Assembly (NCBI GenBank): GCA_035502855.1
Contig: DATJTX010000003.1
Coordinates: 1-64,000, forward strand
Origin: Candidatus Baltobacteraceae bacterium
GTDB taxonomy: Bacteria; Vulcanimicrobiota; Vulcanimicrobiia; Vulcanimicrobiales; Vulcanimicrobiaceae
DNA length: 64,000 nucleotides
Direction: 5' to 3'
Shown: piece by piece, positions 1-64,000 of the stretch
Layout: each line of letters opens with the position of its first letter
Numbering within the stretch: the first letter of the stretch is position 1
The notes under the pieces: generated by a model
What the model was told of the DNA's origin: nothing
Databases searched by the model: none
What the model saw: only the letters and a program-made list of their open reading frames with translations
Program-made: the position numbers and the translations under genes

Positions 1-966
<966 letters not shown>

Positions 967-1157
967 CTACGCTTACGCCTTCATAGTTGGCACCTGGAAG
1001 TTCTTCTCTGTACAGCTTTGGGCCCAAACCGCTAGCGCGGTTTGGGTACCCGAATTTCCCACCCGCGATCGACTGGAGCTCCGGCTCGTCATCGCGGATG
1101 GGGATCCAGTTTGGGACCCCCAAACGACCCACGTCGTTTGGGAAACCCCAACAAGTT
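967..1157 (+). other. 23S-5S internal transcribed spacer with two strong hairpins
   Basis: The spacer is about 190 nt and contains no tRNA. It holds two perfect 10-bp hairpins with 4-nt loops. One is at 1023-1032/1037-1046 (arms cccaaaccgc and gcggtttggg). The other is at 1119-1128/1133-1142 (arms cccaaacgac and gtcgtttggg). The arms of the two hairpins are themselves similar (cccaaac..g). They are probably RNase III or other rRNA-processing structures; the processing role is inferred. Confidence 0.7.
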
Positions 1158-1273
1158 TCTGGCGTCCATAGCGGCGGGGTCCCACCCGTTCCCATCCCGA
1201 ACACGGCAGTTAAGCCCGCCAGCGCCAATGATAGTCGGGCCGCAGGGCCCCTCGAAAGTAGGTCGACGCCAGA
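1158..1273 (+). rRNA. 5S ribosomal RNA
   Basis: The roughly 116-nt sequence has the 5S hallmarks: the loop-A/helix-I ends tctggcg (1158-1164) and cgccaga (1267-1273) are complementary, the conserved cccatcccgaacacggcagttaag block lies at 1191-1214, and the gaaagtaggtcg segment precedes the 3' helix. It follows the 23S gene in the same orientation, as the last gene of the rRNA operon. Confidence 0.95.
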
Positions 1274-1286
1274 TTATAGACACGAT

Positions 1287-1314
1287 GAGCCCGCGATAGA
1301 AATTTCGCGGGCTC
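1287..1314 (+). terminator. Hairpin terminator after the rRNA operon
   Basis: A perfect 10-bp inverted repeat, gagcccgcga (1287-1296) and tcgcgggctc (1305-1314), with an 8-nt loop lies 13 nt after the 5S gene. It has no long U-tract (tcgtcgtcct follows), so it is not a textbook intrinsic terminator. It lies between the rRNA operon and the convergent phosphofructokinase gene and could serve both strands. Confidence 0.55.
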
Positions 1315-1348
1315 TCGTCGTCCTCGGGCCCGCACACCCTGGCCGTCT

Positions 1349-2617
1349 TCACATCGGGATGCTAGCTCGTCCGAATTGCTCGGCAAACGCCCGCTCGTCG
1401 AGATTCGTTTGCGCGGCGAGCTGCGCGACGTGGGGTGGCTCGAGATCGCGCTTGTCCAGGCGCACCATATAGTCGCGCGCGACGGCGAACGCCTCGGCGT
1501 GCACGTCGACCAGGCGCGTGCGGATGCGCCCCGTCGCCGGATCGAGCAAACTCTCCAGCGAGACCGGTTGCACGCGACCCCCGGAGAGCGCGATCAATGC
1601 GCCGCTGCCGCCGCCCAGCAGGTAGCGAACGGCGCCGTATCCGAGCGTGCGCGTGTAGTCGATGTCGAAGGCCACCGGTTTTGCGCAGCGCAGTTCGTAA
1701 CCGATATCCTTGGTGAGCACGGTTGCCTCGATGCCGAGGCGGGTAAGGCGTTCGCGCACGCGATCGCGCAGCAATGCGCCGATCGGCACATCGGCCAGGC
1801 GCACGTGGCCGTACGCGTCGCGCGCGACGTTTTCCAGTGCCTTGAGCGTGTCGGCGGAAACACGCTCGACGATGCCCTCGGCCACGACCGCGACGCCGTA
1901 ATCGCGTCCTTGCGCGCGGCGTTTCACGATCGCGCCGGCCAGCAGGTCAACGACCGACTCGAGGTCGAGCGTACCACCGGGAAACTCTTCCGGGATCACC
2001 GCCAATGTTGCGCCGGCCGCGTTGGCCATGCCGAGCGCGAGCGCGCCGGATTTGCGTCCCATGCTCACGACGATGTACCAGCGAACGGTCGTGCGCGCGT
2101 CTTCCAGGAGACTTTCGATGATCTGCGCCCCGACCGATCGCGCGGTTTCGAATCCGAACGTCGGCGCATTGTCGGGAAGGGGCAAATCGTTGTCGATCGT
2201 CTTGGGAACCGTCGCGACGCCGATGCGCCCTTTGGTGTGCTCGGCGATGCGTGCGGCGCCGAAGGTCGTGTCATCGCCCCCGATGCAGATCAAGTAGCGC
2301 ACGCCGAGCACGTCGAGCGAGTGCACCGTGCGATCGAGGGATGCGGCGTCCTTGGCCGGGTTGGTGCGCGAGGTGCGCAAGAACGAACCGCCGCTGCCTT
2401 GAATCCGGGTCGCGTCGTCAATCGTCATCACGGTGGTCTTTACCGGCGAGCCGTCGACGAGGTCGCGATAGCCGTCGTAGATACCGATCACGCGCAGCCC
2501 CGCGTTGATCGCTTCGATCGTCGCGGACGCAATGACGCCGTTGATGCCGGGTGCGGGACCACCGCCCACGAGAATTGCGAGAGTATCGCTCATGCGCGGA
2601 GAATGCACGCTACCCAT
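1349..2617 (-). CDS. 6-phosphofructokinase, probably pyrophosphate-dependent
   Basis: This is a PfkA-superfamily enzyme that phosphorylates fructose-6-phosphate at C1 in the cytosol. The N-terminal nucleotide/PPi loop is GGGPAPG (about residues 18-24). Two residues that separate donor types both read as PPi-type: GGDDT at about 113-117 (Asp where ATP enzymes have Gly) and PKTIDND at about 138-144 (Lys where ATP enzymes have Gly). An MGR substrate motif follows. The reaction would be reversible and could serve gluconeogenesis with the nearby pckA. Two starts are possible: ATG at 2617, preceded by ggaaag, or the internal ATG at 2593 (MSDTLAI), which better matches family length. It converges on the rRNA operon. 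Confidence 0.9.
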   Translation of the reverse strand: MGSVHSPRMSDTLAILVGGGPAPGINGVIASATIEAINAGLRVIGIYDGYRDLVDGSPVKTTVMTIDDATRIQGSGGSFLRTSRTNPAKDAASLDRTVHSLDVLGVRYLICIGGDDTTFGAARIAEHTKGRIGVATVPKTIDNDLPLPDNAPTFGFETARSVGAQIIESLLEDARTTVRWYIVVSMGRKSGALALGMANAAGATLAVIPEEFPGGTLDLESVVDLLAGAIVKRRAQGRDYGVAVVAEGIVERVSADTLKALENVARDAYGHVRLADVPIGALLRDRVRERLTRLGIEATVLTKDIGYELRCAKPVAFDIDYTRTLGYGAVRYLLGGGSGALIALSGGRVQPVSLESLLDPATGRIRTRLVDVHAEAFAVARDYMVRLDKRDLEPPHVAQLAAQTNLDERAFAEQFGRASIPM

Positions 2618-3080
2618 GGAGCTTTCCTACGCGGCGATCTGCTTCGATCTGTTCGGGACGCTGATCTCCGACGAAGGATCGGCGATCGCCGGAGCGCGCG
2701 AGACGCTGGCGGGACTTGGAGCGGCGCGTTGGGCGATCGTGACGTCGATGCCCCGGCGCGCGGCCGCTGCCGTGATTACGCGCGCCGGACTGCTCGTGCC
2801 GCCGGTGCTGGTGAGCGCCGACGACGTGCTGCACGGAAAGCCCTCACCCGACCCTTACCGGCTCGCAGCCGAGCGCCTGGCGATCGAACCTTCATCGGCG
2901 CTAGCCGTCGAGGATTCATCCTCCGGCGTCGATTCCGCGCGCGCCGCCGGAATGGACGCGCTTTTCATCCTGCGCGGGCGCTCCGCGAGCGCATGTTCGC
3001 GCGCCGACTATTACGTCGACCGTTTCGCGCAGCTCACCGTATCGGTCGATCCAAGCGGCGCGTGCCGCGTGGCATTTTGA
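2616..3080 (+). CDS. HAD-family hydrolase, small, no large cap
   Basis: A 154-residue HAD phosphatase-like protein. Motif I is DLFGTL (residues about 10-15), motif II the S of IVTSMP, motif III the Lys of KPSPDPY, and motif IV the acidic VEDSSSG. The DxF form of motif I replaces the usual second Asp and is common in DLFGTL-type members. The spacing leaves little room for a cap, so the substrate is probably exposed or large; it cannot be named. The ATG at 2616 starts the MELSYAAICFD reading. The gene diverges from the phosphofructokinase gene with essentially no gap, so the two must share a short promoter region or overlap in their 5' ends. Confidence 0.8.
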   Translation: MELSYAAICFDLFGTLISDEGSAIAGARETLAGLGAARWAIVTSMPRRAAAAVITRAGLLVPPVLVSADDVLHGKPSPDPYRLAAERLAIEPSSALAVEDSSSGVDSARAAGMDALFILRGRSASACSRADYYVDRFAQLTVSVDPSGACRVAF

Positions 3081-3503
3081 TCAGACTTCGCGGCCGATCA
3101 GTTCGAGTTTGGTTCCGGCCGGGTCCTCGAAGAAGACCGCGGGATAGGTTTCCATCTCCTCGCTGAGCTCGATTCCGGCTGCACCGATGCGGCGCAGCAC
3201 GGCGATCAGCTCGTCGAGCCGCTCGTAGGCGACGCGAAACGCGATGCGGGTGTCGTTGTTGCGGTGAAGCGGGTTCTCGATTACGCCGAAGAAGCGGCGC
3301 GGCTTGGTGGGGTGCGCAGCCTCATAATATTCGATCGCGTTGTACGCGTCGAATTCGCGGTGCCATTCGCCGTCAGGATCGACGTAGGCGTAGCGCTTTT
3401 CGGTCAGGCCGACCTCCGGCATCAAATCGTCGTAAAACGCCTCGACTGCCGCGAGCGAGCGCACGCGGCAGTCGATGTGATCGAACCCGTAGAATTCGTG
3501 CAC
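3081..3503 (-). CDS. VOC-family (glyoxalase/bleomycin-resistance fold) protein
   Basis: A 140-residue protein of the vicinal oxygen chelate superfamily. Two beta-alpha-beta-beta-beta modules are visible. The first starts with FDHIDCRVRSLAAVEAFY, with His in the usual first metal position. The second ends with the characteristic AVFFEDPAGTKLELI, with Glu near the end. The reaction cannot be told from sequence; members include glyoxalases, dioxygenases and resistance proteins. It starts 12 nt after the stop of pckA on the same strand and so is probably co-transcribed. Its stop abuts the stop of the convergent HAD gene. Confidence 0.85.
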   Translation of the reverse strand: MHEFYGFDHIDCRVRSLAAVEAFYDDLMPEVGLTEKRYAYVDPDGEWHREFDAYNAIEYYEAAHPTKPRRFFGVIENPLHRNNDTRIAFRVAYERLDELIAVLRRIGAAGIELSEEMETYPAVFFEDPAGTKLELIGREV

Positions 3504-3515
3504 GCGCGCGAGGAT

Positions 3516-5087
3516 TCACTTGGCGGCGGGCTTGATCGCGACCGCGTTAACCGCCGGGGATGCGTGTGCTTCGAATCGTTTGAAGTTGTCGTAGAAGAGC
3601 TGCGCGAGTTTGCGCGCCTGCTCGTCGTATCCGTTTTTGTCCGGCCAAGCATTGCGCGGGTTGAGGACCTCGGCCGGAATCCCCGGAACGCTCTTGGGAA
3701 TCTTCAGACCGAAGAACGGCTCGGTTTCAAATTCGCCCTGGATGCGTTTTTCGATCGCGGCGTTGACCATGGCGCGCGTGTGCGCGATCGACATCCGCTT
3801 GCCCACGCCGTACTTGCCGCCCGTCCAGCCCGTGTTCACGAGCCAGCAGTCCACTTCGTGGCGATCGATGCGCTCGCCGAGTAATTTCGCGTAGACCGTG
3901 GGGTGATGGACCATGAACGGCGCTCCGAAGCAGGTCGAGAACGTAGCCGTCGGTTCAGTCACGCCGCGCTCGGTGCCGGCAACTTTGGCGGTGTAGCCGG
4001 AGAGGAAATGATACATCGCCTGATCCCGGCTGAGTTTGGAGATCGGCGGAAGCACGCCGAATGCGTCGGCGGTGAGCATGATGATCGTCTTGGGATGGCC
4101 GCCCATGCTGCCGGGCACGATGTTCGGAATGTATTCGAGCGGATACGCGGAGCGCGTATTCTCGGTCTTGGCTTCGGAGTCGACGTCGAGTTCGCGCGTG
4201 CGATCGTCGTACACGACGTTTTCGATCACCGTGGAGAAGCGGTGGGTCGCCGCCCAAATCTCGGGCTCGGCCGTAGCCGAGAGGCGAATCACCTTGGCAT
4301 AGCAGCCGCCTTCGAAATTGAACACGCCGTCATTCGACCAGCCGTGCTCGTCGTCGCCGATCAGCGGCCGGTGCGGATCCGAGGAGAGCGTCGTTTTACC
4401 GGTTCCCGAAAGGCCGAAGTAGATCGCGACGTCACCGCTCGCGCCGGCGTTCGCCGAGCTGTGCATCGGCAGCGTCTCACGGAGCGGCAAGAGATAATTC
4501 ATCACGGTGAAGATCGATTTCTTGATCTCGCCGGCGTACTTCGTGCCGCCGATCAGGATCATGCGCCGTGCGAAGTTCACCAAAATGAAAGTGGAACTCG
4601 GCACACCGTCGCGCCCGGGATCGGCCTGAAATTGCGCCGCGTCGATCACCGTGAATTCCGGAACGAATCCGGGCACGGGCGTTTCAGGTGTAATGAACAT
4701 ATGATGCGCAAAAAGATTGTGCCACGCGAACTCGGTGTAGACGCGAATCGGCACGCGGTAGCGCTCGTCCGCTCCGACGTAGCAATCCAGCGCGTAGACG
4801 TCGCGCTCGGAGAAATACGCTTCGACCTTGTCGAGCAAGGCGTCGAAGACGCCGGCGTCGATCGGACGGTTGGTGTCGCCCCAATCGATATGTCTTTCGC
4901 TCGAGGGCTCTTTGACGAACGCCTTGTCTTTCGGGGAGCGTCCGGTGTGCGGGCGCGTATCGACGATGAACTGCCCATCGCGGCCCAGCACGCCTTCGCC
5001 GCGGCGCAGCGCGTGTTCGATGAGCTGCGGCGGGGTGAGATTCTCCCACAGATTGGCGGCTTTGAGTTTGTCCGGAACGGTAAGCAT
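3516..5087 (-). CDS. pckA: Phosphoenolpyruvate carboxykinase (ATP)
   Basis: A 523-residue enzyme that converts oxaloacetate and ATP to phosphoenolpyruvate, ADP and CO2, the entry step of gluconeogenesis. The kinase-1a P-loop GLSGTGKTTLS lies at about residues 223-233. Substrate-site motifs include RPHTGRSPKDK near residue 45 and the GGTKYAGE metal/lysine segment near residue 180. The length and motifs are those of the ATP-type family rather than the GTP-type. The VOC gene follows 12 nt downstream. A 6-bp hairpin (gcaggc/gcctgc, 5109-5123) lies in the short divergent region shared with the P1 peptidase gene. Confidence 0.97.
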   Translation of the reverse strand: MLTVPDKLKAANLWENLTPPQLIEHALRRGEGVLGRDGQFIVDTRPHTGRSPKDKAFVKEPSSERHIDWGDTNRPIDAGVFDALLDKVEAYFSERDVYALDCYVGADERYRVPIRVYTEFAWHNLFAHHMFITPETPVPGFVPEFTVIDAAQFQADPGRDGVPSSTFILVNFARRMILIGGTKYAGEIKKSIFTVMNYLLPLRETLPMHSSANAGASGDVAIYFGLSGTGKTTLSSDPHRPLIGDDEHGWSNDGVFNFEGGCYAKVIRLSATAEPEIWAATHRFSTVIENVVYDDRTRELDVDSEAKTENTRSAYPLEYIPNIVPGSMGGHPKTIIMLTADAFGVLPPISKLSRDQAMYHFLSGYTAKVAGTERGVTEPTATFSTCFGAPFMVHHPTVYAKLLGERIDRHEVDCWLVNTGWTGGKYGVGKRMSIAHTRAMVNAAIEKRIQGEFETEPFFGLKIPKSVPGIPAEVLNPRNAWPDKNGYDEQARKLAQLFYDNFKRFEAHASPAVNAVAIKPAAK

Positions 5088-5145
5088 TTAACCTACTTTT
5101 TGAGGTGCGCAGGCCGCGCCTGCACGGAGTTCAAAGGAGAGGGCC

Positions 5146-6336
5146 ATGCCAAAGCGTTTTCCCCTAGTGCTATGCGCTTCTATCGCCGCGGGCTCGATCA
5201 TCGTTGCCTTGGCCTGCGGGGGCCGCGCCGTAGCCGTTTTGCCCTTCCACTTTGGATTCTTCCCCTCCGGGCCGCTGGACGCGATAACTGATGTCGCAGG
5301 CGTCCGGGTTGCCAATCTCACGCTGATCCGGGGCCAGGACATCCGGACGGGGGCGACGGCCGTTCTCCCCAACGCCGATCCGTGGGACCGCAAGGTGGCC
5401 GCAGCGTTCCTGAGCTTCAACGGGAACGGCGAAATGACCGGAACGCACTGGATCGAGGCCGCCGGTTATCTCGAGGAACCGATCGTGCTCACCGACACCC
5501 TGGATATCGGCCGGGCCGACGACGGCGTCGTGGATTGGGTGATCGAGCACCACCCGCAGGTCGGGATCACGGACGACGTCCCGCTGCCGGTCGTGGCGGA
5601 GTGCGACGACCAGTTGCTTACCGACATTCAGCGGCGTCCGGTCGGGCCCGGCGACGTCCGGGCGCTGCTCGACGCCGCCGTGCCGGGCCAGTTCGCGCGC
5701 GGCAGCGTCGGCGCGGGAACGGGGATGCGGGCCTTCGGCTTCAAGGCGGGCATCGGCTCGGCATCGCGCGTGCTGCCGGCGAGTCTGGGCGGCTATCGCG
5801 TCGGCGTGCTGGTGAACGACAACACCGGCAGTTTGCGCGATGCGCTCACGATCGTCGGCGTTCCGGTCGGCGAGCGGCTCAAGAGCGAATACCGGACGGT
5901 CTATCCCAAACGCGTCTCGGCGGCCTCGCTGCACGGGCGGGCGGCGAGCGGCAGCATCATCATCGTCGTCGCGACCGATGCGCCGCTGGACAGCCGCGAA
6001 ATCCGCGCGCTCTTGTTGCGAGCGGGCCTGGGCATGGGGCGGACGGGCCTGACCTCAGATGTCGGAAGCGGCGATCTGTTCGTCGGTTTTTCGACGACCG
6101 AGGTGTTTCAACGCACCGGCAATTTCGAGGTCAGCGCACCGGTGAAGCGCATCGTCGAAGACGACGACGTGCTCAACGCGCTTTACAGCGCGACCGCCGA
6201 GGCGACGCAGGCGGCGATCTACGACGCGCTTTTCGAGGCAAAGACGATGACCGGTCGCGGCGGCGCGACCGTATACGGACTCCCGGTCGAGCGCGTGCTG
6301 CGGATGTTGCGGAGTGCGGGCGCCATCGGTCAGTGA
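5146..6336 (+). CDS. P1-family (DmpA-like, S58) aminopeptidase, exported
   Basis: A 396-residue N-terminal-nucleophile hydrolase of the DmpA/BapA group, which processes itself before a Ser and then releases N-terminal D-, beta- or L-residues. A signal peptide is visible (MPKRFPLVLCASIAAGSIIVA). The expected autocleavage Gly-Ser is in ASGSIIIVVATDAPLD, near residues 268-269. The upstream core RGSVGAGTGM and the late GLGMGRTG segment are family hallmarks. A strong Shine-Dalgarno (aaaggag) lies 6 nt before the ATG. The stop overlaps the GTG of the next gene (GTGA), suggesting coupling. The substrate is unknown. Confidence 0.88.
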   Translation: MPKRFPLVLCASIAAGSIIVALACGGRAVAVLPFHFGFFPSGPLDAITDVAGVRVANLTLIRGQDIRTGATAVLPNADPWDRKVAAAFLSFNGNGEMTGTHWIEAAGYLEEPIVLTDTLDIGRADDGVVDWVIEHHPQVGITDDVPLPVVAECDDQLLTDIQRRPVGPGDVRALLDAAVPGQFARGSVGAGTGMRAFGFKAGIGSASRVLPASLGGYRVGVLVNDNTGSLRDALTIVGVPVGERLKSEYRTVYPKRVSAASLHGRAASGSIIIVVATDAPLDSREIRALLLRAGLGMGRTGLTSDVGSGDLFVGFSTTEVFQRTGNFEVSAPVKRIVEDDDVLNALYSATAEATQAAIYDALFEAKTMTGRGGATVYGLPVERVLRMLRSAGAIGQ

Positions 6337-6827
6337 GCTATATCGAGACCGAGCGGTTGATCCTGCGCACCTGGATGCCGGGCGATGCACCGGCACTTTA
6401 TGCGATCGCGCAGAAGCCTGAAGTCGCGCGTTATCTGATCACACAGAAGCCCACGATGGAACAGGTGCAGGCGTGGATTGCGCGAGAGACGGGTTTGCAA
6501 GAGCGCGACGGGTTTTCATGCTGGCCTGTCGTGCGCAAGAGCGACGGCGCGCTGATCGGACGCTGCGGCCCGCGCAAGATGCCCGAAGGCTACGTCGAGA
6601 TCGCTTGGGTCTTCGACTCGGCAGTGTGGCGCCAGGGGTACGCCCAGGAGGCCGCATCGGCGGTTATCGAGTATTGCCTGCGCTCTCGGCAGCTGTCCGC
6701 CGTTTACGCGCTGATCAACCCCGACAACGCGGCGTCGATCGCGTTAGCGTATCGCTTGGGCATGCGGTTCGACCGGGTCGTTCGCGCGTACAAGCGCGAT
6801 CTGTTACGCTATGAGCGTCATGCGTAA
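6333..6827 (+). CDS. GNAT-family N-acetyltransferase (RimJ/RimL-like)
   Basis: A 164-residue acetyltransferase that would use acetyl-CoA. It starts with the typical ETERLILRTWMPGDA. The beta4/alpha3 core includes GYVEIAWVFDSAVWRQGYAQEA, where the acetyl-CoA pyrophosphate loop RQGYAQEA replaces the commoner QGxGxA, and it ends with NAASIALAYRLGMRF. The start is the GTG at 6333, which overlaps the TGA of the peptidase gene by 4 nt; no other start fits the domain. The RimJ/RimL-like acceptor could be a protein N-terminus or a small amine; the sequence does not say. Confidence 0.85.
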   Translation: MSYIETERLILRTWMPGDAPALYAIAQKPEVARYLITQKPTMEQVQAWIARETGLQERDGFSCWPVVRKSDGALIGRCGPRKMPEGYVEIAWVFDSAVWRQGYAQEAASAVIEYCLRSRQLSAVYALINPDNAASIALAYRLGMRFDRVVRAYKRDLLRYERHA

Positions 6828-6987
6828 GAAGAAGCGGCGGAAGATGAAACTCGTGCCGCGGTTGTGGCCGCCGACGAATCTGCGTCCGGCCGGGGCGCAC
6901 GAAACGCTCACCCGCTACAACCGCAAACGCAAGAAGCGCGAGCTGCGCGACGAGCTCGCAACGGAAATCGATCGCGACACGGATTAA
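6820..6987 (+). CDS. Small basic protein, unknown
   Basis: A 55-codon frame starting at ATG 6820 (or the in-frame ATG at 6811) that overlaps the end of the GNAT gene. The product is strikingly basic at both ends: RKKKRRKMK at the start and NRKRKKRELRDE in the middle, then an acidic tail EIDRDTD. I do not recognise a family. Coupling to the upstream gene by overlap and the lack of rare-looking codons support translation; the short length argues for caution. A nucleic-acid or ribosome-binding role is possible from composition only. Confidence 0.4.
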   Translation: MRKKKRRKMKLVPRLWPPTNLRPAGAHETLTRYNRKRKKRELRDELATEIDRDTD

Positions 6988-7036
6988 TGTGGGACGATTC
7001 CGCGTCGCGTGAGCTACTTGGTCGACTCGACGCCTC

Positions 7037-8722
7037 CTAAGCGCGCATAGCGAGCATCGCGACTTTGGCTGCGTTCAGCGGCGTCTGACGCATCTCGAAA
7101 TCGACCAGCGCTTCGCCGATCTTATCGGCGAGCCGATTGCTAATGAACCACGGCGGCTTGGGCATCAGCGTTCCACCATAGCCGGCAAAGCTGCGCGGGA
7201 ACGGTGCAAAGGGTGCCCAGACGACGCTCTTCTCGGCGCGGTCGAAGAGGTACGCGTTGTGCACGACGCCGATGCCGCTGCCCACGTCGCTCATCGTATG
7301 GCCGGGATAGGCACCCCACGTCGTCTCGGTGAGCAGGAAGCCCACGCCGGTCCAAGCGTTGACCGCTACGCAGCCATAGCGAAGACCCGCCACCGCGGCA
7401 TCCAGATCACCTGCGTGCTCGTGCAGGGTCTTCGGATGCACCACCAGATTGGCGCCCAGCGTTCCCCATAGCCGGTCGTTGGCAAATGAGACGGCATCGC
7501 GCAAGAACGCCGCCGTATCGCCGGGCAGGGTCGTGACGGCGAGCACGCTCGCGAACGCCTCGATCTCGAAATTCGGATCGGCTGCGCCGGCATCGCCTAT
7601 CCGAACCAGCGTGCGCGGCGTGAAGCCTTCGCCGCTGCGCCCGTAGGGCTCGGCGTCGTGTCCCGCGGCTAAGCGCAGGCAGCGATCGGCCGCGCCCGGA
7701 TAATAGGCCGGACGATCGAACGCATCGCGCATCACTGCTTCGATCTGCGTTATCAGACGCGGCGTGCCGTCCCAATCGCGCGGCAGCACGAGCACCTGTG
7801 CGGCGATGCAGTTGAACCCGTCGTTGTGGAGCTTCTGGGTGACGATTTGCTCGGCTTGAAAACGAAAGTCGGCCGCGCTCCACGGCCCGGGCACGACGAT
7901 CGTCGGGCTGACGTTGCCCAGTTCGGCGGTGATCGGTTTGTTCGCGCCGCCCGCGACGATCGCATTGAACGTGCGATCGCTGCCGGTGACGTGAATCTCG
8001 TCGACGAGCGGATGCGAGGTGAGCAACTTGCCGACCTCGGCGTCACCGTATGCGAATCGCAAAAACCCGCCTTCGACGAGTGGGCGCAGCGCGTCCTCGA
8101 AGACCGGCCCGAGATAGTCATTGATCGGGTTCATCTTGAGGATGCAAACTGCGCCGTCGGCGATCAATTTGTACAGCACGTCGAGCGGCGCAATCGCGGA
8201 GATGTTGCCGGCGCCGAGCACCAGCGCGACGCGGGGCTGCGGCGCGGATTGCTTGTACCACACGGCTGCCGTGGACGCGAGATTCTCGCGCGTCACGCCC
8301 GGCTGCATCCAGACCTGTGCGTGAACTCCCGAGAGCAGCACGTAGTCGTAGAGGCCGTTCGGGAAGACGTCGACAGCGAGACGACCATCGGGCCGCTCAT
8401 GCACGCGGCCGGCGGGAACGTACGGTGATCCGTCACGCGCGATCGCACGCAGGGTGCGAATGTAGCGGTTGAGCGCATAGAGCACCGCCCAGGGTCCGCT
8501 CACCCATTCTTCGCCCGCGAGGGGCGTATTCGCGATGCCCTTTGCCTGTGCGCCGGCTTGCGCCCAACGCGCCGCCTGACCATAGACGGACTCACGAACC
8601 CGCTCGAGGAGATCGGCTTTGGCCGAGACGCGCAACGCGACCCACCGCTTTGCGCCTTCGCGAAGTTCGCTCAGCGACCGGTCAATTTCGGTTGGCGTCG
8701 CCGGGTGGACGAGCGTGCTCAC
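7037..8722 (-). CDS. Aldehyde dehydrogenase superfamily protein
   Basis: About 561 residues of the ALDH fold. The catalytic Cys is in GFNCIAAQVL (about residue 303) and the general-base Glu is in AELGNVSP (about 265), 38 residues apart as usual. The Rossmann part is around VLGAGNISAIAP. The ELGN in place of ELGG and the 560-residue length mark a diverged subgroup whose aldehyde is unknown. The chosen start is the GTG at 8722, which overlaps the stop of an upstream 32-codon reading frame (GTGA). An ATG at 8743 (MDGLGERVS) is the alternative. Further in-frame codons upstream to 8893 look non-coding. Confidence 0.82.
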   Translation of the reverse strand: MSTLVHPATPTEIDRSLSELREGAKRWVALRVSAKADLLERVRESVYGQAARWAQAGAQAKGIANTPLAGEEWVSGPWAVLYALNRYIRTLRAIARDGSPYVPAGRVHERPDGRLAVDVFPNGLYDYVLLSGVHAQVWMQPGVTRENLASTAAVWYKQSAPQPRVALVLGAGNISAIAPLDVLYKLIADGAVCILKMNPINDYLGPVFEDALRPLVEGGFLRFAYGDAEVGKLLTSHPLVDEIHVTGSDRTFNAIVAGGANKPITAELGNVSPTIVVPGPWSAADFRFQAEQIVTQKLHNDGFNCIAAQVLVLPRDWDGTPRLITQIEAVMRDAFDRPAYYPGAADRCLRLAAGHDAEPYGRSGEGFTPRTLVRIGDAGAADPNFEIEAFASVLAVTTLPGDTAAFLRDAVSFANDRLWGTLGANLVVHPKTLHEHAGDLDAAVAGLRYGCVAVNAWTGVGFLLTETTWGAYPGHTMSDVGSGIGVVHNAYLFDRAEKSVVWAPFAPFPRSFAGYGGTLMPKPPWFISNRLADKIGEALVDFEMRQTPLNAAKVAMLAMRA

Positions 8723-8817
8723 TCGTTCGCCGAGACCATCCATTGGATGCCGAACCGGTCGGTCAATTGACCGAACAACCCGGTCCCGTGGAAAAGGATG
8801 TATGGCTCGAGCTGCAT
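8719..8817 (-). pseudogene. Collapsed PhnB-like VOC gene, now a 32-codon micro-ORF
   Basis: The frame reads MQLEPYILFHGTG followed directly by LFGQLTDRFGIQWMVSANE and a stop. The first part matches the beginning of PhnB/VOC proteins (M.LNPYLFF.G) and the second matches their very end (FG.L.DRFG..WM), so roughly 100 internal codons are missing. A good Shine-Dalgarno (ggagg) lies upstream of the ATG at 8817. Its TGA overlaps the GTG of the aldehyde dehydrogenase gene. It may be only a remnant, or it may persist as a leader peptide that couples translation of the dehydrogenase. Confidence 0.6.
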
Positions 8818-8901
8818 GGCCGGGCTCCTCCGTCGGGCGGGAAGGAAGCCTTGGCGATCCGCGCGCACCACCCTTTCGCTGTGCTTCCCTCATTCGCGAA
8901 T

Positions 8902-10287
8902 ATGCGCGATCTGCGCGATATCGACGAACGGCTCCAGCAAAATCCCGGCAATCCGGAGCTGCTCTTTGCGCGCGCCTGCATCCTCGATCAGCTCGGGCGC
9001 AACGACGAGGCGCGCGACGCCTACATCGAAGTGATCAAGCGCAACGGATCCCACGTCGCCGCGCTCGGGAATCTGGGGACGCTGCTGTACAACGCCGGCT
9101 ATCGCAGCGCTGCGCGCCTGACGTACGCCGAAGCCCTCAAGCACGATCCGAGCGACCTTCGCTCGCTGGCAAACCTCGGCAACGCATTGCTGGAATCGGG
9201 CGATTTGCCCGAGGCACGGCAGCTCTACGAGCGCGCGATCGCGCTCGACCCTGCTTTTTCACCCGCGCATCAAGGGCTCAGTCACGTCCTCGGACGGCTT
9301 GGCGAACATGAGGCGGCAGAAGAACACCGGCAGGCGGGATTTGCGGCGATGCCGGTTGTCGTGAGCGCGTTTCGCGGCGCAGGAGCGCCGGTCTCGGTCT
9401 TGCTCCTCTGCTCGGCGTATCGCGGGAACGTACCGACCGACGTTCCGTTCGACGATCGCACCTTCATGGTGGTCAAACTCTTCACCGACTACTACGAAGC
9501 CGACTTGCCGCTGCCGCCGCACGACGTGATCTTCAACGGGATCGGCGATGCGGATCTTTGTGAAGGCTCGCTCCTCTCCGCGCACGCGTTGCTGCAGGCG
9601 CACGGCGCGACGGCGATCAATCCGCCGGAACTGGTGCGCGAAACCGGGCGCGTGCAGGTCGCGCAGCGCCTGCGCAACATCGACGGTCTGATCGTGCCCC
9701 ATATCGAGGCCGTCGGACGCGACGAGCTCGCGCGGGTCGAACGGTATCCGGTGCTGGTGCGAGCGCCGGGATATCATGCCGGCGAATTCTTCGAACTCGC
9801 GCGCGATCGGAGCGAACTGGAATCTGTTGCGGCGGCCCTCCCGGGCGAACGCCTCCTGACGATCGAGCTGCTCGACGCGCGCGGCGCCGACGGAGCTTAC
9901 CGCAAATATCGTGTGCTCTCGATCGGCGGCCGGCTCTATCCGGTGCATCTTGCGAGGTCGACGCACTGGAAGGTGCACTATTTTTCGGCGGATCTGGCGC
10001 GCACGCCCGAGGCCGTCGCAGAAGAAGAAGCGTTTCTGCGTAACATGCGGACCGCGATCGGCGAGCGCGCGATGCGCGCGATCGAAACCGCGGCGCAGCG
10101 AATCGGTCTCGAGTACTTCGGCATCGACTTCGGGCTCGACGCGCGGGGGAACGTGCTCTTCTTTGAAGCGAACGCCACGATGCGCGCGGTGGTGCCGGTG
10201 CGCGACGATCCCAACGAGGCGCGCCGCGCCGCCGCGCTGGCGGCGAATGCAGCGATCCGGGAATTGGTTCTATCGAAGCAGGCGTAG
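8902..10287 (+). CDS. TPR-repeat protein fused to an ATP-grasp-like domain
   Basis: A 461-residue protein with two parts. Residues 1 to about 145 form about four tetratricopeptide repeats (for example AALGNLGTLLYNAGYRSAARLTYAEALKHDP). Residues about 165-461 look like a RimK/D-Ala-D-Ala-ligase type ATP-grasp: the C-terminal metal-binding segment FGIDFGLDARGNVLFFEANATM carries the expected acidic residues and Asn, and an earlier YPVLVRAPGYHAG segment lies where a nucleotide-binding strand would be. The substrate is unknown; ligation of a carboxylate to an amine or thiol would be the family chemistry. Start at ATG 8902 begins the TPR. Its 3' end overlaps the next convergent gene by 18 nt. Confidence 0.75.
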   Translation: MRDLRDIDERLQQNPGNPELLFARACILDQLGRNDEARDAYIEVIKRNGSHVAALGNLGTLLYNAGYRSAARLTYAEALKHDPSDLRSLANLGNALLESGDLPEARQLYERAIALDPAFSPAHQGLSHVLGRLGEHEAAEEHRQAGFAAMPVVVSAFRGAGAPVSVLLLCSAYRGNVPTDVPFDDRTFMVVKLFTDYYEADLPLPPHDVIFNGIGDADLCEGSLLSAHALLQAHGATAINPPELVRETGRVQVAQRLRNIDGLIVPHIEAVGRDELARVERYPVLVRAPGYHAGEFFELARDRSELESVAAALPGERLLTIELLDARGADGAYRKYRVLSIGGRLYPVHLARSTHWKVHYFSADLARTPEAVAEEEAFLRNMRTAIGERAMRAIETAAQRIGLEYFGIDFGLDARGNVLFFEANATMRAVVPVRDDPNEARRAAALAANAAIRELVLSKQA

Positions 10288-10590
10288 GTGACCGGTCGCG
10301 TAGATGCGGATCTGCGAATCGAAGCGGTGGTCCTTCCCGTCGATCCCGCGTATCCGCGAACGCACCGCGTAGTCGATGCTACCGTCGTGGTGATTGTGCG
10401 AAACCCCGATCACGTGCATGAGGGGATGTCCGTTCCGGAGTTCGAGGCGCTTGTGGGTTACCAAAAAGTGGGCGAGGCGCTCGTGCATCTCGCGGGAAAC
10501 GTGCGGTTCGTGGTGGGCGTGGGCCGGCCTCGGCTTGGGCTCGTCGACGCTCGCCGGTTTGGATGAAGCCTTACCCTTGAACCATGACAT
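10270..10590 (-). CDS. Small protein, paralogue of the divergent neighbour
   Basis: A 106-residue soluble protein I cannot assign to a named family. The N-terminus MSWFKGKASSKP is followed by a His/Pro-rich linker and then a compact domain ending in HDGSIDYAVRSRIRG...FDSQIRIYATGHLRLLR. The same layout and motifs (MSTWF start, DGSVDYIVRTRVHS, ESHVRVFADRRLKLIR end) occur in the gene at 10716-10997 on the other strand, so the two are paralogues arranged head to head. Its function is unknown. Its end overlaps the TPR/ATP-grasp gene by 18 nt. Confidence 0.7.
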   Translation of the reverse strand: MSWFKGKASSKPASVDEPKPRPAHAHHEPHVSREMHERLAHFLVTHKRLELRNGHPLMHVIGVSHNHHDGSIDYAVRSRIRGIDGKDHRFDSQIRIYATGHLRLLR

Positions 10591-10703
10591 TGCCGCTTCC
10601 TCATTGGCCTGCCGGAGCCCGGTACCGTTCTCGTGTCGATCAAATCTACGTTAAGGCCGGGCGATCTTTACCGGCTCGAAACCGCTGGTCACCGTACGCA
10701 TCC

Positions 10704-10718
10704 GATAATACTAACGTG
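10704..10718 (+). promoter_or_regulatory. -10 box placed for a leaderless start
   Basis: GATAAT at 10704-10709 is a good -10 hexamer, followed by only 6 nt before the GTG at 10716, so a transcript would begin at or next to the start codon. There is no Shine-Dalgarno before this GTG. No convincing -35 box is visible. Confidence 0.35.
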
Positions 10719-10997
10719 AGTACCTGGTTTTCGAAGCAGTCCGCCGCCCCGGCCCAGCCGCCCGTGCATCCGTCGCTCAATCTCGAGCACGCGATCGGAA
10801 TTTTGCTGTGCAAGCACGGGCGGCTGGTGCAGCGCACCGGGCGTCACCTCATGCACTTCAGCGCGAGCACGCGGCACCCCGACGGAAGCGTCGACTACAT
10901 CGTGCGCACGCGCGTGCACAGCGAGCACGGGATGGAGCGCAACTACGAGTCGCACGTCCGCGTTTTCGCCGACCGCCGGCTCAAATTGATTCGCTAG
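10716..10997 (+). CDS. Small protein, paralogue of the divergent neighbour
   Basis: A 93-residue protein of unknown function. The GTG at 10716 gives MSTWFSKQS, which matches the MSWFKGK start of the paralogue at 10270-10590; this decides the start. Shared features are HLMH...PDGSVDYIVRTRVHSE and the terminal SHVRVFADRRLKLIR. Both are basic and lack signal peptides or membrane segments. The two genes diverge from a 125-bp region and could be co-regulated. The stop overlaps the end of the convergent sdhE gene by 4 nt. Confidence 0.7.
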   Translation: MSTWFSKQSAAPAQPPVHPSLNLEHAIGILLCKHGRLVQRTGRHLMHFSASTRHPDGSVDYIVRTRVHSEHGMERNYESHVRVFADRRLKLIR

Positions 10998-11944
10998 CTG
11001 ATCAGCTCGCGTTCCACCATGATCGCTCGCGGATCGATCAGGTGTTTGTTGAGCCCGAGCTTCTCCGCCGGCACGCCGAGCGCAAACGCGACCAACTGCG
11101 GGAGATGAAACGTCGGCAGATCGGTCCGGCCCCAGCGTGCCGCCGAATCTTGCTGATATCCATCGAGCGCCAAATGGCAGAGCGGGCACGGCGTGATCAC
11201 GGCTTCTGCGCCATGGTCCTTGGCAATGCGCATGTTTTGACCGACCATGTCGGCGGCGGTGCCCTCTTTCTCGAGCTGAATGTGGAAGCCGCAGCAGCGC
11301 GTCTTGCCGGCGTAGTCGACCGGCTCGCCGCCGATCGCCGCGATCACGTCCTCGAGCGAGTGCGGATTGCGCGCCGACTCCCAGCCGTTCACGCTCTCGG
11401 GCCGGATGATGTGGCAGCCGTAGAAGGGCGCCACTTTGAGCCCGTTGAGCGGACGCACGACCATTTCGCGAAGGCAATCGAGGCCGATGTCGTCGATCAG
11501 CAGCCAGAGCAGATGGCGCACCATCACGTTGCCCTGGTATTTGGCGCCGAACTTGCCGAGAATCGCGTTGGCCTGTGCCATGCGCTCTTCGCTCTCGAGC
11601 AGTTCCTTGTTGGCGGCGCGCATGTGGCCGGTGCAGGTGGAGCAGATCGTGATCACGTCGTCGAGGCCGAGCGCCTCGGCCTGAGCGTAGGTGCGCGCGT
11701 TGAGCACGCGCGCGACGTCGCGGTTGACGTCGTTGACGACGGAGGCGCCGCAGCACGATGCCGCGGTGAGCTCGACCAATTCGATGCCGAGTTTGTCCGC
11801 CAGCAGCATCGTCGAGTTGAAGAGTTCTTTGCACGACTCTTTGGCCACGCATCCTGGGAAGAATCCGTAGCGGCGCGTTTCACGCGAACGCGAGGCCTTG
11901 TGCGAGTCGATCGCCTTTTCTTCGGGCAATAGCGTTGCAGACAT
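10994..11944 (-). CDS. sdhE: Non-classical succinate dehydrogenase/fumarate reductase subunit E (CCG-domain, HdrB-like)
   Basis: A 316-residue protein with two CCG domains, as in heterodisulfide reductase subunit B and SdhE of type-E succinate:quinone oxidoreductases. The first motif set is GCVAKESC, SCCG (about 63-66) and CSTCTG; the second is YGCHIIRP, RCCGFH and CPLCH. These cysteines bind iron-sulfur clusters (one may bind zinc) and in known type-E enzymes replace the haem/membrane-anchor subunits. There are no transmembrane helices, so membrane contact would be peripheral. It follows sdhB with an ATGA overlap, making a tightly coupled sdhA-sdhB-sdhE operon. This is a different protein from the flavinylation factor also called SdhE. 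Confidence 0.88.
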   Translation of the reverse strand: MSATLLPEEKAIDSHKASRSRETRRYGFFPGCVAKESCKELFNSTMLLADKLGIELVELTAASCCGASVVNDVNRDVARVLNARTYAQAEALGLDDVITICSTCTGHMRAANKELLESEERMAQANAILGKFGAKYQGNVMVRHLLWLLIDDIGLDCLREMVVRPLNGLKVAPFYGCHIIRPESVNGWESARNPHSLEDVIAAIGGEPVDYAGKTRCCGFHIQLEKEGTAADMVGQNMRIAKDHGAEAVITPCPLCHLALDGYQQDSAARWGRTDLPTFHLPQLVAFALGVPAEKLGLNKHLIDPRAIMVERELIS

Positions 11945-12945
11945 CAGCTAACCGGAACCTCCAAGGACTCGAAAATAGTACGGACTTCGTCGACTTTCGG
12001 AATCGGCTTGATCGAAGGAACGCCCAACATGGGAGCGGTTCCCCCAACCGCCATCTCGACCGGCGTCAGCTTGCCGCGCGCGACCATTCGCAGCGCCAAC
12101 GGCGTGACTTTGAGCAGACCGCGGACGTTGAAGCGCCCGACGGTGCCGAGGATCACCTCGGTCTCGGCCAGCATGCCGGTTTGCTTGATCGTCTTGGAGA
12201 CGACGAGCGCGTGGCGGGGGCCGCTCTCGTTCATCAGCACGCGGTCCTTGATCGAGGCGCGTTTGACGTCGATGATGCGATCGTTCGGATCGACGTGTTT
12301 GGGGCAGTACGAGCACGCGTAGCAGTGCGCGCAGAGCCAAAGATAATCTTCAGAAATCTGCGCGATGCGATCGGCACGCTTGGCATCGCGGACGTCTTCG
12401 ATGAAGCGGTAGGCGTAGGCGATTGCGGCCGGTCCGGCAAAGGCGGGGTCGACGCTGACCACCGGACACAGCGCGTAACACGTCGCGCACATGATGCAGT
12501 TGGCGACGGCGACCAGTTTTTTCATGTCGTCGGGCGAGACGCGGCGCTCGCGCGGATGATCTTCGTCGCGATCGGCCGGCTGCAAGTACGGTTTTAGCCG
12601 TGCGTACTTGTCCCAGAACGGGTCCATATGCACGACCATGTCCTTCATCGGCTGGAAATTCGGCATCGGGTCGACCGAAATCGTCCCGTCGGCCTTGATC
12701 ACGTCCTTGCAGTTGGTCTTGCAGGCAAGCCCGGTGATGCCGTTGATGTTCATCGAGCACGAGCCGCAGATCGCGGAACGGCACGAGCGGCGGAAGCTGA
12801 TCGATCCGTCGACCTCCGCCTTGGCGGTTTCGAGCGCGTCGAGCACGGTCGTGGTTTCCGGAACCTCGACCTCGACGAGATCGCGGTGGGGAACCGTGTC
12901 GACGGCCTCGTCGAAGCGAAAGAGATCGAGCTTTACCTTAGCCAT
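11944..12945 (-). CDS. sdhB: Succinate dehydrogenase/fumarate reductase iron-sulfur subunit
   Basis: A 333-residue electron-transfer subunit. The plant-type [2Fe-2S] ligands are C55, C60, C63 and C75 (SCRSAICGSCS...LAC). Two further clusters are CIMCATCYALCPV (about 149-161) and CAHCYACSYCPKHVDP (about 205-220). The second has four cysteines where classical SdhB binds [3Fe-4S], which fits a non-classical type-E enzyme. The C-terminal tail of about 100 residues is longer than in classical SdhB. The ATG at 12945 (MAKVKLDLF) is the chosen start, 2 nt after the stop of sdhA. Confidence 0.93.
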   Translation of the reverse strand: MAKVKLDLFRFDEAVDTVPHRDLVEVEVPETTTVLDALETAKAEVDGSISFRRSCRSAICGSCSMNINGITGLACKTNCKDVIKADGTISVDPMPNFQPMKDMVVHMDPFWDKYARLKPYLQPADRDEDHPRERRVSPDDMKKLVAVANCIMCATCYALCPVVSVDPAFAGPAAIAYAYRFIEDVRDAKRADRIAQISEDYLWLCAHCYACSYCPKHVDPNDRIIDVKRASIKDRVLMNESGPRHALVVSKTIKQTGMLAETEVILGTVGRFNVRGLLKVTPLALRMVARGKLTPVEMAVGGTAPMLGVPSIKPIPKVDEVRTIFESLEVPVS

Positions 12946-12947
12946 GA

Positions 12948-14633
12948 CTAATACGTTCTCACTTCGGGAGCGAACTTGGTGATGGTGACGCCGCGCGAAT
13001 AGTCCAGCCGCGGCGAGCCGTCCGGTTGCCGCCACGCCAGCGTGTGTTTCATCCAGTTCGCATCGTCGCGCTCAGGATAATCGGTGCGTGCCTGGGCGCC
13101 GCGTGATTCTTTGCGTTCGAACGCACCCTTCGCCAGCGCATACGCGGCGTCGATCAGGAAGTCGGTTTCGAACGTCGAGACGAGGTCGGTGTTGAACGTT
13201 TTGGATTTGTCCATTACGTAGACGCCGGCATCGAATTCTTTGCGCACGCGATCCATGTCTTGGACCGCCTTGGCCAGACCCTTCTCGTCGCGGAAGATGA
13301 ACGCGTTTTCGCTCATCGTCTCGTTCATCGCGCGGCGCAGTTTCGGCGCGCGCGTGCCGCCCTTGCTCCCCAGGAGCGCGGCCACGCGATCTTGCTCGGC
13401 CCGCAGCGTGCGGTCCGAGGGCTTCCCGTCGCCGACCTTCTTGATGTAGTCGACGGCGTGCTTGGCGGAACGCGAGCCGAAGACGATCGTTTCGAGCAGC
13501 GAATTGCCGCCCAGCCGGTTCGCGCCGTGGACGCTCACGCACGCGCACTCGCCGGCGGCGTACACGCCGGGGACGCGCGTCGCGCCGAATTTGTCGGTCT
13601 CGATGCCGCCCATGAAGTAGTGGGCGCCGGGGAGAATCGGAATCGGTTCGTTCACGGCGTCCTTGCCGGTCGCGTCGAGCGCGAGCTCGCGAATCTGGGG
13701 GAGACGTTCGAGAATTTTCTCGCGGCCGAGGTGGCGCATGTCGAGCAGCACGCAGCCGTCGATGCCGCGTCCCTCCAGGATCTCGGTCCACTCGGCACGT
13801 GATACCACGTCGCGCGAGGCGAGTTCCCCTTTGTTCGGCGCGTACTTGAACATGAAGCGTTCGCCCTGCGCGTTGAGCAGATAGGCGCCCTCGCCGCGCG
13901 CGCCTTCGGTCATCAGCACGCCGTTCTCTTTGAGCGTCGTCGGATGGAATTGCATGAATTCCATGTCCATCAGCGGGATGCCGGCTTTGTAGCAGATGCC
14001 CATGCCGTCCGCCGTCGAGGCGTAGCCGTTGGTCGTCTTCAAGAACATGCGGCCGGCGCCGCCGGTCGCGAAAATCGTGGCCTTCGCGACGATATGCTCG
14101 AGATCGCCGTTGCGCATGTTATAGGCGATCACGCCGGTGCCGACGCCGCCGTCGATCGCGAGCGCGGTGCAGAAATATTCTTCGTAGACCTTCACGCCGA
14201 AACGCTCGAGCTGTTCCCACAACGTGTGCAGGATCACCAGGCCCGTCACGTCGGCCGAGTAGCACGTACGCGGAGAGCCGGCGCCGCCGAACGGGCGCTG
14301 GGCGATGCGGCCGTCGGGAAGGCGCGAGAAGATGCAGCCGCGGTGCTCGAGCCAAATGATTTGATTGGGCGCGTCCTCGCACATCGCGGCGATGGCGTCT
14401 TGATCGCCCAGATAATCGGAGCCTTTGACGGTGTCGAAGGTGTGGGCATCGGGGGAATCATCTTCGCGATTTCCAAGGGCGGCGTTGATGCCGCCTTGGG
14501 CAGCCCCCGAGTGCGAGCGGACGGGATGCATTTTTGAGACGATGGCGACGTCGGCTCCGCCCTCCGCGGCTTCCACCGCAGCGCGCATGCCGGCGAGGCC
14601 GCCGCCGATGACGACGACGTCGTGCTTGATCAT
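12948..14633 (-). CDS. sdhA: Succinate dehydrogenase/fumarate reductase flavoprotein subunit
   Basis: A 561-residue flavoprotein that oxidises succinate or reduces fumarate. The FAD-binding motif GGGLAG is at about residues 10-15. HPVRSHSGAAQGG (about 36-48) contains the His that links to FAD in this family. The capping/active-site regions include the HPTTL and RGEGAYL segments, with the catalytic-base Arg region near GANRLGGNSLLE. It is first in an operon with sdhB and sdhE, and its promoter must lie in the 76-bp gap from the GGDEF gene. A TATAAA 6 nt before the ATG hints at a leaderless start, but no -35 supports it. Confidence 0.95.
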   Translation of the reverse strand: MIKHDVVVIGGGLAGMRAAVEAAEGGADVAIVSKMHPVRSHSGAAQGGINAALGNREDDSPDAHTFDTVKGSDYLGDQDAIAAMCEDAPNQIIWLEHRGCIFSRLPDGRIAQRPFGGAGSPRTCYSADVTGLVILHTLWEQLERFGVKVYEEYFCTALAIDGGVGTGVIAYNMRNGDLEHIVAKATIFATGGAGRMFLKTTNGYASTADGMGICYKAGIPLMDMEFMQFHPTTLKENGVLMTEGARGEGAYLLNAQGERFMFKYAPNKGELASRDVVSRAEWTEILEGRGIDGCVLLDMRHLGREKILERLPQIRELALDATGKDAVNEPIPILPGAHYFMGGIETDKFGATRVPGVYAAGECACVSVHGANRLGGNSLLETIVFGSRSAKHAVDYIKKVGDGKPSDRTLRAEQDRVAALLGSKGGTRAPKLRRAMNETMSENAFIFRDEKGLAKAVQDMDRVRKEFDAGVYVMDKSKTFNTDLVSTFETDFLIDAAYALAKGAFERKESRGAQARTDYPERDDANWMKHTLAWRQPDGSPRLDYSRGVTITKFAPEVRTY

Positions 14634-14709
14634 TGCTTCTTTATACTATCCGCTTTTTGGGCTGCAGCCACGACTATTATCGAGGGGAAGCCGCACGAGG
14701 CGCCCCGCC

Positions 14710-15840
14710 CTAGGCGCTGGCGTCCGCCTGGCCGCCCTCGCCTTTGTTCCGGTTATAGAAGCGGAACTGGTTCTTTCCAGCCTGCTTGGCCTGGTAGAGG
14801 GCTTCGTCGGCAGCGAAAAAGAGCGTCTGACCGTCGATGCCGTCGTTGGGAAACATCGCGACGCCGATCGAGGTGGCCAGGCCGTTGCGGCGGAGGGCCG
14901 ACATGATCCGCTCCACGCCGCGGCCCGTCTGGTCGCGATCGCTCTGGGCCATGATCAGCACGAACTCATCGCCCGCATACCGGGCGATGATATCGCCTTT
15001 GCGGGCGTTCTTTTTGAGGACCTGGGCAAAGCGCTTGAGGGCAAGATCGCCCAGCGAATGACCGCCCGAGTCGTTGATCTTTTTCAGGTCGTCGAGGTCG
15101 CAGATCACGAACGCGAACGGCGTGTCGTAGCGCTCGGAGGTGTGGAGCTCGCGCTCGAGCAGCTCGGTGAGCGCGCGCCGGTTGGGAATGCCGGTCAGCG
15201 AATCGGTATTGGCAAGGCGCTGAGTCTCTTCCAGCAGCCGGCGCGTCTCCTCGTAGAGACGCGCGTTCTCGACGGCGATAGCCGCCTGCGAGGCGAAGTC
15301 GAGCAGAACTCGCAGTTGGTTTTCGGTGATCTCGTTGCCGGGCGGATCGTCGGCGTAGAGCATGCCCCGCACGACGTCGCGTGCAACCAGCGGCGCGATG
15401 CAGTATGAACCGCGCGAATCCTCGAGCGGTGCATCGTCGTCATCGGCGGTGCCGTAGGCGAGCTGCAGCTTTCCTTGCGAAACGTCGGCCAGCGTCGAGT
15501 CGGCGCGAAAACCGCGGGGGTCGAGCGCGTGATTGACCGTGCCGTTTTCGTCGCATTCGAGGCGGCGAACGATGGCGTCGTCGTCGATCACGTCGAAGAG
15601 CACGACACGCTTGAATTTCAGGGCTTCGACCACACCGCGCAGAACCATCGAGAGGATGTCGTTGATCTCGAGCGTGGAGTTGATGGTGGAAAAGACCTGT
15701 TGCAGAACGAAGAGTTCGGCGTTCTGTTGTGCGTATTCGTCCCGTTCGGCTTCCAAAATGGCAATGCGACCGCGCAGCCGTTCGATCTCTTGGAGGAGTT
15801 CGACGGCTTCTGCGGAGCCGGCGGACAGGTTGGCGCCCAT
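14710..15840 (-). CDS. Diguanylate cyclase with GAF sensor domain
   Basis: A 376-residue soluble protein. Residues about 12-45 are a short coiled coil, about 45-190 a GAF domain and about 205-365 a GGDEF domain that would make c-di-GMP from two GTP. The active-site loop reads AGDEF (about 287-291); AGDEF is a tolerated variant. An inhibitory I-site RKGD lies five residues before it, so product inhibition is likely. The GAF ligand is unknown. The gene diverges from dnaE and could feed c-di-GMP control of the pilus operon encoded further along; that link is inference. Confidence 0.92.
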   Translation of the reverse strand: MGANLSAGSAEAVELLQEIERLRGRIAILEAERDEYAQQNAELFVLQQVFSTINSTLEINDILSMVLRGVVEALKFKRVVLFDVIDDDAIVRRLECDENGTVNHALDPRGFRADSTLADVSQGKLQLAYGTADDDDAPLEDSRGSYCIAPLVARDVVRGMLYADDPPGNEITENQLRVLLDFASQAAIAVENARLYEETRRLLEETQRLANTDSLTGIPNRRALTELLERELHTSERYDTPFAFVICDLDDLKKINDSGGHSLGDLALKRFAQVLKKNARKGDIIARYAGDEFVLIMAQSDRDQTGRGVERIMSALRRNGLATSIGVAMFPNDGIDGQTLFFAADEALYQAKQAGKNQFRFYNRNKGEGGQADASA

Positions 15841-15893
15841 CGTTTAAGGTAACGTCTAGCTTTCGAGTATTCTTTAGGTCAGGCTTGTAAGAC

Positions 15894-19338
<3,445 letters not shown>

Positions 19339-19349
<11 letters not shown>

Positions 19350-20631
19350 CGTCATCCCGTGCGCCGAACGGGCGCGAGCGGTGGGGATGCGCCGCGACGG
19401 CTGGGCACCCTCGCCCGAGCTGGTGAGCTCGGTGGCCGAAATCATCGTGGCCGTGCGGGTTCGCGGCGACGGCGCGCTGGTCGACTTCACCCGCCGCTAC
19501 GACGACGCGAACTACGATCTCTCGAAGCTGCGGGTGCCGATTCCGATGCATGACGGCGCGCGAGCGCTCGTGCCGCCGGAGATCGCCGAGGCGCTGCACT
19601 TGGCCAAAGAGCGCATCGGGCGCTTTCACGAACGGCAGCGCCCGGCCGATCTGGCCTACGTGGACGAGGACGGAACCCGCTACAGCCTGCGCTATCGCGC
19701 GCTGGACGCGGTGGCGGCGTACGTGCACGGGGGCCGCGTTGCCGCCGCATCGGCGGTGCTGATGAGTGCCGTGCCCGCCAAAATCGCCGGCGTTTCGCGG
19801 ACGATCGTGCTCTGTCCGCCGCGCCCGGGCGGCGTCGTGCACCCGGCGGTGCTCTACGCCTGCAGCCTCTGCGAGGTCGACGAGCTCTACGCGGTCGGCG
19901 GTGCGCACGCGATCGCTGCTGCGGCGTACGGCACCGATTCGATCGCGCGCGTCAACAAGATCGTGGGCTGGGGCGGCGCGATCGTGAGCGAAGCGAAGCG
20001 CCAGATCTACGGTGTGTGCGGCATCGACGGTCTTTCCGGACCGCCGGAGGTGCTCGTGGTTGCCGATGACGGCGCGAGCAGCGAGTACGTCGCGGGTGAG
20101 CTGCTCGCGCAAGCCGAGCGTGACATGTTTGCGCGCGTCGCGGTCCTTTCGGAATCTCGCCCGCTGCTCGAAGCGGTCGCGCAGCTGCTCGATACTTTCG
20201 ACGTGCGCACACTCCCGCACGGCGAGACGCTCGCGCACGTCATCGACGGCGCATGCTCCTTGCTGCACGCGCAAAACCGCGCGGAACTCTTCGATACGAT
20301 CGAAGCGATCGCGCCCGAGCGCCTCGCCTTACAAGTGCGTGATCCCGAACCGTATCTCGCCCGCGTGCGCCACGTCGGAACCGTGCTGGTTGGCGACATG
20401 ACGCCGCTCGCGTCGGGCGACTATCTCGCCGGAACCAATAACGTGTTGCCGCCCTCGGGCATGGCGCGCTTCGCGTCGGGCTTACGGCTGGACGACTTTT
20501 TGCGCAGCTTCAGCGTGGTGGAGAACTCGCGCGAGCGCATGCTCGCCGACGCCCTGCCGCTGGCGGCACTGTGCGAATTCGAAGATTTGCCGCATCACGC
20601 GCAAACGGCGAGGATGCGCAGCGGCGCATGA
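19339..20631 (+). CDS. HisD-like protein with altered catalytic residues
   Basis: A 430-residue protein with clear full-length similarity to histidinol dehydrogenase (EAKRQ, GIDGLSGPPEVLV, LLAQAE, GDYLAGTNNVLP). Compared with E. coli HisD from memory, several active-site residues are changed. Zn-ligand His262 is Arg (AQAERD), catalytic His327 is Arg (APERLAL), His367 is Asn (GTNNVL), and GPGN is GWGG. Gln259, Asp360, Glu326 and probably His419 are kept. It is therefore unlikely to oxidise histidinol in the normal way. It overlaps dnaE by 11 nt, with no other his gene nearby. Calling it hisD would be risky; the true role is unknown. Confidence 0.8.
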
Positions 20632-20730
20632 TCCTTCGAGGCTCACTGCGTTCGCACCTCAGGATGACGTATACGGAATGATCGTTCGAGGCTCACTGCG
20701 TTCGCACCTCACGATGACGTATACGGAATG
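20631..20730 (+). repeat. Two tandem 50-bp hairpin repeats with a compensatory base-pair swap
   Basis: Units 20631-20680 and 20681-20730 are identical except at positions 4 and 32 of the unit. In unit 1 these are C and G; in unit 2 they are G and C. Those two positions pair in the imperfect hairpin formed by ATCS and SGAT together with GAGG/CCTC, so pairing is preserved. The last three bases of unit 2 are the ATG of the following HAD gene. The sequence resembles dispersed REP-like elements (ttcgaggctc..tgcg). Confidence 0.85.
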
Positions 20731-21522
20731 AAGCTTGTTGCTTTCGACCTCGACGGGACGCTGGTTGGACGCGATCTCGTGATCTCGGCGCGGGTGCGCG
20801 CGGCCGTTGCACGGATGCTCGATGCGGGCATACGCGGGTGTATCGTCACCGGCCGGATGTACCGCGCCGCGGTCCCCTTTGCGCGCGAGCTCGGCTTCGA
20901 AACGCCGCTCATCTGCTATCAAGGTGCGGCAATCGTCGACCCGCTGAGCGACGAGGTGTTGCGCGATACGCCGCTGGAGCCGGACGTCGTGAGCGAAATC
21001 ATCGGCCTCGCCGGCGAAGCGAACGTGCACCTGCAGCTCTACCGCAACGATCTCTACTATTGCGAAGTGGACAACCGCTTTTCGCAGCTCTATGCTTCGC
21101 TCTCGGAAGTCCAGCCGGTCATCGTTCCGTCTTTGCGCGAGACGTTCGCGTTCAGTGCGGCGACCAAAGCGGTGGTGATCGACGATCCGCCACGCGCGCA
21201 AGAAATGGCCGCGCTTTTCTCTGAGCGGCTCGGATCGCAAGTCTACGTCACGCGCAGCTACCCCGAGTTCGTCGAAATCCTGGACCCGCGCGTCAATAAG
21301 GGCGAAGCGCTTCGCTTTGTAGCAGCCGGCGTCGGTGTCGACATGCGCGACGTCGCCGCGATCGGCGATTCGTGGAACGACGCACCGCTGCTCGAGGCGG
21401 CGGGCCTCGGGATCGCAATGGGCAGCGCGCCCAAGGAACTGCGCGCGGTGGCGCAAGGCGTTGTCGGTGACGTGGAAGCAGACGGCGTGGCCGAAGCGAT
21501 CGAGCGGTACATCGTGGCATGA
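20728..21522 (+). CDS. Cof-type HAD-IIB phosphatase
   Basis: A 264-residue HAD hydrolase of the Cof subfamily, which dephosphorylates sugar phosphates or other small phosphoesters. Motif I is DLDGTLV (residues 7-13), motif II VTGR (about 40), motif III the Lys in NKGEAL (about 191) and motif IV GDSWNDAPLL (about 212). A C2B cap lies between motifs II and III. The start codon is supplied by the end of the upstream 50-bp repeat. Its TGA overlaps the ATG of ftsQ (ATGA), so it is translationally coupled with cell-division gene ftsQ; whether that is meaningful is unknown. Confidence 0.88.
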   Translation: MKLVAFDLDGTLVGRDLVISARVRAAVARMLDAGIRGCIVTGRMYRAAVPFARELGFETPLICYQGAAIVDPLSDEVLRDTPLEPDVVSEIIGLAGEANVHLQLYRNDLYYCEVDNRFSQLYASLSEVQPVIVPSLRETFAFSAATKAVVIDDPPRAQEMAALFSERLGSQVYVTRSYPEFVEILDPRVNKGEALRFVAAGVGVDMRDVAAIGDSWNDAPLLEAAGLGIAMGSAPKELRAVAQGVVGDVEADGVAEAIERYIVA

Positions 21523-22283
21523 GGGGCCGGCCCGAGCGGGCGCGCCGTCGCCGCGGTTCGCCCACGCGCGTACTGCGCCCGTTCCGCCTCTTGCTCGCGG
21601 TCCTGGCGATATTGGCGGCCGTTGGACTCTACCTGCTTTCGACCTGGCCCGCGCTGTATCCGCATACGATCGACGTCGAGGGTAATCGCGTCGTGTCCAA
21701 GGACCAGATCGTCGAGCGCGCGCACATCAATCTGGCGCGGAACATGTGGCTGCAGAACACGCGTGCCATGGCTGCTCGGATCGAGGCGATCCCCTACATC
21801 GACACGGCGCGCATCGCGCGGCGGCCGCCGGACACGATCGCGATTCGGGTCACCGAACGGGTGCCCTTCGCCTTCGTCGACAGTAACGGCGCGCGCGTCA
21901 CCGTCGATCGCACGCTGCGCGTGCTGCAGAACGGTGCGCCGCCGGCGCTCGCCGGCACGCTTCCGGTGCTGCGGGTCGTACTGCCCGCGCTGCCCGCGCC
22001 GGGCGCGGGCATCTCGAGCGCGGACGTTCAGACGTTAGCCGCTTGCGCGGCGGATTTGGCGGCCGCAGACGTCGATGCGCGTTCCCTCGGCTTCGACCGA
22101 TTCGGTGACGTGACCGTGGTACTGCGCAACGGCGTGCAGGTAATGCTTGGCGATCGCGCGAGCGTAACGCAGAAAATCCCGCTCATCGAACCGATCCTGC
22201 AAGTAGTCGATCGCGGCCGGCGCAAGGTCGCCGCGATCGATCTGCGGGCGATCACCACCCCGGTGGTGATCTACGCGAAATAG
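21519..22283 (+). CDS. ftsQ: Cell division protein FtsQ
   Basis: A 254-residue bitopic membrane protein. It has a short basic cytoplasmic tail (RGRPERARRRRGSP), one transmembrane helix (about 23-43), then a POTRA domain (YPHTIDVEGNRVVSKDQIVERA) and the beta domain. FtsQ bridges early and late divisome proteins in the periplasm. It sits with dnaE, the HisD-like gene and a HAD gene rather than next to ftsA, which lies 3.2 kb downstream beyond three opposite-strand genes. The start is the ATG that overlaps the upstream stop by 4 nt. Confidence 0.85.
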   Translation: MRGRPERARRRRGSPTRVLRPFRLLLAVLAILAAVGLYLLSTWPALYPHTIDVEGNRVVSKDQIVERAHINLARNMWLQNTRAMAARIEAIPYIDTARIARRPPDTIAIRVTERVPFAFVDSNGARVTVDRTLRVLQNGAPPALAGTLPVLRVVLPALPAPGAGISSADVQTLAACAADLAAADVDARSLGFDRFGDVTVVLRNGVQVMLGDRASVTQKIPLIEPILQVVDRGRRKVAAIDLRAITTPVVIYAK

Positions 22284-22286
22284 GCT

Positions 22287-22312
22287 TTAAGGAAGCTCTG
22301 AAGCTTCCTTAA
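22287..22312. terminator. Bidirectional hairpin between ftsQ and a convergent gene
   Basis: A perfect 11-bp inverted repeat, ttaaggaagct (22287-22297) and agcttccttaa (22302-22312), with a 4-nt loop lies just after the ftsQ stop. Its right arm contains the stop codon of the convergent exported-protein gene. There is no U-tract on either side. It is probably a shared transcription end. Confidence 0.6.
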
Positions 22313-22662
22313 CGAAGGACCAGGCCGTTCGCGATGAACGTGCCGTTGCTCCAATAGCCGTAGACCGCGATCCGGTCGCCCCAGCGAGGCGTGGCGCCGG
22401 TCGGATGAATCACGGTGCCGGGTTTCAGATCGATCGTCAGAACGTTTCCGTTGCGACGCCGGACGTCGACGCGATACGGACGGAAGTGCACGACCGTACC
22501 CAACACGACGTGACGGCGATCGTATTGGAATCGATCCCATCCGGGCTGCCACGTAGTGTAAACCGGGCCGTAGCCTTGCGCGGACGCAGGCGGGGCGAAC
22601 GCCGTGGAGAGACCGAGGAACAGCGAGAGAGCCAGAAGCGCGGAGATGATTTTTGTATTCAT
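22309..22662 (-). CDS. Small exported protein, unknown (DUF5666-like beta barrel)
   Basis: A 117-residue Sec-exported protein: MNTKIISALLALSLFLGLSTAF then a probable AxA cleavage at ASAQ. The mature part is rich in beta-strand and aromatic residues (VLGTVVHFRPYRVDVRRR, then NGNVLTIDLKPGTVIHP, then RWGDRIAVYGYWSNGTF), a layout like small OB-fold exported domains. No catalytic motif is visible. The start is the ATG at 22662, chosen because gaggt lies 7 nt upstream and it begins the signal peptide; an ATG at 22674 is also in frame. Its role is unknown, and the next exported gene upstream on the same strand has a similar size. Confidence 0.75.
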   Translation of the reverse strand: MNTKIISALLALSLFLGLSTAFAPPASAQGYGPVYTTWQPGWDRFQYDRRHVVLGTVVHFRPYRVDVRRRNGNVLTIDLKPGTVIHPTGATPRWGDRIAVYGYWSNGTFIANGLVLR

Positions 22663-22773
22663 TGCATACCTCACGGTGAGTACTTGCCTTCGGAGGTAAC
22701 GGTGCCCAGCCCGAACCAGTTCGAACCAACGGCGTTTTCGGCTTCTTTCTCACGCGCTTCTCATGGAAAGCAG

Positions 22774-22800
22774 GCGAGCCGCGTTGTGCACGCGGCTCGC
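22774..22800 (-). terminator. Hairpin terminator after the 100-residue exported gene
   Basis: A perfect 10-bp stem, gcgagccgcg (22774-22783) and cgcggctcgc (22791-22800), with a 7-nt loop lies about 30 nt downstream of the stop at 22830 on the minus strand. A modest pyrimidine run (ctgctttcc) follows on that strand. Confidence 0.65.
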
Positions 22801-22829
22801 GATTCATTGCTTAGAAAAACCGGATAGCG

Positions 22830-23132
22830 TCAGTGACTGCTCAGATCGGCGTACACCATTACCGCGCCTTTGATGGTGGAGAGTTTCAACTGGTCGCCGG
22901 GCTTGCATTTGCTGAAGTCAACGGTCTCGCGTCCGGCCGTAAGCGTGGTTTCGGCGCCGTTGTCCATCGCCACCTGAATGTGCTTGTTGTCGATCACCTT
23001 CTCGATTTTGACCGTATAGGTGCCGTCGGGTATCAGCGAGGCATCGATCGTATTTGCGGCCATCGCGATGCCCGGCACGGTGAGCACCGCGAGGGCCGCG
23101 AGGAGGGTGAGGAGGCTAAGTTTTTTCTGCAC
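22830..23132 (-). CDS. Small exported protein, unknown
   Basis: A 100-residue exported protein. The GTG at 23132 starts the signal peptide MQKKLSLLTLLAALAVLTVPGIAMAA and has ggag upstream. The mature part (IPDGTYTVKIEKVIDNKHIQVAM, then ETTLTAGRETVDFSKCKPGDQLKLSTIKGAVMVYADL) looks like a small beta-barrel with one Cys. It has no recognisable catalytic motif. It lies 28 nt downstream of the chemoreceptor gene on the same strand and could be transcribed with it. A periplasmic sensor-helper role is possible but unsupported. Confidence 0.7.
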   Translation of the reverse strand: MQKKLSLLTLLAALAVLTVPGIAMAANTIDASLIPDGTYTVKIEKVIDNKHIQVAMDNGAETTLTAGRETVDFSKCKPGDQLKLSTIKGAVMVYADLSSH

Positions 23133-23160
23133 GTCAACTCCGCTTTGGGAACTACCTAGC

Positions 23161-25275
23161 CTAAGATGATAGCGCAAGTGCGCCCGGGTCTTCCAGGGCC
23201 GAAGGACGCGGGGCTGCCCCGTCTTCAAAGGCCAACTGGCCGGTTTGGAACTGACCCACCAGTTCGCGCAGCTCGCTGGCCTCGGACTGCACCTCTTCCG
23301 CGCTGGTCGCCATGGTGCCGACCGCCAGGGCGTTCTCACCGACCAGATCCTGCTGTTTCTCGATGCGGTCGCCCACGGCCTGAACCGAAGTCTGCTGCTC
23401 GGTCGAGGCCCGCGCCACTTGGGCCGTGCGGTTTTCGATCTCGGAGACGCTCTCGAGAATCTGGTTGGACGTGACGGCCTGCTCGCGCATCGTCGCGGCG
23501 GCTTCGTGGGTCATCGCCCCCATTTGCTCGCTCGCTTTTGCGAGTTCTTCGGACGCTCGCGCCTGCTCGGTGGTTGCGATGCTGATGTCGCTGACCAGTT
23601 GCGCGACTTCGGTAACGCGCGTGCTGATCGTCTCGATCATCTGCGTGACGTTGCGCGCCGACTCGGCGTTGTTCTGCACGAGGTTGTTTGCGCGAGCGGT
23701 GCGCTCGAGTACGGCCGAGGTGCGGCGCTGGATATCGGCGACGAGTTGCCCGATCTGTTTGGTCGAGCTGGCGGAGTTCTCGGCCAGCTTGCGCACTTCG
23801 TCGGCGACGACCGCGAAGCCGCGGCCGTGTTCGCCGGCGCGTGCCGCTTCGATCGCGGCGTTGAGCGCGAGCAGGTTCGTCTGGTCCGCGATCTCTTCGA
23901 TCAAGCCGAGGATCTCACCGATCTGCCGCGATGCGCCGTCGAGGCTCTGCATTTCGGTCACGACGTCGGCGACCGTGTCGCTGATCGAGCCCATGCCCTT
24001 GGAGAGCGCGAGCACTTCGTTGCGGCCTTCGCGCACCTGCTGGTCGGTCACGTTCGATTCCGAGCGCACGCGCTCGGCGTTGCCGGCGACCTGCACGATC
24101 GACGCCGACATTTCCTGCGTGTTGGCCACGGCTTGTTCGACTACGGTCGCGAGATTCAAGAGATTTTGATCCATCTCTTGAATCGACGCGGTCATCTGCG
24201 CGACCGCGCTCGAAATATCGGACACCCGCCGCGCAAGGGCCTCGGCGTTGTCGGCGACAGTGCCGCCCGCGCCCGCGACGCTGTTGGAATACTGGCGCGC
24301 CTCGACCAGCGCGACCAGCTCTTCCTTCATACGGCTGTCGACCTGCAGCGCGAGCTTGCTGCTGTGTTCGGATTTGGTCTGCACGGTAAGCGAGGCTCGC
24401 TGGATTCGGCCGATCATCGACGAGATGCGGTCGGAGAACTCGTCGATCGCTTGGCCGAGCCGGCCGAGCAGATCCTGGCCATGCCAGTTGATGCGCTGCG
24501 AGAGATCGCCGGTACCCATCGATTCGAAAATTTCGACGCAGCGGCCGATGCTGCGCAAGACGATGCTGCGTAGCCAGCTGTAGAAGAGCACGATGAGGAT
24601 GATCGCGACCAGCAGCCCGCCCAGGAGGGTGTACAGGCTCGTGGTTCGTGCGGCGAGCAGCTTACTGTAGCGATCGTTCGCGAGCGTAGTGAGCGCGTTG
24701 AGCATCGCTTGCCCATCGCTGCTCTGCTTTTCGTAGGCGGCGCCGGAGGGGCCGTTGATCTGCGCGAGCGCGGCTTTGCTCTTGCCGTTCTGCAACAGGC
24801 TCACGGCCGAGAGCGCTTGGAAATCGTACGCGCTCGCGCTCGAGCTGAACGCGTCGACGAGCGGGCCGATCTGTTTGGCGATCTCGTCGCTGTTGCCGGC
24901 GCACGCCGAGGTCGTCATGTCCGCTCCGCTTTTGCTGGCGGTGCTGGTCGGACAGAAGATCTTGACCATCTTGCGCGCGTCTTCCGGGAACTGTGTGACC
25001 AGGGTGTTGGAGAGGGCGAGCTGCTTGGCGGCGGCAGCCGGATCGGATGCGGTCGCGGCTTCGAGCGTGGCAGCCCGCAGGCTGTCGGCGTCGGAGGCGA
25101 CCTTGGAATAGGCCTCTTGGCCCGCGATAACTCGCGAGTTGAGCACCTCTGCCTGGTTAGAGATCCCGTTCAAGGCCCAGAGCATGACCGGGACCATGGC
25201 GATCATCACGAGGACCACCAAGCCAAAGGCCGTCAAGAGCCCGCGTTCTAAACTCGTGCGGCGCTGTATCATCAT
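23161..25275 (-). CDS. Methyl-accepting chemotaxis protein
   Basis: A 704-residue chemoreceptor. The first transmembrane helix is at about 14-36 and a periplasmic sensor of about 175 residues follows. The second helix is at about 215-237 ([22 protein letters not shown]), then a HAMP domain. The long coiled-coil signalling domain carries the conserved hairpin tip [21 protein letters not shown] plus [11 protein letters not shown]. The sensor ligand is unknown; two cysteines (FCPTS...SACAG) in the sensor may form a disulfide. No che genes are in the window. In Myxococcus- or Pseudomonas-like systems such receptors can control pili; here that is only a possibility given the pilus operon 6.7 kb away. 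Confidence 0.95.
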
Positions 25276-25326
25276 TAGCTACATCGGCCGTCCTGTGATG
25301 GGTATTTATGGCTCCGTTGTTCAGCT

Positions 25327-25356
25327 GTGGATAACGTCGGGGCTGCTTATCCGCAG
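25327..25356. promoter_or_regulatory. Pair of DnaA boxes upstream of ftsA
   Basis: TGTGGATAA at 25327-25335 is the perfect reverse form of the DnaA box TTATCCACA. TTATCCGCA at 25348-25356 is a forward box with one mismatch. The two face each other 12 nt apart in the divergent region between the chemoreceptor gene and ftsA. This suggests DnaA control of ftsAZ or the receptor gene rather than an origin. The rest of the 233-bp gap holds no recognisable gene; an AT-rich acaatatata lies at 25458-25467, near the likely ftsA promoter. Confidence 0.55.
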
Positions 25357-25508
25357 GCTGTCCCCACGCTGTCCTCAAGGAGTCCGCCGGTGGTGCGCCA
25401 AGCCCTGACGGTTCCCTCTTTTAGTACCAGGAATAGTAGGGATTGTCGAGGGGCAACACAATATATAGCGGTTAAATCGCCGCCTTCGGAGCACAGGTGA
25501 CCTAACGG

Positions 25509-26726
25509 ATGAAGCACGAGACCGTTTGCGGGCTCGATATCGGGACGACCAAGACCTGCGCGGTCGTCGCCGTGGAAGGCCCCAGCGGCTTGGAGATCGT
25601 CGGGGTCGGCGAAGCCCCGTCGCTGGGGATGCGCAAAGGCGTGGTGATCGACCTCGAGGAGACGATCAAGTCGATCGAAGCGGCCACCGAACGTGCCGAG
25701 CGGATGGCGGGAGTCCACATCGCCGACGTGTACGTCGGGATCACCGGCGACCACATCCGCAGTACCAACAATCGCGCCGTCGTCGCGACGACGAGCGACG
25801 ATCGCGAAGTGAGCAACGCCGACGTGCGCCGCGTGATCGACGCGAGCAAGATCATCAATCTTCCCGCCGATCGTCAAATCATTCACGCGCTGCCGCGCTA
25901 CTTCACCGTCGACGGACAAGAAGGCGTGGAAGATCCGATCGGGATGGCCGGCGGACGTTTGGAAGTCGACACGCACATCATCACCGGCGGTTCGAGTTTC
26001 ATCACCAACGTGCTAAAGTGCGTGCACCGTGCCGGTTTGGAAGCGGCGGGCCTCGTGTTCGAACCGCTCGCCAGCTCCGCCTCGACCCTGCTGCCGGAAG
26101 AAAAACAAGTCGGCGTCGTGCTGCTGGATATCGGCGGCGGTACGACCGACATCGCGGTCTACTCGCTCGGGAGCGCGATCTTTACGTCGACCATTCCGGT
26201 GGGCGGGAACATTCTCACCAGCGACATTTCGCTCGGGTTGAAGACCTCGCTCGCGCAAGCCGAAGAGGTGAAGAAGCAGTACGGCGCGGGCGTGGCCGAG
26301 GACGGCGAGCAAACCTTCGCGGTGTACGGATTGGACGGCCGCACGAACAAGGAATTCACGACCGCGCAATTGCGCGCGATCGTCGTTCCGCGCGTGCTGG
26401 AAACGCTGCGCATGGCCAAGCAAAAGATCATCGAGAACGTGCCGCGTGATTTGGTGCTGGGCGAAGTGGTGATCACCGGCGGAGGCGCCCTCTTGCCGGG
26501 CCTGGCGCCGATCTCCGAGGACGTGTTCGGATTGCCGACGCGGGTCGGTTCGCCGACGACGCTCACCGGTCTCACCGACGCAATGAGCCAGCCGCAGTAC
26601 GCCACCGCGATCGGCTTGGTGCTCTTCGGTCATAACGGCGAGATGGAAGAAGGCAACGGCGTGCGGCGCGGCGGCGGATCGATCGTAACGAAAGTCCGGC
26701 GATGGTTTTCAGATCTTTGGAATTGA
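25509..26726 (+). CDS. ftsA: Cell division protein FtsA
   Basis: A 405-residue actin-like ATPase that tethers FtsZ to the membrane. Phosphate-1 loop: LDIGTTKTCAVV (about 8-19). Phosphate-2/adenosine segments: LLDIGGGTTDIAVYS (about 203-217) and VVITGGGALLPG (about 318-329). The SHS2-type 1C domain lies between residues 80 and 160. The end TKVRRWFSDLWN is a clear amphipathic membrane-binding helix. Aggtga 9 nt before the ATG serves as Shine-Dalgarno. FtsZ follows 66 nt downstream. Confidence 0.96.
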   Translation: MKHETVCGLDIGTTKTCAVVAVEGPSGLEIVGVGEAPSLGMRKGVVIDLEETIKSIEAATERAERMAGVHIADVYVGITGDHIRSTNNRAVVATTSDDREVSNADVRRVIDASKIINLPADRQIIHALPRYFTVDGQEGVEDPIGMAGGRLEVDTHIITGGSSFITNVLKCVHRAGLEAAGLVFEPLASSASTLLPEEKQVGVVLLDIGGGTTDIAVYSLGSAIFTSTIPVGGNILTSDISLGLKTSLAQAEEVKKQYGAGVAEDGEQTFAVYGLDGRTNKEFTTAQLRAIVVPRVLETLRMAKQKIIENVPRDLVLGEVVITGGGALLPGLAPISEDVFGLPTRVGSPTTLTGLTDAMSQPQYATAIGLVLFGHNGEMEEGNGVRRGGGSIVTKVRRWFSDLWN

Positions 26727-26792
26727 CACGGAATCACTGTGACCCGGAAGAAGAACCCCACACAACTCACCTTCATCGAGGAGCAAGCTCAG

Positions 26793-27863
26793 ATGGCAGA
26801 TGCACGTCGCTTTCAACCCGAACATGCCGCGGCGATCAAGGTAATCGGCGTCGGCGGCGGCGGCTGCAATGCCGTCAATCGCATGATCGAGGCGGGCCTC
26901 ACCGGTGTCGAGTTCTACGCGGTGAATTCCGACGTGCAGGCGCTGCGCAGCGCGCGCACCGAGAACACCGTGCATATCGGCGGCGGCCAGACGCGCGGCC
27001 TGGGCGCCGGTGCGAATCCGGTGCTGGGGCGTGAAGCGGCGGAAGCCTCGCGCGAAGATCTGGCGATGATCCTCGACGGCTCGGATCTGGTGTTCATCAC
27101 CGCCGGCATGGGCGGCGGCACGGGCAGCGGTGCGGCGCCGGTGATCGCCGAGCTTGCGCGCGATTCCGGCGCGCTCACGATCGCGGTCGTCACCAAACCG
27201 TTCGCGTTCGAAGGACGCAAGCGCATGCAAACCGCCGAGCACGCGATCGCCGAACTCGAGGCGAAGGTCGACACCTTGATCACGATTCCGAACGAGCGCA
27301 TTCTCCAGGTGATCGAGAAACGCACGCCGCTCAATGAGGCCTTCGCCTACGCGGACGACGTCCTGCGCCAAGGAATTCAAGGCATCAGCGATCTGATCAC
27401 GCAGCCCGGGTTGATCAATCTGGATTTCGCCGACGTGAAGACGATCATGAGCGATGCGGGCAGTGCGATGATGGGCATCGGCGAAGGCTCGGGCGAGCAC
27501 CGCGCCGCCGACGCCGCGCAGAAGGCCATCGCCTCGCCGCTGCTGGAAACGACGATCGAAGGCGCGCGCGGCGTGATCTTCAACATCACCGGCGGCGCCG
27601 ACATGGCGATGTACGAGGTGAACGAGGCGGCGGAAATGATCAGCCGCGCGGTCGACTCGGACGCGCAGATCATCTTCGGCGCTTCGGTCGATCCGTCGAT
27701 GGCCGGCAAGGTGCGCGTGACGGTCTTGGCCGCCGGGTTCGGCGCACCGCGCGCCTATCGTCCCTCGGCCGGACACGCGTTCGAGAGCGGCAAGCTCGAC
27801 GCCGTGACGCCGGTGAACATGGACGACATCGAAGTGCCCGCGTTCTTGCGGTATCGCGGCTAG
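26793..27863 (+). CDS. ftsZ: Cell division protein FtsZ
   Basis: A 356-residue tubulin-like GTPase that forms the Z ring. The nucleotide-binding start is KVIGVGGGGCNAVNRM. The tubulin signature is GMGGGTGSGAAP (about 94-105), the T7 synergy region lies near the DFADVKTIM segment, and the C-terminal peptide that binds FtsA is DIEVPAFLRYRG. I chose the ATG at 26793 because gaggag lies 9 nt upstream. A GTG at 26739 is in frame and would add 18 residues (starting VTRKKNPT) with no good Shine-Dalgarno. The C-terminal linker is very short. Confidence 0.95.
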   Translation: MADARRFQPEHAAAIKVIGVGGGGCNAVNRMIEAGLTGVEFYAVNSDVQALRSARTENTVHIGGGQTRGLGAGANPVLGREAAEASREDLAMILDGSDLVFITAGMGGGTGSGAAPVIAELARDSGALTIAVVTKPFAFEGRKRMQTAEHAIAELEAKVDTLITIPNERILQVIEKRTPLNEAFAYADDVLRQGIQGISDLITQPGLINLDFADVKTIMSDAGSAMMGIGEGSGEHRAADAAQKAIASPLLETTIEGARGVIFNITGGADMAMYEVNEAAEMISRAVDSDAQIIFGASVDPSMAGKVRVTVLAAGFGAPRAYRPSAGHAFESGKLDAVTPVNMDDIEVPAFLRYRG

Positions 27864-27872
27864 AAACAAACC

Positions 27873-28694
27873 GTGGACGACCAGGGCTTTGCCGCCCGGG
27901 TGCTGGCCGATTCGGTCAGCCCCGCGGGCATCCGTTTGACGACGCTCGAAGTGCGTTTCCCGCGCTTCATCCTCGCGGAATTCAACACGCATCGCGTCTT
28001 TTCACGGAATAGCGCGAGCAGCAGAGCAATACCGACGAAGAAGCTCATCGAACGCGTGCTTGAAAATCCCGCGTTGCCGGTGGAATGGGGCGTCAACAAG
28101 CCGGGTATGTCGGCGAGTGAAGCGCTGACGACGGAACAAACGGAAGAAGCGAAAGCGGAATGGCTCCGCGCGCGCGACAGCGCGGTGGAACACGTTCGCA
28201 AGCTGCAGGCATTCAACGTCCATAAACAAGTGATCAATCGGCCGCTGGAGCCGTTCATGTGGCACGCGGTGATCGTCACCGCGACGGAGTGGAAGAATTT
28301 CTTCGCCCTTCGGCTGGCGCCGAACGCGCAGCCGGAGATTCGCGTCGCCGCGCAGCACATGCGGGCGGCAATGGATGCGTCGGAACCAACGCCGGTCGCG
28401 CCCGGTGAGTGGCATCTTCCCCTCGTGCAAGACGACGAACGCGGGTTGCCGATCGAGGAGTTGAAGAAGATCAGCGCCGCACGATGCGCGCGCGTTTCGT
28501 ACCTGACGCACGAGGGCAAGCGCGACATCGAACGCGATATCGAGCTGTGCCGACGATTGTGGACGGATCGGCACCTGAGCCCGTTCGAGCACGTGGCGAC
28601 GCCGGCCGGCGATGCGGGCTTTCACGCGAATTTTCGCGGCTGGGCGCAAATGCGCGCGGAGATCGAGGCGATGGGGGCGCATCCCGTAGAATAA
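27873..28694 (+). CDS. FAD-dependent thymidylate synthase-like protein (ThyX family, divergent)
   Basis: A 273-residue protein similar to the long ThyX branch often seen in phages and uncultured bacteria. The ThyX motif, normally RHRxxSxNExSxRY, appears as THRVFSRNSASSRA: the first Arg is Thr and the Glu is Ala. The following PTKKLIE and the C-terminal HLSPFEHVATPA segment, a strongly conserved substrate/FAD region, support the family. If active it would make dTMP from dUMP with methylene-tetrahydrofolate and FAD. It starts with a GTG 9 nt after ftsZ and is likely in that operon. No thyA is visible in the window. Confidence 0.8.
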   Translation: MDDQGFAARVLADSVSPAGIRLTTLEVRFPRFILAEFNTHRVFSRNSASSRAIPTKKLIERVLENPALPVEWGVNKPGMSASEALTTEQTEEAKAEWLRARDSAVEHVRKLQAFNVHKQVINRPLEPFMWHAVIVTATEWKNFFALRLAPNAQPEIRVAAQHMRAAMDASEPTPVAPGEWHLPLVQDDERGLPIEELKKISAARCARVSYLTHEGKRDIERDIELCRRLWTDRHLSPFEHVATPAGDAGFHANFRGWAQMRAEIEAMGAHPVE

Positions 28695-28703
28695 GGCGAG
28701 CAA

Positions 28704-31700
28704 ATGCTCGCCCTCCAGCCCCTGGAATTATATGTGCTCGACGCCGACGTCGCGGCGCTGGAGCCCTTGCTCGCAACGCTCGGCGGCGAGCCGCGCCTGC
28801 AACTATTGGTCGCGTTGGCGTGGCATTTGCGCCAGCGAGATAGCCGGCGAGCGTTTGCTTTGACGAACGAGGCCGAGGAACTGCTTGAAACGCTCGAACG
28901 GCAAGCGAGCAGGACGGTGTCGGCGCGGCTGGCGCTAGTGCGGGCCGAGACGGGCGCTCTGCTCGGCAGGCTCGACGAAGCGCAATCGTTCGTCGCCGCG
29001 GCGCGCAACGCGTTCCACGAGGCCGGCGACCTCTCGGGCGAGGGCGATGCGTTCATGGCCGAGCGGATCGTTGCGCACGCCCGCGGCAATATGGATCGCG
29101 CGATCGGCGCGTGCGAAGATGCGTGCGATCGCTACACGCGCGCGGGCGACCGGCTGCGGCTGGCCTTTGCCGATGCGTGGCTCACGTTTTATCTCGCCTT
29201 TCGCGAGCCGGATGCAATGGCCGCGAAGATCGCCGGATTACGCGCGACGGACGCGGAGCATCCGGGTATCGAGGCGTTGCGCGCGGCGACGGAAGGCGTG
29301 CTGGCCGCGCGCGACGGCGACGTTGCGCGCTCGGCGGCGCGGCATATCCAAGCCTCGCACGCGGCGCGCGGATCGGGTTTGGTTCGGCATGCAATCATTT
29401 CGGCGCTCAACGCCGCCGGCAAATTTCGCGAACTCGGCGACTACGACGGAGCCTCGGAACTGATCGAAAGCGCGCTTGGCCCGGCGCGCACGGCGCGCTG
29501 GCCCGCGCTGGTGGGATTATGTCTGATGCGCCTGGGCGAGTTGCTGCTCGATCTCGGACAGGTCGAGCGCAGTCGTGAAGCGCTCGAAGAAGCCGTCGCG
29601 TGTTTCGAACCGTTCCCCGGCGGCGCCAATAAAGGGTCGGCGTATGCGGCGCTCGGGGAGGCGCTGCTCGCGCAAGGCGACGCGGAGGGAGCGCTGCGGC
29701 AACTCGGTGCCGCCGCGAAGCTCTTCTACGAAGAAGGTCACGTCGAGGGGCTAATCGGCGCCTACGTCGCGGAGGCGCGCGCGCTCTCGCTGGCCGGTCG
29801 ACCGGCCGAAGCGCTCGAGCGCATCCGCGAAACGGAGCGGATGGTCGCCGAAACGCGTATCGAGACGCAAACGATCGGGATTCCCTCCGCCTTGGCCGAG
29901 ATCTATCAACGGCACGACTTGCCTGCGCCCGACGGCATGACCACGCCGAGCGCGCGGATTCACTACCTCGAGCACGTTCTCGCGCTCGGTCAAGCCATGC
30001 ATAAGTGGGTCGCGCCCTCGACGCTGCTCGCGCAGCTTTCGGAGGCGTGGGAAGCGGTGGGCGACGAGCGGCGCGCGCTCGATTTTCTGCGCCGCGCGTT
30101 TGACGCACAAAAAGAAGAGAGCAATCGCCGCGCAACCGCCCGCGCGATCACGGTTGAGAGCCGGCACGAGGCGGCGCGCTCGCGCATCGAAAATGCCGAA
30201 TTGCAGCGCGTGCGCGAGGATCTGGCGCGCGCACTCGATCAAGCCGTGGAGGCCGTGCAGCTCAAGAGTGAGTTCGTGGCGACGATGAGCCACGAGATTC
30301 GCACGCCGATGAACGGCATCATCGGGATGTGCGATCTGCTGATGACCTCGAAGCTCTCGCCCGAGCAGCGTGAGTATGGAACGACGATTCGCGACTCGGC
30401 GTACGCGCTGCTGGCGATCATCAACGACATCCTCGACTTCTCGAAGATCGAAGCCGGCAAGCTGGACCTCGAGGTGATCCCGTTCGAACCGGTCCGCGTG
30501 ATCGAAGGCGTGGCCGACTTGCTCGCGGCGCAGGCGCATGCAAAGCAGCTCTCGCTCATGACCTACATCGATCCGGCTATTCCGAGCCGGCTGTTGGGCG
30601 ATCCGGGACGGCTGCGCCAGGTGCTCGTCAATCTGCTCAGCAACGCGCTGAAGTTTACCGAGGCCGGCGGCATCTGGATTTTAGCCACGCTCGTCGAACG
30701 GACGGCCGGCGAATCGTACGTGCAAGTCGCGATTTCCGACACCGGAATCGGCATGTCGCCGGCGGTGCTGGCACGGCTATTTCAGGCGTTCACGCAGGGC
30801 GATGCCTCGGTGACTCGGCGCTTCGGCGGCACGGGTTTGGGCTTGACGATTTCGAAGCGCCTGGTGGAATTGATGGGCGGGGAGATAAGCGTCGAAAGCC
30901 GTGAGGGCAGCGGTTCGACCTTTAGCTTCACCGCTCGCTTCCAGAACACGAGCGAGGACGGGCTCGCAGCCCCGGAGCCGCGCAGCTTGCGGGGCTTGCA
31001 CGCGTTCGTGGTCGATGACGATCCTGACGCACGCGCGATCTTGACCCGTCAACTCGCCTCGTGGGACGTCGTCGTGACCGCGTTTGCATCGCCCACGCAG
31101 GCGCTGAGCGCGCTGCGTGAAATCGCCGAGCGCTTCGATTTTGCGCTGGTCGATCTGCGCATGCCCGCGATCGACGGCTTCGAATTCGGCCGGCGCGTGC
31201 ACGCGGAGCCGCACCTGGCCAACCTGTCGATGATCATGATCAGCGCGCACGACGACGGCCAGACCGGCAAAAACGCGATCGCCGCCGGTTTTTCGGCATT
31301 CCTCGCCAAGCCGATTCGGCAGTCGCAGCTGCTCGATTGCATCATCGAGGTGCTCGACGTCAAGGGCGAGATCGCGCCGGCACCTGCTGCTGCGCCGGAG
31401 CCCGCCGGCGAAACGCGCCGCAAGGGCCGCGTACTCGTGGCCGACGACAACGAAGTCAATCAGCTCGTGACGCGCAAGCAGCTCGAGAAACTGTGCTCGG
31501 GCGAGATCGTCATCGTCAGCAACGGTCAGGCGGCCGTCGACGCGGTAGCGCACGAAGAGTTCGCGATCGTCTTCATGGATTGCCAAATGCCGGTGATGGA
31601 CGGCTTCGCGGCAACGCGCGCAATTCGCAAATCCGAAGCGCCGACCGGACGGCGCGTGCCGATCGTCGCGCTCACCGCCAATGCGCTCGAAGGCGACCGC

Positions 31701-31829
31701 GACGCGTGCCTGAGCGCCGGCATGGACGACTACCTTTCGAAACCGATTCTCATGACGGAACTGCGCGGCATCGTAGAGCGCTGGCTGCCGGAACACACGA
31801 GGGCCGTGGGAGCAGAGCCCCCCAATTAA
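28704..31829 (+). CDS. Cytosolic hybrid histidine kinase with helical-repeat input and two receiver domains
   Basis: A 1041-residue protein without membrane segments. Residues about 1-470 are alpha-helical TPR-like repeats, then a coiled coil. HisKA follows with the phospho-acceptor in [11 protein letters not shown] (about residue 529). HATPase has DTGIGMSP and [19 protein letters not shown]. Receiver 1 has Asp in VDLRMP (about 817) and receiver 2 Asp in FMDCQMP (about 958). A third output domain is absent, so phosphotransfer must go to a separate Hpt protein or act by protein contact. It starts 9 nt after thyX and ends 151 nt before the pilus operon, making it a candidate regulator of that operon. 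Confidence 0.92.
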
Positions 31830-31890
31830 CACGGGGTACCACGCCGCAAACCAAGGCGGACATTAAGGCCGCTGTGAATTTCCCCGTGTT
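31828..31890 (+). other. Enclosed stem in the leader before the pilus operon
   Basis: A perfect 9-bp pairing joins aacacgggg (31828-31836, overlapping the kinase stop) to ccccgtgtt (31882-31890), enclosing a small inner hairpin (ccgc 31844-31847 with gcgg 31856-31859). It may be the terminator of the kinase gene or part of a structured leader. I do not recognise a known riboswitch class in it. Confidence 0.4.
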
Positions 31891-31917
31891 GCGAACTCGG
31901 CTCCGATATGTCATAAA
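31889..31917 (+). promoter_or_regulatory. Candidate promoter of the pilus operon
   Basis: A -35-like TTGCGA (31889-31894) and a -10-like CATAAA (31912-31917) are 17 nt apart, each matching the sigma-70 consensus at 4 of 6 positions. A transcript would start near 31924 and include the switch-like hairpins before pilB. The operon's own sigma factor might use a different, unrecognised promoter. Confidence 0.4.
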
Positions 31918-31940
31918 GATGATCCGGGTTTCTCTTCACG

Positions 31941-31973
31941 GGAGTCGGGACTCCTAACACCACCGACAGGAGT
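31941..31973 (+). promoter_or_regulatory. Mutually exclusive hairpins around the pilB Shine-Dalgarno
   Basis: Three short segments compete. Segment A is ggagt (31941-31945), B is actcct (31950-31955) and C is aggagt (31968-31973). C contains the Shine-Dalgarno, 8 nt from the GTG of pilB at 31981. A:B pairing has a 4-nt loop and leaves the ribosome site open. B:C pairing has a 12-nt loop and hides it. The arrangement would allow translational on/off control of the whole operon; the trigger is unknown. Confidence 0.5.
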
Positions 31974-31980
31974 TACGGGA

Positions 31981-33414
31981 GTGGCTCTCTCCGCTGGGTC
32001 TCGGGCAGGTTTGCTCGAGGAGGAACTTCCCCATAGTTCGCCTGAGGCACTCGCGCTGATACCGCGGGCAATGGCCGTGCGATATTCGGTTCTTGCGAGT
32101 CGTCTCGAGGGCAACGAGCTTCACATCATTCTTCCTGCGCCGGCTGACGAGAGCATTGTTGATCGCGTTCAAGCCGTGACGGGACTGCGCGTGGTTGCCG
32201 TTGAGGCGCCGCGAGAAGCCGTTCACAACAGTATCGCCGGCTATTACTTGCAACAAGCGCAGTCTGCCGACGACGACGCAGCCGTCGACCCTCCCGCGAT
32301 ACGCGCGGTCGATCGGCTCCACGAACATGCGATCCGCGTGAACGCCTCCGATATCCACCTCGAGCCGACTCGAGCGGGGGGCCGAGTGCGACTGCGCGTC
32401 GACGGAATCTTGTGCGAAAGCGAACGGATGCCGCTCGATCTTTTTTATCCGATGATCTCCCGCGTGAAGCTTCTCGCCGCAATGAACATCGCCGAACGAC
32501 GCCAACCGCAGGACGGGCGTTATACAATCGAGCGGCTCGGGCGGAGTCTGGACGCACGCGTTTCATCAATGCCGACGATTTCGGGCGAAAAGCTCGTCAT
32601 TCGGTTGCTCGATATGCAAGCGCAAGTTCCAAGTCTGGCCGATCTGGGCATGGCTCCGATGATGCTCGCGCGCTATCGCCGGGTCGTACATGCCGCGCAC
32701 GGGTTTGTCGTGGTATGCGGACCGACGGGCAGCGGAAAGACGACGACGCTTTATGCATCGATCGCAGAGCGAAACCTCGATAGCCAGCACATTTGCACGG
32801 TGGAGGATCCGATTGAAGTGCAGATGGCCGGAGTCGCTCAAGTACAGGTCAATCCCAAAGCAGGCGTGACCTTTGCATCCGCCCTGCGCGCCCTACTCCG
32901 GCAGGATCCAAACGTGATCATGCTCGGCGAGATGCGAGATAACGAGTCCGCGAGCGTCGCAATGTCGGCGGCCCTCTCGGGTCAATTGGTGATGACGACC
33001 TTGCACGCCGGCGACGCACCGCGCGGGGTTGAGCGGCTGATCGAGCTCGGACTCAACCGGCATACCTTGGCGGCGGGACTCTCCGCCATCGTCGCGCAGC
33101 GGCTGGTACGGCGACTCTGCCGCAAATGCCGGCGCTCGGTGATCGCGGTCCGCGGAACCGCGTTCGAGCCGCGCGGCTGCTCGCAGTGCGGCGGATCGGG
33201 GTACCGCGGACGAATTGGAATATTCGAATACCTGCCGGCGACAAGCGCGGTGCGGTTGGCGATCGCACATGGCGAAACAACGCTGGAACTTGCGCATGTC
33301 GCATCGCAGGCCGGCTACCAGCCGATGACGAGTCAGGGGCTGCAACTGGTTTTGGAGGGAGAGACCAGTCGTGAGGAGCTTGCCCGAGTTCTCGGATCCG
33401 GTGAAGGGCCGTGA
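31981..33414 (+). CDS. pilB: Type IV pilus extension ATPase PilB (GspE family)
   Basis: A 477-residue hexameric ATPase that drives pilus polymerisation at the inner membrane. An N1-type domain occupies residues about 1-85. Walker A is GPTGSGKTTT (about 246-255), with Asp-box and Walker B in VIMLGEMRD and a His box near TTLHAGDA. The Zn-binding tetracysteine C-RKC...CSQCGGSGYRGR lies near residue 400 and marks PilB rather than PilT. The start is GTG at 31981 with aggag 8 nt upstream. Its stop overlaps the next GTG by 4 nt. The N-terminal domain is shorter than in proteobacterial PilB (about 560 residues). Confidence 0.93.
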   Translation: MALSAGSRAGLLEEELPHSSPEALALIPRAMAVRYSVLASRLEGNELHIILPAPADESIVDRVQAVTGLRVVAVEAPREAVHNSIAGYYLQQAQSADDDAAVDPPAIRAVDRLHEHAIRVNASDIHLEPTRAGGRVRLRVDGILCESERMPLDLFYPMISRVKLLAAMNIAERRQPQDGRYTIERLGRSLDARVSSMPTISGEKLVIRLLDMQAQVPSLADLGMAPMMLARYRRVVHAAHGFVVVCGPTGSGKTTTLYASIAERNLDSQHICTVEDPIEVQMAGVAQVQVNPKAGVTFASALRALLRQDPNVIMLGEMRDNESASVAMSAALSGQLVMTTLHAGDAPRGVERLIELGLNRHTLAAGLSAIVAQRLVRRLCRKCRRSVIAVRGTAFEPRGCSQCGGSGYRGRIGIFEYLPATSAVRLAIAHGETTLELAHVASQAGYQPMTSQGLQLVLEGETSREELARVLGSGEGP

Positions 33415-34463
33415 ACGCGACAATCCCTCACATTCGTCTTGCAGATGTTCTGCACGCTGCGCGCAAGCACGACGCATCGGACGTGCATTTCGTACCCGGA
33501 CTCTCTCCGGCGTTGCGAGTCGACGGCGACCTGCAGATTCTCCCGGGCTCCCCGCTCTCGAGCATCGATACGAGCGAGATTGCGCGATCGCTCTTCCCGC
33601 CGGACGCGATTGCGCGGCTTGAGTCCGGCAGTGACGTAACGACGACGCATGTGAGCGACGACGAATTGATTCTGCGAGCCCATGGGTTCCGCGGATCGCA
33701 AGGCTGCACGGTCGCGATCCGGCTATTGAATCGGAAAATCCCAAGCCTGGAGTCCTTACACCTGCCAGCGGCGGTAGCGGCGGTGGCGGAGCGCGATCGA
33801 GGTCTCGTAATCTTCGCGGGGCCGACGGGAAGCGGCAAATCCACCTCGCTCGCCGCGCTCATCGGACAGATAAACGCGACGTCGGCGCGGCGCGTGATCA
33901 CGATCGAGGATCCCGTCGAATATCGTCACGAGAGCAAACGTTCGTTGATTACGCAGCGAGAAGTTGGTCGCGACACGTCGTCGCTTGCGGCGGCGCTCCT
34001 GGGGGCACTCCGGGCCGATCCCGACGTCATTGTGGTCGGAGAAATGCGCGATGGTGCGACGATGCGCGCGGCTCTCACCGCGGCGGAAACCGGACACTTC
34101 GTGTTGACCACGGTACACACGGGATCGGCGACGCAAACGGTTGAGCGGATCGTCGACGCATTCGCCGGATCGGAACAGGCGCATGTCCGCTCACAGCTTG
34201 CCCAGAGTTTGACGGCCGTTGTATGCCAGCGTCTTCTGCCCCGCAAGCATCGGCCGGGGCGGCGAGCCGCGGTCGAGATTCTGCTCGTGAACGATGCGGT
34301 TCGCAGCATGATCCGAGAGTCGCGCACGCATCTGATCCATAACGCGATGACGACGGGAAGACAAGCCGGAATGCAAACACTCGAACACCACATCGATGAG
34401 CTGGTATCGAACAATGAGATCTCGCAAGAAGACGGCCGGCGCGTGATCGAGGGGGTCGAATAG
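33411..34463 (+). CDS. pilT: Type IV pilus retraction ATPase PilT
   Basis: A 350-residue ATPase for pilus retraction. It begins with the PilT-like ADVLHAARKHDASDVHFVPG. Walker A is GPTGSGKSTSL (about 137-147), the Asp box is ITIEDPVEYRH, Walker B is VIVVGEMRDGATM and the His box is LTTVHTGSA. There is no zinc tetracysteine. The classical AIRNLIRE motif appears as the diverged AVRSMIRES near residue 290. The GTG start overlaps the pilB stop by 4 nt. Confidence 0.92.
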   Translation: MNATIPHIRLADVLHAARKHDASDVHFVPGLSPALRVDGDLQILPGSPLSSIDTSEIARSLFPPDAIARLESGSDVTTTHVSDDELILRAHGFRGSQGCTVAIRLLNRKIPSLESLHLPAAVAAVAERDRGLVIFAGPTGSGKSTSLAALIGQINATSARRVITIEDPVEYRHESKRSLITQREVGRDTSSLAAALLGALRADPDVIVVGEMRDGATMRAALTAAETGHFVLTTVHTGSATQTVERIVDAFAGSEQAHVRSQLAQSLTAVVCQRLLPRKHRPGRRAAVEILLVNDAVRSMIRESRTHLIHNAMTTGRQAGMQTLEHHIDELVSNNEISQEDGRRVIEGVE

Positions 34464-34467
34464 CTCC

Positions 34468-35688
34468 GTGGCGTCACTGTTTGCTTATACTGCTCGTAGC
34501 GCGGAAGGACGGTTCGTAGCCGGCTCGTTGCGGGCGGAAAATCGCGATCAGGCACTGGCACATCTTCGTACCCGGACGCTGTTCGTGACGTCGATCGCGG
34601 CCGCGGGGTCGGCCGCCGGAGCGGTCGGTTCGGCGCTCGCGTCGTGGCCCGTCTCCGCCTCGGCGCGAACCGCTTTTTTCCGCTCGTTTGCGACGCTGAT
34701 CGGAGCCGGAGTCCCGATGCGCCGGGCGTTGGACGTCGTCGTCGACACGTGCCGCGATCCGCGCCTGCGCGAGGCCCTGCGTTCGATATCCTGCGACATC
34801 GAATCGGGGAGTGAGCTTTCGACGGCCATGTCGAGGCGTCCGAAGGAGTTCTCGCCGCTTTTCGTCGCGATGGTCCGTGCCGGCGAGCTCGGCGGGGCAT
34901 TGGAAGACGTCCTGGAACGACTGGCATCGTTGCTCGAGCGAGCGTCGGCGATTCGTAAGCGCGTCCGTTCCGCAATGGCCTATCCGTCGATCGTAGCCGG
35001 CGCCGCGCTGGCGCTGGTGCTCTTCCTGATCGGGAGCACGGTGCCGGCATTTGCCGCAATGTTCGTCGAGATGCACGTCTCATTGCCGATGACGACCCGG
35101 ATCTTGATTGCGGCGGGAGCCGTGTTGCGATCTCCGCTTACGTGGATAGCGCTCGCCCTGATCGTGCTCGGCGCAATCGGCGCAGTCGGGGCGGCGCGGC
35201 GTGCGGAGCCGGTTGCCGAGCGCCTGGATCGGCTCGTACTCTCGATGCCGCTCTTCGGTAACATTCTAGGGAAGGCCGTACTGGCGCGGTTTTCACGCAC
35301 GCTCGGCACGCTGTTACGTTCGGGCGTACCGTTGCTCGTAGCCCTCGACGCGGCGCACGACGTCGTGGGCAACGCGTCTTATGCTCGCGAGATCCGTAAC
35401 CTCGATGAGTCGCTTCGCGAAGGCGAGACGATCGTCGCGGCGCTCGGACGTAACTCCCTCTTCGAGCCGTTGATTCTACAACTCATTCGTGTCGGTGAGG
35501 AGACGGGCACGCTAGACACGATGCTGCTGCGCACAGCCGAGTACTATGAACTCGATGTCGAGACGGCTGTAACCACGCTTAGCGGCATCATTGAACCGGC
35601 CCTCGTCATTGTGCTCGGTGCGCTCGTCGGGCTCATCGTAGCGTCGATTTTGATTCCACTCTATTCTATGATCGGGAGCATCAAGTGA
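34468..35688 (+). CDS. pilC: Type IV pilus inner-membrane platform protein PilC (GspF family)
   Basis: A 406-residue polytopic protein with two GspF domains. Each has the cytoplasmic helical bundle (FFRSFATLIGAGVPMRRALDVV and FSRTLGTLLRSGVPLLVALDAA) followed by membrane helices, near residues 170-190, 210-240 and 370-400. PilC couples the PilB and PilT motors to pilin insertion. The GTG at 34468 lies 4 nt after the pilT stop. Its TGA overlaps the GTG of the sigma-factor gene. Confidence 0.93.
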   Translation: MASLFAYTARSAEGRFVAGSLRAENRDQALAHLRTRTLFVTSIAAAGSAAGAVGSALASWPVSASARTAFFRSFATLIGAGVPMRRALDVVVDTCRDPRLREALRSISCDIESGSELSTAMSRRPKEFSPLFVAMVRAGELGGALEDVLERLASLLERASAIRKRVRSAMAYPSIVAGAALALVLFLIGSTVPAFAAMFVEMHVSLPMTTRILIAAGAVLRSPLTWIALALIVLGAIGAVGAARRAEPVAERLDRLVLSMPLFGNILGKAVLARFSRTLGTLLRSGVPLLVALDAAHDVVGNASYAREIRNLDESLREGETIVAALGRNSLFEPLILQLIRVGEETGTLDTMLLRTAEYYELDVETAVTTLSGIIEPALVIVLGALVGLIVASILIPLYSMIGSIK

Positions 35689-36359
35689 TAGTTTTCGAAT
35701 CTGAACGAGAGCGTACCATTCGCGAATACCAGTACCTGTGCTCACGCGGCGCGCGCAAATTCATGCGCGCAGGCGTCGATCGGCGTGATCTCGAGCAGGT
35801 CGCAGCCATCGGTCTGATCAAGGCCGCGGACCGGTTCGACGCGAATGTCGGAACGCCGTTTGAAGCGTATGCGTGGATCCTGGTTCTTGGCGAGCTCATG
35901 CACTATGTGCGCGACAGCGAGCGCGTGTTGCGCGCGCCGCGCCGGATCCGGGAATTGGACCGGCGCTTTTCCGCCGCCGAGCGGGAGCTGTGCGCCGTCC
36001 TGGGTCGCGAGCCGTACGAACATGAGATGGCAAAGCATCTTGGCGTCTGCGTGGATGAGCTTCGCGAGCTGATACGGTACCGAGACGAAGGTACACCCTT
36101 GTCGGTCGATGCGCTACGCCCGAACGAACAGCTATCGCTTTCGTACACCATCGACAGCCATCTGGAACGGGTTGCGATCGACTCGTGGCTCGAGAGTCTC
36201 ACGAGGGTCGAGCGAGAGATCATCCGCGAGATCTATGAGATCGATACGCCGATTGGGGAGATTGCGCGGCGCTTGGGATACTCGCGACGCCACATAACGC
36301 GGCTACATCGCAATGCGCTCGAGAAAATGCGATCGCATGCGCGTCCCATGAGCGCCTAG
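35685..36359 (+). CDS. Sigma-70-family factor encoded within the pilus operon
   Basis: A 224-residue RNA polymerase sigma factor. Region 2 runs from about residue 15 to 80 (DLEQVAAIGLIKAADRFD, then FEAYAWILVLGELMHYVRD). A region-3-like segment follows (ELCAVLGREPYEHEMAKHLGV). Region 4 has a helix-turn-helix in GEIARRLGYSRRHITRLHRNALEKMR. This is the group-3 architecture (SigB/SigF/FliA-like), with region 3 present, unlike ECF factors. It begins with GTG inside the pilC stop (GTGA) and is followed 48 nt later by the pilin gene. It may direct transcription of the pilin or of the operon itself. No anti-sigma gene is adjacent. Confidence 0.88.
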   Translation: MIVFESERERTIREYQYLCSRGARKFMRAGVDRRDLEQVAAIGLIKAADRFDANVGTPFEAYAWILVLGELMHYVRDSERVLRAPRRIRELDRRFSAAERELCAVLGREPYEHEMAKHLGVCVDELRELIRYRDEGTPLSVDALRPNEQLSLSYTIDSHLERVAIDSWLESLTRVEREIIREIYEIDTPIGEIARRLGYSRRHITRLHRNALEKMRSHARPMSA

Positions 36360-36407
36360 AGATGGCACTGCTCCGGATTGAAGGCCGTAGCCGGAAACGG
36401 AGTGTAC

Positions 36408-36866
36408 ATGTCGCGTGCGGGCGAGCGTGGGTTTACGTTGATCGAGATGATGATCGTGGTGGCTATCATCGCCATCCTCGTAGCTATCTTGGTACCGAAT
36501 TTTATGCGTGCCCGCGCGCAGGCGCAAACCGCGGCGTGCGAGGGTAATCTCAAAGAGATTGCGACGGCTCTCGAGCTCTATCAAACGGATCACGAAGCCT
36601 ATCCCGACGTAACCAGCCCCACGAACGTTACGTCGACCGACACGAACATCGGCCAATATCTTCGTCAAACGCCGATCGATCCAGTCAACCCGAGCGGCTA
36701 CTATCAGTACCAGGTCGCGAATTATTCGAGCGGCAACGCGAGTTACACGATCATCTGCCCGGGGCAACACGACCCGGCGACGCTTAGCGCCCTCGGCGGG
36801 ACCGCCTCGGCCGAGCATATCCAGTACGCGTCGAGCTCGGGCTTCACGGCAGTCGCGAGCCAGTAA
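36408..36866 (+). CDS. pilA: Type IV pilin (major prepilin, GspG/PilA-like)
   Basis: A 152-residue prepilin. The class-III leader MSRAGERG is cut before F9 in RG-FTLIEMMIVVAIIAIL; Glu at +5 is present. The hydrophobic helix is followed by a soluble GspG-like domain ending in a Tyr/Ser/Asn-rich region. One C-terminal Cys (IICPGQ) pairs with an early one (AACEG). The ATG at 36408 with ggag 5 nt upstream gives the short leader; longer in-frame extensions would be non-standard. It is the only pilin in the operon. Confidence 0.9.
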   Translation: MSRAGERGFTLIEMMIVVAIIAILVAILVPNFMRARAQAQTAACEGNLKEIATALELYQTDHEAYPDVTSPTNVTSTDTNIGQYLRQTPIDPVNPSGYYQYQVANYSSGNASYTIICPGQHDPATLSALGGTASAEHIQYASSSGFTAVASQ

Positions 36867-36869
36867 TCT

Positions 36870-37481
36870 ATGAACGCCTTTGCGTTGACGGCCGCTTTTA
36901 CGGCGGGGTTCGCAACGAGCGTCGGACCGTGTATGGCGCCCCGGTATCTTGCCTTGGCCGCGCTCACGGCAAAGTCGAGCGGAACCGCAAGGTGGATTCG
37001 CGTCGTGCTCTTTGCTGCCGGGTTGCTTTTATGTTATACGCTGCTCGCAACGGCTGCGTCACTGGTTACCGCGGCCCTCGCGCTCTCGCAACAGCTGTAC
37101 TGGGCTTTGGCGGTCTCGTTCGTCGGCTATGGTCTGCGTCAACTCATCGTTTATCACCATTGTCGTCATCATGATGCGAAGGGCGCATCGCTCGGCGCGC
37201 CGGCTCTGTGCGGAACCGCCCTCGGGCTCGTATTCTCGCCGTGTTGTACTCCGGTCGTGCCGGCGATCGCGGGTGCCGCCGCGGCGTCGGGTTCCTTCGG
37301 CTCTTCGCTGGCCACGGTCGGGGCGTTTGCAATCGGGCATATGGCGCCGCTTGCAGCCGTCGGCATCGGACTCACGCTCCCCGAGAGGCTGTTGCCGGCC
37401 GGACAGCTCGAAGACGCGGCTGCGACAACCGCCGGTGGGCTGATGATTGCGCTGGGCTGCTACTACGGGCTCTTGGCATGA
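36870..37481 (+). CDS. CcdA/DsbD-like membrane thiol-redox protein
   Basis: A 203-residue polytopic protein with about six membrane helices. It carries the paired half-repeats of CcdA: TSVGPCMAPRYL (Cys about 21) and FSPCCTPVVPAIAG (Cys about 118-119). CcdA passes electrons from cytoplasmic thioredoxin to exported proteins. It lies 3 nt after the pilin gene and overlaps the next gene (ATGA), so it belongs to the pilus operon. Its most likely partner here is disulfide handling of the pilin, which has two cysteines. A His-rich cytoplasmic loop (YHHCRHHDAKG) is unusual. Confidence 0.78.
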   Translation: MNAFALTAAFTAGFATSVGPCMAPRYLALAALTAKSSGTARWIRVVLFAAGLLLCYTLLATAASLVTAALALSQQLYWALAVSFVGYGLRQLIVYHHCRHHDAKGASLGAPALCGTALGLVFSPCCTPVVPAIAGAAAASGSFGSSLATVGAFAIGHMAPLAAVGIGLTLPERLLPAGQLEDAAATTAGGLMIALGCYYGLLA

Positions 37482-38011
37482 TCGACTGGCGTGCGACGCT
37501 GCGACGATTTGCGGTGGTAACCGTCGCGCTGGCATGCGCGGCTCTTACGCTGCGGGGAGCGCTCTCTTCAGCGCTGGTTACACGCGGCGACGTCCTGCTC
37601 TACGCGCGCGGCGCGCGTGCTCGGGTGATGTATCGGCGAGCTTTGGAAGTCGATCCCGCGAATCTTGCGGCGGCAGACCGTTACGTCTTCGCAGGGTTTC
37701 TCTCGCGTCGGAGCGGCGAGCTGCGAGATGCGATCGAAACGGCCGGTCGAGTGTTACAGGCATATCCGCATGACACGACCCTGCGGATGGACCGGGCGCT
37801 CTGCCTGCAACTGCTCAAAAACTACGATTCGGCGGAACGCGAGTTCGAGCGCGTCGGTAGAGAGCGCCGCGACGTGGAGGCGCTCGCGCTTGCGGCGGCC
37901 GATGCCCGGCGCACGTCGAGTCAAAGCGCGATATCGCTCTTGCTGCTGGCCCGCTCGATCGACCCGCGCTACCTGCCGGTACGAGCCGCTCTGGCGAGGT
38001 TACGGCGATGA
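37478..38011 (+). CDS. Membrane-anchored TPR-like protein of the pilus operon
   Basis: A 177-residue protein with an N-terminal signal anchor (FAVVTVALACAALTLRGAL) and at least two TPR-like helical pairs (ARARVMYRRALEVDPANLAAADRYVFAGF and YDSAEREFERVGRERRDVEAL). TPR proteins such as PilF/PilW or TapF help secretin assembly in other pilus systems, and this could play that part, but it is anchored like an inner-membrane protein and has no lipobox. The start ATG overlaps the ccdA-like stop and its end overlaps the next gene, so it is within the operon. Confidence 0.7.
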   Translation: MIDWRATLRRFAVVTVALACAALTLRGALSSALVTRGDVLLYARGARARVMYRRALEVDPANLAAADRYVFAGFLSRRSGELRDAIETAGRVLQAYPHDTTLRMDRALCLQLLKNYDSAEREFERVGRERRDVEALALAAADARRTSSQSAISLLLLARSIDPRYLPVRAALARLRR

Positions 38012-38457
38012 GTGCCGGGTGGTTGGGTCCGGCCTTGATGCTCGTCTGCGCGGGCGTCTGTGCGGTTACCGATCTGCGCCGCGGTTTGATTTATGACTGG
38101 GTGACCGGCTCAACCGCGCTGGGAATCGTGGTCTGGTCACTTGCGAGCAGCAACACGACACGCTCGCTCCTGGGCGCTTGCGCATGCGGCCTCCCGATGA
38201 TCGTAGTGCATTACGCAACGCGTGGGCGTGGCCTGGGCCTGGGCGATGTGAAGCTTAGTGCGGTAATCGGCGCCGGCATCGGTGGTGTCGGCGCCGCTAC
38301 GGCAATCGGGTCTGCCTTCGTCGCTGGGGCGCTGTGGGCGCTTCCAATGCTCGCGCTGGGTCGCGTGCGGCGGGGCGACCGCGTTCCATTTGGCCCGTTT
38401 TTGGCAGTCGGCGCCGTCTTCGCCGTGTTCATGCGTTCGGTGCACAACAATGGGTGA
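38008..38457 (+). CDS. pilD: Prepilin peptidase, peptidase domain only
   Basis: A 149-residue A24-family membrane aspartic protease. The catalytic aspartates lie in AVTDLRRGLIYD (about 22) and in the GxGD motif GLGLGDVKLSAVIG (about 77). About four membrane helices are visible. The usual N-terminal methyltransferase domain with its zinc cysteines is absent, so mature pilin may be unmethylated or methylated by another protein. It would cleave the PilA leader. It overlaps pilM by 8 nt. Confidence 0.88.
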   Translation: MSAGWLGPALMLVCAGVCAVTDLRRGLIYDWVTGSTALGIVVWSLASSNTTRSLLGACACGLPMIVVHYATRGRGLGLGDVKLSAVIGAGIGGVGAATAIGSAFVAGALWALPMLALGRVRRGDRVPFGPFLAVGAVFAVFMRSVHNNG

Positions 38458-39427
38458 CTGGAAACCGCTTCCCCTCGGGATCGATCTCGGTTCGACGAGA
38501 GTGCGCGTCGCTGTGGCCGAGAAGAATCACGACGGCGAGGTCCGCGTACGCGCCGTCGCTGCGCGCGATGTGCCGGAAGATGCCGTTGCACCGCTGCGCG
38601 TTGAGCAGCTCGAATTGGTCGCGGCCGTCGTCGAGGAGGCGCTATCAGAGGTTGGCACGCGCGAACGGCGATGCGTGTTGGCGCTCGGGGCTCCGGCCTG
38701 CGCCCTGCGTACGGTTCGTTTCCCGAAGATGACGTGGCCGGAACGCGTTCGCGCAGCTCGATTCGAGGCGCAGCGCTTCGCCGGCTGGGACCTCGAGGAA
38801 GAAGAGTCGATCGTACGCATTCATCCAATCGACCGGGACACGGAAGCGTACGCAATCGGTGTTGCTCGAAAGGAGAGCATCGATTCGCGCGTCCGTACGG
38901 CGCATCTGACCGGCTTACGGGTCATCGCGATCGACCACGACGCCTTCGCGCTGCGACGGTTGTTCCCCGATTGCGATGCGATTGTCGACGTGGGGGCGGA
39001 ACGATCGAGCCTACACGTCTTCGGTCCCGCCGGGCCGCTTTCGTTCGTCGTCCAGTCGGGCGGGGGCGCGATCACGCGAGGCATCGCGCAAGAGTTGTCG
39101 ATCGATCTTCCGACTGCTGAACGCAGAAAGCGCATCTTGGGTTGTGCCGGCGCCGGAGTATCTGCGCACGAGGACGTTGTGACGGACATCTCGGCGCTGG
39201 TCGAACGAGCTCGAACGAGAGCGAAAGTCGATCGAATCGCCGTGACGGGGAATGGGGCACGCATTCCTAGTTTTACGCGGGAGTTAGAAGATGCAACCGG
39301 CGCCCTCACAGAAACGCCGGTGCCTGACGTGTTGCACACGGACGCCTATCCGGAGGACGTCGTGCGGGTTGCTGCCCCGGATTGGGCCTTGGCGGCGAGT
39401 CTGGCTGCATGGAGCTTGACCGCATAA
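38450..39427 (+). CDS. pilM: Type IV pilus assembly protein PilM
   Basis: A 325-residue actin-like cytoplasmic ATPase. Phosphate-1 loop: LGIDLGSTRVRVAV (about 8-21). Other elements are IVDVGAERSSLHVF (about 178) and IAVTGNGARIPSF (about 262). PilM binds the N-terminal tail of PilN and links the alignment complex to the motors. The ATG at 38450 overlaps pilD. The stop and the pilN start share a base (TAATG). Confidence 0.87.
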   Translation: MGDWKPLPLGIDLGSTRVRVAVAEKNHDGEVRVRAVAARDVPEDAVAPLRVEQLELVAAVVEEALSEVGTRERRCVLALGAPACALRTVRFPKMTWPERVRAARFEAQRFAGWDLEEEESIVRIHPIDRDTEAYAIGVARKESIDSRVRTAHLTGLRVIAIDHDAFALRRLFPDCDAIVDVGAERSSLHVFGPAGPLSFVVQSGGGAITRGIAQELSIDLPTAERRKRILGCAGAGVSAHEDVVTDISALVERARTRAKVDRIAVTGNGARIPSFTRELEDATGALTETPVPDVLHTDAYPEDVVRVAAPDWALAASLAAWSLTA

Positions 39428-39981
39428 TGCGCTTCGACTATGTTCACGACGGTCGCCCCGACGCGTTAGAGCGTCTTCGTCCGAGTCGAATTCCGGAGCA
39501 GTTGAGAACGCCGCTCGCGGCGCTTTTGACGACTGCCATCGTGGTGTGCGCGTGGTGGGGAATCGAACAGTTTCTGTTGGCGCAGGCGCGCGACGACGTG
39601 AAAGAGCAGTCGTTTCGCTTGACGGTGAGCGCCGCGGCGTTGAGCCAGGCGAAGATTCGGCAGACTCGCGTGGAGACGCTCCTGGTCATCGACTCCCGGC
39701 TTCGGGAGATCCGCCGCAGCGGCGCTGCCCTCGCCAGCGGACTGGCCGATATCGCCAATCATGTTCCAAATCGCGCGTGGCTCACCAGCATTGCTCGCGT
39801 CGATGACGGCCTCGAGATCGACGGCCGTGCGGAAGGCCTTGATGGTCTGAGCGAGACTCTGGCTGACCTCATGTCGAGCTCGCACGTTGCGTCCCCTGAT
39901 TTGGTGCGGGCGAGCAAAGAAGACGGGGATCGGACCGGTCGGCTGATCGCCTTTGTGGTTCGCGTCGGAGAACTTCGATGA
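39427..39981 (+). CDS. pilN: Type IV pilus assembly protein PilN
   Basis: A 184-residue bitopic protein: a short cytoplasmic tail starting MRFDYVHDG, one membrane helix (PLAALLTTAIVVCAWWGIEQF), a coiled coil, then a small periplasmic fold of the fimbrial-assembly family (GLADIANHVPNRAWLTSIARVDDGLEIDGRAEG). It would pair with PilO. The start is ATG 39427 in the TAATG junction; an in-frame ATG at 39409 would add MELDRI. It is identified by fold pattern and by order after pilM. Confidence 0.82.
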   Translation: MRFDYVHDGRPDALERLRPSRIPEQLRTPLAALLTTAIVVCAWWGIEQFLLAQARDDVKEQSFRLTVSAAALSQAKIRQTRVETLLVIDSRLREIRRSGAALASGLADIANHVPNRAWLTSIARVDDGLEIDGRAEGLDGLSETLADLMSSSHVASPDLVRASKEDGDRTGRLIAFVVRVGELR

Positions 39982-40580
39982 AGCTCGAGAAGTTCGATAT
40001 CCGCGCCGGCGTCCGGATGACGTGGATTCTCGCAGCGTCGCTCTTCTTTGGCGTAGGGTTTGCCCTGATTTGGTGGCCGACGTCTCAAGATATTGCGGCA
40101 CTCGAGGCTCAGGCGAAGACGCTCTACGATCAGGCCGATCAAAACGAAGCCGCGGTACGGCACGCCGTGGAGCTGCGCTCGCTGGCGAAACGTGTCTCAC
40201 AAGACGTGCGTCTGCTCTCCGGCCAGGAGTCTCGAAGTGCTACCTTGGCGGCCACCGTACGTCTGCTCGGAGCAGAGGGGCGAGTGTTCGCGGTCGATGT
40301 TCGCTCGATCGTGCCCGAGCCGGCTCCGTCTGCTTCGCCCGTTGCGAAGCAATCCGTCTCGAACGAGACGTTGACGGGTGTGCCGATCGAGATCGACGTG
40401 CGTGGACGTTTCCGGGACCTGCTCCATTTTATCGGCGATCTCCCTCGTCATGACGTCTTGATCGAGGTCGAGAGCGCGAGTTTTGCCGATGCCGGTGACG
40501 CCTCGCCGAAGCCGCTCCTCAACGCACGAATTCGTGCAACGATGTTTCGCTACTCCGGTTCCATCCCAAAGGAGGTATGA
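39978..40580 (+). CDS. pilO: Type IV pilus assembly protein PilO
   Basis: A 200-residue bitopic protein with a membrane helix (TWILAASLFFGVGFALIWW), a heptad-rich coiled coil (DIAALEAQAKTLYDQADQNEAAVRH) and a periplasmic ferredoxin-like domain with VPIEIDVRGRFRDLLHFIGDLPR, the typical PilO strand-helix pattern. It is coupled to pilN by an ATGA overlap. It forms the alignment subcomplex with PilN and PilP. Confidence 0.85.
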   Translation: MKLEKFDIRAGVRMTWILAASLFFGVGFALIWWPTSQDIAALEAQAKTLYDQADQNEAAVRHAVELRSLAKRVSQDVRLLSGQESRSATLAATVRLLGAEGRVFAVDVRSIVPEPAPSASPVAKQSVSNETLTGVPIEIDVRGRFRDLLHFIGDLPRHDVLIEVESASFADAGDASPKPLLNARIRATMFRYSGSIPKEV

Positions 40581-40581
40581 C

Positions 40582-41046
40582 GTGCTGCCGGCCCTCTATG
40601 ATAGCGAGCGGCGCGTGCTGGCGCGATTCGCGGCGATGCTCGTACTTGGTGCTTGCGCCGTCCTGCCGCTGACCGGCCAGAGCACGATGATCGCGGGTGC
40701 CGCGGGCACCCAATCACCCCTCGGGCCTCGCACGCGGCTGGCGCTCCCGTCACAAATGGCCTTTCCCGACTACTCGATCGCACGTGATCCTTTTGTTCCG
40801 GATCGGCGGTTCCAAGCGGACGTCAGCGTCGTTCTTCCGCCAAACGCCGGCGCAATGGCGAATGCTCCAATCGTGCGGGCGGTCGTGGTTGGCGACGCTG
40901 CCCGAGCGCTCGTCGAAATCAATGGCGCCGTTCGTGTCGTCGCCGTCGGCGACAAAATCGGCTATCTCACCGTGGTTCAAATCACCTCGTCGAGCGTCTT
41001 CCTTTCCGACGGCTCGCGTCTACCGTTGGATAGGCAACAGCGGTGA
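40582..41046 (+). CDS. pilP: PilP-like periplasmic pilus protein
   Basis: A 154-residue exported protein between pilO and pilQ. It has an N-terminal membrane or signal segment (VLARFAAMLVLGACAVLPL), a linker with YSIARDPFVPD, and a small beta domain (APIVRAVVVGDAARALVEINGAVRVVAVGDKIGYLTVVQI) that resembles the homology region of PilP/GspC, which docks on the secretin. There is no lipobox, unlike proteobacterial PilP. The GTG at 40582 is fixed by a perfect aaggagg 6 nt upstream. It overlaps pilQ by 4 nt. Confidence 0.75.
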   Translation: MLPALYDSERRVLARFAAMLVLGACAVLPLTGQSTMIAGAAGTQSPLGPRTRLALPSQMAFPDYSIARDPFVPDRRFQADVSVVLPPNAGAMANAPIVRAVVVGDAARALVEINGAVRVVAVGDKIGYLTVVQITSSSVFLSDGSRLPLDRQQR

Positions 41047-42425
41047 AAGCAGCGCTCCTCATCATGGCTTTAGCGGTGCTTTGCGCAGCACGAGCCACGG
41101 CTCCGAACCTGATAACCATCGACGTCCACGATGCCGACATCAGCGATGTGATCGCGTTGCTGGCTGCGCAGTCGGGCGAGAACATCGTGCCCGACGACTC
41201 GATGAAGCCGGAGCGGATCACGCTTCATCTGCACGACGTAACCTTCGGGCGTGCGCTCGCCGTGCTGGTCAGCGCGCACGACCTGCAGGTTCATCGCGAG
41301 GGGAACGTCCTGATCGTCGGGTCTGCCGACACGATGAACCGGCGCTATGACGAAAGCAAAGCCAATGTGGGCGCGCAAACGGTCGTGTTACAGCTCGAGC
41401 ATGCGAACCCGGACGACGTGGCCAAGGAGATCGTTTCCGCGCTCCCGTTAGGCACGATCATCGTGCCGGATCGGCGAACCAGCGCCGTGGTCATAACCGG
41501 CAGCGGCGATACGGTGGCTCGCGCTCGCCGTTTGATCGCCGCGCTGGACGCACCGACGATAGGAGCAGGGAGCGGGAGCGAGACGCGGTCGTACTCGCTG
41601 AAGTACGTCAAAGCGGACGACGCCATAAAGCAGCTCAAAATTCTCGCTCCCGAAGGGACCTACGTTGCCGACGACGAGCACAACGGCGTCATCGTGGACG
41701 GGAGTGACGGCGTGCAAAGTACGGTCGCCACCCTTTTTGCCACACTCGACCGTCCGAGCCCGCAGGTGATGTTCGAGGTCAAAGTTGCGGACGTGACGCC
41801 ACAGAACGACAGCAGCAACTTTGGGCTCGAATTCGGGGGCACGAACCTCCAAGGTACGACGACGCTTGGTTCGACCGCCTACGCCTTTGCCGGCGGTTCA
41901 GTTCCGGTAAACGTGACGCTCAACGCATTGATTACGCAGGGTCGAGCGCAGATACTCGCGACCCCGAAGCTCGTTACGCTCAACAATAAGGAAGCCGACC
42001 TGTTGATCGGCGAGACGTATCCGATCGTATTCAATACGTCGGTTCTCGGTGGCCAGAACGTGCAATTCGTGGACATCGGCGTGAAGCTTCGATTGACGCC
42101 CACGATCGGCGACGACGGCGTCGTTACCGCTGAATTGCATCCGGAATACAGCGAAATCGAAGGTTTGACCGACACGGGTTACCCGATTATCACGAATAGA
42201 AAAATCGACAGCACGTTGCGAGTCAACGATTCTCAAACGATCGTGCTGGGCGGCCTGATGCGCGACGTAACGAGCGAAACGATCACGAAAGTGCCGGGGC
42301 TCGCCGACATACCCATTCTTGGGAAGTTCTTTCAGAATAAAGAAACCTCGCACGAGCGCGACGAGATCGTGTTCCTCATCACGCCACATGTGATCTATCC
42401 CAAGGAGACGCCCGGCAACCGCTAG
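41043..42425 (+). CDS. pilQ: Type IV pilus secretin PilQ
   Basis: A 460-residue outer-membrane secretin. It has a signal peptide (MKAALLIMALAVLCAARA), an N0/STN-like domain (ITIDVHDADISDVIALLAAQSGENIV), two N1-type domains near residues 112-235, and the secretin barrel from about 240. The barrel carries NVTLNALITQGRAQILATPKLVTLNN and ends in the hallmark VPGLADIPILGKFFQ...DEIVFLITPHVI. It lacks AMIN domains and is shorter than proteobacterial PilQ. It shows the cell has an outer membrane and ends the pilus operon. Confidence 0.93.
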   Translation: MKAALLIMALAVLCAARATAPNLITIDVHDADISDVIALLAAQSGENIVPDDSMKPERITLHLHDVTFGRALAVLVSAHDLQVHREGNVLIVGSADTMNRRYDESKANVGAQTVVLQLEHANPDDVAKEIVSALPLGTIIVPDRRTSAVVITGSGDTVARARRLIAALDAPTIGAGSGSETRSYSLKYVKADDAIKQLKILAPEGTYVADDEHNGVIVDGSDGVQSTVATLFATLDRPSPQVMFEVKVADVTPQNDSSNFGLEFGGTNLQGTTTLGSTAYAFAGGSVPVNVTLNALITQGRAQILATPKLVTLNNKEADLLIGETYPIVFNTSVLGGQNVQFVDIGVKLRLTPTIGDDGVVTAELHPEYSEIEGLTDTGYPIITNRKIDSTLRVNDSQTIVLGGLMRDVTSETITKVPGLADIPILGKFFQNKETSHERDEIVFLITPHVIYPKETPGNR

Positions 42426-42451
42426 CGAGAGCGCGCAAATGACCTTTGAGT

Positions 42452-44446
42452 TTATCTCATGTGCCGTTCGACCCAATCGAGCGTCACGCGGTCGTAGCCT
42501 TCGGTGCGAACCGGATCGTTCGGATGATGCTTGGCCGTCGGGATCGCGATGAAGCGCACCGGCACGCCCTCGTCGTGCAGCGCGTGATACAACTCGTATG
42601 ATTCGGAGACCGGCACCTGTTCGTCGGCGGTTCCCGAGATGATCAGCGTCGGGGTGACGATCTGGTGCACGTACGTGATCGGTGATCCTGAACGATAGAG
42701 CGGGGCGACGCGCGGGTTCCACGGCGAGCCGCCGAGCGAATCGCGCGTCCAGGCAAGATTGCCGGTTCCCGAGAGATTGTATTCCTCGACCCAGTCCACC
42801 ATGCCGTCGCCCACGACGGCCGAGCGCCAATGGTGCCAGTGGCCGATGATCCACGTGGTCATGTAGCCGCCGTAGGAGTGACCGGTCACCGCCTCGCGCG
42901 AGGTGTCGATCATCCCCGTTTTCTCGAGCGCAGCGACGCCGGCCATCACGTCGTTGCCCGGGCCTTCGCCCGGATCTTTGTAGATCGCGTGTTCGTGCGC
43001 GTTGCCCAGATTGTCGCTGCCGCGGTAATTCGGCTCGAACACGAAGTAGCCGAGCCCGGCGAAAAGTTGGCGCAGCGGCTCGAACGCGAGCGAGGTGAAT
43101 GCCTCGGGTCCACCGTGGATGCGCAGCACCAGCGGATATTTCTTCCCCGCAACGTAGCCGACCGGATACGTCAAAATGCCGTCGCTGCGCGTGCCGTCGG
43201 CCGCTCTCCACGTGATTTCTTCGCTCTTGCCGTAGGCGAAGAGATTGAAGCGCGGGTTGAGATTCGTAAGGCGGCGCACCGTCGCCCCGGCCGCGGGAAG
43301 AAGATAGACTTCCGACGGTTGTGCGGTCGTGCTCGCGACGAACGCGATTGCGCCGTTCTTTGCGATGCTGAACTCCGACGGATTGAGCGCGCCAAGCGGA
43401 AGCCGCGCCGCCCGGCCGGTGGGGCCTTGCGCGTAGAGCGCGGTTTGCGGCCCGTCGGACACGAGCATCAACAAGCGATTGCCGGGTAGCCAGCCGACGT
43501 CGGTCACGTCGCGATTGAGTGCGGGCGTGGCGTCGCGGTTCGAATTCGCGTTGCCGATAAAGACGTCGAGCACGCTGATCGGTCCGGGACCGTGCGGGTA
43601 GAGATACGCGATGTCGTTCGCGCGCGGCGCGTAGACGGGTTGATATTCGTATTGCGTACGCTTATCGAGTTTGGTCACCGTGCCGCTCGCCACGTCGACC
43701 ATCGCGATCGAGGTGCGATCGGAGTCCGAATCATCGGCGTTGGATTGCATCGTGAACACGATCGATTTGCCGTTGGCCGACCACGACGGATCGGTTGCCG
43801 TGCCGACGAACGGCGGCGCCGCCTCGAGCACGCCCCAGGAGCCTTCGGTCAAACGGCGATCGCTGCTGCCGTCGGATTGCGCGATCCAAAGATGTGAGGG
43901 TCGCGGTTGGTACGTGGTGAGAAAGCCGTCGTCGTGCACGCTCCAGAGGTCGTCGTGACGAGCAGCGGCAGCCGGATCGGCCGGCCCGTCTGCGGTGACG
44001 TACGCGATCAGTGTGCCGGCGGGATTCCACGCGTACTGCTCCACGTCGCGCTTCGCGCGCGTGACTTGCACGGGCTTCGTGCCGTTTGCCGACACGGTAT
44101 ACACCTGCGCGACGTCGTGATCGTCGTCGGCGAGGTACGCAATGCGATCGCCGGAAGGCGACCATTGCGGGTCGTCCAATCCTTTGAGCACGCCGGTCAG
44201 CATCGCGGTCGCGCCACCGGCACTCGAGACCTCCATCAACCGTTTCTCGTATCTATCGTGCTTGTAGTCGCCGTACGATGCGATAAAGACGACCTTTGTG
44301 CCGTCGGAACTGATGTTCACGTGCGAAACACCGACCAAGGAACGTAGGCCCGCTAAGGTCAGCGGCGGCGCTGCAGCGCGCGCAGCAAGCGCATGGGGCA
44401 CGAGAAAGACACATGCCAAAAGCGGCATCAGCGCGAGTTTCTTCAT
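42452..44446 (-). CDS. S9-family (prolyl oligopeptidase/acylaminoacyl) peptidase, exported
   Basis: A 664-residue serine peptidase with a signal peptide (MKKLALMPLLACVFLVPHALAARA). A seven-bladed propeller with WD40-like/TolB repeats (WSPSGDRIAYLADDD, APRANDIAYLYP) occupies about residues 40-400. An alpha/beta-hydrolase domain follows with catalytic Ser in GHSYGGYM, Asp in GTADEQVP and His in AKHHPND. It would trim short peptides in the periplasm. The ATG at 44446 is preferred because aagga lies 8 nt upstream and the signal peptide starts there; an ATG at 44467 is in frame. It converges on pilQ with a 26-nt gap. Confidence 0.9.
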   Translation of the reverse strand: MKKLALMPLLACVFLVPHALAARAAAPPLTLAGLRSLVGVSHVNISSDGTKVVFIASYGDYKHDRYEKRLMEVSSAGGATAMLTGVLKGLDDPQWSPSGDRIAYLADDDHDVAQVYTVSANGTKPVQVTRAKRDVEQYAWNPAGTLIAYVTADGPADPAAAARHDDLWSVHDDGFLTTYQPRPSHLWIAQSDGSSDRRLTEGSWGVLEAAPPFVGTATDPSWSANGKSIVFTMQSNADDSDSDRTSIAMVDVASGTVTKLDKRTQYEYQPVYAPRANDIAYLYPHGPGPISVLDVFIGNANSNRDATPALNRDVTDVGWLPGNRLLMLVSDGPQTALYAQGPTGRAARLPLGALNPSEFSIAKNGAIAFVASTTAQPSEVYLLPAAGATVRRLTNLNPRFNLFAYGKSEEITWRAADGTRSDGILTYPVGYVAGKKYPLVLRIHGGPEAFTSLAFEPLRQLFAGLGYFVFEPNYRGSDNLGNAHEHAIYKDPGEGPGNDVMAGVAALEKTGMIDTSREAVTGHSYGGYMTTWIIGHWHHWRSAVVGDGMVDWVEEYNLSGTGNLAWTRDSLGGSPWNPRVAPLYRSGSPITYVHQIVTPTLIISGTADEQVPVSESYELYHALHDEGVPVRFIAIPTAKHHPNDPVRTEGYDRVTLDWVERHMR

Positions 44447-44457
44447 TAGCGGGTTCC

Positions 44458-44506
44458 TTCGCGGCACGGGCCTGGGGGCATTTTTGGCGCGAACGGTTCT
44501 TCGATA
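44458..44506 (+). promoter_or_regulatory. Bipartite intergenic element, copy A
   Basis: Block 1 (44458-44487, ttcgcggc...gcatttttgg) matches 25 of 30 bases of 48031-48060. Block 2 (44495-44506, ggttcttcgata) matches 11 of 12 bases of 48089-48100. The spacing between blocks is 7 nt here and 28 nt in copy B, a difference of 21 nt or two helical turns. It lies in the 188-bp region between the divergent S9 peptidase gene and a large exported-protein gene. The function is unknown; co-regulation is inferred. Confidence 0.55.
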
Positions 44507-44552
44507 GTCCTGCTGGACTATTGCGTCGGCGCAAGGATTCGCGCATGCTCTA

Positions 44553-44566
44553 ATAACCAGGGTTAT
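44553..44566. promoter_or_regulatory. Palindromic operator-like site
   Basis: ATAACC and GGTTAT form perfect 6-bp arms around a 2-nt centre. It lies 69 nt before the start of the large exported-protein gene. The form suits a dimeric repressor; none is identified. Confidence 0.35.
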
Positions 44567-44634
44567 CGCGCCTTCACGAGGCGTGCATACTTGGCATCCT
44601 TAGCGGCTGGGGGACGCACTGAAAGAGGTGTTTC

Positions 44635-47208
44635 ATGCGGAGTGTATTGCTTTTCTCTTTGGCGACCGCCCTGGTGCTGGCCGCGCCCACGCCCGTGGGG
44701 GCAGCCGAACTATGCGGTCAACTCACAGCAGCCATCCATTCCACCAGCAACGTTCGGTCGTCGACAAGCACACTAGCGACCGACGACAGCACGATAATCC
44801 TGACCGTAAGCGCGCCCGTAAACGAGGCGGATCACTGGAAGACCGATCTCGACGACACGAGCATTGTGAGGAGGCTCGCGACCAGGAGAGATCCCAAGGC
44901 TGACGAGGACCGCATCGACGTGCACTATGCGTACCAGTCCGGAACGATCACGCTTCTTAAGTTAGGGAGGCCGGTCTGCCGGAGCCGCCTCGCGTTTCTT
45001 TCTCTACCGCGTCCCGGACTGAGGCGACTGGTTGTCGAGCTGCTTCAGGGGGCAGCGTGGGACCCGGTTTTCATCGGCGACGTCGCACTCGACGATAATT
45101 TCTCATTGTCACGCGCGTTCGTCTCGCGCGATGCAGAGCATCTCTATCTGACCGGCTATCTGACGCTGCATAACCTTCAGAGCCAGACGCTGGTGACACT
45201 GGATGGCTCGGGTTCGGGAAAAACGTATTCGCTTTCACTTGAAAAGCGAGCGGTTAGCCGTTCGCCATGGTTCGTCGCTATAAAGACGTCGAATCTGTTC
45301 TTCCACCAGCCGTGGTGGCTAACATTAGATGGCTTCGAATGTCGCAGCAATTCGTCCGTTGACCTGTTCAATACTGTTGACTTCCAATGCGGCTCTGGCA
45401 CGTCGTATATGTTGCACGTGCCGAGGCAAGCTATCTTAAGCCTATCCTTGGGAGGGAACGGAGCCGGTGGCACGGCGGTCCCAATGTCGCTTAGAGCAGA
45501 TTACGTAACGTTCGCAAGCAAGGTCTCTGCGAGCAGCACCCAAACGGCACAGGTCTCGCAGAGTGGTGGTGCTGCAGCAGGCCTACAGCTGCCGCGACTC
45601 TACGTATGCGGCGATTCACTAACGCTTGATGCAGATACGAGACAGCTGGATATTGGGAACGGAATGGTGTCCGAAGCCAAGATGTGCCCCAAAGGCGCGG
45701 CCCAGGCCCTTACGGGCGTTGCCTTCAATCAACACGCCTCGAGTTGGCTCATGAACGTAACGTTCAAACCGTCGCCGTGGCCGACGCGATCGCCAGCTCC
45801 ATCTGAGTCGCCGTCGCCGTCGCCAAGCGCAGCACTTGGCGTTGCGGAGATAACGCTGAGCAGCGCAACGCTAACGTACGCGGAGAAGCCGATCACAGCG
45901 CCATCGCCCTCGGCAACGCCGGCGCCCCCCGTCTCCGGCATCGAGGGCACGTTGAGTATGAGTGTTTTCAGCCAGAACGACTTCTCTTTTGCGTTCAAGG
46001 GCGCTACAGCCACCGAAGCGACGGACCCCCTTAATCCTGCGACGTGGGAGTACTCGTTTAATAGCGCAGAGTTCGCGCCGGCTAGCACGAATCAGAAGTT
46101 TTTTGGCCACCCAGCCGCCTCGTGCTACACTGCCTCTGGAAGTCTCCTCCCTGGGGTGCCATCGCCGCCGCCTCCCCCGGCGGACTCTGATAAGCTTACG
46201 CCTAGGTGCCTCGCACTGCACATCGACGACGAGACGTCGAATGACGACCTTGCGTATGCATTTTTCTCCATCGGCGACCGCGGAACCAAAGGCGATCAGT
46301 CGAAGCGATTTTACATCGACGAAGTATCGGTTGTGCTGCCTGCTCCCTCGCCGAGCCCTTCAGCCGGTGCGGCGGCAACGCCGCTCCCCGCAAAGCCCGC
46401 GAGTCAATCCAACGAAACAACAACCGGACAGAACTTTCTCGCGCTGCTGACCGCGCTCAACGCATCGCAGACCCCGGCCAGGGAAGCGGGGAATCCGTTT
46501 CGTTTTCGTTTCGGTGCAGGCGAGATGGTCGTAACGCGCATGGATCTCGCCCTGGCGTCGCCGCCGCCGCCAACGCCGTCGCCAACGCCGATGCCGAAGG
46601 GCGCGACGCCCGCGCCGTCCCCGCCAAGCTTTGTGGGTTACGGCGGGTTCGCCGACCTCGTAAGCCCGCAGCAATTGACTGCGCTTTCCTGCAACGACCT
46701 CTATCTAACGGGAACGCTGACGATCTCGGACATCAGCATCGGGACCGCGAGCGTCGATTCTTCAGGGCTGACGCCGCGCGTCGGATTTGGAAGGACGTGT
46801 CGAATCGTCGCGTTCAACGGTATGTTACCCATCCAGATCACACCCCAGTCCAGCATGATAATCACGTCCTTTGCCTACGCGCAGTCACAAGACACGGTCG
46901 ACGGTCAATCCAGGGATGTGTTCTATCTCAACGTCGGCGGCTCTTACACGTCCGGAAATGTCACGGTTATCTTCAACCAGGTAGGATTTAGAACGACGCA
47001 TCTATTGACCGAGGGCGGGGACCCTCATTGCTTCAATGACAACATGGAGTACGAGATTCACCGTGGGTCAGGACTCTGCGTAATAATGGACGTCAATAAG
47101 AAGGGGACGTTATACGCGACCGGCGCCAACAACCTCAGCACGATTACGGCGGCTATCTCCGGCGCAGTGTCGTCCATATTCGCCTATCTTTTGGGACATG
47201 CGCACTAG
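44635..47208 (+). CDS. Large exported protein with Pro/Ser linkers, unknown
   Basis: An 857-residue protein that I do not recognise. It has a signal peptide (MRSVLLFSLATALVLAAPTPVGAA). Beta-rich modules with scattered Cys residues are separated by low-complexity linkers rich in Pro, Ser and Ala: SPAPSESPSPSPS near residue 385, PSPPPPPADSD near 510, PAPSPSPSAG near 570 and SPPPPTPSPTPMPKG near 645. The repeated theme of a linker followed by a strand-rich block suggests a modular surface protein. A hydrophobic C-terminus (AAISGAVSSIFAYLLGH) could insert in a membrane. The ATG has gaggtg 5 nt upstream. Its base composition looks less GC-rich than its neighbours by eye. Confidence 0.7.
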   Translation: MRSVLLFSLATALVLAAPTPVGAAELCGQLTAAIHSTSNVRSSTSTLATDDSTIILTVSAPVNEADHWKTDLDDTSIVRRLATRRDPKADEDRIDVHYAYQSGTITLLKLGRPVCRSRLAFLSLPRPGLRRLVVELLQGAAWDPVFIGDVALDDNFSLSRAFVSRDAEHLYLTGYLTLHNLQSQTLVTLDGSGSGKTYSLSLEKRAVSRSPWFVAIKTSNLFFHQPWWLTLDGFECRSNSSVDLFNTVDFQCGSGTSYMLHVPRQAILSLSLGGNGAGGTAVPMSLRADYVTFASKVSASSTQTAQVSQSGGAAAGLQLPRLYVCGDSLTLDADTRQLDIGNGMVSEAKMCPKGAAQALTGVAFNQHASSWLMNVTFKPSPWPTRSPAPSESPSPSPSAALGVAEITLSSATLTYAEKPITAPSPSATPAPPVSGIEGTLSMSVFSQNDFSFAFKGATATEATDPLNPATWEYSFNSAEFAPASTNQKFFGHPAASCYTASGSLLPGVPSPPPPPADSDKLTPRCLALHIDDETSNDDLAYAFFSIGDRGTKGDQSKRFYIDEVSVVLPAPSPSPSAGAAATPLPAKPASQSNETTTGQNFLALLTALNASQTPAREAGNPFRFRFGAGEMVVTRMDLALASPPPPTPSPTPMPKGATPAPSPPSFVGYGGFADLVSPQQLTALSCNDLYLTGTLTISDISIGTASVDSSGLTPRVGFGRTCRIVAFNGMLPIQITPQSSMIITSFAYAQSQDTVDGQSRDVFYLNVGGSYTSGNVTVIFNQVGFRTTHLLTEGGDPHCFNDNMEYEIHRGSGLCVIMDVNKKGTLYATGANNLSTITAAISGAVSSIFAYLLGHAH

Positions 47209-47209
47209 C

Positions 47210-47980
47210 CTATAGGTCGACTTCGATTGGCCCGTCGATTGTGATCGGGCCGGTGACCGTGATCAGACCGGGGTTGTCAATAAGCCCCCCGATATCGTTC
47301 GAGAACGGTCCGTAACTAATGCTGTCGATGTCGACCGGGCCTTCAAGCGTTATCGGTCCCTCGAACAAAATCGATTCGTTCCCGTGGCTCATAACGAACC
47401 GGATCGCATTCGAAATCGTAATAGTGCCCTCGATGTGAGGTGCGGAAAAGATGTGCGCGCCGGCGGCTGCTCCTGGAACATCGATCGGTCCGGGAATTGC
47501 GAACCCTTTCATGACGAAGGGCCCAGTGTCCAGATAATAGCGAGAATTCCCGTACCTCTGCTCGAAGTTTCCGGGGTCAATGCGTGGGATTCTGACGGCG
47601 CCCGCGGACGTGATCGCGCGGATCGAGAAGCGGCGTACGTCCGCTGCTATCCGTAATGGCCGACCTTCAATCTTGGCGATGGTCACGGGCCCGTCGATTA
47701 GTGGGCTCCCATTGATCACGAACGGATTGTATGGCTTGTTGACGAGAGCGCCGGACCTTAAGCGAATCGGTCCGTACAAGGTTCCGCCATTTGCGTAGGC
47801 ATTCAGGTCATCGGCGGTCAGGAGCGTTATGGCTACGCTTGTGATGAGCGCATCAGCGATATCCTCCGCCATATCCGGATTGTGCCATTGATCCTGCGCG
47901 GCCAAGGGTTGGCTCGGGGCGACCGTTGCGTACGCAAGAGTCACACTGAAAATAACGCAGGAGATAAGTTGCTTTCTCAC
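47210..47980 (-). CDS. Exported repetitive beta-structure protein, unknown
   Basis: A 256-residue protein with a signal peptide (MRKQLISCVIFSVTLAYATVA). The mature part repeats a short strand unit of the form I-x-GP-[IV]-x-[IVL]: LYGPIRLR, LIDGPVTIAK, PIDVPG, IEGTITISN, FEGPITLEGPVDID, VTGPITIDGPIEVDL. This pattern predicts a beta-solenoid or stacked-strand fold like bactofilins or adhesins. No catalytic residues stand out. Its stop lies 1 nt from the stop of the convergent large exported gene, and both may be surface proteins. Confidence 0.65.
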   Translation of the reverse strand: MRKQLISCVIFSVTLAYATVAPSQPLAAQDQWHNPDMAEDIADALITSVAITLLTADDLNAYANGGTLYGPIRLRSGALVNKPYNPFVINGSPLIDGPVTIAKIEGRPLRIAADVRRFSIRAITSAGAVRIPRIDPGNFEQRYGNSRYYLDTGPFVMKGFAIPGPIDVPGAAAGAHIFSAPHIEGTITISNAIRFVMSHGNESILFEGPITLEGPVDIDSISYGPFSNDIGGLIDNPGLITVTGPITIDGPIEVDL

Positions 47981-48030
47981 AGGCCGCCCTCCAGGGGACG
48001 CGTTTTGTCAGCCCATCCGGCGAATGACTT

Positions 48031-48100
48031 TTCGCGGCGCGGGCCCCGGAGCATTTTCGGAAGGGCCCAATTCCACAAGGGAAATGGGGGTTTTTCGATA
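48031..48100 (+). promoter_or_regulatory. Bipartite intergenic element, copy B
   Basis: This is the second copy of the element at 44458-44506: block 1 at 48031-48060 and block 2 at 48089-48100 (ggtttttcgata). Within it gggccc at 48041-48046 can pair with gggccc at 48063-48068. It lies 43 nt before the HU start codon and 51 nt from the divergent exported-protein gene. The rest of the 162-bp gap shows no gene. Confidence 0.5.
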
Positions 48101-48142
48101 ATGCGCTTGGTCAATTACTGCCCACGTTTCCGAAAGGACAGC

Positions 48143-48544
48143 ATGACCAAGAACGAGTTAGCTCGTGAGCTCGCCGAAGAGATGGATGTCCCGCGTCGCC
48201 AGGTCGTCGACCTGATTGAAGCGATGCTGGAGAAGATCACCGACGTGCTCAAGTCGGGCGATAAGGTTCAACTCACCCCCTTCGGCCAGTTCAAAGTTCG
48301 GGACCGCGCGGCCCGCATCGCGCGCAATCCGAAGACGGGCGAGCCGATCAAAGTCCCGGCCAAGCGCGTGCTGAAATTCATTGCCGGACGCACGTTGAAG
48401 GAAGCCGTCGGCACCGCCCGGCGCGGCGGCGCCGCGAAGAAGTCGTCGGCCAAAAAGTCGACGGCCAAAAAATCGGCGGCCAAAAAGGCTCCGGCTCGGA
48501 AGGCTGCCGCCAAAAAGAGCCCGGCTCGCAAAAAAGGCCGCTAA
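48143..48544 (+). CDS. hup: HU-family DNA-binding protein with histone-H1-like tail
   Basis: A 133-residue nucleoid protein. Residues 1-90 are a typical HU fold (MTKNELARELAEE, GDKVQLTPFGQFKVRDRAARIARNPKTGE with the DNA-binding arm, and KFIAGRTLKEAV). Residues about 95-133 are a Lys/Ala/Ser tail of repeated AKKS and ARKA units, as in Mycobacterium and Deinococcus HU. The tail should add non-specific DNA compaction and may be a target of acetylation. Aaagga 5 nt before the ATG fixes the start. A strong terminator follows. Confidence 0.95.
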   Translation: MTKNELARELAEEMDVPRRQVVDLIEAMLEKITDVLKSGDKVQLTPFGQFKVRDRAARIARNPKTGEPIKVPAKRVLKFIAGRTLKEAVGTARRGGAAKKSSAKKSTAKKSAAKKAPARKAAAKKSPARKKGR

Positions 48545-48557
48545 TCCCCGAGAAATC

Positions 48558-48585
48558 AGGGCCGCCCGATCGGGCGGCTCTTTTT
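48558..48585 (+). terminator. Rho-independent terminator after HU
   Basis: The self-complementary gccgcccgatcgggcggc (48561-48578) is followed directly by tcttttt (48579-48585), a classical GC-rich hairpin plus U-tract. It lies 13 nt after the HU stop and ends just before the convergent DJ-1 gene. Confidence 0.9.
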
Positions 48586-48592
48586 CATGTCG

Positions 48593-49162
48593 CTAGCGCT
48601 GAACCGCCTTGGCGACCGGGCGGTGGCCCGCAAAACACGCGATCGCGGCGATGTTGAAGGCCGGAATATCATCCGGTTTGCGGCTCGTCACCAGCGCGTT
48701 GTCGTCCACCACCATGCGGTCGACCCAGTTGCCGCCGGCGTTGCGAATATCGGTCTGCAGCGACGGCCACGAGGTGAGCGTGCGGTCGCGTACGGCGTTT
48801 GCTTCCACCAGCATCCAGGGCGCGTGACAGATCGCGGCGATCGCCTTGCCGGCGTCCACGAATCCGCGCACGAATTCGACCGCCTGCGGATTGGTCCGTA
48901 ACGTGTCGGCGTTGATCACGCCGCCGGGAAGCAGCAGGCCGTCGAAATCGCCCGCGTGGGCTTGCGAAAGCGGCATGTCGACCGCGAACGTATCGCCCGG
49001 CGTGTGCTGATTCCAGCCCCGTACCTCGGGGCTTTGCGGCGAGATCAAGATGGTCTGCGCGCCGGCTTCATTCAAGGCTTCACGCGGTTTGGTCATCTCG
49101 ACTTGTTCGAACGCGTCGTCCACCAGGATGGCGATGCGCAGTCCGGCGAGTTCTTGCAACAT
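48593..49162 (-). CDS. DJ-1/PfpI-family protein
   Basis: A 189-residue protein of the class-I glutamine-amidotransferase-like fold. The nucleophile Cys lies in the elbow AAICHAPWML (about residue 112), with the conserved acidic partner near GLRIAILVDDAFEQVEM (Glu about 19) and FDGLLLPGG. Members act as general stress protease/glyoxalase/deglycase-like proteins; the exact activity is unsettled. The ATG at 49162 gives the right length. It diverges from aroC with a 57-bp gap and converges with HU. Confidence 0.88.
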   Translation of the reverse strand: MLQELAGLRIAILVDDAFEQVEMTKPREALNEAGAQTILISPQSPEVRGWNQHTPGDTFAVDMPLSQAHAGDFDGLLLPGGVINADTLRTNPQAVEFVRGFVDAGKAIAAICHAPWMLVEANAVRDRTLTSWPSLQTDIRNAGGNWVDRMVVDDNALVTSRKPDDIPAFNIAAIACFAGHRPVAKAVQR

Positions 49163-49219
49163 GATGCTCGCATGGTACCCGCAGGAGGCGCGTGCACCAC
49201 AACCCGCCAAGAGAGCGCT

Positions 49220-50383
49220 GTGTTCCGCTATCTCACGGCGGGCGAATCGCATGGACCGGCGCTCGTCGGAATCCTCGACGGGCTGCCCGCGCATCTCCGG
49301 CTCGACGTCGAACGCATCAACCAAACCCTGGCTCGCCGCCAGGGCGGTTACGGCCGCGGCCAACGCATGAAAATCGAGCGTGACGAGGTCGAATTTCTGG
49401 CCGGTGTCCGCGGCAGCGAAACGTTGGGCTCCCCGATTGCGGTGATCGTGCGCAACCGCGATTACGAGAACGTGCGCGCGCTGATGGATCCGATCACCGG
49501 CGCCGGCAAGCAGCTCACCAATCCGCGACCCGGCCACGCCGATTACGCCGGCGCGCTTAAATATCGCCAGCGCGATCTGCGCAACGTGCTCGAGCGCGCG
49601 AGCGCGCGCGAAACCGCGATGCGCGTCTGCCTCGGCGCGATCTGCGCGCAATTCCTCGAGACGCTCGGCATCCGCACGCGCAGTTACGTGCATCAAATCG
49701 GCAGTGTGGTCTCGCCCGAGTTGGAGGATTTTTCCCAGGACGACGTCGAGGCGAGCGACGTGCGCAATCCCGATCCGGCCACGCAAGCCAAGATGATCGC
49801 GGCGATCGACGCGGCCAAGGCCGCGGGCGATACGCTGGGCGGCGTGTTCGTGGTGCGGGTCGACGGTCTGCCGGTCGGCATCGGCAGCAATCGTCAACCC
49901 GAAACCCGGCTCGACGGCGTGCTGGCGGGTGCGCTCATGGGCATGCAGACCGTGAAGGCGGTGGAAGTCGGGCTCGGCGCCGATGTCGCGTCGCGCCCGG
50001 GTTCGCAAGCGCACGACACGTTCGGGCTGGAAAGCGGCGAGGTGGTGCGCGGGAGCAACCGCGCCGGCGGTATCGAGGGCGGCATGAGCAACGGGCAGCC
50101 GATCGTGCTGCGCATTTCGGTGAAGCCGATTCCCACGTTGATGAAAGCGCTGCCGTCGGTGAATTTGCACCAGCAAACCGACGCGCCGGCGACGATCGTG
50201 CGCAGCGACGTGTGCGTGGTGCCGGCGGCGGGCATCGTGGGCGAAGCGATGGTGCGCCTCGCGCTGGTGGCGCCGGTGCTCGAAAAATACGGCGGCGATT
50301 CGATCGAAGAAACGCGCGATAATCTGCGGCGCGCGAACGAGGCGGCGGCAGCGCTCTTCGCGCCGGCGCCGGAGAGTGTGTGA
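49220..50383 (+). CDS. aroC: Chorismate synthase
   Basis: A 387-residue FMN-dependent enzyme that converts EPSP to chorismate, the last shikimate-pathway step. Motifs are FRYLTAGESHGPAL (N-terminus, His10-type), RPGHADYAGALKY, RASARETAMRV, SRPGSQAHD and NRAGGIEGGMSNGQPI. The GTG at 49220 begins directly at the conserved FRYLTAGESHG; an in-frame ATG at 49172 would add 16 residues unlike the family. It is followed by aroK and aroB with overlaps, making an aroC-aroK-aroB-priA operon. Confidence 0.96.
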   Translation: MFRYLTAGESHGPALVGILDGLPAHLRLDVERINQTLARRQGGYGRGQRMKIERDEVEFLAGVRGSETLGSPIAVIVRNRDYENVRALMDPITGAGKQLTNPRPGHADYAGALKYRQRDLRNVLERASARETAMRVCLGAICAQFLETLGIRTRSYVHQIGSVVSPELEDFSQDDVEASDVRNPDPATQAKMIAAIDAAKAAGDTLGGVFVVRVDGLPVGIGSNRQPETRLDGVLAGALMGMQTVKAVEVGLGADVASRPGSQAHDTFGLESGEVVRGSNRAGGIEGGMSNGQPIVLRISVKPIPTLMKALPSVNLHQQTDAPATIVRSDVCVVPAAGIVGEAMVRLALVAPVLEKYGGDSIEETRDNLRRANEAAAALFAPAPESV

Positions 50384-50904
50384 AGCAGCACATCGCGCTG
50401 GTCGGCTTCATGGCGTCGGGAAAATCGACGATCGGCAAGCGCCTCGCGCGTAAGCTCAAATGTGCCTTTTTCGATACCGACGATATCGTGGTGAAGCAGC
50501 ACGGCGCGATCTCCGACATTTTTTACAGCGAGGGCGAGGACGCGTTTCGCAACTATGAGCACGACGCCATCGCATCGGTGGTGAGCGAGGGCGAGGCGGG
50601 TGTCTTGGCCTGCGGCGGCGGCGCGCTCAGTTACGAGCCCTCGGCCAAGCTGCTGAAGAAACGCGCCTATCGCATCTTCATCAAAGTCACGCCCGAGCAA
50701 GTGCTGGAGCGCCTGCGCAAGAGCCGCACCGTCCGGCCTCTGCTCGGACCAACGCCATCGCTTGCGCGGATCAAGCATCTCTACACCAAACGGATGCCGC
50801 AGTACGCGCATGCGGATTGCGTCATTGAAGCCGACGGCATGAGCTCCGCTCAAGTCGTCGAGGCGATCGTCGAGTGGCTGCACAAGAAGAAAATCGAGAT
50901 CTAG
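50380..50904 (+). CDS. aroK: Shikimate kinase
   Basis: A 174-residue kinase that phosphorylates shikimate. P-loop: GFMASGKSTIGK (residues 9-20). Shikimate site: FFDTDDIV (about 30-37), with R in DAFRNYE and the GGGA motif in ACGGGAL. The lid includes RPLLG. The GTG start overlaps the aroC stop by 4 nt and the end overlaps aroB by 31 nt. Confidence 0.94.
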   Translation: MKQHIALVGFMASGKSTIGKRLARKLKCAFFDTDDIVVKQHGAISDIFYSEGEDAFRNYEHDAIASVVSEGEAGVLACGGGALSYEPSAKLLKKRAYRIFIKVTPEQVLERLRKSRTVRPLLGPTPSLARIKHLYTKRMPQYAHADCVIEADGMSSAQVVEAIVEWLHKKKIEI

Positions 50905-51977
50905 CCTCGGACTTCATCGTCAATACCGACCTGCGCTATCCCATTTGCGTGGGCGAGGACGTGCGCGCGCCGCTCGGCTCGTTCATCGAGCATCGCGGGC
51001 AGCGTTTCATGATACTCAGCGACGCGCATCGCGACGTGGTGCGGGTCGCGCTTGATATCGACAAACTGCCCGGCTCGCTCGGCATGCTCGCCTTCGCGCT
51101 GGGCGAGAGCCGCAAACGGCTCTCGACGGTCGAAATGGTGCACGATGCGCTTCTCGAGTTGGGCGTAGCGCGCGACACGCTGATCATCGGCGTAGGCGGC
51201 GGCGTTGCAAGCGATCTCTTCGGCTTCTGCGCCGCAACCTATATGCGCGGGGTGCCCTATGTACATGTCGCGACCACGCTGGTCGCGATGGTCGATGCCG
51301 CGGTTGGCGGGAAGACGGGCGTCGACGTGCGCGCGGGCAAGAACATCGTCGGCAGCTTCACCGACCCGGTGGCGGTGTTCGCACACACGGGCGCGTTGCA
51401 GACGCTGGAGTATCGTCACCTGCGTGAAGGCTTGGCGGAAGTGGTGAAGGCCGCAATAATCGAGGGCGATGCATTCTTCGAATCGATCGAGGCGCTCGCG
51501 CCGCACGCATTTTGGCGCTGGCCGTGGCTCGAAGTGGTCGCCGAGGCGATCAAGGTGAAGACGATGATCGTCGCCGACGACCGCCAGGAAGCGGGGATCC
51601 GCGAACTGCTCAACCTGGGTCACACGTTCGGGCATGCGTTGGAAACGGCCAGCGGCTATCGCGTTTCGCATGGCGTCGGCGTAGCGTTGGGTTTGCGCGC
51701 GGCTGGCCTGCTCGCAATGCGAACCGGCCGCTTTTCGGAGGAAGAACATCTTCGCATCCTCGCGACCATGGCGCTGCTGGGCATGCCGCTGAGCACCTCG
51801 GTCGGCGTCGAAGCCACGCTCGCGGCAATGGCGAGCGATAAGAAGAAGCGCGGAGGTAAGCTGCGTTTCGTGCTGCCGCGTGCGATCGGTGACGTGGAAT
51901 ACGGCATCGAGGTGCCCGAGCGCACGGTGCGCAGCGTGCTCGCGCAGCTTCGCCGTTCGCCCGAATCGTTCGGCTGA
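50874..51977 (+). CDS. aroB: 3-dehydroquinate synthase
   Basis: A 367-residue NAD- and metal-dependent enzyme that cyclises DAHP to 3-dehydroquinate. Motifs are IIGVGGGVASDLFGFCAATYMRG, PTTL-like VATTLVAMVDAAVGGKTGVD, GLAEVVKAAII and the metal-binding LNLGHTFGHALE plus SHGVGVALG. The GTG at 50874 lies inside aroK; no nearer start codon fits the conserved YPICVGEDV start. It is the third aro gene of the operon. Confidence 0.95.
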   Translation: MAAQEENRDLASDFIVNTDLRYPICVGEDVRAPLGSFIEHRGQRFMILSDAHRDVVRVALDIDKLPGSLGMLAFALGESRKRLSTVEMVHDALLELGVARDTLIIGVGGGVASDLFGFCAATYMRGVPYVHVATTLVAMVDAAVGGKTGVDVRAGKNIVGSFTDPVAVFAHTGALQTLEYRHLREGLAEVVKAAIIEGDAFFESIEALAPHAFWRWPWLEVVAEAIKVKTMIVADDRQEAGIRELLNLGHTFGHALETASGYRVSHGVGVALGLRAAGLLAMRTGRFSEEEHLRILATMALLGMPLSTSVGVEATLAAMASDKKKRGGKLRFVLPRAIGDVEYGIEVPERTVRSVLAQLRRSPESFG

Positions 51978-51980
51978 CGC

Positions 51981-54368
51981 ATGCCCCGCGTGGTGGATGC
52001 GCTCGCGACGATTCGCTCGTCGCGCTTCGATTTGCCGCTCACCTATGATGCGGGCGCGTTCGAGTTAGCGGTGGGCGAGGTGGTTCGCGTGCCGCTCGGC
52101 AATCGCGAGGTGCTGGCCTACGTCGTCACCGCTCCCTACGAGGCGCCGCCGGATTCCAAACGCAAGGCGGTGCTCGAACGGCTCGACGTGCCGCGTGCGT
52201 TCGACGAGGACGGTTTGCATCTCGCGCTCTTCGTCGCGGAATACTACGTGTGCACGCTCGGCGAAGCGCTCTCGGCCGCGGTGCTTGCCGGCGCGCTGCC
52301 GCGCACGATCGATAGCTTCGTGCGCACGGTCGCGCAGCCGAGTCCGCGGCGCTACCCGTCGGTTCCGGCGCGGCTCGTGCGATTGATTTGGGAAGAGCTC
52401 GGCGACGGCTTCGCGCTCGAAACGCTGCTGCGTCATCCGGACGCGCGCCGCGCCGGTGACCGCGGCGCCCTGCTGCGGCACCTGCAAACGCTCGTGCGCA
52501 GCGGCGAACTGCGGCGCGAGCGGCGCTTCGTGCAGCCCAAGACCAGTGCATACCGCATGCGCGTGCTCTATCCGGGCGATGCGCCGATTCGCGGGAGTAA
52601 AGCGCGGGCGCTGGCGGTGTTCGTGCGCGAGCAGCCCGGTGTGCCGCGCGCCGATGCGCTGCTGGCGGGATTCTCCAACGCGGTGATCGCGCGCGCGGTC
52701 AAAGCCGGCGCGCTCGAGGAGCGCGAGGTGGAACCGGCACGCGCGCGTTCGTTCAAGGCGCTGGGCGATGCGCCGTTCCCGCCGACGCCCGAACAAGCTG
52801 TCGCACTGGAACGCGTCGGGTCGGCGCTCGATACGCGCGCATTTCGCGAGCTGCTGCTCTTCGGGGTGACCGGCAGCGGCAAGACCTACGTCTACGTCGA
52901 GGCGATCAAACGCGTCGTGCGCGAGGGCGGGCGCGCAATCGTGCTCGTGCCCGAGATTTCGCTCACCCCCCAGACGGCGCGGCGCTTTGAGGAGAGCTTT
53001 GGCGATCGCGTTGCGGTGCTGCACTCGGCGCTCTCCGAGCGCGAGCGCTTCGATGCGTGGCAAGCCTGCGCGCGCGGCGAGATCGACATCGTGGTCGGGG
53101 CGCGCAGCGCGATCTACGCGCCGCTGCGCGATGTGCGGCTGTGCGTGGTCGACGAGGCACACGAGACCTCGTACAAGCAGGAGACGGTGCCGCGCTATCA
53201 TGCGGTCACCGTCGCGCGCGAGCGGATGCGCGCCGCGAACGGCGTGCTGGTGCTCGGCAGTGCGACGCCGCCGCTCGAGAGCTACGAAGCTGCGCTGCGC
53301 GGCAAGATCGAGTTGGTCGCGCTGCGCGTACGCGCGAGCGCGCAGCCGATGCCGCACGTGCATATCGTCGACTTGGCCAAGGAATTCGAATCCGGCAACC
53401 GCCGGATCTTCTCGACCATGCTTGCGGAGGCACTCGGCGAGCGGATCGAACGCGGCGAGAAGTGCGTGCTCTTCGTCAACCGGCGCGGGAGCGGCGGCTT
53501 CGTGCTCTGCCGTAATTGCGGTCACGTGCCGCATTGCCCGCGCTGCGACGTCTCGCTCTCCGCACATCGCAGCGAAGGTCTCCTCCGCTGTCACTACTGC
53601 GACTTTCAGATGCCGCTGCCGCGTGTGTGCCCGCAGTGCGGGCTCGAAACGATTCGCGAGTTCGGCGTGGGCACGGAACGGGTGGCAGAAGAAGTGGCAC
53701 GGCTTTTTCCGGATGCTCGGGTGGTGCGGATGGATTCGGATACGACGACGCGCATCGGCGATCACGCGCGCCTCCTCACGGAGTTCGGCGAGCGCGGCGA
53801 CGTGCTGGTCGGCACGCAGATGGTCGCCAAGGGCCTTGACTTCCCGACGGTTACATTGGTCGGTGTCGTAGCCGCCGACGTCGGTTTGCACATTCCTGAT
53901 TTCCGCGCCGCGGAGCGCACGTTCGATCTGATCGCGCAGGTCTGCGGGCGCAGCGGGCGCGCGAGCGTGGGCGAGGCGATCGTGCAGACCTACGCGCCGG
54001 AGCATCCGGCGATCGTCTACGCCGCAGAGCACGACTACGAGGGGTTCGCGCGCGGCGAACTCGAGCAGCGGCGCGAACTGCGCTACCCGCCGTTCTCGCG
54101 GCTCGTCTATTTCGGCGTCATCGGGCGCGGCCGTAAAGCCGCGCAGAGCGCGGGGGCGCGCTATGCGGAGATCTTGCGCGCCGCGAATATCGGCGAGGTG
54201 CTCGGGCCGGCGCCGTACGCGATCGCGCGCGTCAACAACGAGTGGCGCTTCCGCATTGCGGTGAAGACGCGAACACCAAAGCCGCTCCGCGCAGCCATAC
54301 GAGAGAAGCTCGTGCCCCTCGCTCGCGCCGACCGCGCGACGCGCCTGGCAATCAATGTCGATCCTTAA
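51981..54368 (+). CDS. priA: Primosomal protein N' (PriA helicase)
   Basis: A 795-residue replication-restart helicase. The 3'-DNA-binding domain is N-terminal. Walker A is GVTGSGKTYVYVEAI (about 290-304) and the DEAH box is VVDEAHETSYKQE. The zinc-binding cysteines form pairs C-RNC, C-PRC, C-HYC and C-PQC between about 510 and 555. The helicase C lobe has VGTQMVAKGLDFP and CGRSGRAS. The ATG lies 3 nt after aroB. Its final codons (ATRLAINVDP) form the first copy of the repeat that punctuates the next three genes. Confidence 0.96.
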   Translation: MPRVVDALATIRSSRFDLPLTYDAGAFELAVGEVVRVPLGNREVLAYVVTAPYEAPPDSKRKAVLERLDVPRAFDEDGLHLALFVAEYYVCTLGEALSAAVLAGALPRTIDSFVRTVAQPSPRRYPSVPARLVRLIWEELGDGFALETLLRHPDARRAGDRGALLRHLQTLVRSGELRRERRFVQPKTSAYRMRVLYPGDAPIRGSKARALAVFVREQPGVPRADALLAGFSNAVIARAVKAGALEEREVEPARARSFKALGDAPFPPTPEQAVALERVGSALDTRAFRELLLFGVTGSGKTYVYVEAIKRVVREGGRAIVLVPEISLTPQTARRFEESFGDRVAVLHSALSERERFDAWQACARGEIDIVVGARSAIYAPLRDVRLCVVDEAHETSYKQETVPRYHAVTVARERMRAANGVLVLGSATPPLESYEAALRGKIELVALRVRASAQPMPHVHIVDLAKEFESGNRRIFSTMLAEALGERIERGEKCVLFVNRRGSGGFVLCRNCGHVPHCPRCDVSLSAHRSEGLLRCHYCDFQMPLPRVCPQCGLETIREFGVGTERVAEEVARLFPDARVVRMDSDTTTRIGDHARLLTEFGERGDVLVGTQMVAKGLDFPTVTLVGVVAADVGLHIPDFRAAERTFDLIAQVCGRSGRASVGEAIVQTYAPEHPAIVYAAEHDYEGFARGELEQRRELRYPPFSRLVYFGVIGRGRKAAQSAGARYAEILRAANIGEVLGPAPYAIARVNNEWRFRIAVKTRTPKPLRAAIREKLVPLARADRATRLAINVDP
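54338..54368 (+). repeat. 31-bp repeat R1 (3' end of priA)
   Basis: GACGCG followed by cctggcaatcaatgtcgatc and cttaa; it contains the last codons and stop of priA. Related copies lie at 54946, 55547 and 56748, each just after the stop of one of the next three genes. The consensus is approximately GACGCGgCTTGCGATCAACG plus TCGATCCTTA, with an imperfect palindrome GATCaACGTcGATC at its centre. Confidence 0.7.
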
Positions 54369-54476
54369 GGAACGCACAATGAAGAACGGGCGCTATTCCC
54401 AGTAGCAAACCAGAAAATTGCCGCTGGTAATGAACTCGTGCTTGAAAGGGCGGGCAGCGACGGCAACGATCAGTAC

Positions 54477-54510
54477 TAATCCAGGATGGGCTGAATACGA
54501 GCCTGGATTA
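54477..54510 (+). terminator. Hairpin, probable terminator after priA
   Basis: A perfect 9-bp inverted repeat, taatccagg (54477-54485) and cctggatta (54502-54510), with a 16-nt loop is followed by ttcctattg. It lies about 110 nt after priA in a 222-bp gap that otherwise shows only repeat R1 and no gene. It could alternatively be part of a leader for the next gene. Confidence 0.45.
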
Positions 54511-54590
54511 TTCCTATTGAGTGATTGTTTGTGAGCGGAGCCTGGGCGCGCTACTGCGCCCGCTCGCTGGCTCGGTTGGGAGGATGCTCG

Positions 54591-54923
54591 GTGGCGCGTA
54601 GGGTGCTCATGTTTGCCATAGTTGCGCTGGTCGTGTTCTTCCTATGGGGACTTGCAACGCAGGCTGGGTTACAGCGGCGTCAGGATGCTTTCATAGGCCG
54701 GCTGCAACAAGGGCAGAGTGTGACCGACGTAAGGCGAATAGCGTTTGCGATGGGCATACCGATCGGCGGCGTTGAGGGAGCATCGGCGAACACTTTGACG
54801 GCCGAGGTAGGACAGACATGGAGACTCTTCACGCCGTGTAGCGATGCCTATTACGTGCGCCTAACCTTTGAGAGCGACAAGCTCGCGGCGTGGAGTGAGT
54901 ACGACGGCCAAGTTTGCATGTAG
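54591..54923 (+). CDS. Small bitopic membrane protein, unknown (first cassette-like gene)
   Basis: A 110-residue protein with one N-terminal membrane helix (VLMFAIVALVVFFLWGLAT) and a soluble part with two cysteines (FTPCSDAYYVRL and the final GQVCM). I do not recognise it. The GTG at 54591 is supported by gggagg 8 nt upstream; a TTG at 54525 is in frame but unsupported. Repeat R2 begins 23 nt after its stop. The surrounding DNA looks less GC-rich than priA by eye, which may indicate transfer. Confidence 0.6.
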   Translation: MARRVLMFAIVALVVFFLWGLATQAGLQRRQDAFIGRLQQGQSVTDVRRIAFAMGIPIGGVEGASANTLTAEVGQTWRLFTPCSDAYYVRLTFESDKLAAWSEYDGQVCM

Positions 54924-54945
54924 GGAACCGGACTCCCTTGCGCGC

Positions 54946-54976
54946 GTCGCGCCTTGCGATCAACGCGGCTCCATAA
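54946..54976 (+). repeat. 31-bp repeat R2
   Basis: GTCGCGccttgcgatcaacg followed by cggctccataa. It matches the R consensus best over ccttgcgatcaacg and lies 23 nt after the stop of the 54591 gene, 608 bp from R1. It is the most degenerate copy at its right end. Confidence 0.55.
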
Positions 54977-55110
54977 AGCGGGATGGTCCCAAGGCGGAAC
55001 CTGCCACAATTGAAATCGGAGGTTAGCAGTCGATCGAAAAAATACGATTCTCGTGTGCGATCGGTTCGGCGGCGCTTGCGGTTGCTGTTTCGTTCGCTCC
55101 GTGGATCCTG

Positions 55111-55452
55111 ATGCTCTCGCTCTACAACCGAGTGCCTCCGGAGAGTTTTTATGGCTTGACATTTATGGCGGGGGTCCCGTCGATAATCCTAGCAGGGCCC
55201 CTGGCCCTTGCTTTTATCGCGCTCTTGGGAGCAAGGCTCTCGGGCGAAATGAAACAGCGGGTTTACTGGATACTTAGTTCGCCAGCGATTGCGTTCCAAT
55301 CCATCTATCTCTCCAGCTCCCTATTACCATTTATCGCTTTCGGTGTGGTTATGGGCAATCTCGTAGCGGCGGTGTTTTGGACCGCCACTTACTGGGCGCT
55401 TTTCCGGGTCGCGCCGATCTCCCCAGTCGATTGGGGATCGAGTGACGAGTGA
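55111..55452 (+). CDS. Polytopic membrane protein, unknown (second cassette-like gene)
   Basis: At least 113 residues with three membrane helices from the ATG (GVPSIILAGPLALAFIALLGA, WILSSPAIAFQSIYLSSSLLPFIAFGVVMGNLVAAVFW). The coding-like frame continues upstream to 55027 as SIEKIRFSCAIGSAALAVAVSFAPWILML, another membrane helix, but with no ATG, GTG or TTG. A ggagg at 55018-55022 lies 10 nt before an in-frame ATC at 55033. Either a rare start is used, the start was lost, or the ATG at 55111 is real. I recognise no family. Repeat R3 follows 94 nt later. Confidence 0.5.
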   Translation: MLSLYNRVPPESFYGLTFMAGVPSIILAGPLALAFIALLGARLSGEMKQRVYWILSSPAIAFQSIYLSSSLLPFIAFGVVMGNLVAAVFWTATYWALFRVAPISPVDWGSSDE

Positions 55453-55546
55453 GACACTCCGGCCGTGCGGCGCGCTTTGCGGTCCATGTTTTCCCGTGCG
55501 CTGCTATTCGCGTGAAAGCGCAGCGGCTCGTCTGCGCCGGCCACGC

Positions 55547-55577
55547 GACGCGGTTCGCGATCAACGTCGATCCTTAG
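55547..55577 (+). repeat. 31-bp repeat R3, with extended similarity to the priA end
   Basis: GACGCGgttcgcgatcaacg followed by tcgatccttag. It is the closest match to R1, and similarity extends upstream to about 55526. In frame, 55513-55577 reads RLVCAGHATRFAINVDP-stop against KLVPLARADRATRLAINVDP-stop at the end of PriA. It is a degenerate copy of the priA 3' end, 601 bp from R2. The 253-bp gap around it holds no other gene that I can support. Confidence 0.75.
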
Positions 55578-55705
55578 CGCGGTCATATCGGTCTGCATGT
55601 GACGGAGCGGAACCCCCGTGTCGCGCGCACCGCCATGATCGCTACGGGCTAGGTGCGGCGAAGGTTCGCCTCCGCAAAAAACGTAACAGCGTTGGAGATG
55701 TTGCG

Positions 55706-56740
55706 GTGGAAAGAAGAAGCCGCCCTTTGAAAGGCATTTTGAGTCTCTCTTCGCTCCTGTTTGCTGCCGCCGTGGGTTTGGGGGCAGGTACCGCTGGCGG
55801 AGCACGGACCTATGCAGCACGAGCGCCGCAGGCGGTCGTCGCAAGGGACGCGATAAGGGCCGCCACGGTTCGCTCGGAAACCTTGGACCAGTCGTCACAA
55901 CTCGTGGTCGGGACACCCGTGCAGACGGAGCAGACGCCGGTACTCATGCTCTCGTGCGGCTTGCGATTCGGCAAGCCCCCTGGCTCTCCGAATCAGACGG
56001 TTACGTATTCATTCTCGGTGTACAACCAGGAGCCGAAGAAGCTGCGATACGTGGCTGTTACCGATCGTTTTGACCGCGGAAATTTCCAAGGCGGATTCAT
56101 CTTCAATTTGAATGCCCACGAATTTCGTCGCGTCGCGTTCACCCGTTCGAGCGAAGATGACGCTGGCGTTGCGGTGTTGCTGGCAGCGCGGCCGACGTTC
56201 TACCTTTGCGGTACCGGACCGGACCAGGGCGCCGATGGAACAGTCTACCCTTTCGCGTCGATGTCCCTCACCAACAACACGTTCCTCCTATCGACAAAGC
56301 CGGGTGACAAGAACGGCGTGCCCATCTCGCCTTTCGCAACGATGCAAACGATCAGGTTTTCAGGAAAGGCTTCCGCCGTCATCGGCATCCCAATTCAGCC
56401 TCTCGCGTTAAAGGAATGGCCGTCATTCAGGACCGGCGTTCCGGGTATCAATCTCTTGCCGGTCGTGGTCACGGCCTGCAGTGTCACGATGCCCACGCAT
56501 GCCGGCCATCGAGCGCCTGAAGTCTCGTTTTCCTTGTACAATCAGACGCCGCGCGTCGTGCCGTCTGCGCAACTCAGCGTCGCCGTATCGGGAAGGGGTG
56601 AAATCGCACGAGTCTATGGACTGAGGGCGTACGAATACCGAACCGCGGCGTTTCCCGCCGACGAGAGGCTTGAGTCTGCACTTTGGGCCCGCGGGGTCAA
56701 AGTTATGGGATGTCGTGCGTCCGTGCCAGCCGACCCGTAG
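55706..56740 (+). CDS. Exported protein, unknown (third cassette-like gene)
   Basis: A 344-residue protein with a signal peptide (GILSLSSLLFAAAVGLGAGTA). The mature part holds two similar halves. Each starts with a Cys-containing strand (MLSCGLRFGKPP; VTACSVTMPTHAG), followed by a SFSVYNQEPKKLRYVAV or SFSLYNQTPRVVPSAQL segment and then an LNAHEFRRVAF or LRAYEYRTAAF segment. It is therefore an internal duplication of a roughly 100-residue beta domain. I recognise no family. The GTG at 55706 has ggag 9 nt upstream. Repeat R4 begins 7 nt after the stop. Confidence 0.65.
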   Translation: MERRSRPLKGILSLSSLLFAAAVGLGAGTAGGARTYAARAPQAVVARDAIRAATVRSETLDQSSQLVVGTPVQTEQTPVLMLSCGLRFGKPPGSPNQTVTYSFSVYNQEPKKLRYVAVTDRFDRGNFQGGFIFNLNAHEFRRVAFTRSSEDDAGVAVLLAARPTFYLCGTGPDQGADGTVYPFASMSLTNNTFLLSTKPGDKNGVPISPFATMQTIRFSGKASAVIGIPIQPLALKEWPSFRTGVPGINLLPVVVTACSVTMPTHAGHRAPEVSFSLYNQTPRVVPSAQLSVAVSGRGEIARVYGLRAYEYRTAAFPADERLESALWARGVKVMGCRASVPADP

Positions 56741-56747
56741 GTTCTCG

Positions 56748-56778
56748 ACGCGGCTTGCGATCAGCGTCGAGTCTTCAC
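56748..56778 (+). repeat. 31-bp repeat R4, overlapping the end of the GntR gene
   Basis: GACGCGgcttgcgatcagcg followed by tcgagtcttca. It lies 7 nt after the stop of the 55706 gene, 1201 bp from R3, and includes the last codons and stop of the GntR gene on the other strand. It forms the right edge of the repeat-punctuated region. Confidence 0.6.
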
Positions 56779-57423
56779 CGCCGGAGTCTTACCCTTAGGG
56801 TTCGTCGGCGTTGAGATGGGAATGCGCTCGCTCAGCCGGCCAATGTGCTTGTAGAGTAGCTCGGCTGCGCGTTTGACGTCGCGTTTCTTCGTGAGATCGA
56901 GGAGCGCGCCGTGTTCCGCGTTGACTTCGTCGAGGTCATGCTTGAGTTCGAAGTATCGCTCGCCGATGCGGTGCAAGCGTTCGACCAGACTCAACGTCAG
57001 CGGTGCGCCAGAGGCGTGATAGAGCGCCTCGTGAAAGGCCCAGTTGTGGGCCGAGTAGGAACCGCCTCGCCGGTTCGAAGTGAGCGCTGCCAGCGCTTTT
57101 CTCGATCGTGCGAAATCCTCATCCGTCATCTTCGGGATCGCCTGCGTGAGAAGTTCGACTTCGAGCAATTGGCGCAAGCGGATGATCTCTTCGAGTTCGC
57201 GCTGCGAGAGCTGCGAAACGACGGCCCCGCGGCGTGATTCGATCGAAACCAAGCCCTCCGCGTTGAGCCGCCGCAGCGCTTCCCGGACGGGGATGTGGCT
57301 CGCACTGAACTGCTCGGCGATTTCCGCCTGCCGAAGCCGTTCGCCGGGCCGCAATTTCCCGGAAAGAATCCTTTCGCGAAGGCCTTCAGCGATGCGGTCC
57401 TCGATCGTCGCGTGCACGCTCAT
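56761..57423 (-). CDS. GntR-family transcriptional regulator (FadR/FCD subfamily)
   Basis: A 220-residue regulator. The winged helix-turn-helix is at residues about 10-75 (LRERILSGKLRPGERLRQAEIAEQF, IPVREALRRLNAEGLV). The all-helical FCD ligand domain is at about 80-205 (RLRQLLEVELLTQAIP; metal-binding His in NWAFHEALYHAS and HGALLDL). It binds a small carboxylate in known members. It is translationally coupled to the hydrolase upstream (ATGA) and probably represses this hydrolase cluster; palindromes in the 58.37 and 61.1 kb gaps are candidate targets. Confidence 0.9.
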   Translation of the reverse strand: MSVHATIEDRIAEGLRERILSGKLRPGERLRQAEIAEQFSASHIPVREALRRLNAEGLVSIESRRGAVVSQLSQRELEEIIRLRQLLEVELLTQAIPKMTDEDFARSRKALAALTSNRRGGSYSAHNWAFHEALYHASGAPLTLSLVERLHRIGERYFELKHDLDEVNAEHGALLDLTKKRDVKRAAELLYKHIGRLSERIPISTPTNPKGKTPAVKTRR

Positions 57424-58361
57424 ATCGGCGTGCTCTCGCTGATGACGCGACGCACGGCCTGAACCACCGCGTCCGGACGATCGAGCTGGATGTCGTGCCC
57501 GGCGCCGGGGACGTGCTCGTTGACGCCGCGGACCGAGAGGCGAGCCTGTTCGTCGTGCATCGCGCTCCATGCGCGTTGCGCCGCGGCAACCTGAGCATCG
57601 CTCGCGCCCAGCAGCCGCTGATAGCGCTTGAATTGCGCGCCTCCGGTCAATACGATGAGCGGAAAATCATAGGGTGCCCGATGTGCGTGTTCGAGCTCGG
57701 AAAGATCGGCGTTGTGTGTATTCTGAAGTTCCGATAGAGCGTCGGCCCACGCCGGCGCGCTGACGGCACGGCCGTTCTGCGGTGGGCACAAGCGCGGCGC
57801 GTCTTCGCACGTTCGCAGCATCGTGATCTGGAGCGCGTCGAAACGCCGCAGTCGCGGCAAGAGCGCATTCAAGCGGGCATCCTGGTGTTCGTCGGAGGGA
57901 TCAACGAGAACCATGCCGCGCACCTGGGCAGGGTACCTGTCCGCGTACAACCGCATGTCGTAACCGCCCATCGAATGACCGACGAGGATGTAAGGCGCTG
58001 CGATCCCCGCCCGTTCCAGGAGTGTGTGAAGATCGGAAACGATAGCGCTGGTCGTGCGCGGGAGAGGGCCCGGATCGCTAAATCCGGCGCCGGCGCGATC
58101 GTAGGAGCATACGCGGGTAAATGTTGCGATCCGCGGCTGCACGTAACGCCATGAGCGCGTCGAACCGCCGCCTCCGGCATCGAGAATAACCGGCGGCGAC
58201 CCGCGACCGGTGCAATAGATGTTCATGCGTCGCCCGGCGCCGACGTCGATCAATCGTTGCGGATGCGCGTATACGTCCGAAGCTCGGGCCGGTCCGGTCA
58301 AGAGCAGTGCGGCCGCAGCACATTGGGCGAACACCTTTGCGACGTCAACTTGCCCGGGCAT
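57420..58361 (-). CDS. Alpha/beta hydrolase, exported
   Basis: A 313-residue hydrolase with a signal peptide (VFAQCAAAALLLTGPARA). The nucleophile elbow is GHSMGGYDMRLYADRYP (Ser about 130), preceded by the oxyanion region LDAGGGGSTRSW. The catalytic His is late in VPGAGHDIQLDRPD. The fold suits an esterase, amidase or proline-iminopeptidase-like enzyme. I chose the ATG at 58361 because a consensus promoter (TTGACA, 17 nt, TATACT) ends 8 nt before it, which would make the mRNA leaderless; a TTG at 58367 is also in frame. It shares an operon with the GntR gene. Confidence 0.85.
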   Translation of the reverse strand: MPGQVDVAKVFAQCAAAALLLTGPARASDVYAHPQRLIDVGAGRRMNIYCTGRGSPPVILDAGGGGSTRSWRYVQPRIATFTRVCSYDRAGAGFSDPGPLPRTTSAIVSDLHTLLERAGIAAPYILVGHSMGGYDMRLYADRYPAQVRGMVLVDPSDEHQDARLNALLPRLRRFDALQITMLRTCEDAPRLCPPQNGRAVSAPAWADALSELQNTHNADLSELEHAHRAPYDFPLIVLTGGAQFKRYQRLLGASDAQVAAAQRAWSAMHDEQARLSVRGVNEHVPGAGHDIQLDRPDAVVQAVRRVISESTPI

Positions 58362-58398
58362 CGGCAAATAGTATATAATATATTATTGTCAGTGTCAA
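58350..58398. promoter_or_regulatory. Overlapping divergent promoters with a central palindrome
   Basis: On the minus strand, TTGACA (58398-58393) and TATACT (58375-58370) are separated by 17 nt, matching consensus at 11 of 12 positions. On the plus strand, TTGCCC (58350-58355) and TATAAT (58374-58379) are separated by 18 nt. The two -10 boxes overlap. A perfect palindrome ataatatattat (58375-58386) covers them and could be the operator of the GntR repressor, letting one site control both directions. Confidence 0.65.
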
Positions 58399-58420
58399 AT
58401 TCCGGAGGCTCGGTCCTCGC

Positions 58421-59800
58421 ATGACGTTTGGGCGACGCGCGTGGTTAGCGGTGATCGTCATCGCGGTTTTTCTCGGCGAATCGATCGGTGCCGCTCGCGG
58501 AAGCACCGGGTCGTTCATACGTGCGGACGATCGCGCCGCACTTCGTTCGCTGCTGCCGAGCGGCACCGGTGCCGTCATCGTGCTGGGCTATCTCGCGCCC
58601 GACGGAACCCGCTCCTACGACGTCATTACGCCGCCATCGGGAACCGCGTCCGGGATCGGGCCGCACAGTCTCTTCGAGGTCGGATCGATAACGAAGACGT
58701 TCACCGCGATCGCGCTCGCGCACATGGTGCGCGCGGGAGCGATCGCGCTTTCGAGCCCCATCCAAACCTATCTCCCGGCGGGCGTGAGGGCGCCCACGTT
58801 CGACGGAGAGCAGATAACGGTGCAAGATCTTGCGGATCACCATTCCGGCTTGCCGCGCATGCCGCCGGGATTGGTGTTTGCCAGGCCCGGCGCCCTTGCC
58901 GATTACACTTCGGCGCAGTCGTACGCCGCACTCGCCGCCTACAAGCTGACGCGGGCGCCGGGTTCGCAGTACGAATACTCGAATTGGGGCGTCGGGCTGC
59001 TCGGGCAACTGCTCGCTACGCGCGCCGGGACTTCCTACGCGCATCTCGTGGAAAGGGCGATCATCGACCCACTGCGCTTGCGCGACACGTCGGTGCCTGC
59101 GCCGAACGCCACCGCCGGCGACATCGTAGCCGGCTACGATGCCGATGGAAATCCGCAGCCATACATGACGTGGAACGGCTCGCTCGCGGGCGCCGGGGCG
59201 ATTCGTTCGTCGGTGAGCGATCTGCTGACGCTCGGATCCGCGTGCCTGCCCGGAGCGGGTACACCGATATCCGGCGACTGTGCCTTTGCAATTGAGCCGC
59301 GCGCCGATGCGGGAAAGCAAAAGGCACGGGTCGGGCTCGTGTGGGAAACGCAGGACCAGGATAAACTCGTTTGGCACAACGGCGACACGCTGGGATATCA
59401 TGGGTTCTTGGGAATCGACCCGGTCCATCACACCGTACTTGCGATGCTCTCGAACGTCAGCGTCTTCATGGATTACACGGCGTTGCACGTTCTCGATCCG
59501 TCCTTTCCCGTTCCGCGCACACCGCCGCCGCTCGTCTTACCGGCGGCGAAGCTCGCCGCCTATGAAGGACGCTATCGGCTTGCCGACGGCAGCCATTCGG
59601 CAATCATCGTCGAGGAAGATGCGCAGGGGCTTCGCATGAGAGACGGCCGCGGGCAGCATTTTGCGCTCACAGCCATCGCCCCCGACACATTTAGAACGCG
59701 TGAGAACGAGACGCTGACCTTTTGCACGCGAGCCGATGGGAGCGTGTATGCGGTCGTAACCGATCAATACGGAAAGATCGACGTAGCGACGCGCTCGTGA
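58421..59800 (+). CDS. Serine hydrolase of the class-C beta-lactamase/DD-peptidase fold (S12), exported
   Basis: A 459-residue exported hydrolase with a signal peptide (AWLAVIVIAVFLGESIGAARG). The catalytic SxxK is SITK (about residue 91), the YxN motif is YSNWG (about 187), and the third motif is HNGDTLGYHG (about 326), the HxG form used by esterase/peptidase-like members rather than KTG lactamases. A C-terminal beta-barrel-like domain of about 90 residues follows (AAYEGRYRLADGS). MlrB, the linear-microcystin hydrolase, belongs to this same superfamily. The stop overlaps the next gene (GTGA). Confidence 0.88.
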   Translation: MTFGRRAWLAVIVIAVFLGESIGAARGSTGSFIRADDRAALRSLLPSGTGAVIVLGYLAPDGTRSYDVITPPSGTASGIGPHSLFEVGSITKTFTAIALAHMVRAGAIALSSPIQTYLPAGVRAPTFDGEQITVQDLADHHSGLPRMPPGLVFARPGALADYTSAQSYAALAAYKLTRAPGSQYEYSNWGVGLLGQLLATRAGTSYAHLVERAIIDPLRLRDTSVPAPNATAGDIVAGYDADGNPQPYMTWNGSLAGAGAIRSSVSDLLTLGSACLPGAGTPISGDCAFAIEPRADAGKQKARVGLVWETQDQDKLVWHNGDTLGYHGFLGIDPVHHTVLAMLSNVSVFMDYTALHVLDPSFPVPRTPPPLVLPAAKLAAYEGRYRLADGSHSAIIVEEDAQGLRMRDGRGQHFALTAIAPDTFRTRENETLTFCTRADGSVYAVVTDQYGKIDVATRS

Positions 59801-61074
59801 GCCGCACACTGCGCGTAGGGGCCCTGCAATTGCCGGCGCACGATCGCGACCGATTCGCCGAGGTCTGGCCCGATATCGTCGCTTCCGTGTATGCCGCGGC
59901 GCGTTCGGGCGTAGAGCTGCTCGTCTTGCCCGAGGGAACGGTGCCGTCGTACGTAGTCGGCTTCGATGCATACGATCCGAGCGAGACCGACGCCGCCGTG
60001 CACGAGCTGTGCGACGTCGCACGGACCTGCGCGATCGTCATCGTCGCGGGCGTTGTGCGGCGTGAAGGTGGAACGCTCAGGAACAGCGCGGTCGTCGTTG
60101 ACGCCGATGGCACGATCGCCGGCGTTGCGGACAAGCATTTCCTGTGGGGGTTTGACCGGCAGTGGTTTTCGCCCGGCGAAGGCTTTGCGCCGATCCCTAC
60201 GCGAGTCGGACGCATCGGTGCACTCGTCTGTGCCGATGGGCGGATTCCGACGATCGCCCGGGCCCTGGTCGAACGCGGGGCCGACCTGCTCGCGATGCCG
60301 ACGGCGTGGGTGACGAGCGGCCGAGATCCGGCGAACTTGGAGAATCCACTCGCCGACGTTTTAGCCCGCACGCGTGCGCGCGAGAACGGGACGCCGATCG
60401 TATGCGCGGATAAGTGCGGCGCCGAGCTTGGATGCGTCGCCTACGCCGGGAAGAGTCAAATCGTCGACGCGGCAGGTACCGTGCTCGCGATCGCGTCGCA
60501 GCAGAGACCGGAATTCATTCAGGCGGAGATCGAGCTTTCAACGACGCCGCGGATATTTGCGCGCGTCGACGATCTCCAACCCAGGGTAGCTACGCCGGTT
60601 TCCGACAGTTTTCGCATCGCCTTCGCGGCCGCGCGCGAAATACGGGCGCATGACGAGCGATTGACGATCGTCGAGGCGCAGGCCCTGATCGCTCCGGCGA
60701 CCGGAATCGATGAGCTTCACAAGCTCGTACCCGCGGTTTGCGTCGACGACGAGAAGATGATCGATCCGGCGTTTCTCGTGCGATACCGCTGCAGCGGATA
60801 TCAACTCGTCCTCTGGCGGGCATCATGCGATGCGCAATGGCAAGAGCTGTTCGCGCGCGCCAGGGCGACCGAGCTTCGGTTGTTCGTCGTGGTGCTGGGA
60901 GGAGAGCGCGCCTTCGCGGTCGATCCCGACGGCGCGGTCGTCGCCGGAACATTCGACGGTTACGAAATAGCGACGTTTTATTTTGAAGGGACCCGGACCA
61001 TGCGAACGCTCGTGGCGCCCGGGACCGACATTCTCGATGAGTTTCGCGGCGTTGCGCGGCTGCTCGAACGATAA
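59797..61074 (+). CDS. Carbon-nitrogen hydrolase (nitrilase superfamily) with a degenerate second domain
   Basis: A 425-residue protein. Residues 1 to about 260 are a complete nitrilase-fold amidase: catalytic Glu in VLPEGTVPS (about 48), Lys in ADKHFLWGF (about 112) and Cys in ALVCADGRIP (about 147). Residues about 270-425 look like a shortened second copy that keeps the late strands (LFVVVLGGERAFAVDPDGAVVAGTFDG) but no catalytic triad. It would hydrolyse an amide or nitrile in the cytosol. The start is GTG 59797, coupled to the upstream hydrolase. The 80-bp gap after it holds repeated operator-like sequences. Confidence 0.85.
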   Translation: MSRTLRVGALQLPAHDRDRFAEVWPDIVASVYAAARSGVELLVLPEGTVPSYVVGFDAYDPSETDAAVHELCDVARTCAIVIVAGVVRREGGTLRNSAVVVDADGTIAGVADKHFLWGFDRQWFSPGEGFAPIPTRVGRIGALVCADGRIPTIARALVERGADLLAMPTAWVTSGRDPANLENPLADVLARTRARENGTPIVCADKCGAELGCVAYAGKSQIVDAAGTVLAIASQQRPEFIQAEIELSTTPRIFARVDDLQPRVATPVSDSFRIAFAAAREIRAHDERLTIVEAQALIAPATGIDELHKLVPAVCVDDEKMIDPAFLVRYRCSGYQLVLWRASCDAQWQELFARARATELRLFVVVLGGERAFAVDPDGAVVAGTFDGYEIATFYFEGTRTMRTLVAPGTDILDEFRGVARLLER

Positions 61075-61094
61075 CGGAGGAGCTGCCGGATGGT

Positions 61095-61132
61095 GAGCAG
61101 TATTTAGTCGAGCGGAGCAGTATATTGCTCCG
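61095..61132. promoter_or_regulatory. Repeated operator-like site
   Basis: The 9-mer gagcagtat occurs at 61095-61103 and 61115-61123, 20 bp apart, about two helical turns. The second copy is the left half of a palindrome, cggagca (61113-61119), gtatat, tgctccg (61126-61132). It lies just before the second serine-hydrolase gene and shares an agtata core with the 58.37-kb promoter region. It is a candidate target of the GntR or XRE regulator. Confidence 0.5.
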
Positions 61133-61154
61133 CCGATTTCCTCTGGAGGTACAC

Positions 61155-62306
61155 GTGGGACGTCGCTCCTCAGCCGCGGGCCGCATCGCGGCCGCACTCG
61201 TGGCACTCAGCCTGGTGTTCAGCCTCCCCGCACCGGCGCTTGCCGGCGCGCTCACGGCGGCTCAGATCGCGAAGATCGACACGATCGTCACGACGGCGAT
61301 GTCGCAGCAGCATTTGGTCGGCGTGGAGGTGGCGATCGGGCGCAGCGGCACGACGCTTTTCACCAAGGGTTACGGCCTGCGCGACCAGGCGAAAAACCTT
61401 CGGGTCACGGCGAACACGGTGTTTCCGATCGGGTCGATCAGCAAGCAGTTCACCGCGGCTTGCGTGATGCTGCTGGTGCAGCAAGGCAAAATCGATCTCG
61501 ACGCCAAGCTCGCGACGTATTTGCCCGATGTGCCGCACGCGTCGGCGATCACCGTGCGAGAGATCCTCGACCAAACCTCGGGGCTCCACGATTACCTCGA
61601 GAACAAGCCGTTGCTCGGATCGGTGATGACGGGCGCGAAGAAGAGCCACGATCCGTTCGCCTATTACGTCAACCTGACGCGCGACATGCCGCTCAAATTC
61701 AAGCCGGGTACGAAATGGCAGTACAGCAACACCAACTACATGGTGGCCGGGATGCTGGTTGAGAAGATCAGCGGCGAGCGGTTCGGTCGATTTCTCTCGC
61801 AAGCGATCCTCAAGCCGCAAGGTCTGAGCGCGATACAATATCTCACCTGGTCGATCCCTGCCGGCAACGACGTCACGCGCGGCTACAATTATATAAAAGG
61901 CAGCTATTCGCTGGTGCCGCGTTATGATATGAGCTGGGGCGGTTCAGCCGGCGCGCTTGCGTCAACGGCGTCTGATCTGGTGAAGTGGGATGGCGCGTTC
62001 TTCGGCGGCAAGGTCATTTCGCAGAACAGCGTCGAGATCGCCACGACGCCGCCGCGCGGTATGACCATGGGCCTCCCGGCGGGAAAGACCCAAAGTGCAA
62101 TCGCGCAGGGATACGCCTTCGGCTGGGTCGCCGGACATGACGAGGGGCGCCGGCTCATTTGGCACAACGGCGGGCTCATCGGTGCGCGCGCAATGAACCT
62201 CGTCTTTCCCGACGACGGTCTCGAGATCGTCGTCCTCACCAATGCAACGACCGCCGACCCCGAGGCGATCTCGCTGCACGTCGCGCGCCTGCTCTACGCG
62301 CAGTAG
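61155..62306 (+). CDS. Second serine hydrolase of the beta-lactamase fold (S12), exported
   Basis: A 383-residue exported protein: signal peptide GRIAAALVALSLVFSLPAPALAG, SxxK in GSISKQF (about residue 97), YxN in QYSNTNY (about 194) and HNGG in LIWHNGGLIG (about 336). It is shorter than the hydrolase at 58421 because it lacks the C-terminal barrel, and the two are only distantly similar, so they probably have different substrates. The GTG at 61155 is supported by ggaggt 4 nt upstream. Confidence 0.88.
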   Translation: MGRRSSAAGRIAAALVALSLVFSLPAPALAGALTAAQIAKIDTIVTTAMSQQHLVGVEVAIGRSGTTLFTKGYGLRDQAKNLRVTANTVFPIGSISKQFTAACVMLLVQQGKIDLDAKLATYLPDVPHASAITVREILDQTSGLHDYLENKPLLGSVMTGAKKSHDPFAYYVNLTRDMPLKFKPGTKWQYSNTNYMVAGMLVEKISGERFGRFLSQAILKPQGLSAIQYLTWSIPAGNDVTRGYNYIKGSYSLVPRYDMSWGGSAGALASTASDLVKWDGAFFGGKVISQNSVEIATTPPRGMTMGLPAGKTQSAIAQGYAFGWVAGHDEGRRLIWHNGGLIGARAMNLVFPDDGLEIVVLTNATTADPEAISLHVARLLYAQ

Positions 62307-62335
62307 GTTGAGCTGTACCTGCCGGAGGCCCTGAC

Positions 62336-63763
62336 TTGCGTATATTCACTGCCACGCTTGTTACCGAAACGAACACGTTCTCGCCCATTCCCACGGGTTT
62401 GCGCAGCTTCGACCGAGCGCGCTCGCAAGCGGACGTCGCATCGATGGCCGAGTGGCGGCGTAGAGGTGAAGCAGACGGGCATACGGTGATCGAGAGCATT
62501 GCCGCCATCGCGCAGCCGGCGGGGCCGACGGTTCGTTCGGTCTACGAATCGCTTCGCGACGAGCTGTTGAACGATCTGCGCGCGGCCTTGCCCGTCGACG
62601 TCGTTCTGCTCTACCTGCACGGCGCAATGGTGGCGGAGGGTTATGACGATTGCGAAGGCGACGTGCTGGAGCGCTGCCGAGCCGTCGCCGGCGAGCGTGC
62701 GACGATCGGCGCCGAGCTGGATCTTCACGCGCACCTCACCAACCGGATGCTCTCGGCGGCAACGGCGATCGTCTCGTATAAGCGGTATCCGCACACCGAT
62801 ATCGTCGATCGTGCGATCGACCTGTACCGGATTTGCCTCGATGCGGCCGCCGGGAAAACGCATCCGGTCTGCGTCAGCTACGATTGCCGCATGTCGGGGG
62901 TCTTTCCGACGACGGCCGAGCCGCTGCACACATTCGTCGACGACATGTCGGCACGCGAGCAGGGCGGGATTCTCAGCCTGAGCTTGATCCACGGTTTTCC
63001 GTGGGGTGACGTTCCCGAGGCTGGGGCGAAGGCGCTTGCGATTGCCGACGGCGATCCGGCACTGGCGCTGCGCGTCGCACAGGAATTCGGCCGGCGCTTT
63101 CAAGCGATGCGTGACGAAGCCATCCTCGCTCCGGCGCGAGTCTCCGACGCGCTCGACGCCGTGATGGCGGCTCCGGCCGGCCCGGTGGTGCTCGCCGACT
63201 TTGCGGACAATGCGGGCGGCGGCGCGCCGGGCGATGCCACCTACCTCCTTCATGCCGTCCTCGAACGCGGCATAACGAACGCCGTGAGCGGAACGTATTA
63301 CGATCCGATCGCCGTCGATATGTGTTTCGAAGCCGGCGAGGGCGCGACGCTCGATTTACGCTTCGGCGGAAAGCTCGGGACGGCGTCCGGACGACCCGTG
63401 GACGCGCGCGTCACGGTGCGGCGCCTGGACGAGAACCATCAGCAGGACTCGATGGACGACACGACGCCGGTCGCCCTGGGGCGAAGCGCCTGGGTTCACG
63501 CGCGGGGCGTCGACATCGTCCTCGCCTCGCGACGCACGCAGGTCTTTGCGCCCAATGCGTTTACCGGGCTTGGGATCTCGCTCGACGACAAGAAACTCAT
63601 CGTCGTGAAGTCCTCCCACCATTTTTGGGGGAAGTTTGCCCCGCTCGCCAAACGAGTCATCCACGTCGGCGCCCCGGGAGCGCTTTCGCTCGACTTCGCC
63701 GCGATCGACTATCACAAGCGCGATCTGAACTATTGGCCTCGAATCGGTACGGAGATCTCATAA
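62336..63763 (+). CDS. M81-family metallopeptidase (MlrC-like)
   Basis: A 475-residue protein similar to MlrC, the microcystinase that cleaves linear peptides near the Adda residue. Metal-binding candidates are in LYLHGAMVAEG, GAELDLHAHLT (Asp and two His) and SYKRYPHTD. The family's C-terminal domain starts near VVLADFADNAGGGAPGDATYLL. It begins MRIFTATLVTETNTFSP. The start is the TTG at 62336, fixed by ggagg 7 nt upstream. It shares a base with the next start (TAATG). There is no signal peptide, so peptides must be imported first. Confidence 0.9.
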   Translation: MRIFTATLVTETNTFSPIPTGLRSFDRARSQADVASMAEWRRRGEADGHTVIESIAAIAQPAGPTVRSVYESLRDELLNDLRAALPVDVVLLYLHGAMVAEGYDDCEGDVLERCRAVAGERATIGAELDLHAHLTNRMLSAATAIVSYKRYPHTDIVDRAIDLYRICLDAAAGKTHPVCVSYDCRMSGVFPTTAEPLHTFVDDMSAREQGGILSLSLIHGFPWGDVPEAGAKALAIADGDPALALRVAQEFGRRFQAMRDEAILAPARVSDALDAVMAAPAGPVVLADFADNAGGGAPGDATYLLHAVLERGITNAVSGTYYDPIAVDMCFEAGEGATLDLRFGGKLGTASGRPVDARVTVRRLDENHQQDSMDDTTPVALGRSAWVHARGVDIVLASRRTQVFAPNAFTGLGISLDDKKLIVVKSSHHFWGKFAPLAKRVIHVGAPGALSLDFAAIDYHKRDLNYWPRIGTEIS

Positions 63764-64000
63764 TGCCGCGACGGCCGGCAAAACACATTCCGACGACCAA
63801 GTCTGCGCCGGCGCCCGACGTCGGAACGATTCTCAAGCGGCTGCGCGACCGCAATGGCGTGAGCGTCCGCGATCTTGCGAAGGCGAGCGGACTCTCGGCC
63901 TCGTTCATCCGTGCGGTCGAACGGGGCGATTCCGACATCTCACTCGGACGGCTCGCGCGGCTGGCGCAATTCTTCGAATACGATCTGGGCTCGTTCTTGG
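63763..64000 (+). CDS. XRE-family regulator, N-terminal part (partial at window end)
   Basis: The visible 79 residues contain a basic N-terminal tail (MPRRPAKHIPTTK) and a complete helix-turn-helix (LKRLRDRNGVSVRDLAKASGLSASFIRAVERG). The usual XRE end LGRLARLAQFFEYDLGSF follows. Regulators with this layout often carry a C-terminal cupin sensor, but that part is outside the window. It is coupled to the M81 gene (TAATG) and probably regulates the hydrolase cluster. Confidence 0.85.
   Translation, partial: MPRRPAKHIPTTKSAPAPDVGTILKRLRDRNGVSVRDLAKASGLSASFIRAVERGDSDISLGRLARLAQFFEYDLGSFL

Follow-up and report, generated by a model that had tools for sequence, protein, structure and literature searches.

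Does the gene at positions 19339-20631 (+) of the window (the whole 64,000-nucleotide stretch of DNA analysed here) encode an L-histidinol dehydrogenase (HisD, EC 1.1.1.23) and, if not, where did it come from and why is it kept? The first-pass annotation described a HisD homologue that retains the overall fold motifs, has lost catalytic and zinc-binding histidines, lies outside any his operon and is probably a repurposed paralogue.

Gene and genomic context

The ORF, its Pfam match and alignment identify the gene as a degenerate HisD homologue (pseudo-HisD). It starts with ATG at 19339, its stop codon ends at 20631, and it encodes 430 amino acids. The overlap with dnaE (15894-19349, +) seen in the first pass is 11 bases long, joins the 5' end of the gene to the 3' end of dnaE, and suggests co-transcription and translational coupling. 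Downstream are a HAD-family (Cof-type) phosphatase (20728-21522, +) and ftsQ (21519-22283, +; POTRA, FtsQ/DivIB C-terminal), the latter in a conserved block that extends from dnaE to ftsZ. dnaE and the phosphatase gene are the upstream and downstream syntenic anchors used below.

A 121-amino acid ORF (22309-22674, -) lies between ftsQ and a chemotaxis receptor gene. Its start looks signal-like by eye, and a Pfam search gave no match.

Fold and active site

The protein belongs to the HisD family over its full length. Pfam Histidinol_dh (PF00815) matches residues 27-427 (386 bits, E 2.5e-115), and the TIGR00069 equivalog gives 380 bits against a cut-off of 243.8, so the warning that the gene would be misannotated as histidinol dehydrogenase was justified. 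The AlphaFold2 model has an intact HisD fold (mean pLDDT 80, pTM 0.75), although its input alignment was shallow (11 sequences) and the model is no guide to side-chain detail. Stretches of at least three residues below 50 pLDDT are 18-21, 227-234 and 354-381; the last, with the lowest model confidence, is the former active-site loop (20398-20481, +). Against HisD structures, Foldseek/VIA-align gives Z of 34-38 (about 36 for E. coli HisD, 1kae/1k75), with most alignments spanning about 410 residues; Z is 32-36 against HpsN of C. pinatubonensis and about 14 against aldehyde dehydrogenases.

An alignment with E. coli HisD (NC_000913) and about 45 relatives bears out the substitutions that had been called by eye. 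In E. coli numbering, zinc ligand His262 is replaced by Arg (R261 of the window protein, 20119-20121), catalytic His327 by Arg (R328, 20320-20322), substrate-site His367 by Asn (N368, 20440-20442), and the GPGN loop of the NAD site (208-211) by GWGG (residues 210-213, 19966-19977; all on the + strand). Also replaced are substrate-site Ser237, by Pro (P236, 20044-20046, +), and Gln188, by His, a change that is not diagnostic given that some canonical copies (g6 and one g35; g numbers denote genera) have it too. Retained are Q259, E326 (E327 of the window protein), D360, E414 and H419. The catalytic pair Glu326-His327 thus keeps its Glu and has Arg for His, one of the four zinc ligands (Q259, H262, D360, H419) is Arg, and canonical Q188, GPGN, S237 and H367 read H, GWGG, P and N. 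The motif columns are gap-free and invariant in 23 canonical Eremiobacterota HisDs and six operonic HisDs (described below), which leaves no room for histidines that are shifted but present.

The losses extend well beyond these residues. In the degenerate group, 32 columns no longer show the state that at least 95% of canonical HisDs share. They include P132, G134, P209, S237, Q259, H262, E326, H327, D360, H367 and E414, so that catalytic, zinc, substrate and NAD-loop positions are all represented. The active-site losses far exceed chance. Conversely, 94 positions stay conserved in the canonical and degenerate groups alike. A sequencing error is not the cause, because the same gene is degenerate in the same place in 19 genomes of five genera. 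With the catalytic His, a zinc ligand and residues of the NAD loop and substrate site all lost, it is very unlikely, as judged from sequence, that the window protein oxidises L-histidinol. The g24 copies retain Q259, E326, D360 and H419, as the window protein does, and one g13 copy (G073) keeps all four zinc ligands. Some metal binding may therefore persist, or the protein may catalyse a different reaction.

HpsN, the (R)-DHPS-3-dehydrogenase (8v35, 8wwe), has a HisD-like fold and acts outside the histidine pathway; the first-pass annotation had proposed an alignment with homologues of this type. It has a Glu-His pair, a zinc site and NAD use, and its hallmark motif is GRY(A/S)H, in which the His recognises the sulfonate (PMC11382572). 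A single change lowers kcat/KM 580-fold when made at its E318 and 240-fold when made at its H319, and no activity is left in D352A; these residues are equivalent to E326, H327 and D360 of HisD (PMC11382572). In the window protein the three are E, R and D, and the stretch aligned to the motif reads GRVAA, with no His. An HpsN-type enzyme is ruled out by this stretch and by the lost catalytic His.

The canonical hisD of the genome

The host genome (3.33 Mb, 39 contigs, about 97% complete) encodes one other HisD, the separate true hisD that the first-pass annotation had proposed to look for. It is on contig C21, with GPGN, QAEH, PEHL and NHVLP intact and every catalytic residue present, and is the last gene of a complete, compact operon (hisG-hisC-hisB-hisH-hisF-hisA/IE-hisD). 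Histidine is evidently made via this second, unrelated operon, and the window protein is not the HisD of the pathway.

Identity of the window protein to operonic HisD is only about 35-40%, and about 35% between the two HisDs of this genome. In the HisD tree the operonic HisDs of g1 (the genus of the window genome), g24, g31, g34 and one g4 genome form one clade (100/100) that is placed far from the window protein. Among plasmid matches to operonic HisD, the best are proteobacterial HisDs (44-48% identical). By tree and synteny, it is the functional operonic copy that is of a foreign lineage, not the window gene.

Two oddities of the acquired operon were recorded. HisA is fused to HisIE in one 418-amino acid frame on C21 of the window genome (L085:3809-5065). 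In g31, the HisG match contains one internal TGA in all three genomes (G096:C33, G097:C26, G098:C139), which may be either an artefact of the frame near the end of the gene or a genuine peculiarity.

Origin of the degenerate gene

In canonical genera, the junctions that were read have the order dnaE-hisZ-hisG-hisD-HAD phosphatase, usually followed by ftsQ and, further on, ftsA and ftsZ (hisZ and hisG identities were checked by Pfam in g6). The window gene occupies the place of canonical hisD and is its orthologue by synteny, but it no longer adjoins hisZ and hisG, which are missing. The description of the gene as outside any his operon is accurate today; the locus was once a hisZ-hisG-hisD block from which hisZ and hisG have been removed. 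This shared syntenic place and the tree show the window gene to be the ancestral, vertically inherited hisD of the phylum rather than a duplicate. A within-genome duplication is ruled out, as the two HisDs are separate lineages and the window gene is syntenic with the canonical HisD of the phylum. Of the "repurposed paralogue", therefore, the paralogue does not stand.

All degenerate copies group together in the HisD tree (99/96). In contrast, a tree of neighbouring genes places canonical g6 beside the window group (98). After removal of the canonical-invariant columns neither grouping is rejected (p-AU 0.124 and 0.664). The degenerate state may thus have had one origin or two.

Distribution across the phylum

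We surveyed 149 Eremiobacterota genomes (records of close relatives are labelled Candidatus Eremiobacterota). We detected the degenerate form in 19 genomes, which belong to five genera of related soil bacteria. It abuts dnaE wherever the junction is present, so the expectation that relatives might share the altered gene beside dnaE was borne out. The carriers are g1 (the window genome and G033), g24 (G087, G088), g31 (G096-G098), g13 (G072, G073) and ten of the 18 g4 genomes; the G033 gene has short N runs, and several of the g4 genes are truncated where a contig ends. In the five genera, hisZ and hisG are gone from the locus.

HisG, HisB and HisI are absent from 17 of the 18 g4 genomes, both g13 genomes and G087, and nine of those 17 g4 genomes still have the degenerate gene. 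No canonical HisD was found in nine g4 carriers, both g13 genomes and G087. Most of g4 and all g13 genomes are likely histidine auxotrophs judging by gene content, as several of the genomes lacking HisG, HisB and HisI are at least 93% complete, although incomplete assemblies add doubt. Since the degenerate protein exceeds the HisD equivalog cut-off, such apparent auxotrophs would be credited with a histidine enzyme. G005, G054, G080 and others have partial histidine gene sets (e.g., HisI without HisG or HisB), which may reflect assembly gaps or piecemeal loss.

The whole hisZ-hisG-hisD block is gone, with dnaE abutting the HAD gene, in the genomes read from g5, g7, g9, g21, g23, g27, g32 and g34. 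At least five g4 genomes show the same junction, the gene having been cleanly removed. Thus, the degenerate gene is neither universal nor essential, and is dispensable. The phylum allows one gene to be compared in its canonical, degenerate and deleted states at a single conserved locus.

The anchor gene itself has an unusual form in two genera. The DnaE match is split at residue about 675-680 in L049 (G096:C11:19248-23924) and at G128:C6:829904-834544. Each is one open frame of about 1560 amino acids that contains an in-frame insertion of some 400 residues, which is probably a DnaE intein.

Selection and shifted constraint

The degenerate gene is under strong purifying selection and is not decaying. 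Under codon models, omega is 0.070 in g4 (8 sequences), 0.116 in g31 and 0.101 in g1 with g24; it is 0.080 in the g13 set, which includes one canonical g6 row. Canonical HisD sets give 0.044-0.075 and operonic HisD gives 0.151. These values are approximate because synonymous sites are diverged, but neutrality is excluded even so. With omega set to 1, the fit of the degenerate sets worsens by 157 to 694 log units, a slightly generous figure as kappa was also fixed at 2. Full-length open frames persist in diverged degenerate genera, whose DnaE proteins differ by up to about a quarter. The repurposing proposed in the first pass gains support from this selection.

The position of the constraint has changed. 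Between-genus identity drops most at residues 367-381, 128-142, 254-268 and 319-333 and rises most at 273-287 (SRPLLEAVAQLLDTF), where it is 0.83 in degenerate versus 0.43 in canonical copies. This shift is beyond any of 2000 column shuffles. Comparison of conservation, together with the AlphaFold model, delimits a segment of residues 271-287 (SESRPLLEAVAQLLDTF; 20149-20199, +) with a predicted helix at 274-286, and constraint has moved from the active site to this one helix. Conservation of the C-terminal segment equals or exceeds that in canonical HisD. The helix motif is already present in the nearest canonical HisD (g6), so it was inherited and then frozen, not invented. A DNA-level or antisense cause was rejected: third positions of the conserved codons there are only marginally more similar than the average (0.53 against 0.46), and synonymous positions that are not unusually conserved indicate that the constraint acts on the protein.

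Possible roles of the degenerate protein

The existence of a pseudoenzyme lineage within HisD is well supported by these sequence comparisons. The protein is an enzyme-family homologue in which conserved catalytic motifs are missing, and it is maintained by selection (omega 0.07-0.12, with omega = 1 rejected). It resembles pseudoenzymes, reviewed in PMC10211241, in that its fold is kept under selection after loss of catalytic residues. Unlike pseudoenzymes in general, degenerate HisD is kept also in genomes that have apparently lost the parent pathway. In the open PMC literature, we found no example of a HisD-family pseudoenzyme and no earlier description of the degenerate lineage. It may be an example of a biosynthetic enzyme that has outlived its own pathway.

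We consider it probable that the protein is a folded, non-catalytic pseudoenzyme, an ancestral HisD that lost its active site, remains under selection, and has taken on a binding or structural role. The ancestral dnaE-hisZ-hisG-hisD-HAD-ftsQ block has lost hisZ and hisG, and the remaining HisD has lost catalytic base, zinc, substrate and NAD positions while fold and purifying selection stayed. Loss of the pathway may have freed HisD from catalysis, with the folded protein kept for a non-catalytic role, and some lineages would later have gained a complete his operon of another lineage. This order, in which the pathway is lost, the degenerate HisD is kept and the pathway is regained as one operon, is the most economical, but is not proven. 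The protein could serve as a binding, scaffold or sensor protein without catalysis and would probably be dimeric, like HisD. Its interaction surface may include helix 271-287 and the C-terminal domain, as constraint is now high there. The swap of constraint from pocket to helix offers a direct target for finding a partner protein. A more specific version, which we regard as rather doubtful, is that HisD gave rise to a new family of non-catalytic proteins in Eremiobacterota through two parallel recruitments (one in the window group, the other in g13 with g4) after loss of histidine synthesis. Such proteins would act via helix 271-287 and would partner some cell process whose genes lie in the dnaE-ftsQ-ftsA-ftsZ block.

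Possible, though unlikely in our estimate, is a re-tooled enzyme, in which the HisD scaffold has a remodelled pocket and carries out another reaction, without zinc or with another cofactor. Strong purifying selection fits such an enzyme, as do the retention of E326, D360, Q259 and H419 in g1 and g24 and the states that are consistent within a genus (e.g., A-P-A-Y and G-E-Y-L-A-G in most g4 copies), and HpsN is a precedent for a change of substrate on this scaffold (PMC11382572). However, a new active site should be conserved, and the pocket is variable: its positions differ between genera, several vary inside g4 and g31, g31 has shortened the former active-site loop by deleting a part around 360-380, and conservation is lost at NAD-loop and substrate positions.

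Another proposal is that the gene is a relic on its way out, under relaxed selection after pathway loss and with too little time for stop codons to have appeared. The loss of active-site residues after hisZ and hisG, the clean losses in g4, and the slightly higher omega in g31 and in g1 with g24 all agree with decay. An omega near 0.1, the cost of over 150 log units for omega = 1 in every set, frames that are open across genera as diverged as their DnaE proteins indicate, and a segment more conserved than in active HisD make this reading quite improbable.

The protein might instead regulate or pair with operonic HisD by supplying or obstructing the cross-dimer residues E414 and H419. In the window group, few residues of the former site are better preserved than these two, and the well conserved C-terminal segment would suit such a contact. 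Identity to operonic HisD is low, however, and the twelve carriers in which no canonical HisD was found (nine g4, both g13 and G087) have no evident partner, so we give this proposal very little credence. The idea that the protein is an active histidinol dehydrogenase, its histidines simply displaced in the alignment, can be dismissed for practical purposes despite the high Pfam and TIGR00069 scores, given gap-free motifs in columns invariant in all canonical relatives and a complete second his operon.

Follow-up and report, generated by a model that had tools for sequence, protein, structure and literature searches.

Direct copies of the priA 3' end separate three small genes behind priA in a genome of Candidatus Eremiobacterota: a possible stack of decayed insertions

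The DNA analysed here (the window, the first 64,000 nucleotides of one contig) belongs to a metagenome-derived genome of Candidatus Eremiobacterota (Vulcanimicrobiota), with a size of 3.3 Mb in 39 contigs and a completeness of 97%; statements made below on this genome as a whole are the results of searches. The relatives named are mostly metagenome-assembled, and the same-genus genome G001 is that of the isolate palsa_1484. PriA of the window shares 89% identity with the PriA fragment of G001 and 53–75% with the members of the family, and the gene is full length, with the C terminus usual in the family, so that the target gene keeps an intact end. Within 2.4 kb behind priA, on the same strand, lie three genes (ORF1, ORF2 and ORF3), followed by the repeats R2, R3 and R4, respectively, which together with the working gene end, R1, form a set of four direct repeats of the priA 3' end in a single orientation, every copy lying behind priA (Table 1).

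Table 1. Features of the priA locus by contig position (thrE lies beyond the window); the scores are those of the 62-member weight matrix, in bits.
Feature	Coordinates	Strand	Description	Score	E-value
priA	51981..54368	+	DNA-repair gene, 795 aa; closes a gene run containing aroB (Pfam)
R1	54333..54368	+	working 3' end of priA, RATRLAINVDP-stop	39.1
ORF1	54591..54923	+	110 aa from GTG, 132 aa from TTG at 54525; orphan
R2	54941..54976	+	degenerate priA 3'-end copy, 18 bp past the ORF1 stop, ASRLAINAAP-stop	21.5	3e-6
ORF2	55111..55452	+	113 aa, predicted membrane protein (hydrophobic sequence); orphan
R3	55498..55577 (core 55542-55577)	+	80-nt priA 3'-end copy, in frame, ATRFAINVDP-stop	42.0
ORF3	55706..56740	+	344 aa, predicted secreted protein
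R4	56742..56777	+	degenerate priA 3'-end copy without stop codon, directly behind ORF3	21.1	9e-6
gntR/FCD regulator	56761..57423	-	GntR and FCD (Pfam); opens the island of 18.5 kb; stop codon supplied by the TCA of R4
Catabolic island, rest	57423..64000		alpha/beta hydrolase, two beta-lactamase-family proteins, CN-hydrolase, M81/MlrC (Pfam)
thrE	G000:C3:75260-76450	-	orthologous, same contig as priA

In strict register the spacings are 608 (R1 to R2), 601 (R2 to R3) and 1200 (R3 to R4). The first-pass annotation had described four direct priA-end repeats at these places, and it was right on the first two spacings and on the PriA-like ending of R3; its third spacing was 1201, R4 was one base off, its repeat length of 31 bp fails for R3, and it had overlooked that R2 likewise reads in the PriA frame. 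Frame and stop are kept in R2 and R3, the stop is lost in R4, and a TCA is common to all four repeats. By alignment R2 and R4 cover only ~36 nt, whereas R3 extends over 80 nt and is identical to the end of its own priA at 59 of 80 positions (local alignment score 70, against shuffle maxima of 47 in one run and 37 in another). A foreign origin of R3, suggested by early alignments in which other species came out nearer, was discarded, since over the full 80 nt its own priA is the nearest of 63 priA ends.

The sites were scored with a weight matrix computed from the 3' ends of priA in relatives (33, later 62 members), from which the genome under study was left out. With 33 members, R3, R1, R4 and R2 are the top four sites on both strands of the 64-kb window, followed by sites of 12.2 and then 8.4 bits, and one control site reaches 16.8, still under R2 and R4; with 62 members the control maximum is 14.2 bits over 1.44 million positions. 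In 40,000 Markov simulations per interval, the score of R2 or R4 was never attained. A site at 55467, considered as a fifth repeat, scored 12.2 bits and then 9.3 with the larger matrix, and was rejected as not significant. The same four places are returned by a genome-wide profile search (E 2e-8 to 9e-6, with the next match at ~0.009), which is less independent than the matrix because the profile contains the four copies, and a consensus allowing up to 3 mismatches matches genome-wide at R3 and R4 only. The whole genome thus holds just four copies. With up to 2 mismatches, the motif is present in 66 of the 99 family genomes searched, and a second copy beside priA was found among them only in the genome studied here, the other second matches being on different contigs or far off; in the fetched relatives, the 62-member matrix scored no site as high as R2 or R4 within the DNA (up to 12 kb) that follows priA. 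The expectation that the repeats would recur in relatives was therefore disappointed (one family genome in 99 with a good second copy beside priA), and since they are confined to this one genome, variation in their number or content cannot be demonstrated.

The genes between the repeats have few relatives. ORF1 is predicted to form one membrane helix and a small alpha/beta domain with a weakly BamE/SmpA/BLIP-like fold (pLDDT 69; top Foldseek match BamE, E 0.12), and this modelled likeness to BamE and beta-lactamase inhibitor folds is too weak to give a function. It belongs to no Pfam, NCBIfam or PHROG family, and a search of 149 genomes of the phylum gave its own match and one marginal one (E 2e-4). 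ORF2 likewise has no Pfam, NCBIfam or PHROG family, and no match in the other 59 genomes. All three had been described as orphans, which holds for ORF1 and ORF2 and not for ORF3, whose N-terminal half has distant relatives in two family genomes, G025 and G011 (27–32% identity; E 5e-12 to 7e-10 for the matches at 29–32%); the structure model of ORF3 (pLDDT 34) was uninformative. No viral relatives of the three ORFs and no plasmid relatives of ORF1 and ORF3 were found, nor does IMG/VR hold an exact match of the repeat site, and the cargo is, judging from its sequence, of a bacterial accessory type with no viral sign. The stretch from 54369 to 56744 has a GC content of 58.9%, which places it in the lowest ~2% among windows of equal size, whose mean is 63.4%, and bears out the earlier impression of an array less rich in GC.

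The spacings are near multiples of 600 (608, 601 and about 2 x 600), as would be produced by a tandem duplication of a unit of ~600 bp, made up of the priA tail and downstream DNA, in which everything except the tail was later eroded. No two of the intervals, however, retain any residual similarity (p 0.2–0.8), and because they share nothing, tandem duplication is excluded in practice; with 59 of 80 bases still common to R1 and R3, such uneven erosion would be impossible without selection, and we consider this origin highly improbable. The copies are also short, unequal, local and in one orientation, with the resident priA as the closest source for R3, features that would agree with template switching in repair or break-induced replication, by which the priA tail was copied nearby as foreign DNA joined, leaving the repeats as repair scars. 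Yet three copies begin within one small set of codons and terminate at one common stop, and each sits close behind a separate gene, whereas random patches should differ, which makes this explanation unlikely.

At its far end the array meets another set of genes, and R4 overlaps the 3' end of gntR on the opposite strand. The island opened by gntR runs on beyond the window up to the start of thrE (contig position 75259), and its families as assigned by Pfam (gntR, hydrolases, beta-lactamase-family, CN-hydrolase, M81, SBP_bac_5, DUF1611 and MR_MLE) point to peptide and amide turnover. The closest relative of its GntR is found in G108 (68% identical, with a different tail), where the pair of alpha/beta hydrolase gene and gntR (abh–gntR) is also present, elsewhere in the genome. 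The DNA similarity of this pair to G108 stops at 56797, 19 bp short of R4, and the GntR tail of the window is longer and different, its last codons and stop lying in R4. By this comparison R4 is the seam between the array and the catabolic island, and the position of the seam, with gntR ending inside R4, suggests that gntR would have been joined to the priA end first, the array entering between the two later.

The order priA–thrE, with the genes facing each other, occurs at 21 loci, including that of the window. In 15 of them the two genes overlap or lie no more than ~90 bp apart, and the remaining six carry inserts of 276 bp (G011), 652 bp (G092), 1371 bp (G010), 1676 bp (G029), 5747 bp (G013) and, in the genome studied here, 20,892 bp, all gap lengths being estimates from the end of the thrE alignment. 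Genomes of the same genus may differ in this respect, with 1371 bp in G010 versus 9 bp in G087, and 5747 bp in G013 versus an overlap in G103. The insert of 20.9 kb that sets priA and thrE apart here consists of two parts, the low-GC repeat array, which comes first, and an 18.5-kb run of genes whose composition is ordinary, and there is no copy of the priA end on its thrE side; in the 15 relatives with closed priA–thrE both island and array are absent, and priA is joined to gntR in no relative. In G029, G092 and G001 the inserted genes begin directly behind priA and run in the same direction, in G001 with a 281-aa gene that has a motif typical of Fic proteins (identified by eye), on a contig that stops before thrE; the G013 insert opens with genes on the opposite strand, and in that of G010 the reading frames are harder to make out. 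No convincing copies of the priA end were found in the inserts of G010, G013, G029, G092 and G011. In this family the priA–thrE gap repeatedly takes up DNA, as a rule without repeats, and it is this insertion spot, rather than the repeats, that recurs across relatives.

As the genome is metagenome-derived and in 39 contigs, with 97% completeness, and the relatives are mostly metagenome-assembled too, the array might have been created by the assembly of pieces of several organisms at a conserved priA tail. We hold this to be very improbable, since four joints within 2.4 kb, next to a full-length priA and with an orthologous thrE 20.9 kb away, are unlikely by chance and the copies are too diverged for an assembler to confuse them.

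Four matches to Phage_integrase (tyrosine recombinase) were found in the genome, on contigs C23, C27 and, twice, C37, none of them near the array, and mobility genes of any kind (integrase, relaxase or other) are missing both from the array and from the examined part of its contig. When the recombinases of the genome were used as queries, nothing similar turned up in the stretches of up to 12 kb that follow priA in the relatives. The phage-type integrase of C23 adjoins a tRNA-Glu, and its target is thus likely to be another one; the recombinase pair of C37 was tried as a partner and set aside, no priA-like site above background being present in 16 kb. A large serine recombinase (PF07508), the mark of a serine-integrase element, is absent from the genome. 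No paper with priA as a recorded integration site was found by title and abstract.

The alternation of gene and repeat in one orientation, in units of 0.6–1.2 kb with orphan or secreted products, recalls the cassettes of integrons, which likewise are one-gene modules with a repeat behind each gene, and an integron-like layout had been proposed for this locus. In contrast to integron cassettes, however, the array has no GTTRRRY/RYYYAAC core (AAC is missing from R1 and R4, by reading), R1–R4 fold no better than shuffles (z -0.54 to 0.60), no tyrosine recombinase is near, the C23 and C37 recombinases are not IntI (their match to the NCBIfam integron integrase family is far under the cut-off or none), and the repeat is the coding end of the resident gene. 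A true integron or an integron-like array with unusual attC sites is thus extremely unlikely, and the proposal was abandoned. The cassette analogy describes the layout, and a mobile system behind it would be hypothetical. It also seems improbable that a recombinase acting in trans strings single genes behind priA, as non-integron cassettes with the priA tail as shared site and the priA transcript as means of expression.

In our view, the succession of four copies of one gene end, with an unlike gene in each of the three intervals, is best read as repeated site-specific insertion, the array being a pile, now decayed, of small pieces of DNA inserted into the priA 3' end, a reading to which we give a probability of about 0.5. 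Each small piece would bring along a priA tail of its own, serving as the site of recombination, and its joining at priA would leave a working gene end and push the previous tail and older cargo downstream, so that R4 would be the most ancient of the tails and mark the old boundary to the gntR island. The joining would have been done by a tyrosine recombinase supplied from elsewhere and no longer linked to the array, as in the tandem accretion of integrative elements and their remnants (CIMEs). The copies have drifted, the stack has probably lost its mobility, and the cargo, oriented like priA, could be readable from the priA transcript. We infer this mechanism from what the locus looks like. 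In its favour, the copies score well beyond chance level and occur at one spot only, the segments between them lack the residual similarity of a tandem duplication, R4 lies at the exact array/island seam, the GC content of the array is below that of its surroundings, and of the priA–thrE gaps of relatives 15 are nearly empty and 5 have inserts; that R3 is nearest to the priA of its own genome would be as expected of a site matched to the lineage. On the other side, modules of one gene and 0.6–1.2 kb fall far short of known integrative elements in size, no mobility gene is linked, no repeats are found in relatives or their inserts, and decay is not graded by position, R3 being better kept than R2, a misfit with a simple last-in-first stack, where R2 should be the younger.

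The same anatomy would be produced if foreign DNA with a piece of priA, circular or linear, had been joined repeatedly by single crossover, homologous or homology-assisted, with no site-specific recombinase. In this case no linked recombinase would be needed, the unequal copy lengths (R3 reaching 80 nt into priA versus ~36 nt for R2 and R4) would be accounted for, and in relatives, too, this gap has acquired genes with no repeat beside them; yet 36–80 bp of homology is short for RecA-type recombination, and four copies at one spot, with no longer priA piece, would require that one short stretch was reused each time. We consider this route possible, if rather unlikely.

The stacked integration proposed for the priA 3' end has a close precedent in PAISt of Streptomyces turgidiscabies, whose two modules, of 105 and 569 kb, excise separately and are delimited by three copies of the bacA 3' end (PMC4057263). 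The suggestion that repeated integration regenerates the gene 3' end stands, with this precedent, as the best fit to the anatomy of the array. In both cases the 3' end of a protein gene serves as the site, direct copies of this end delimit modules and an internal copy divides the stack. The bacA 3'-end copies are 141 bp and 138 bp, and PAISt carries an integrase, with a known 8-bp core and demonstrated excision (PMC4057263), whereas the priA modules have one gene each and no recombinase, and the array is known from its sequence alone. CIME accretion (ICESt1 family) has likewise been defined, and in it remnants that lack integration genes may pile up together with newly arriving elements (PMC5704250). 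As in CIMEs, att-like repeats flank modules that have no integration genes and are stacked at the end of a target gene, and direct target-end repeats, R1–R4, flank each module here; unlike them, the array is much smaller and has no trace of ICE or IME genes, and priA is not among the targets in the literature found. Neither the genome nor the priA flanks of relatives gave sign of descent from an ICE or IME with a matching recombinase, though unsampled strains may have one, and because there is no recombinase nearby and there are no related genes behind priA in relatives, the array was not filed as a CIME.

The pattern is genuine, unusual in scale, of a known kind and found in one genome only. 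If the array is indeed a stack of insertions, stacked integration would work with single-gene pieces and no resident integrase, in a phylum whose mobile elements have been little studied, and this would explain the gathering of genes behind a housekeeping operon, where immediate transcription is possible. Whatever the mechanism, the priA–thrE gap is a defined place in which to seek exchange in soil metagenomes.

Within same-genus pairs of relatives, the content of the gap between priA and the facing gene thrE is unlike (G010 versus G087, and G013 versus G103). In our own genome, G000, the bulk of the insert consists of peptide or amide catabolic genes, and the insert of G001, from the same genus, differs from it, with a Fic-like gene, putatively assigned by motif, followed by the beginning of another gene.

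Features of the priA-thrE gap and tyrosine recombinase loci
Feature	Location	Details
priA-thrE insert	G000:C3:54369-75259 (window 54369-64000 + L110:1-11259)	20.9 kb
Catabolic genes of G000 insert		GntR, three beta-lactamase-family proteins, M81 peptidase, SBP_bac_5, MR_MLE
Low-GC insert of G001	L114:1601-3256	directly behind priA; 57.5% GC
Two adjoining tyrosine recombinases	G000:C37:3153-4987 (L084, L085)	one strand; open frames 454 and 553 aa
Phage-type integrase	contig C23, L111 near 9133-9945	adjoins tRNA-Glu

Elsewhere in G000, the recombinase pair is perhaps part of a multi-recombinase element, and the integrase locus is likely a tRNA-targeted element.

The distances between the array repeats (window 54338-56778) are 608, 601 and 1200 bp, approximately multiples of 600. 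Three relatives of ORF3, the last array gene, lie in a row in G025 (C6:279074-281560), spaced about 1 kb.

Within the family, accessory genes enter the priA-thrE gap repeatedly (L034, L037, L043, L130 and L064, behind priA).
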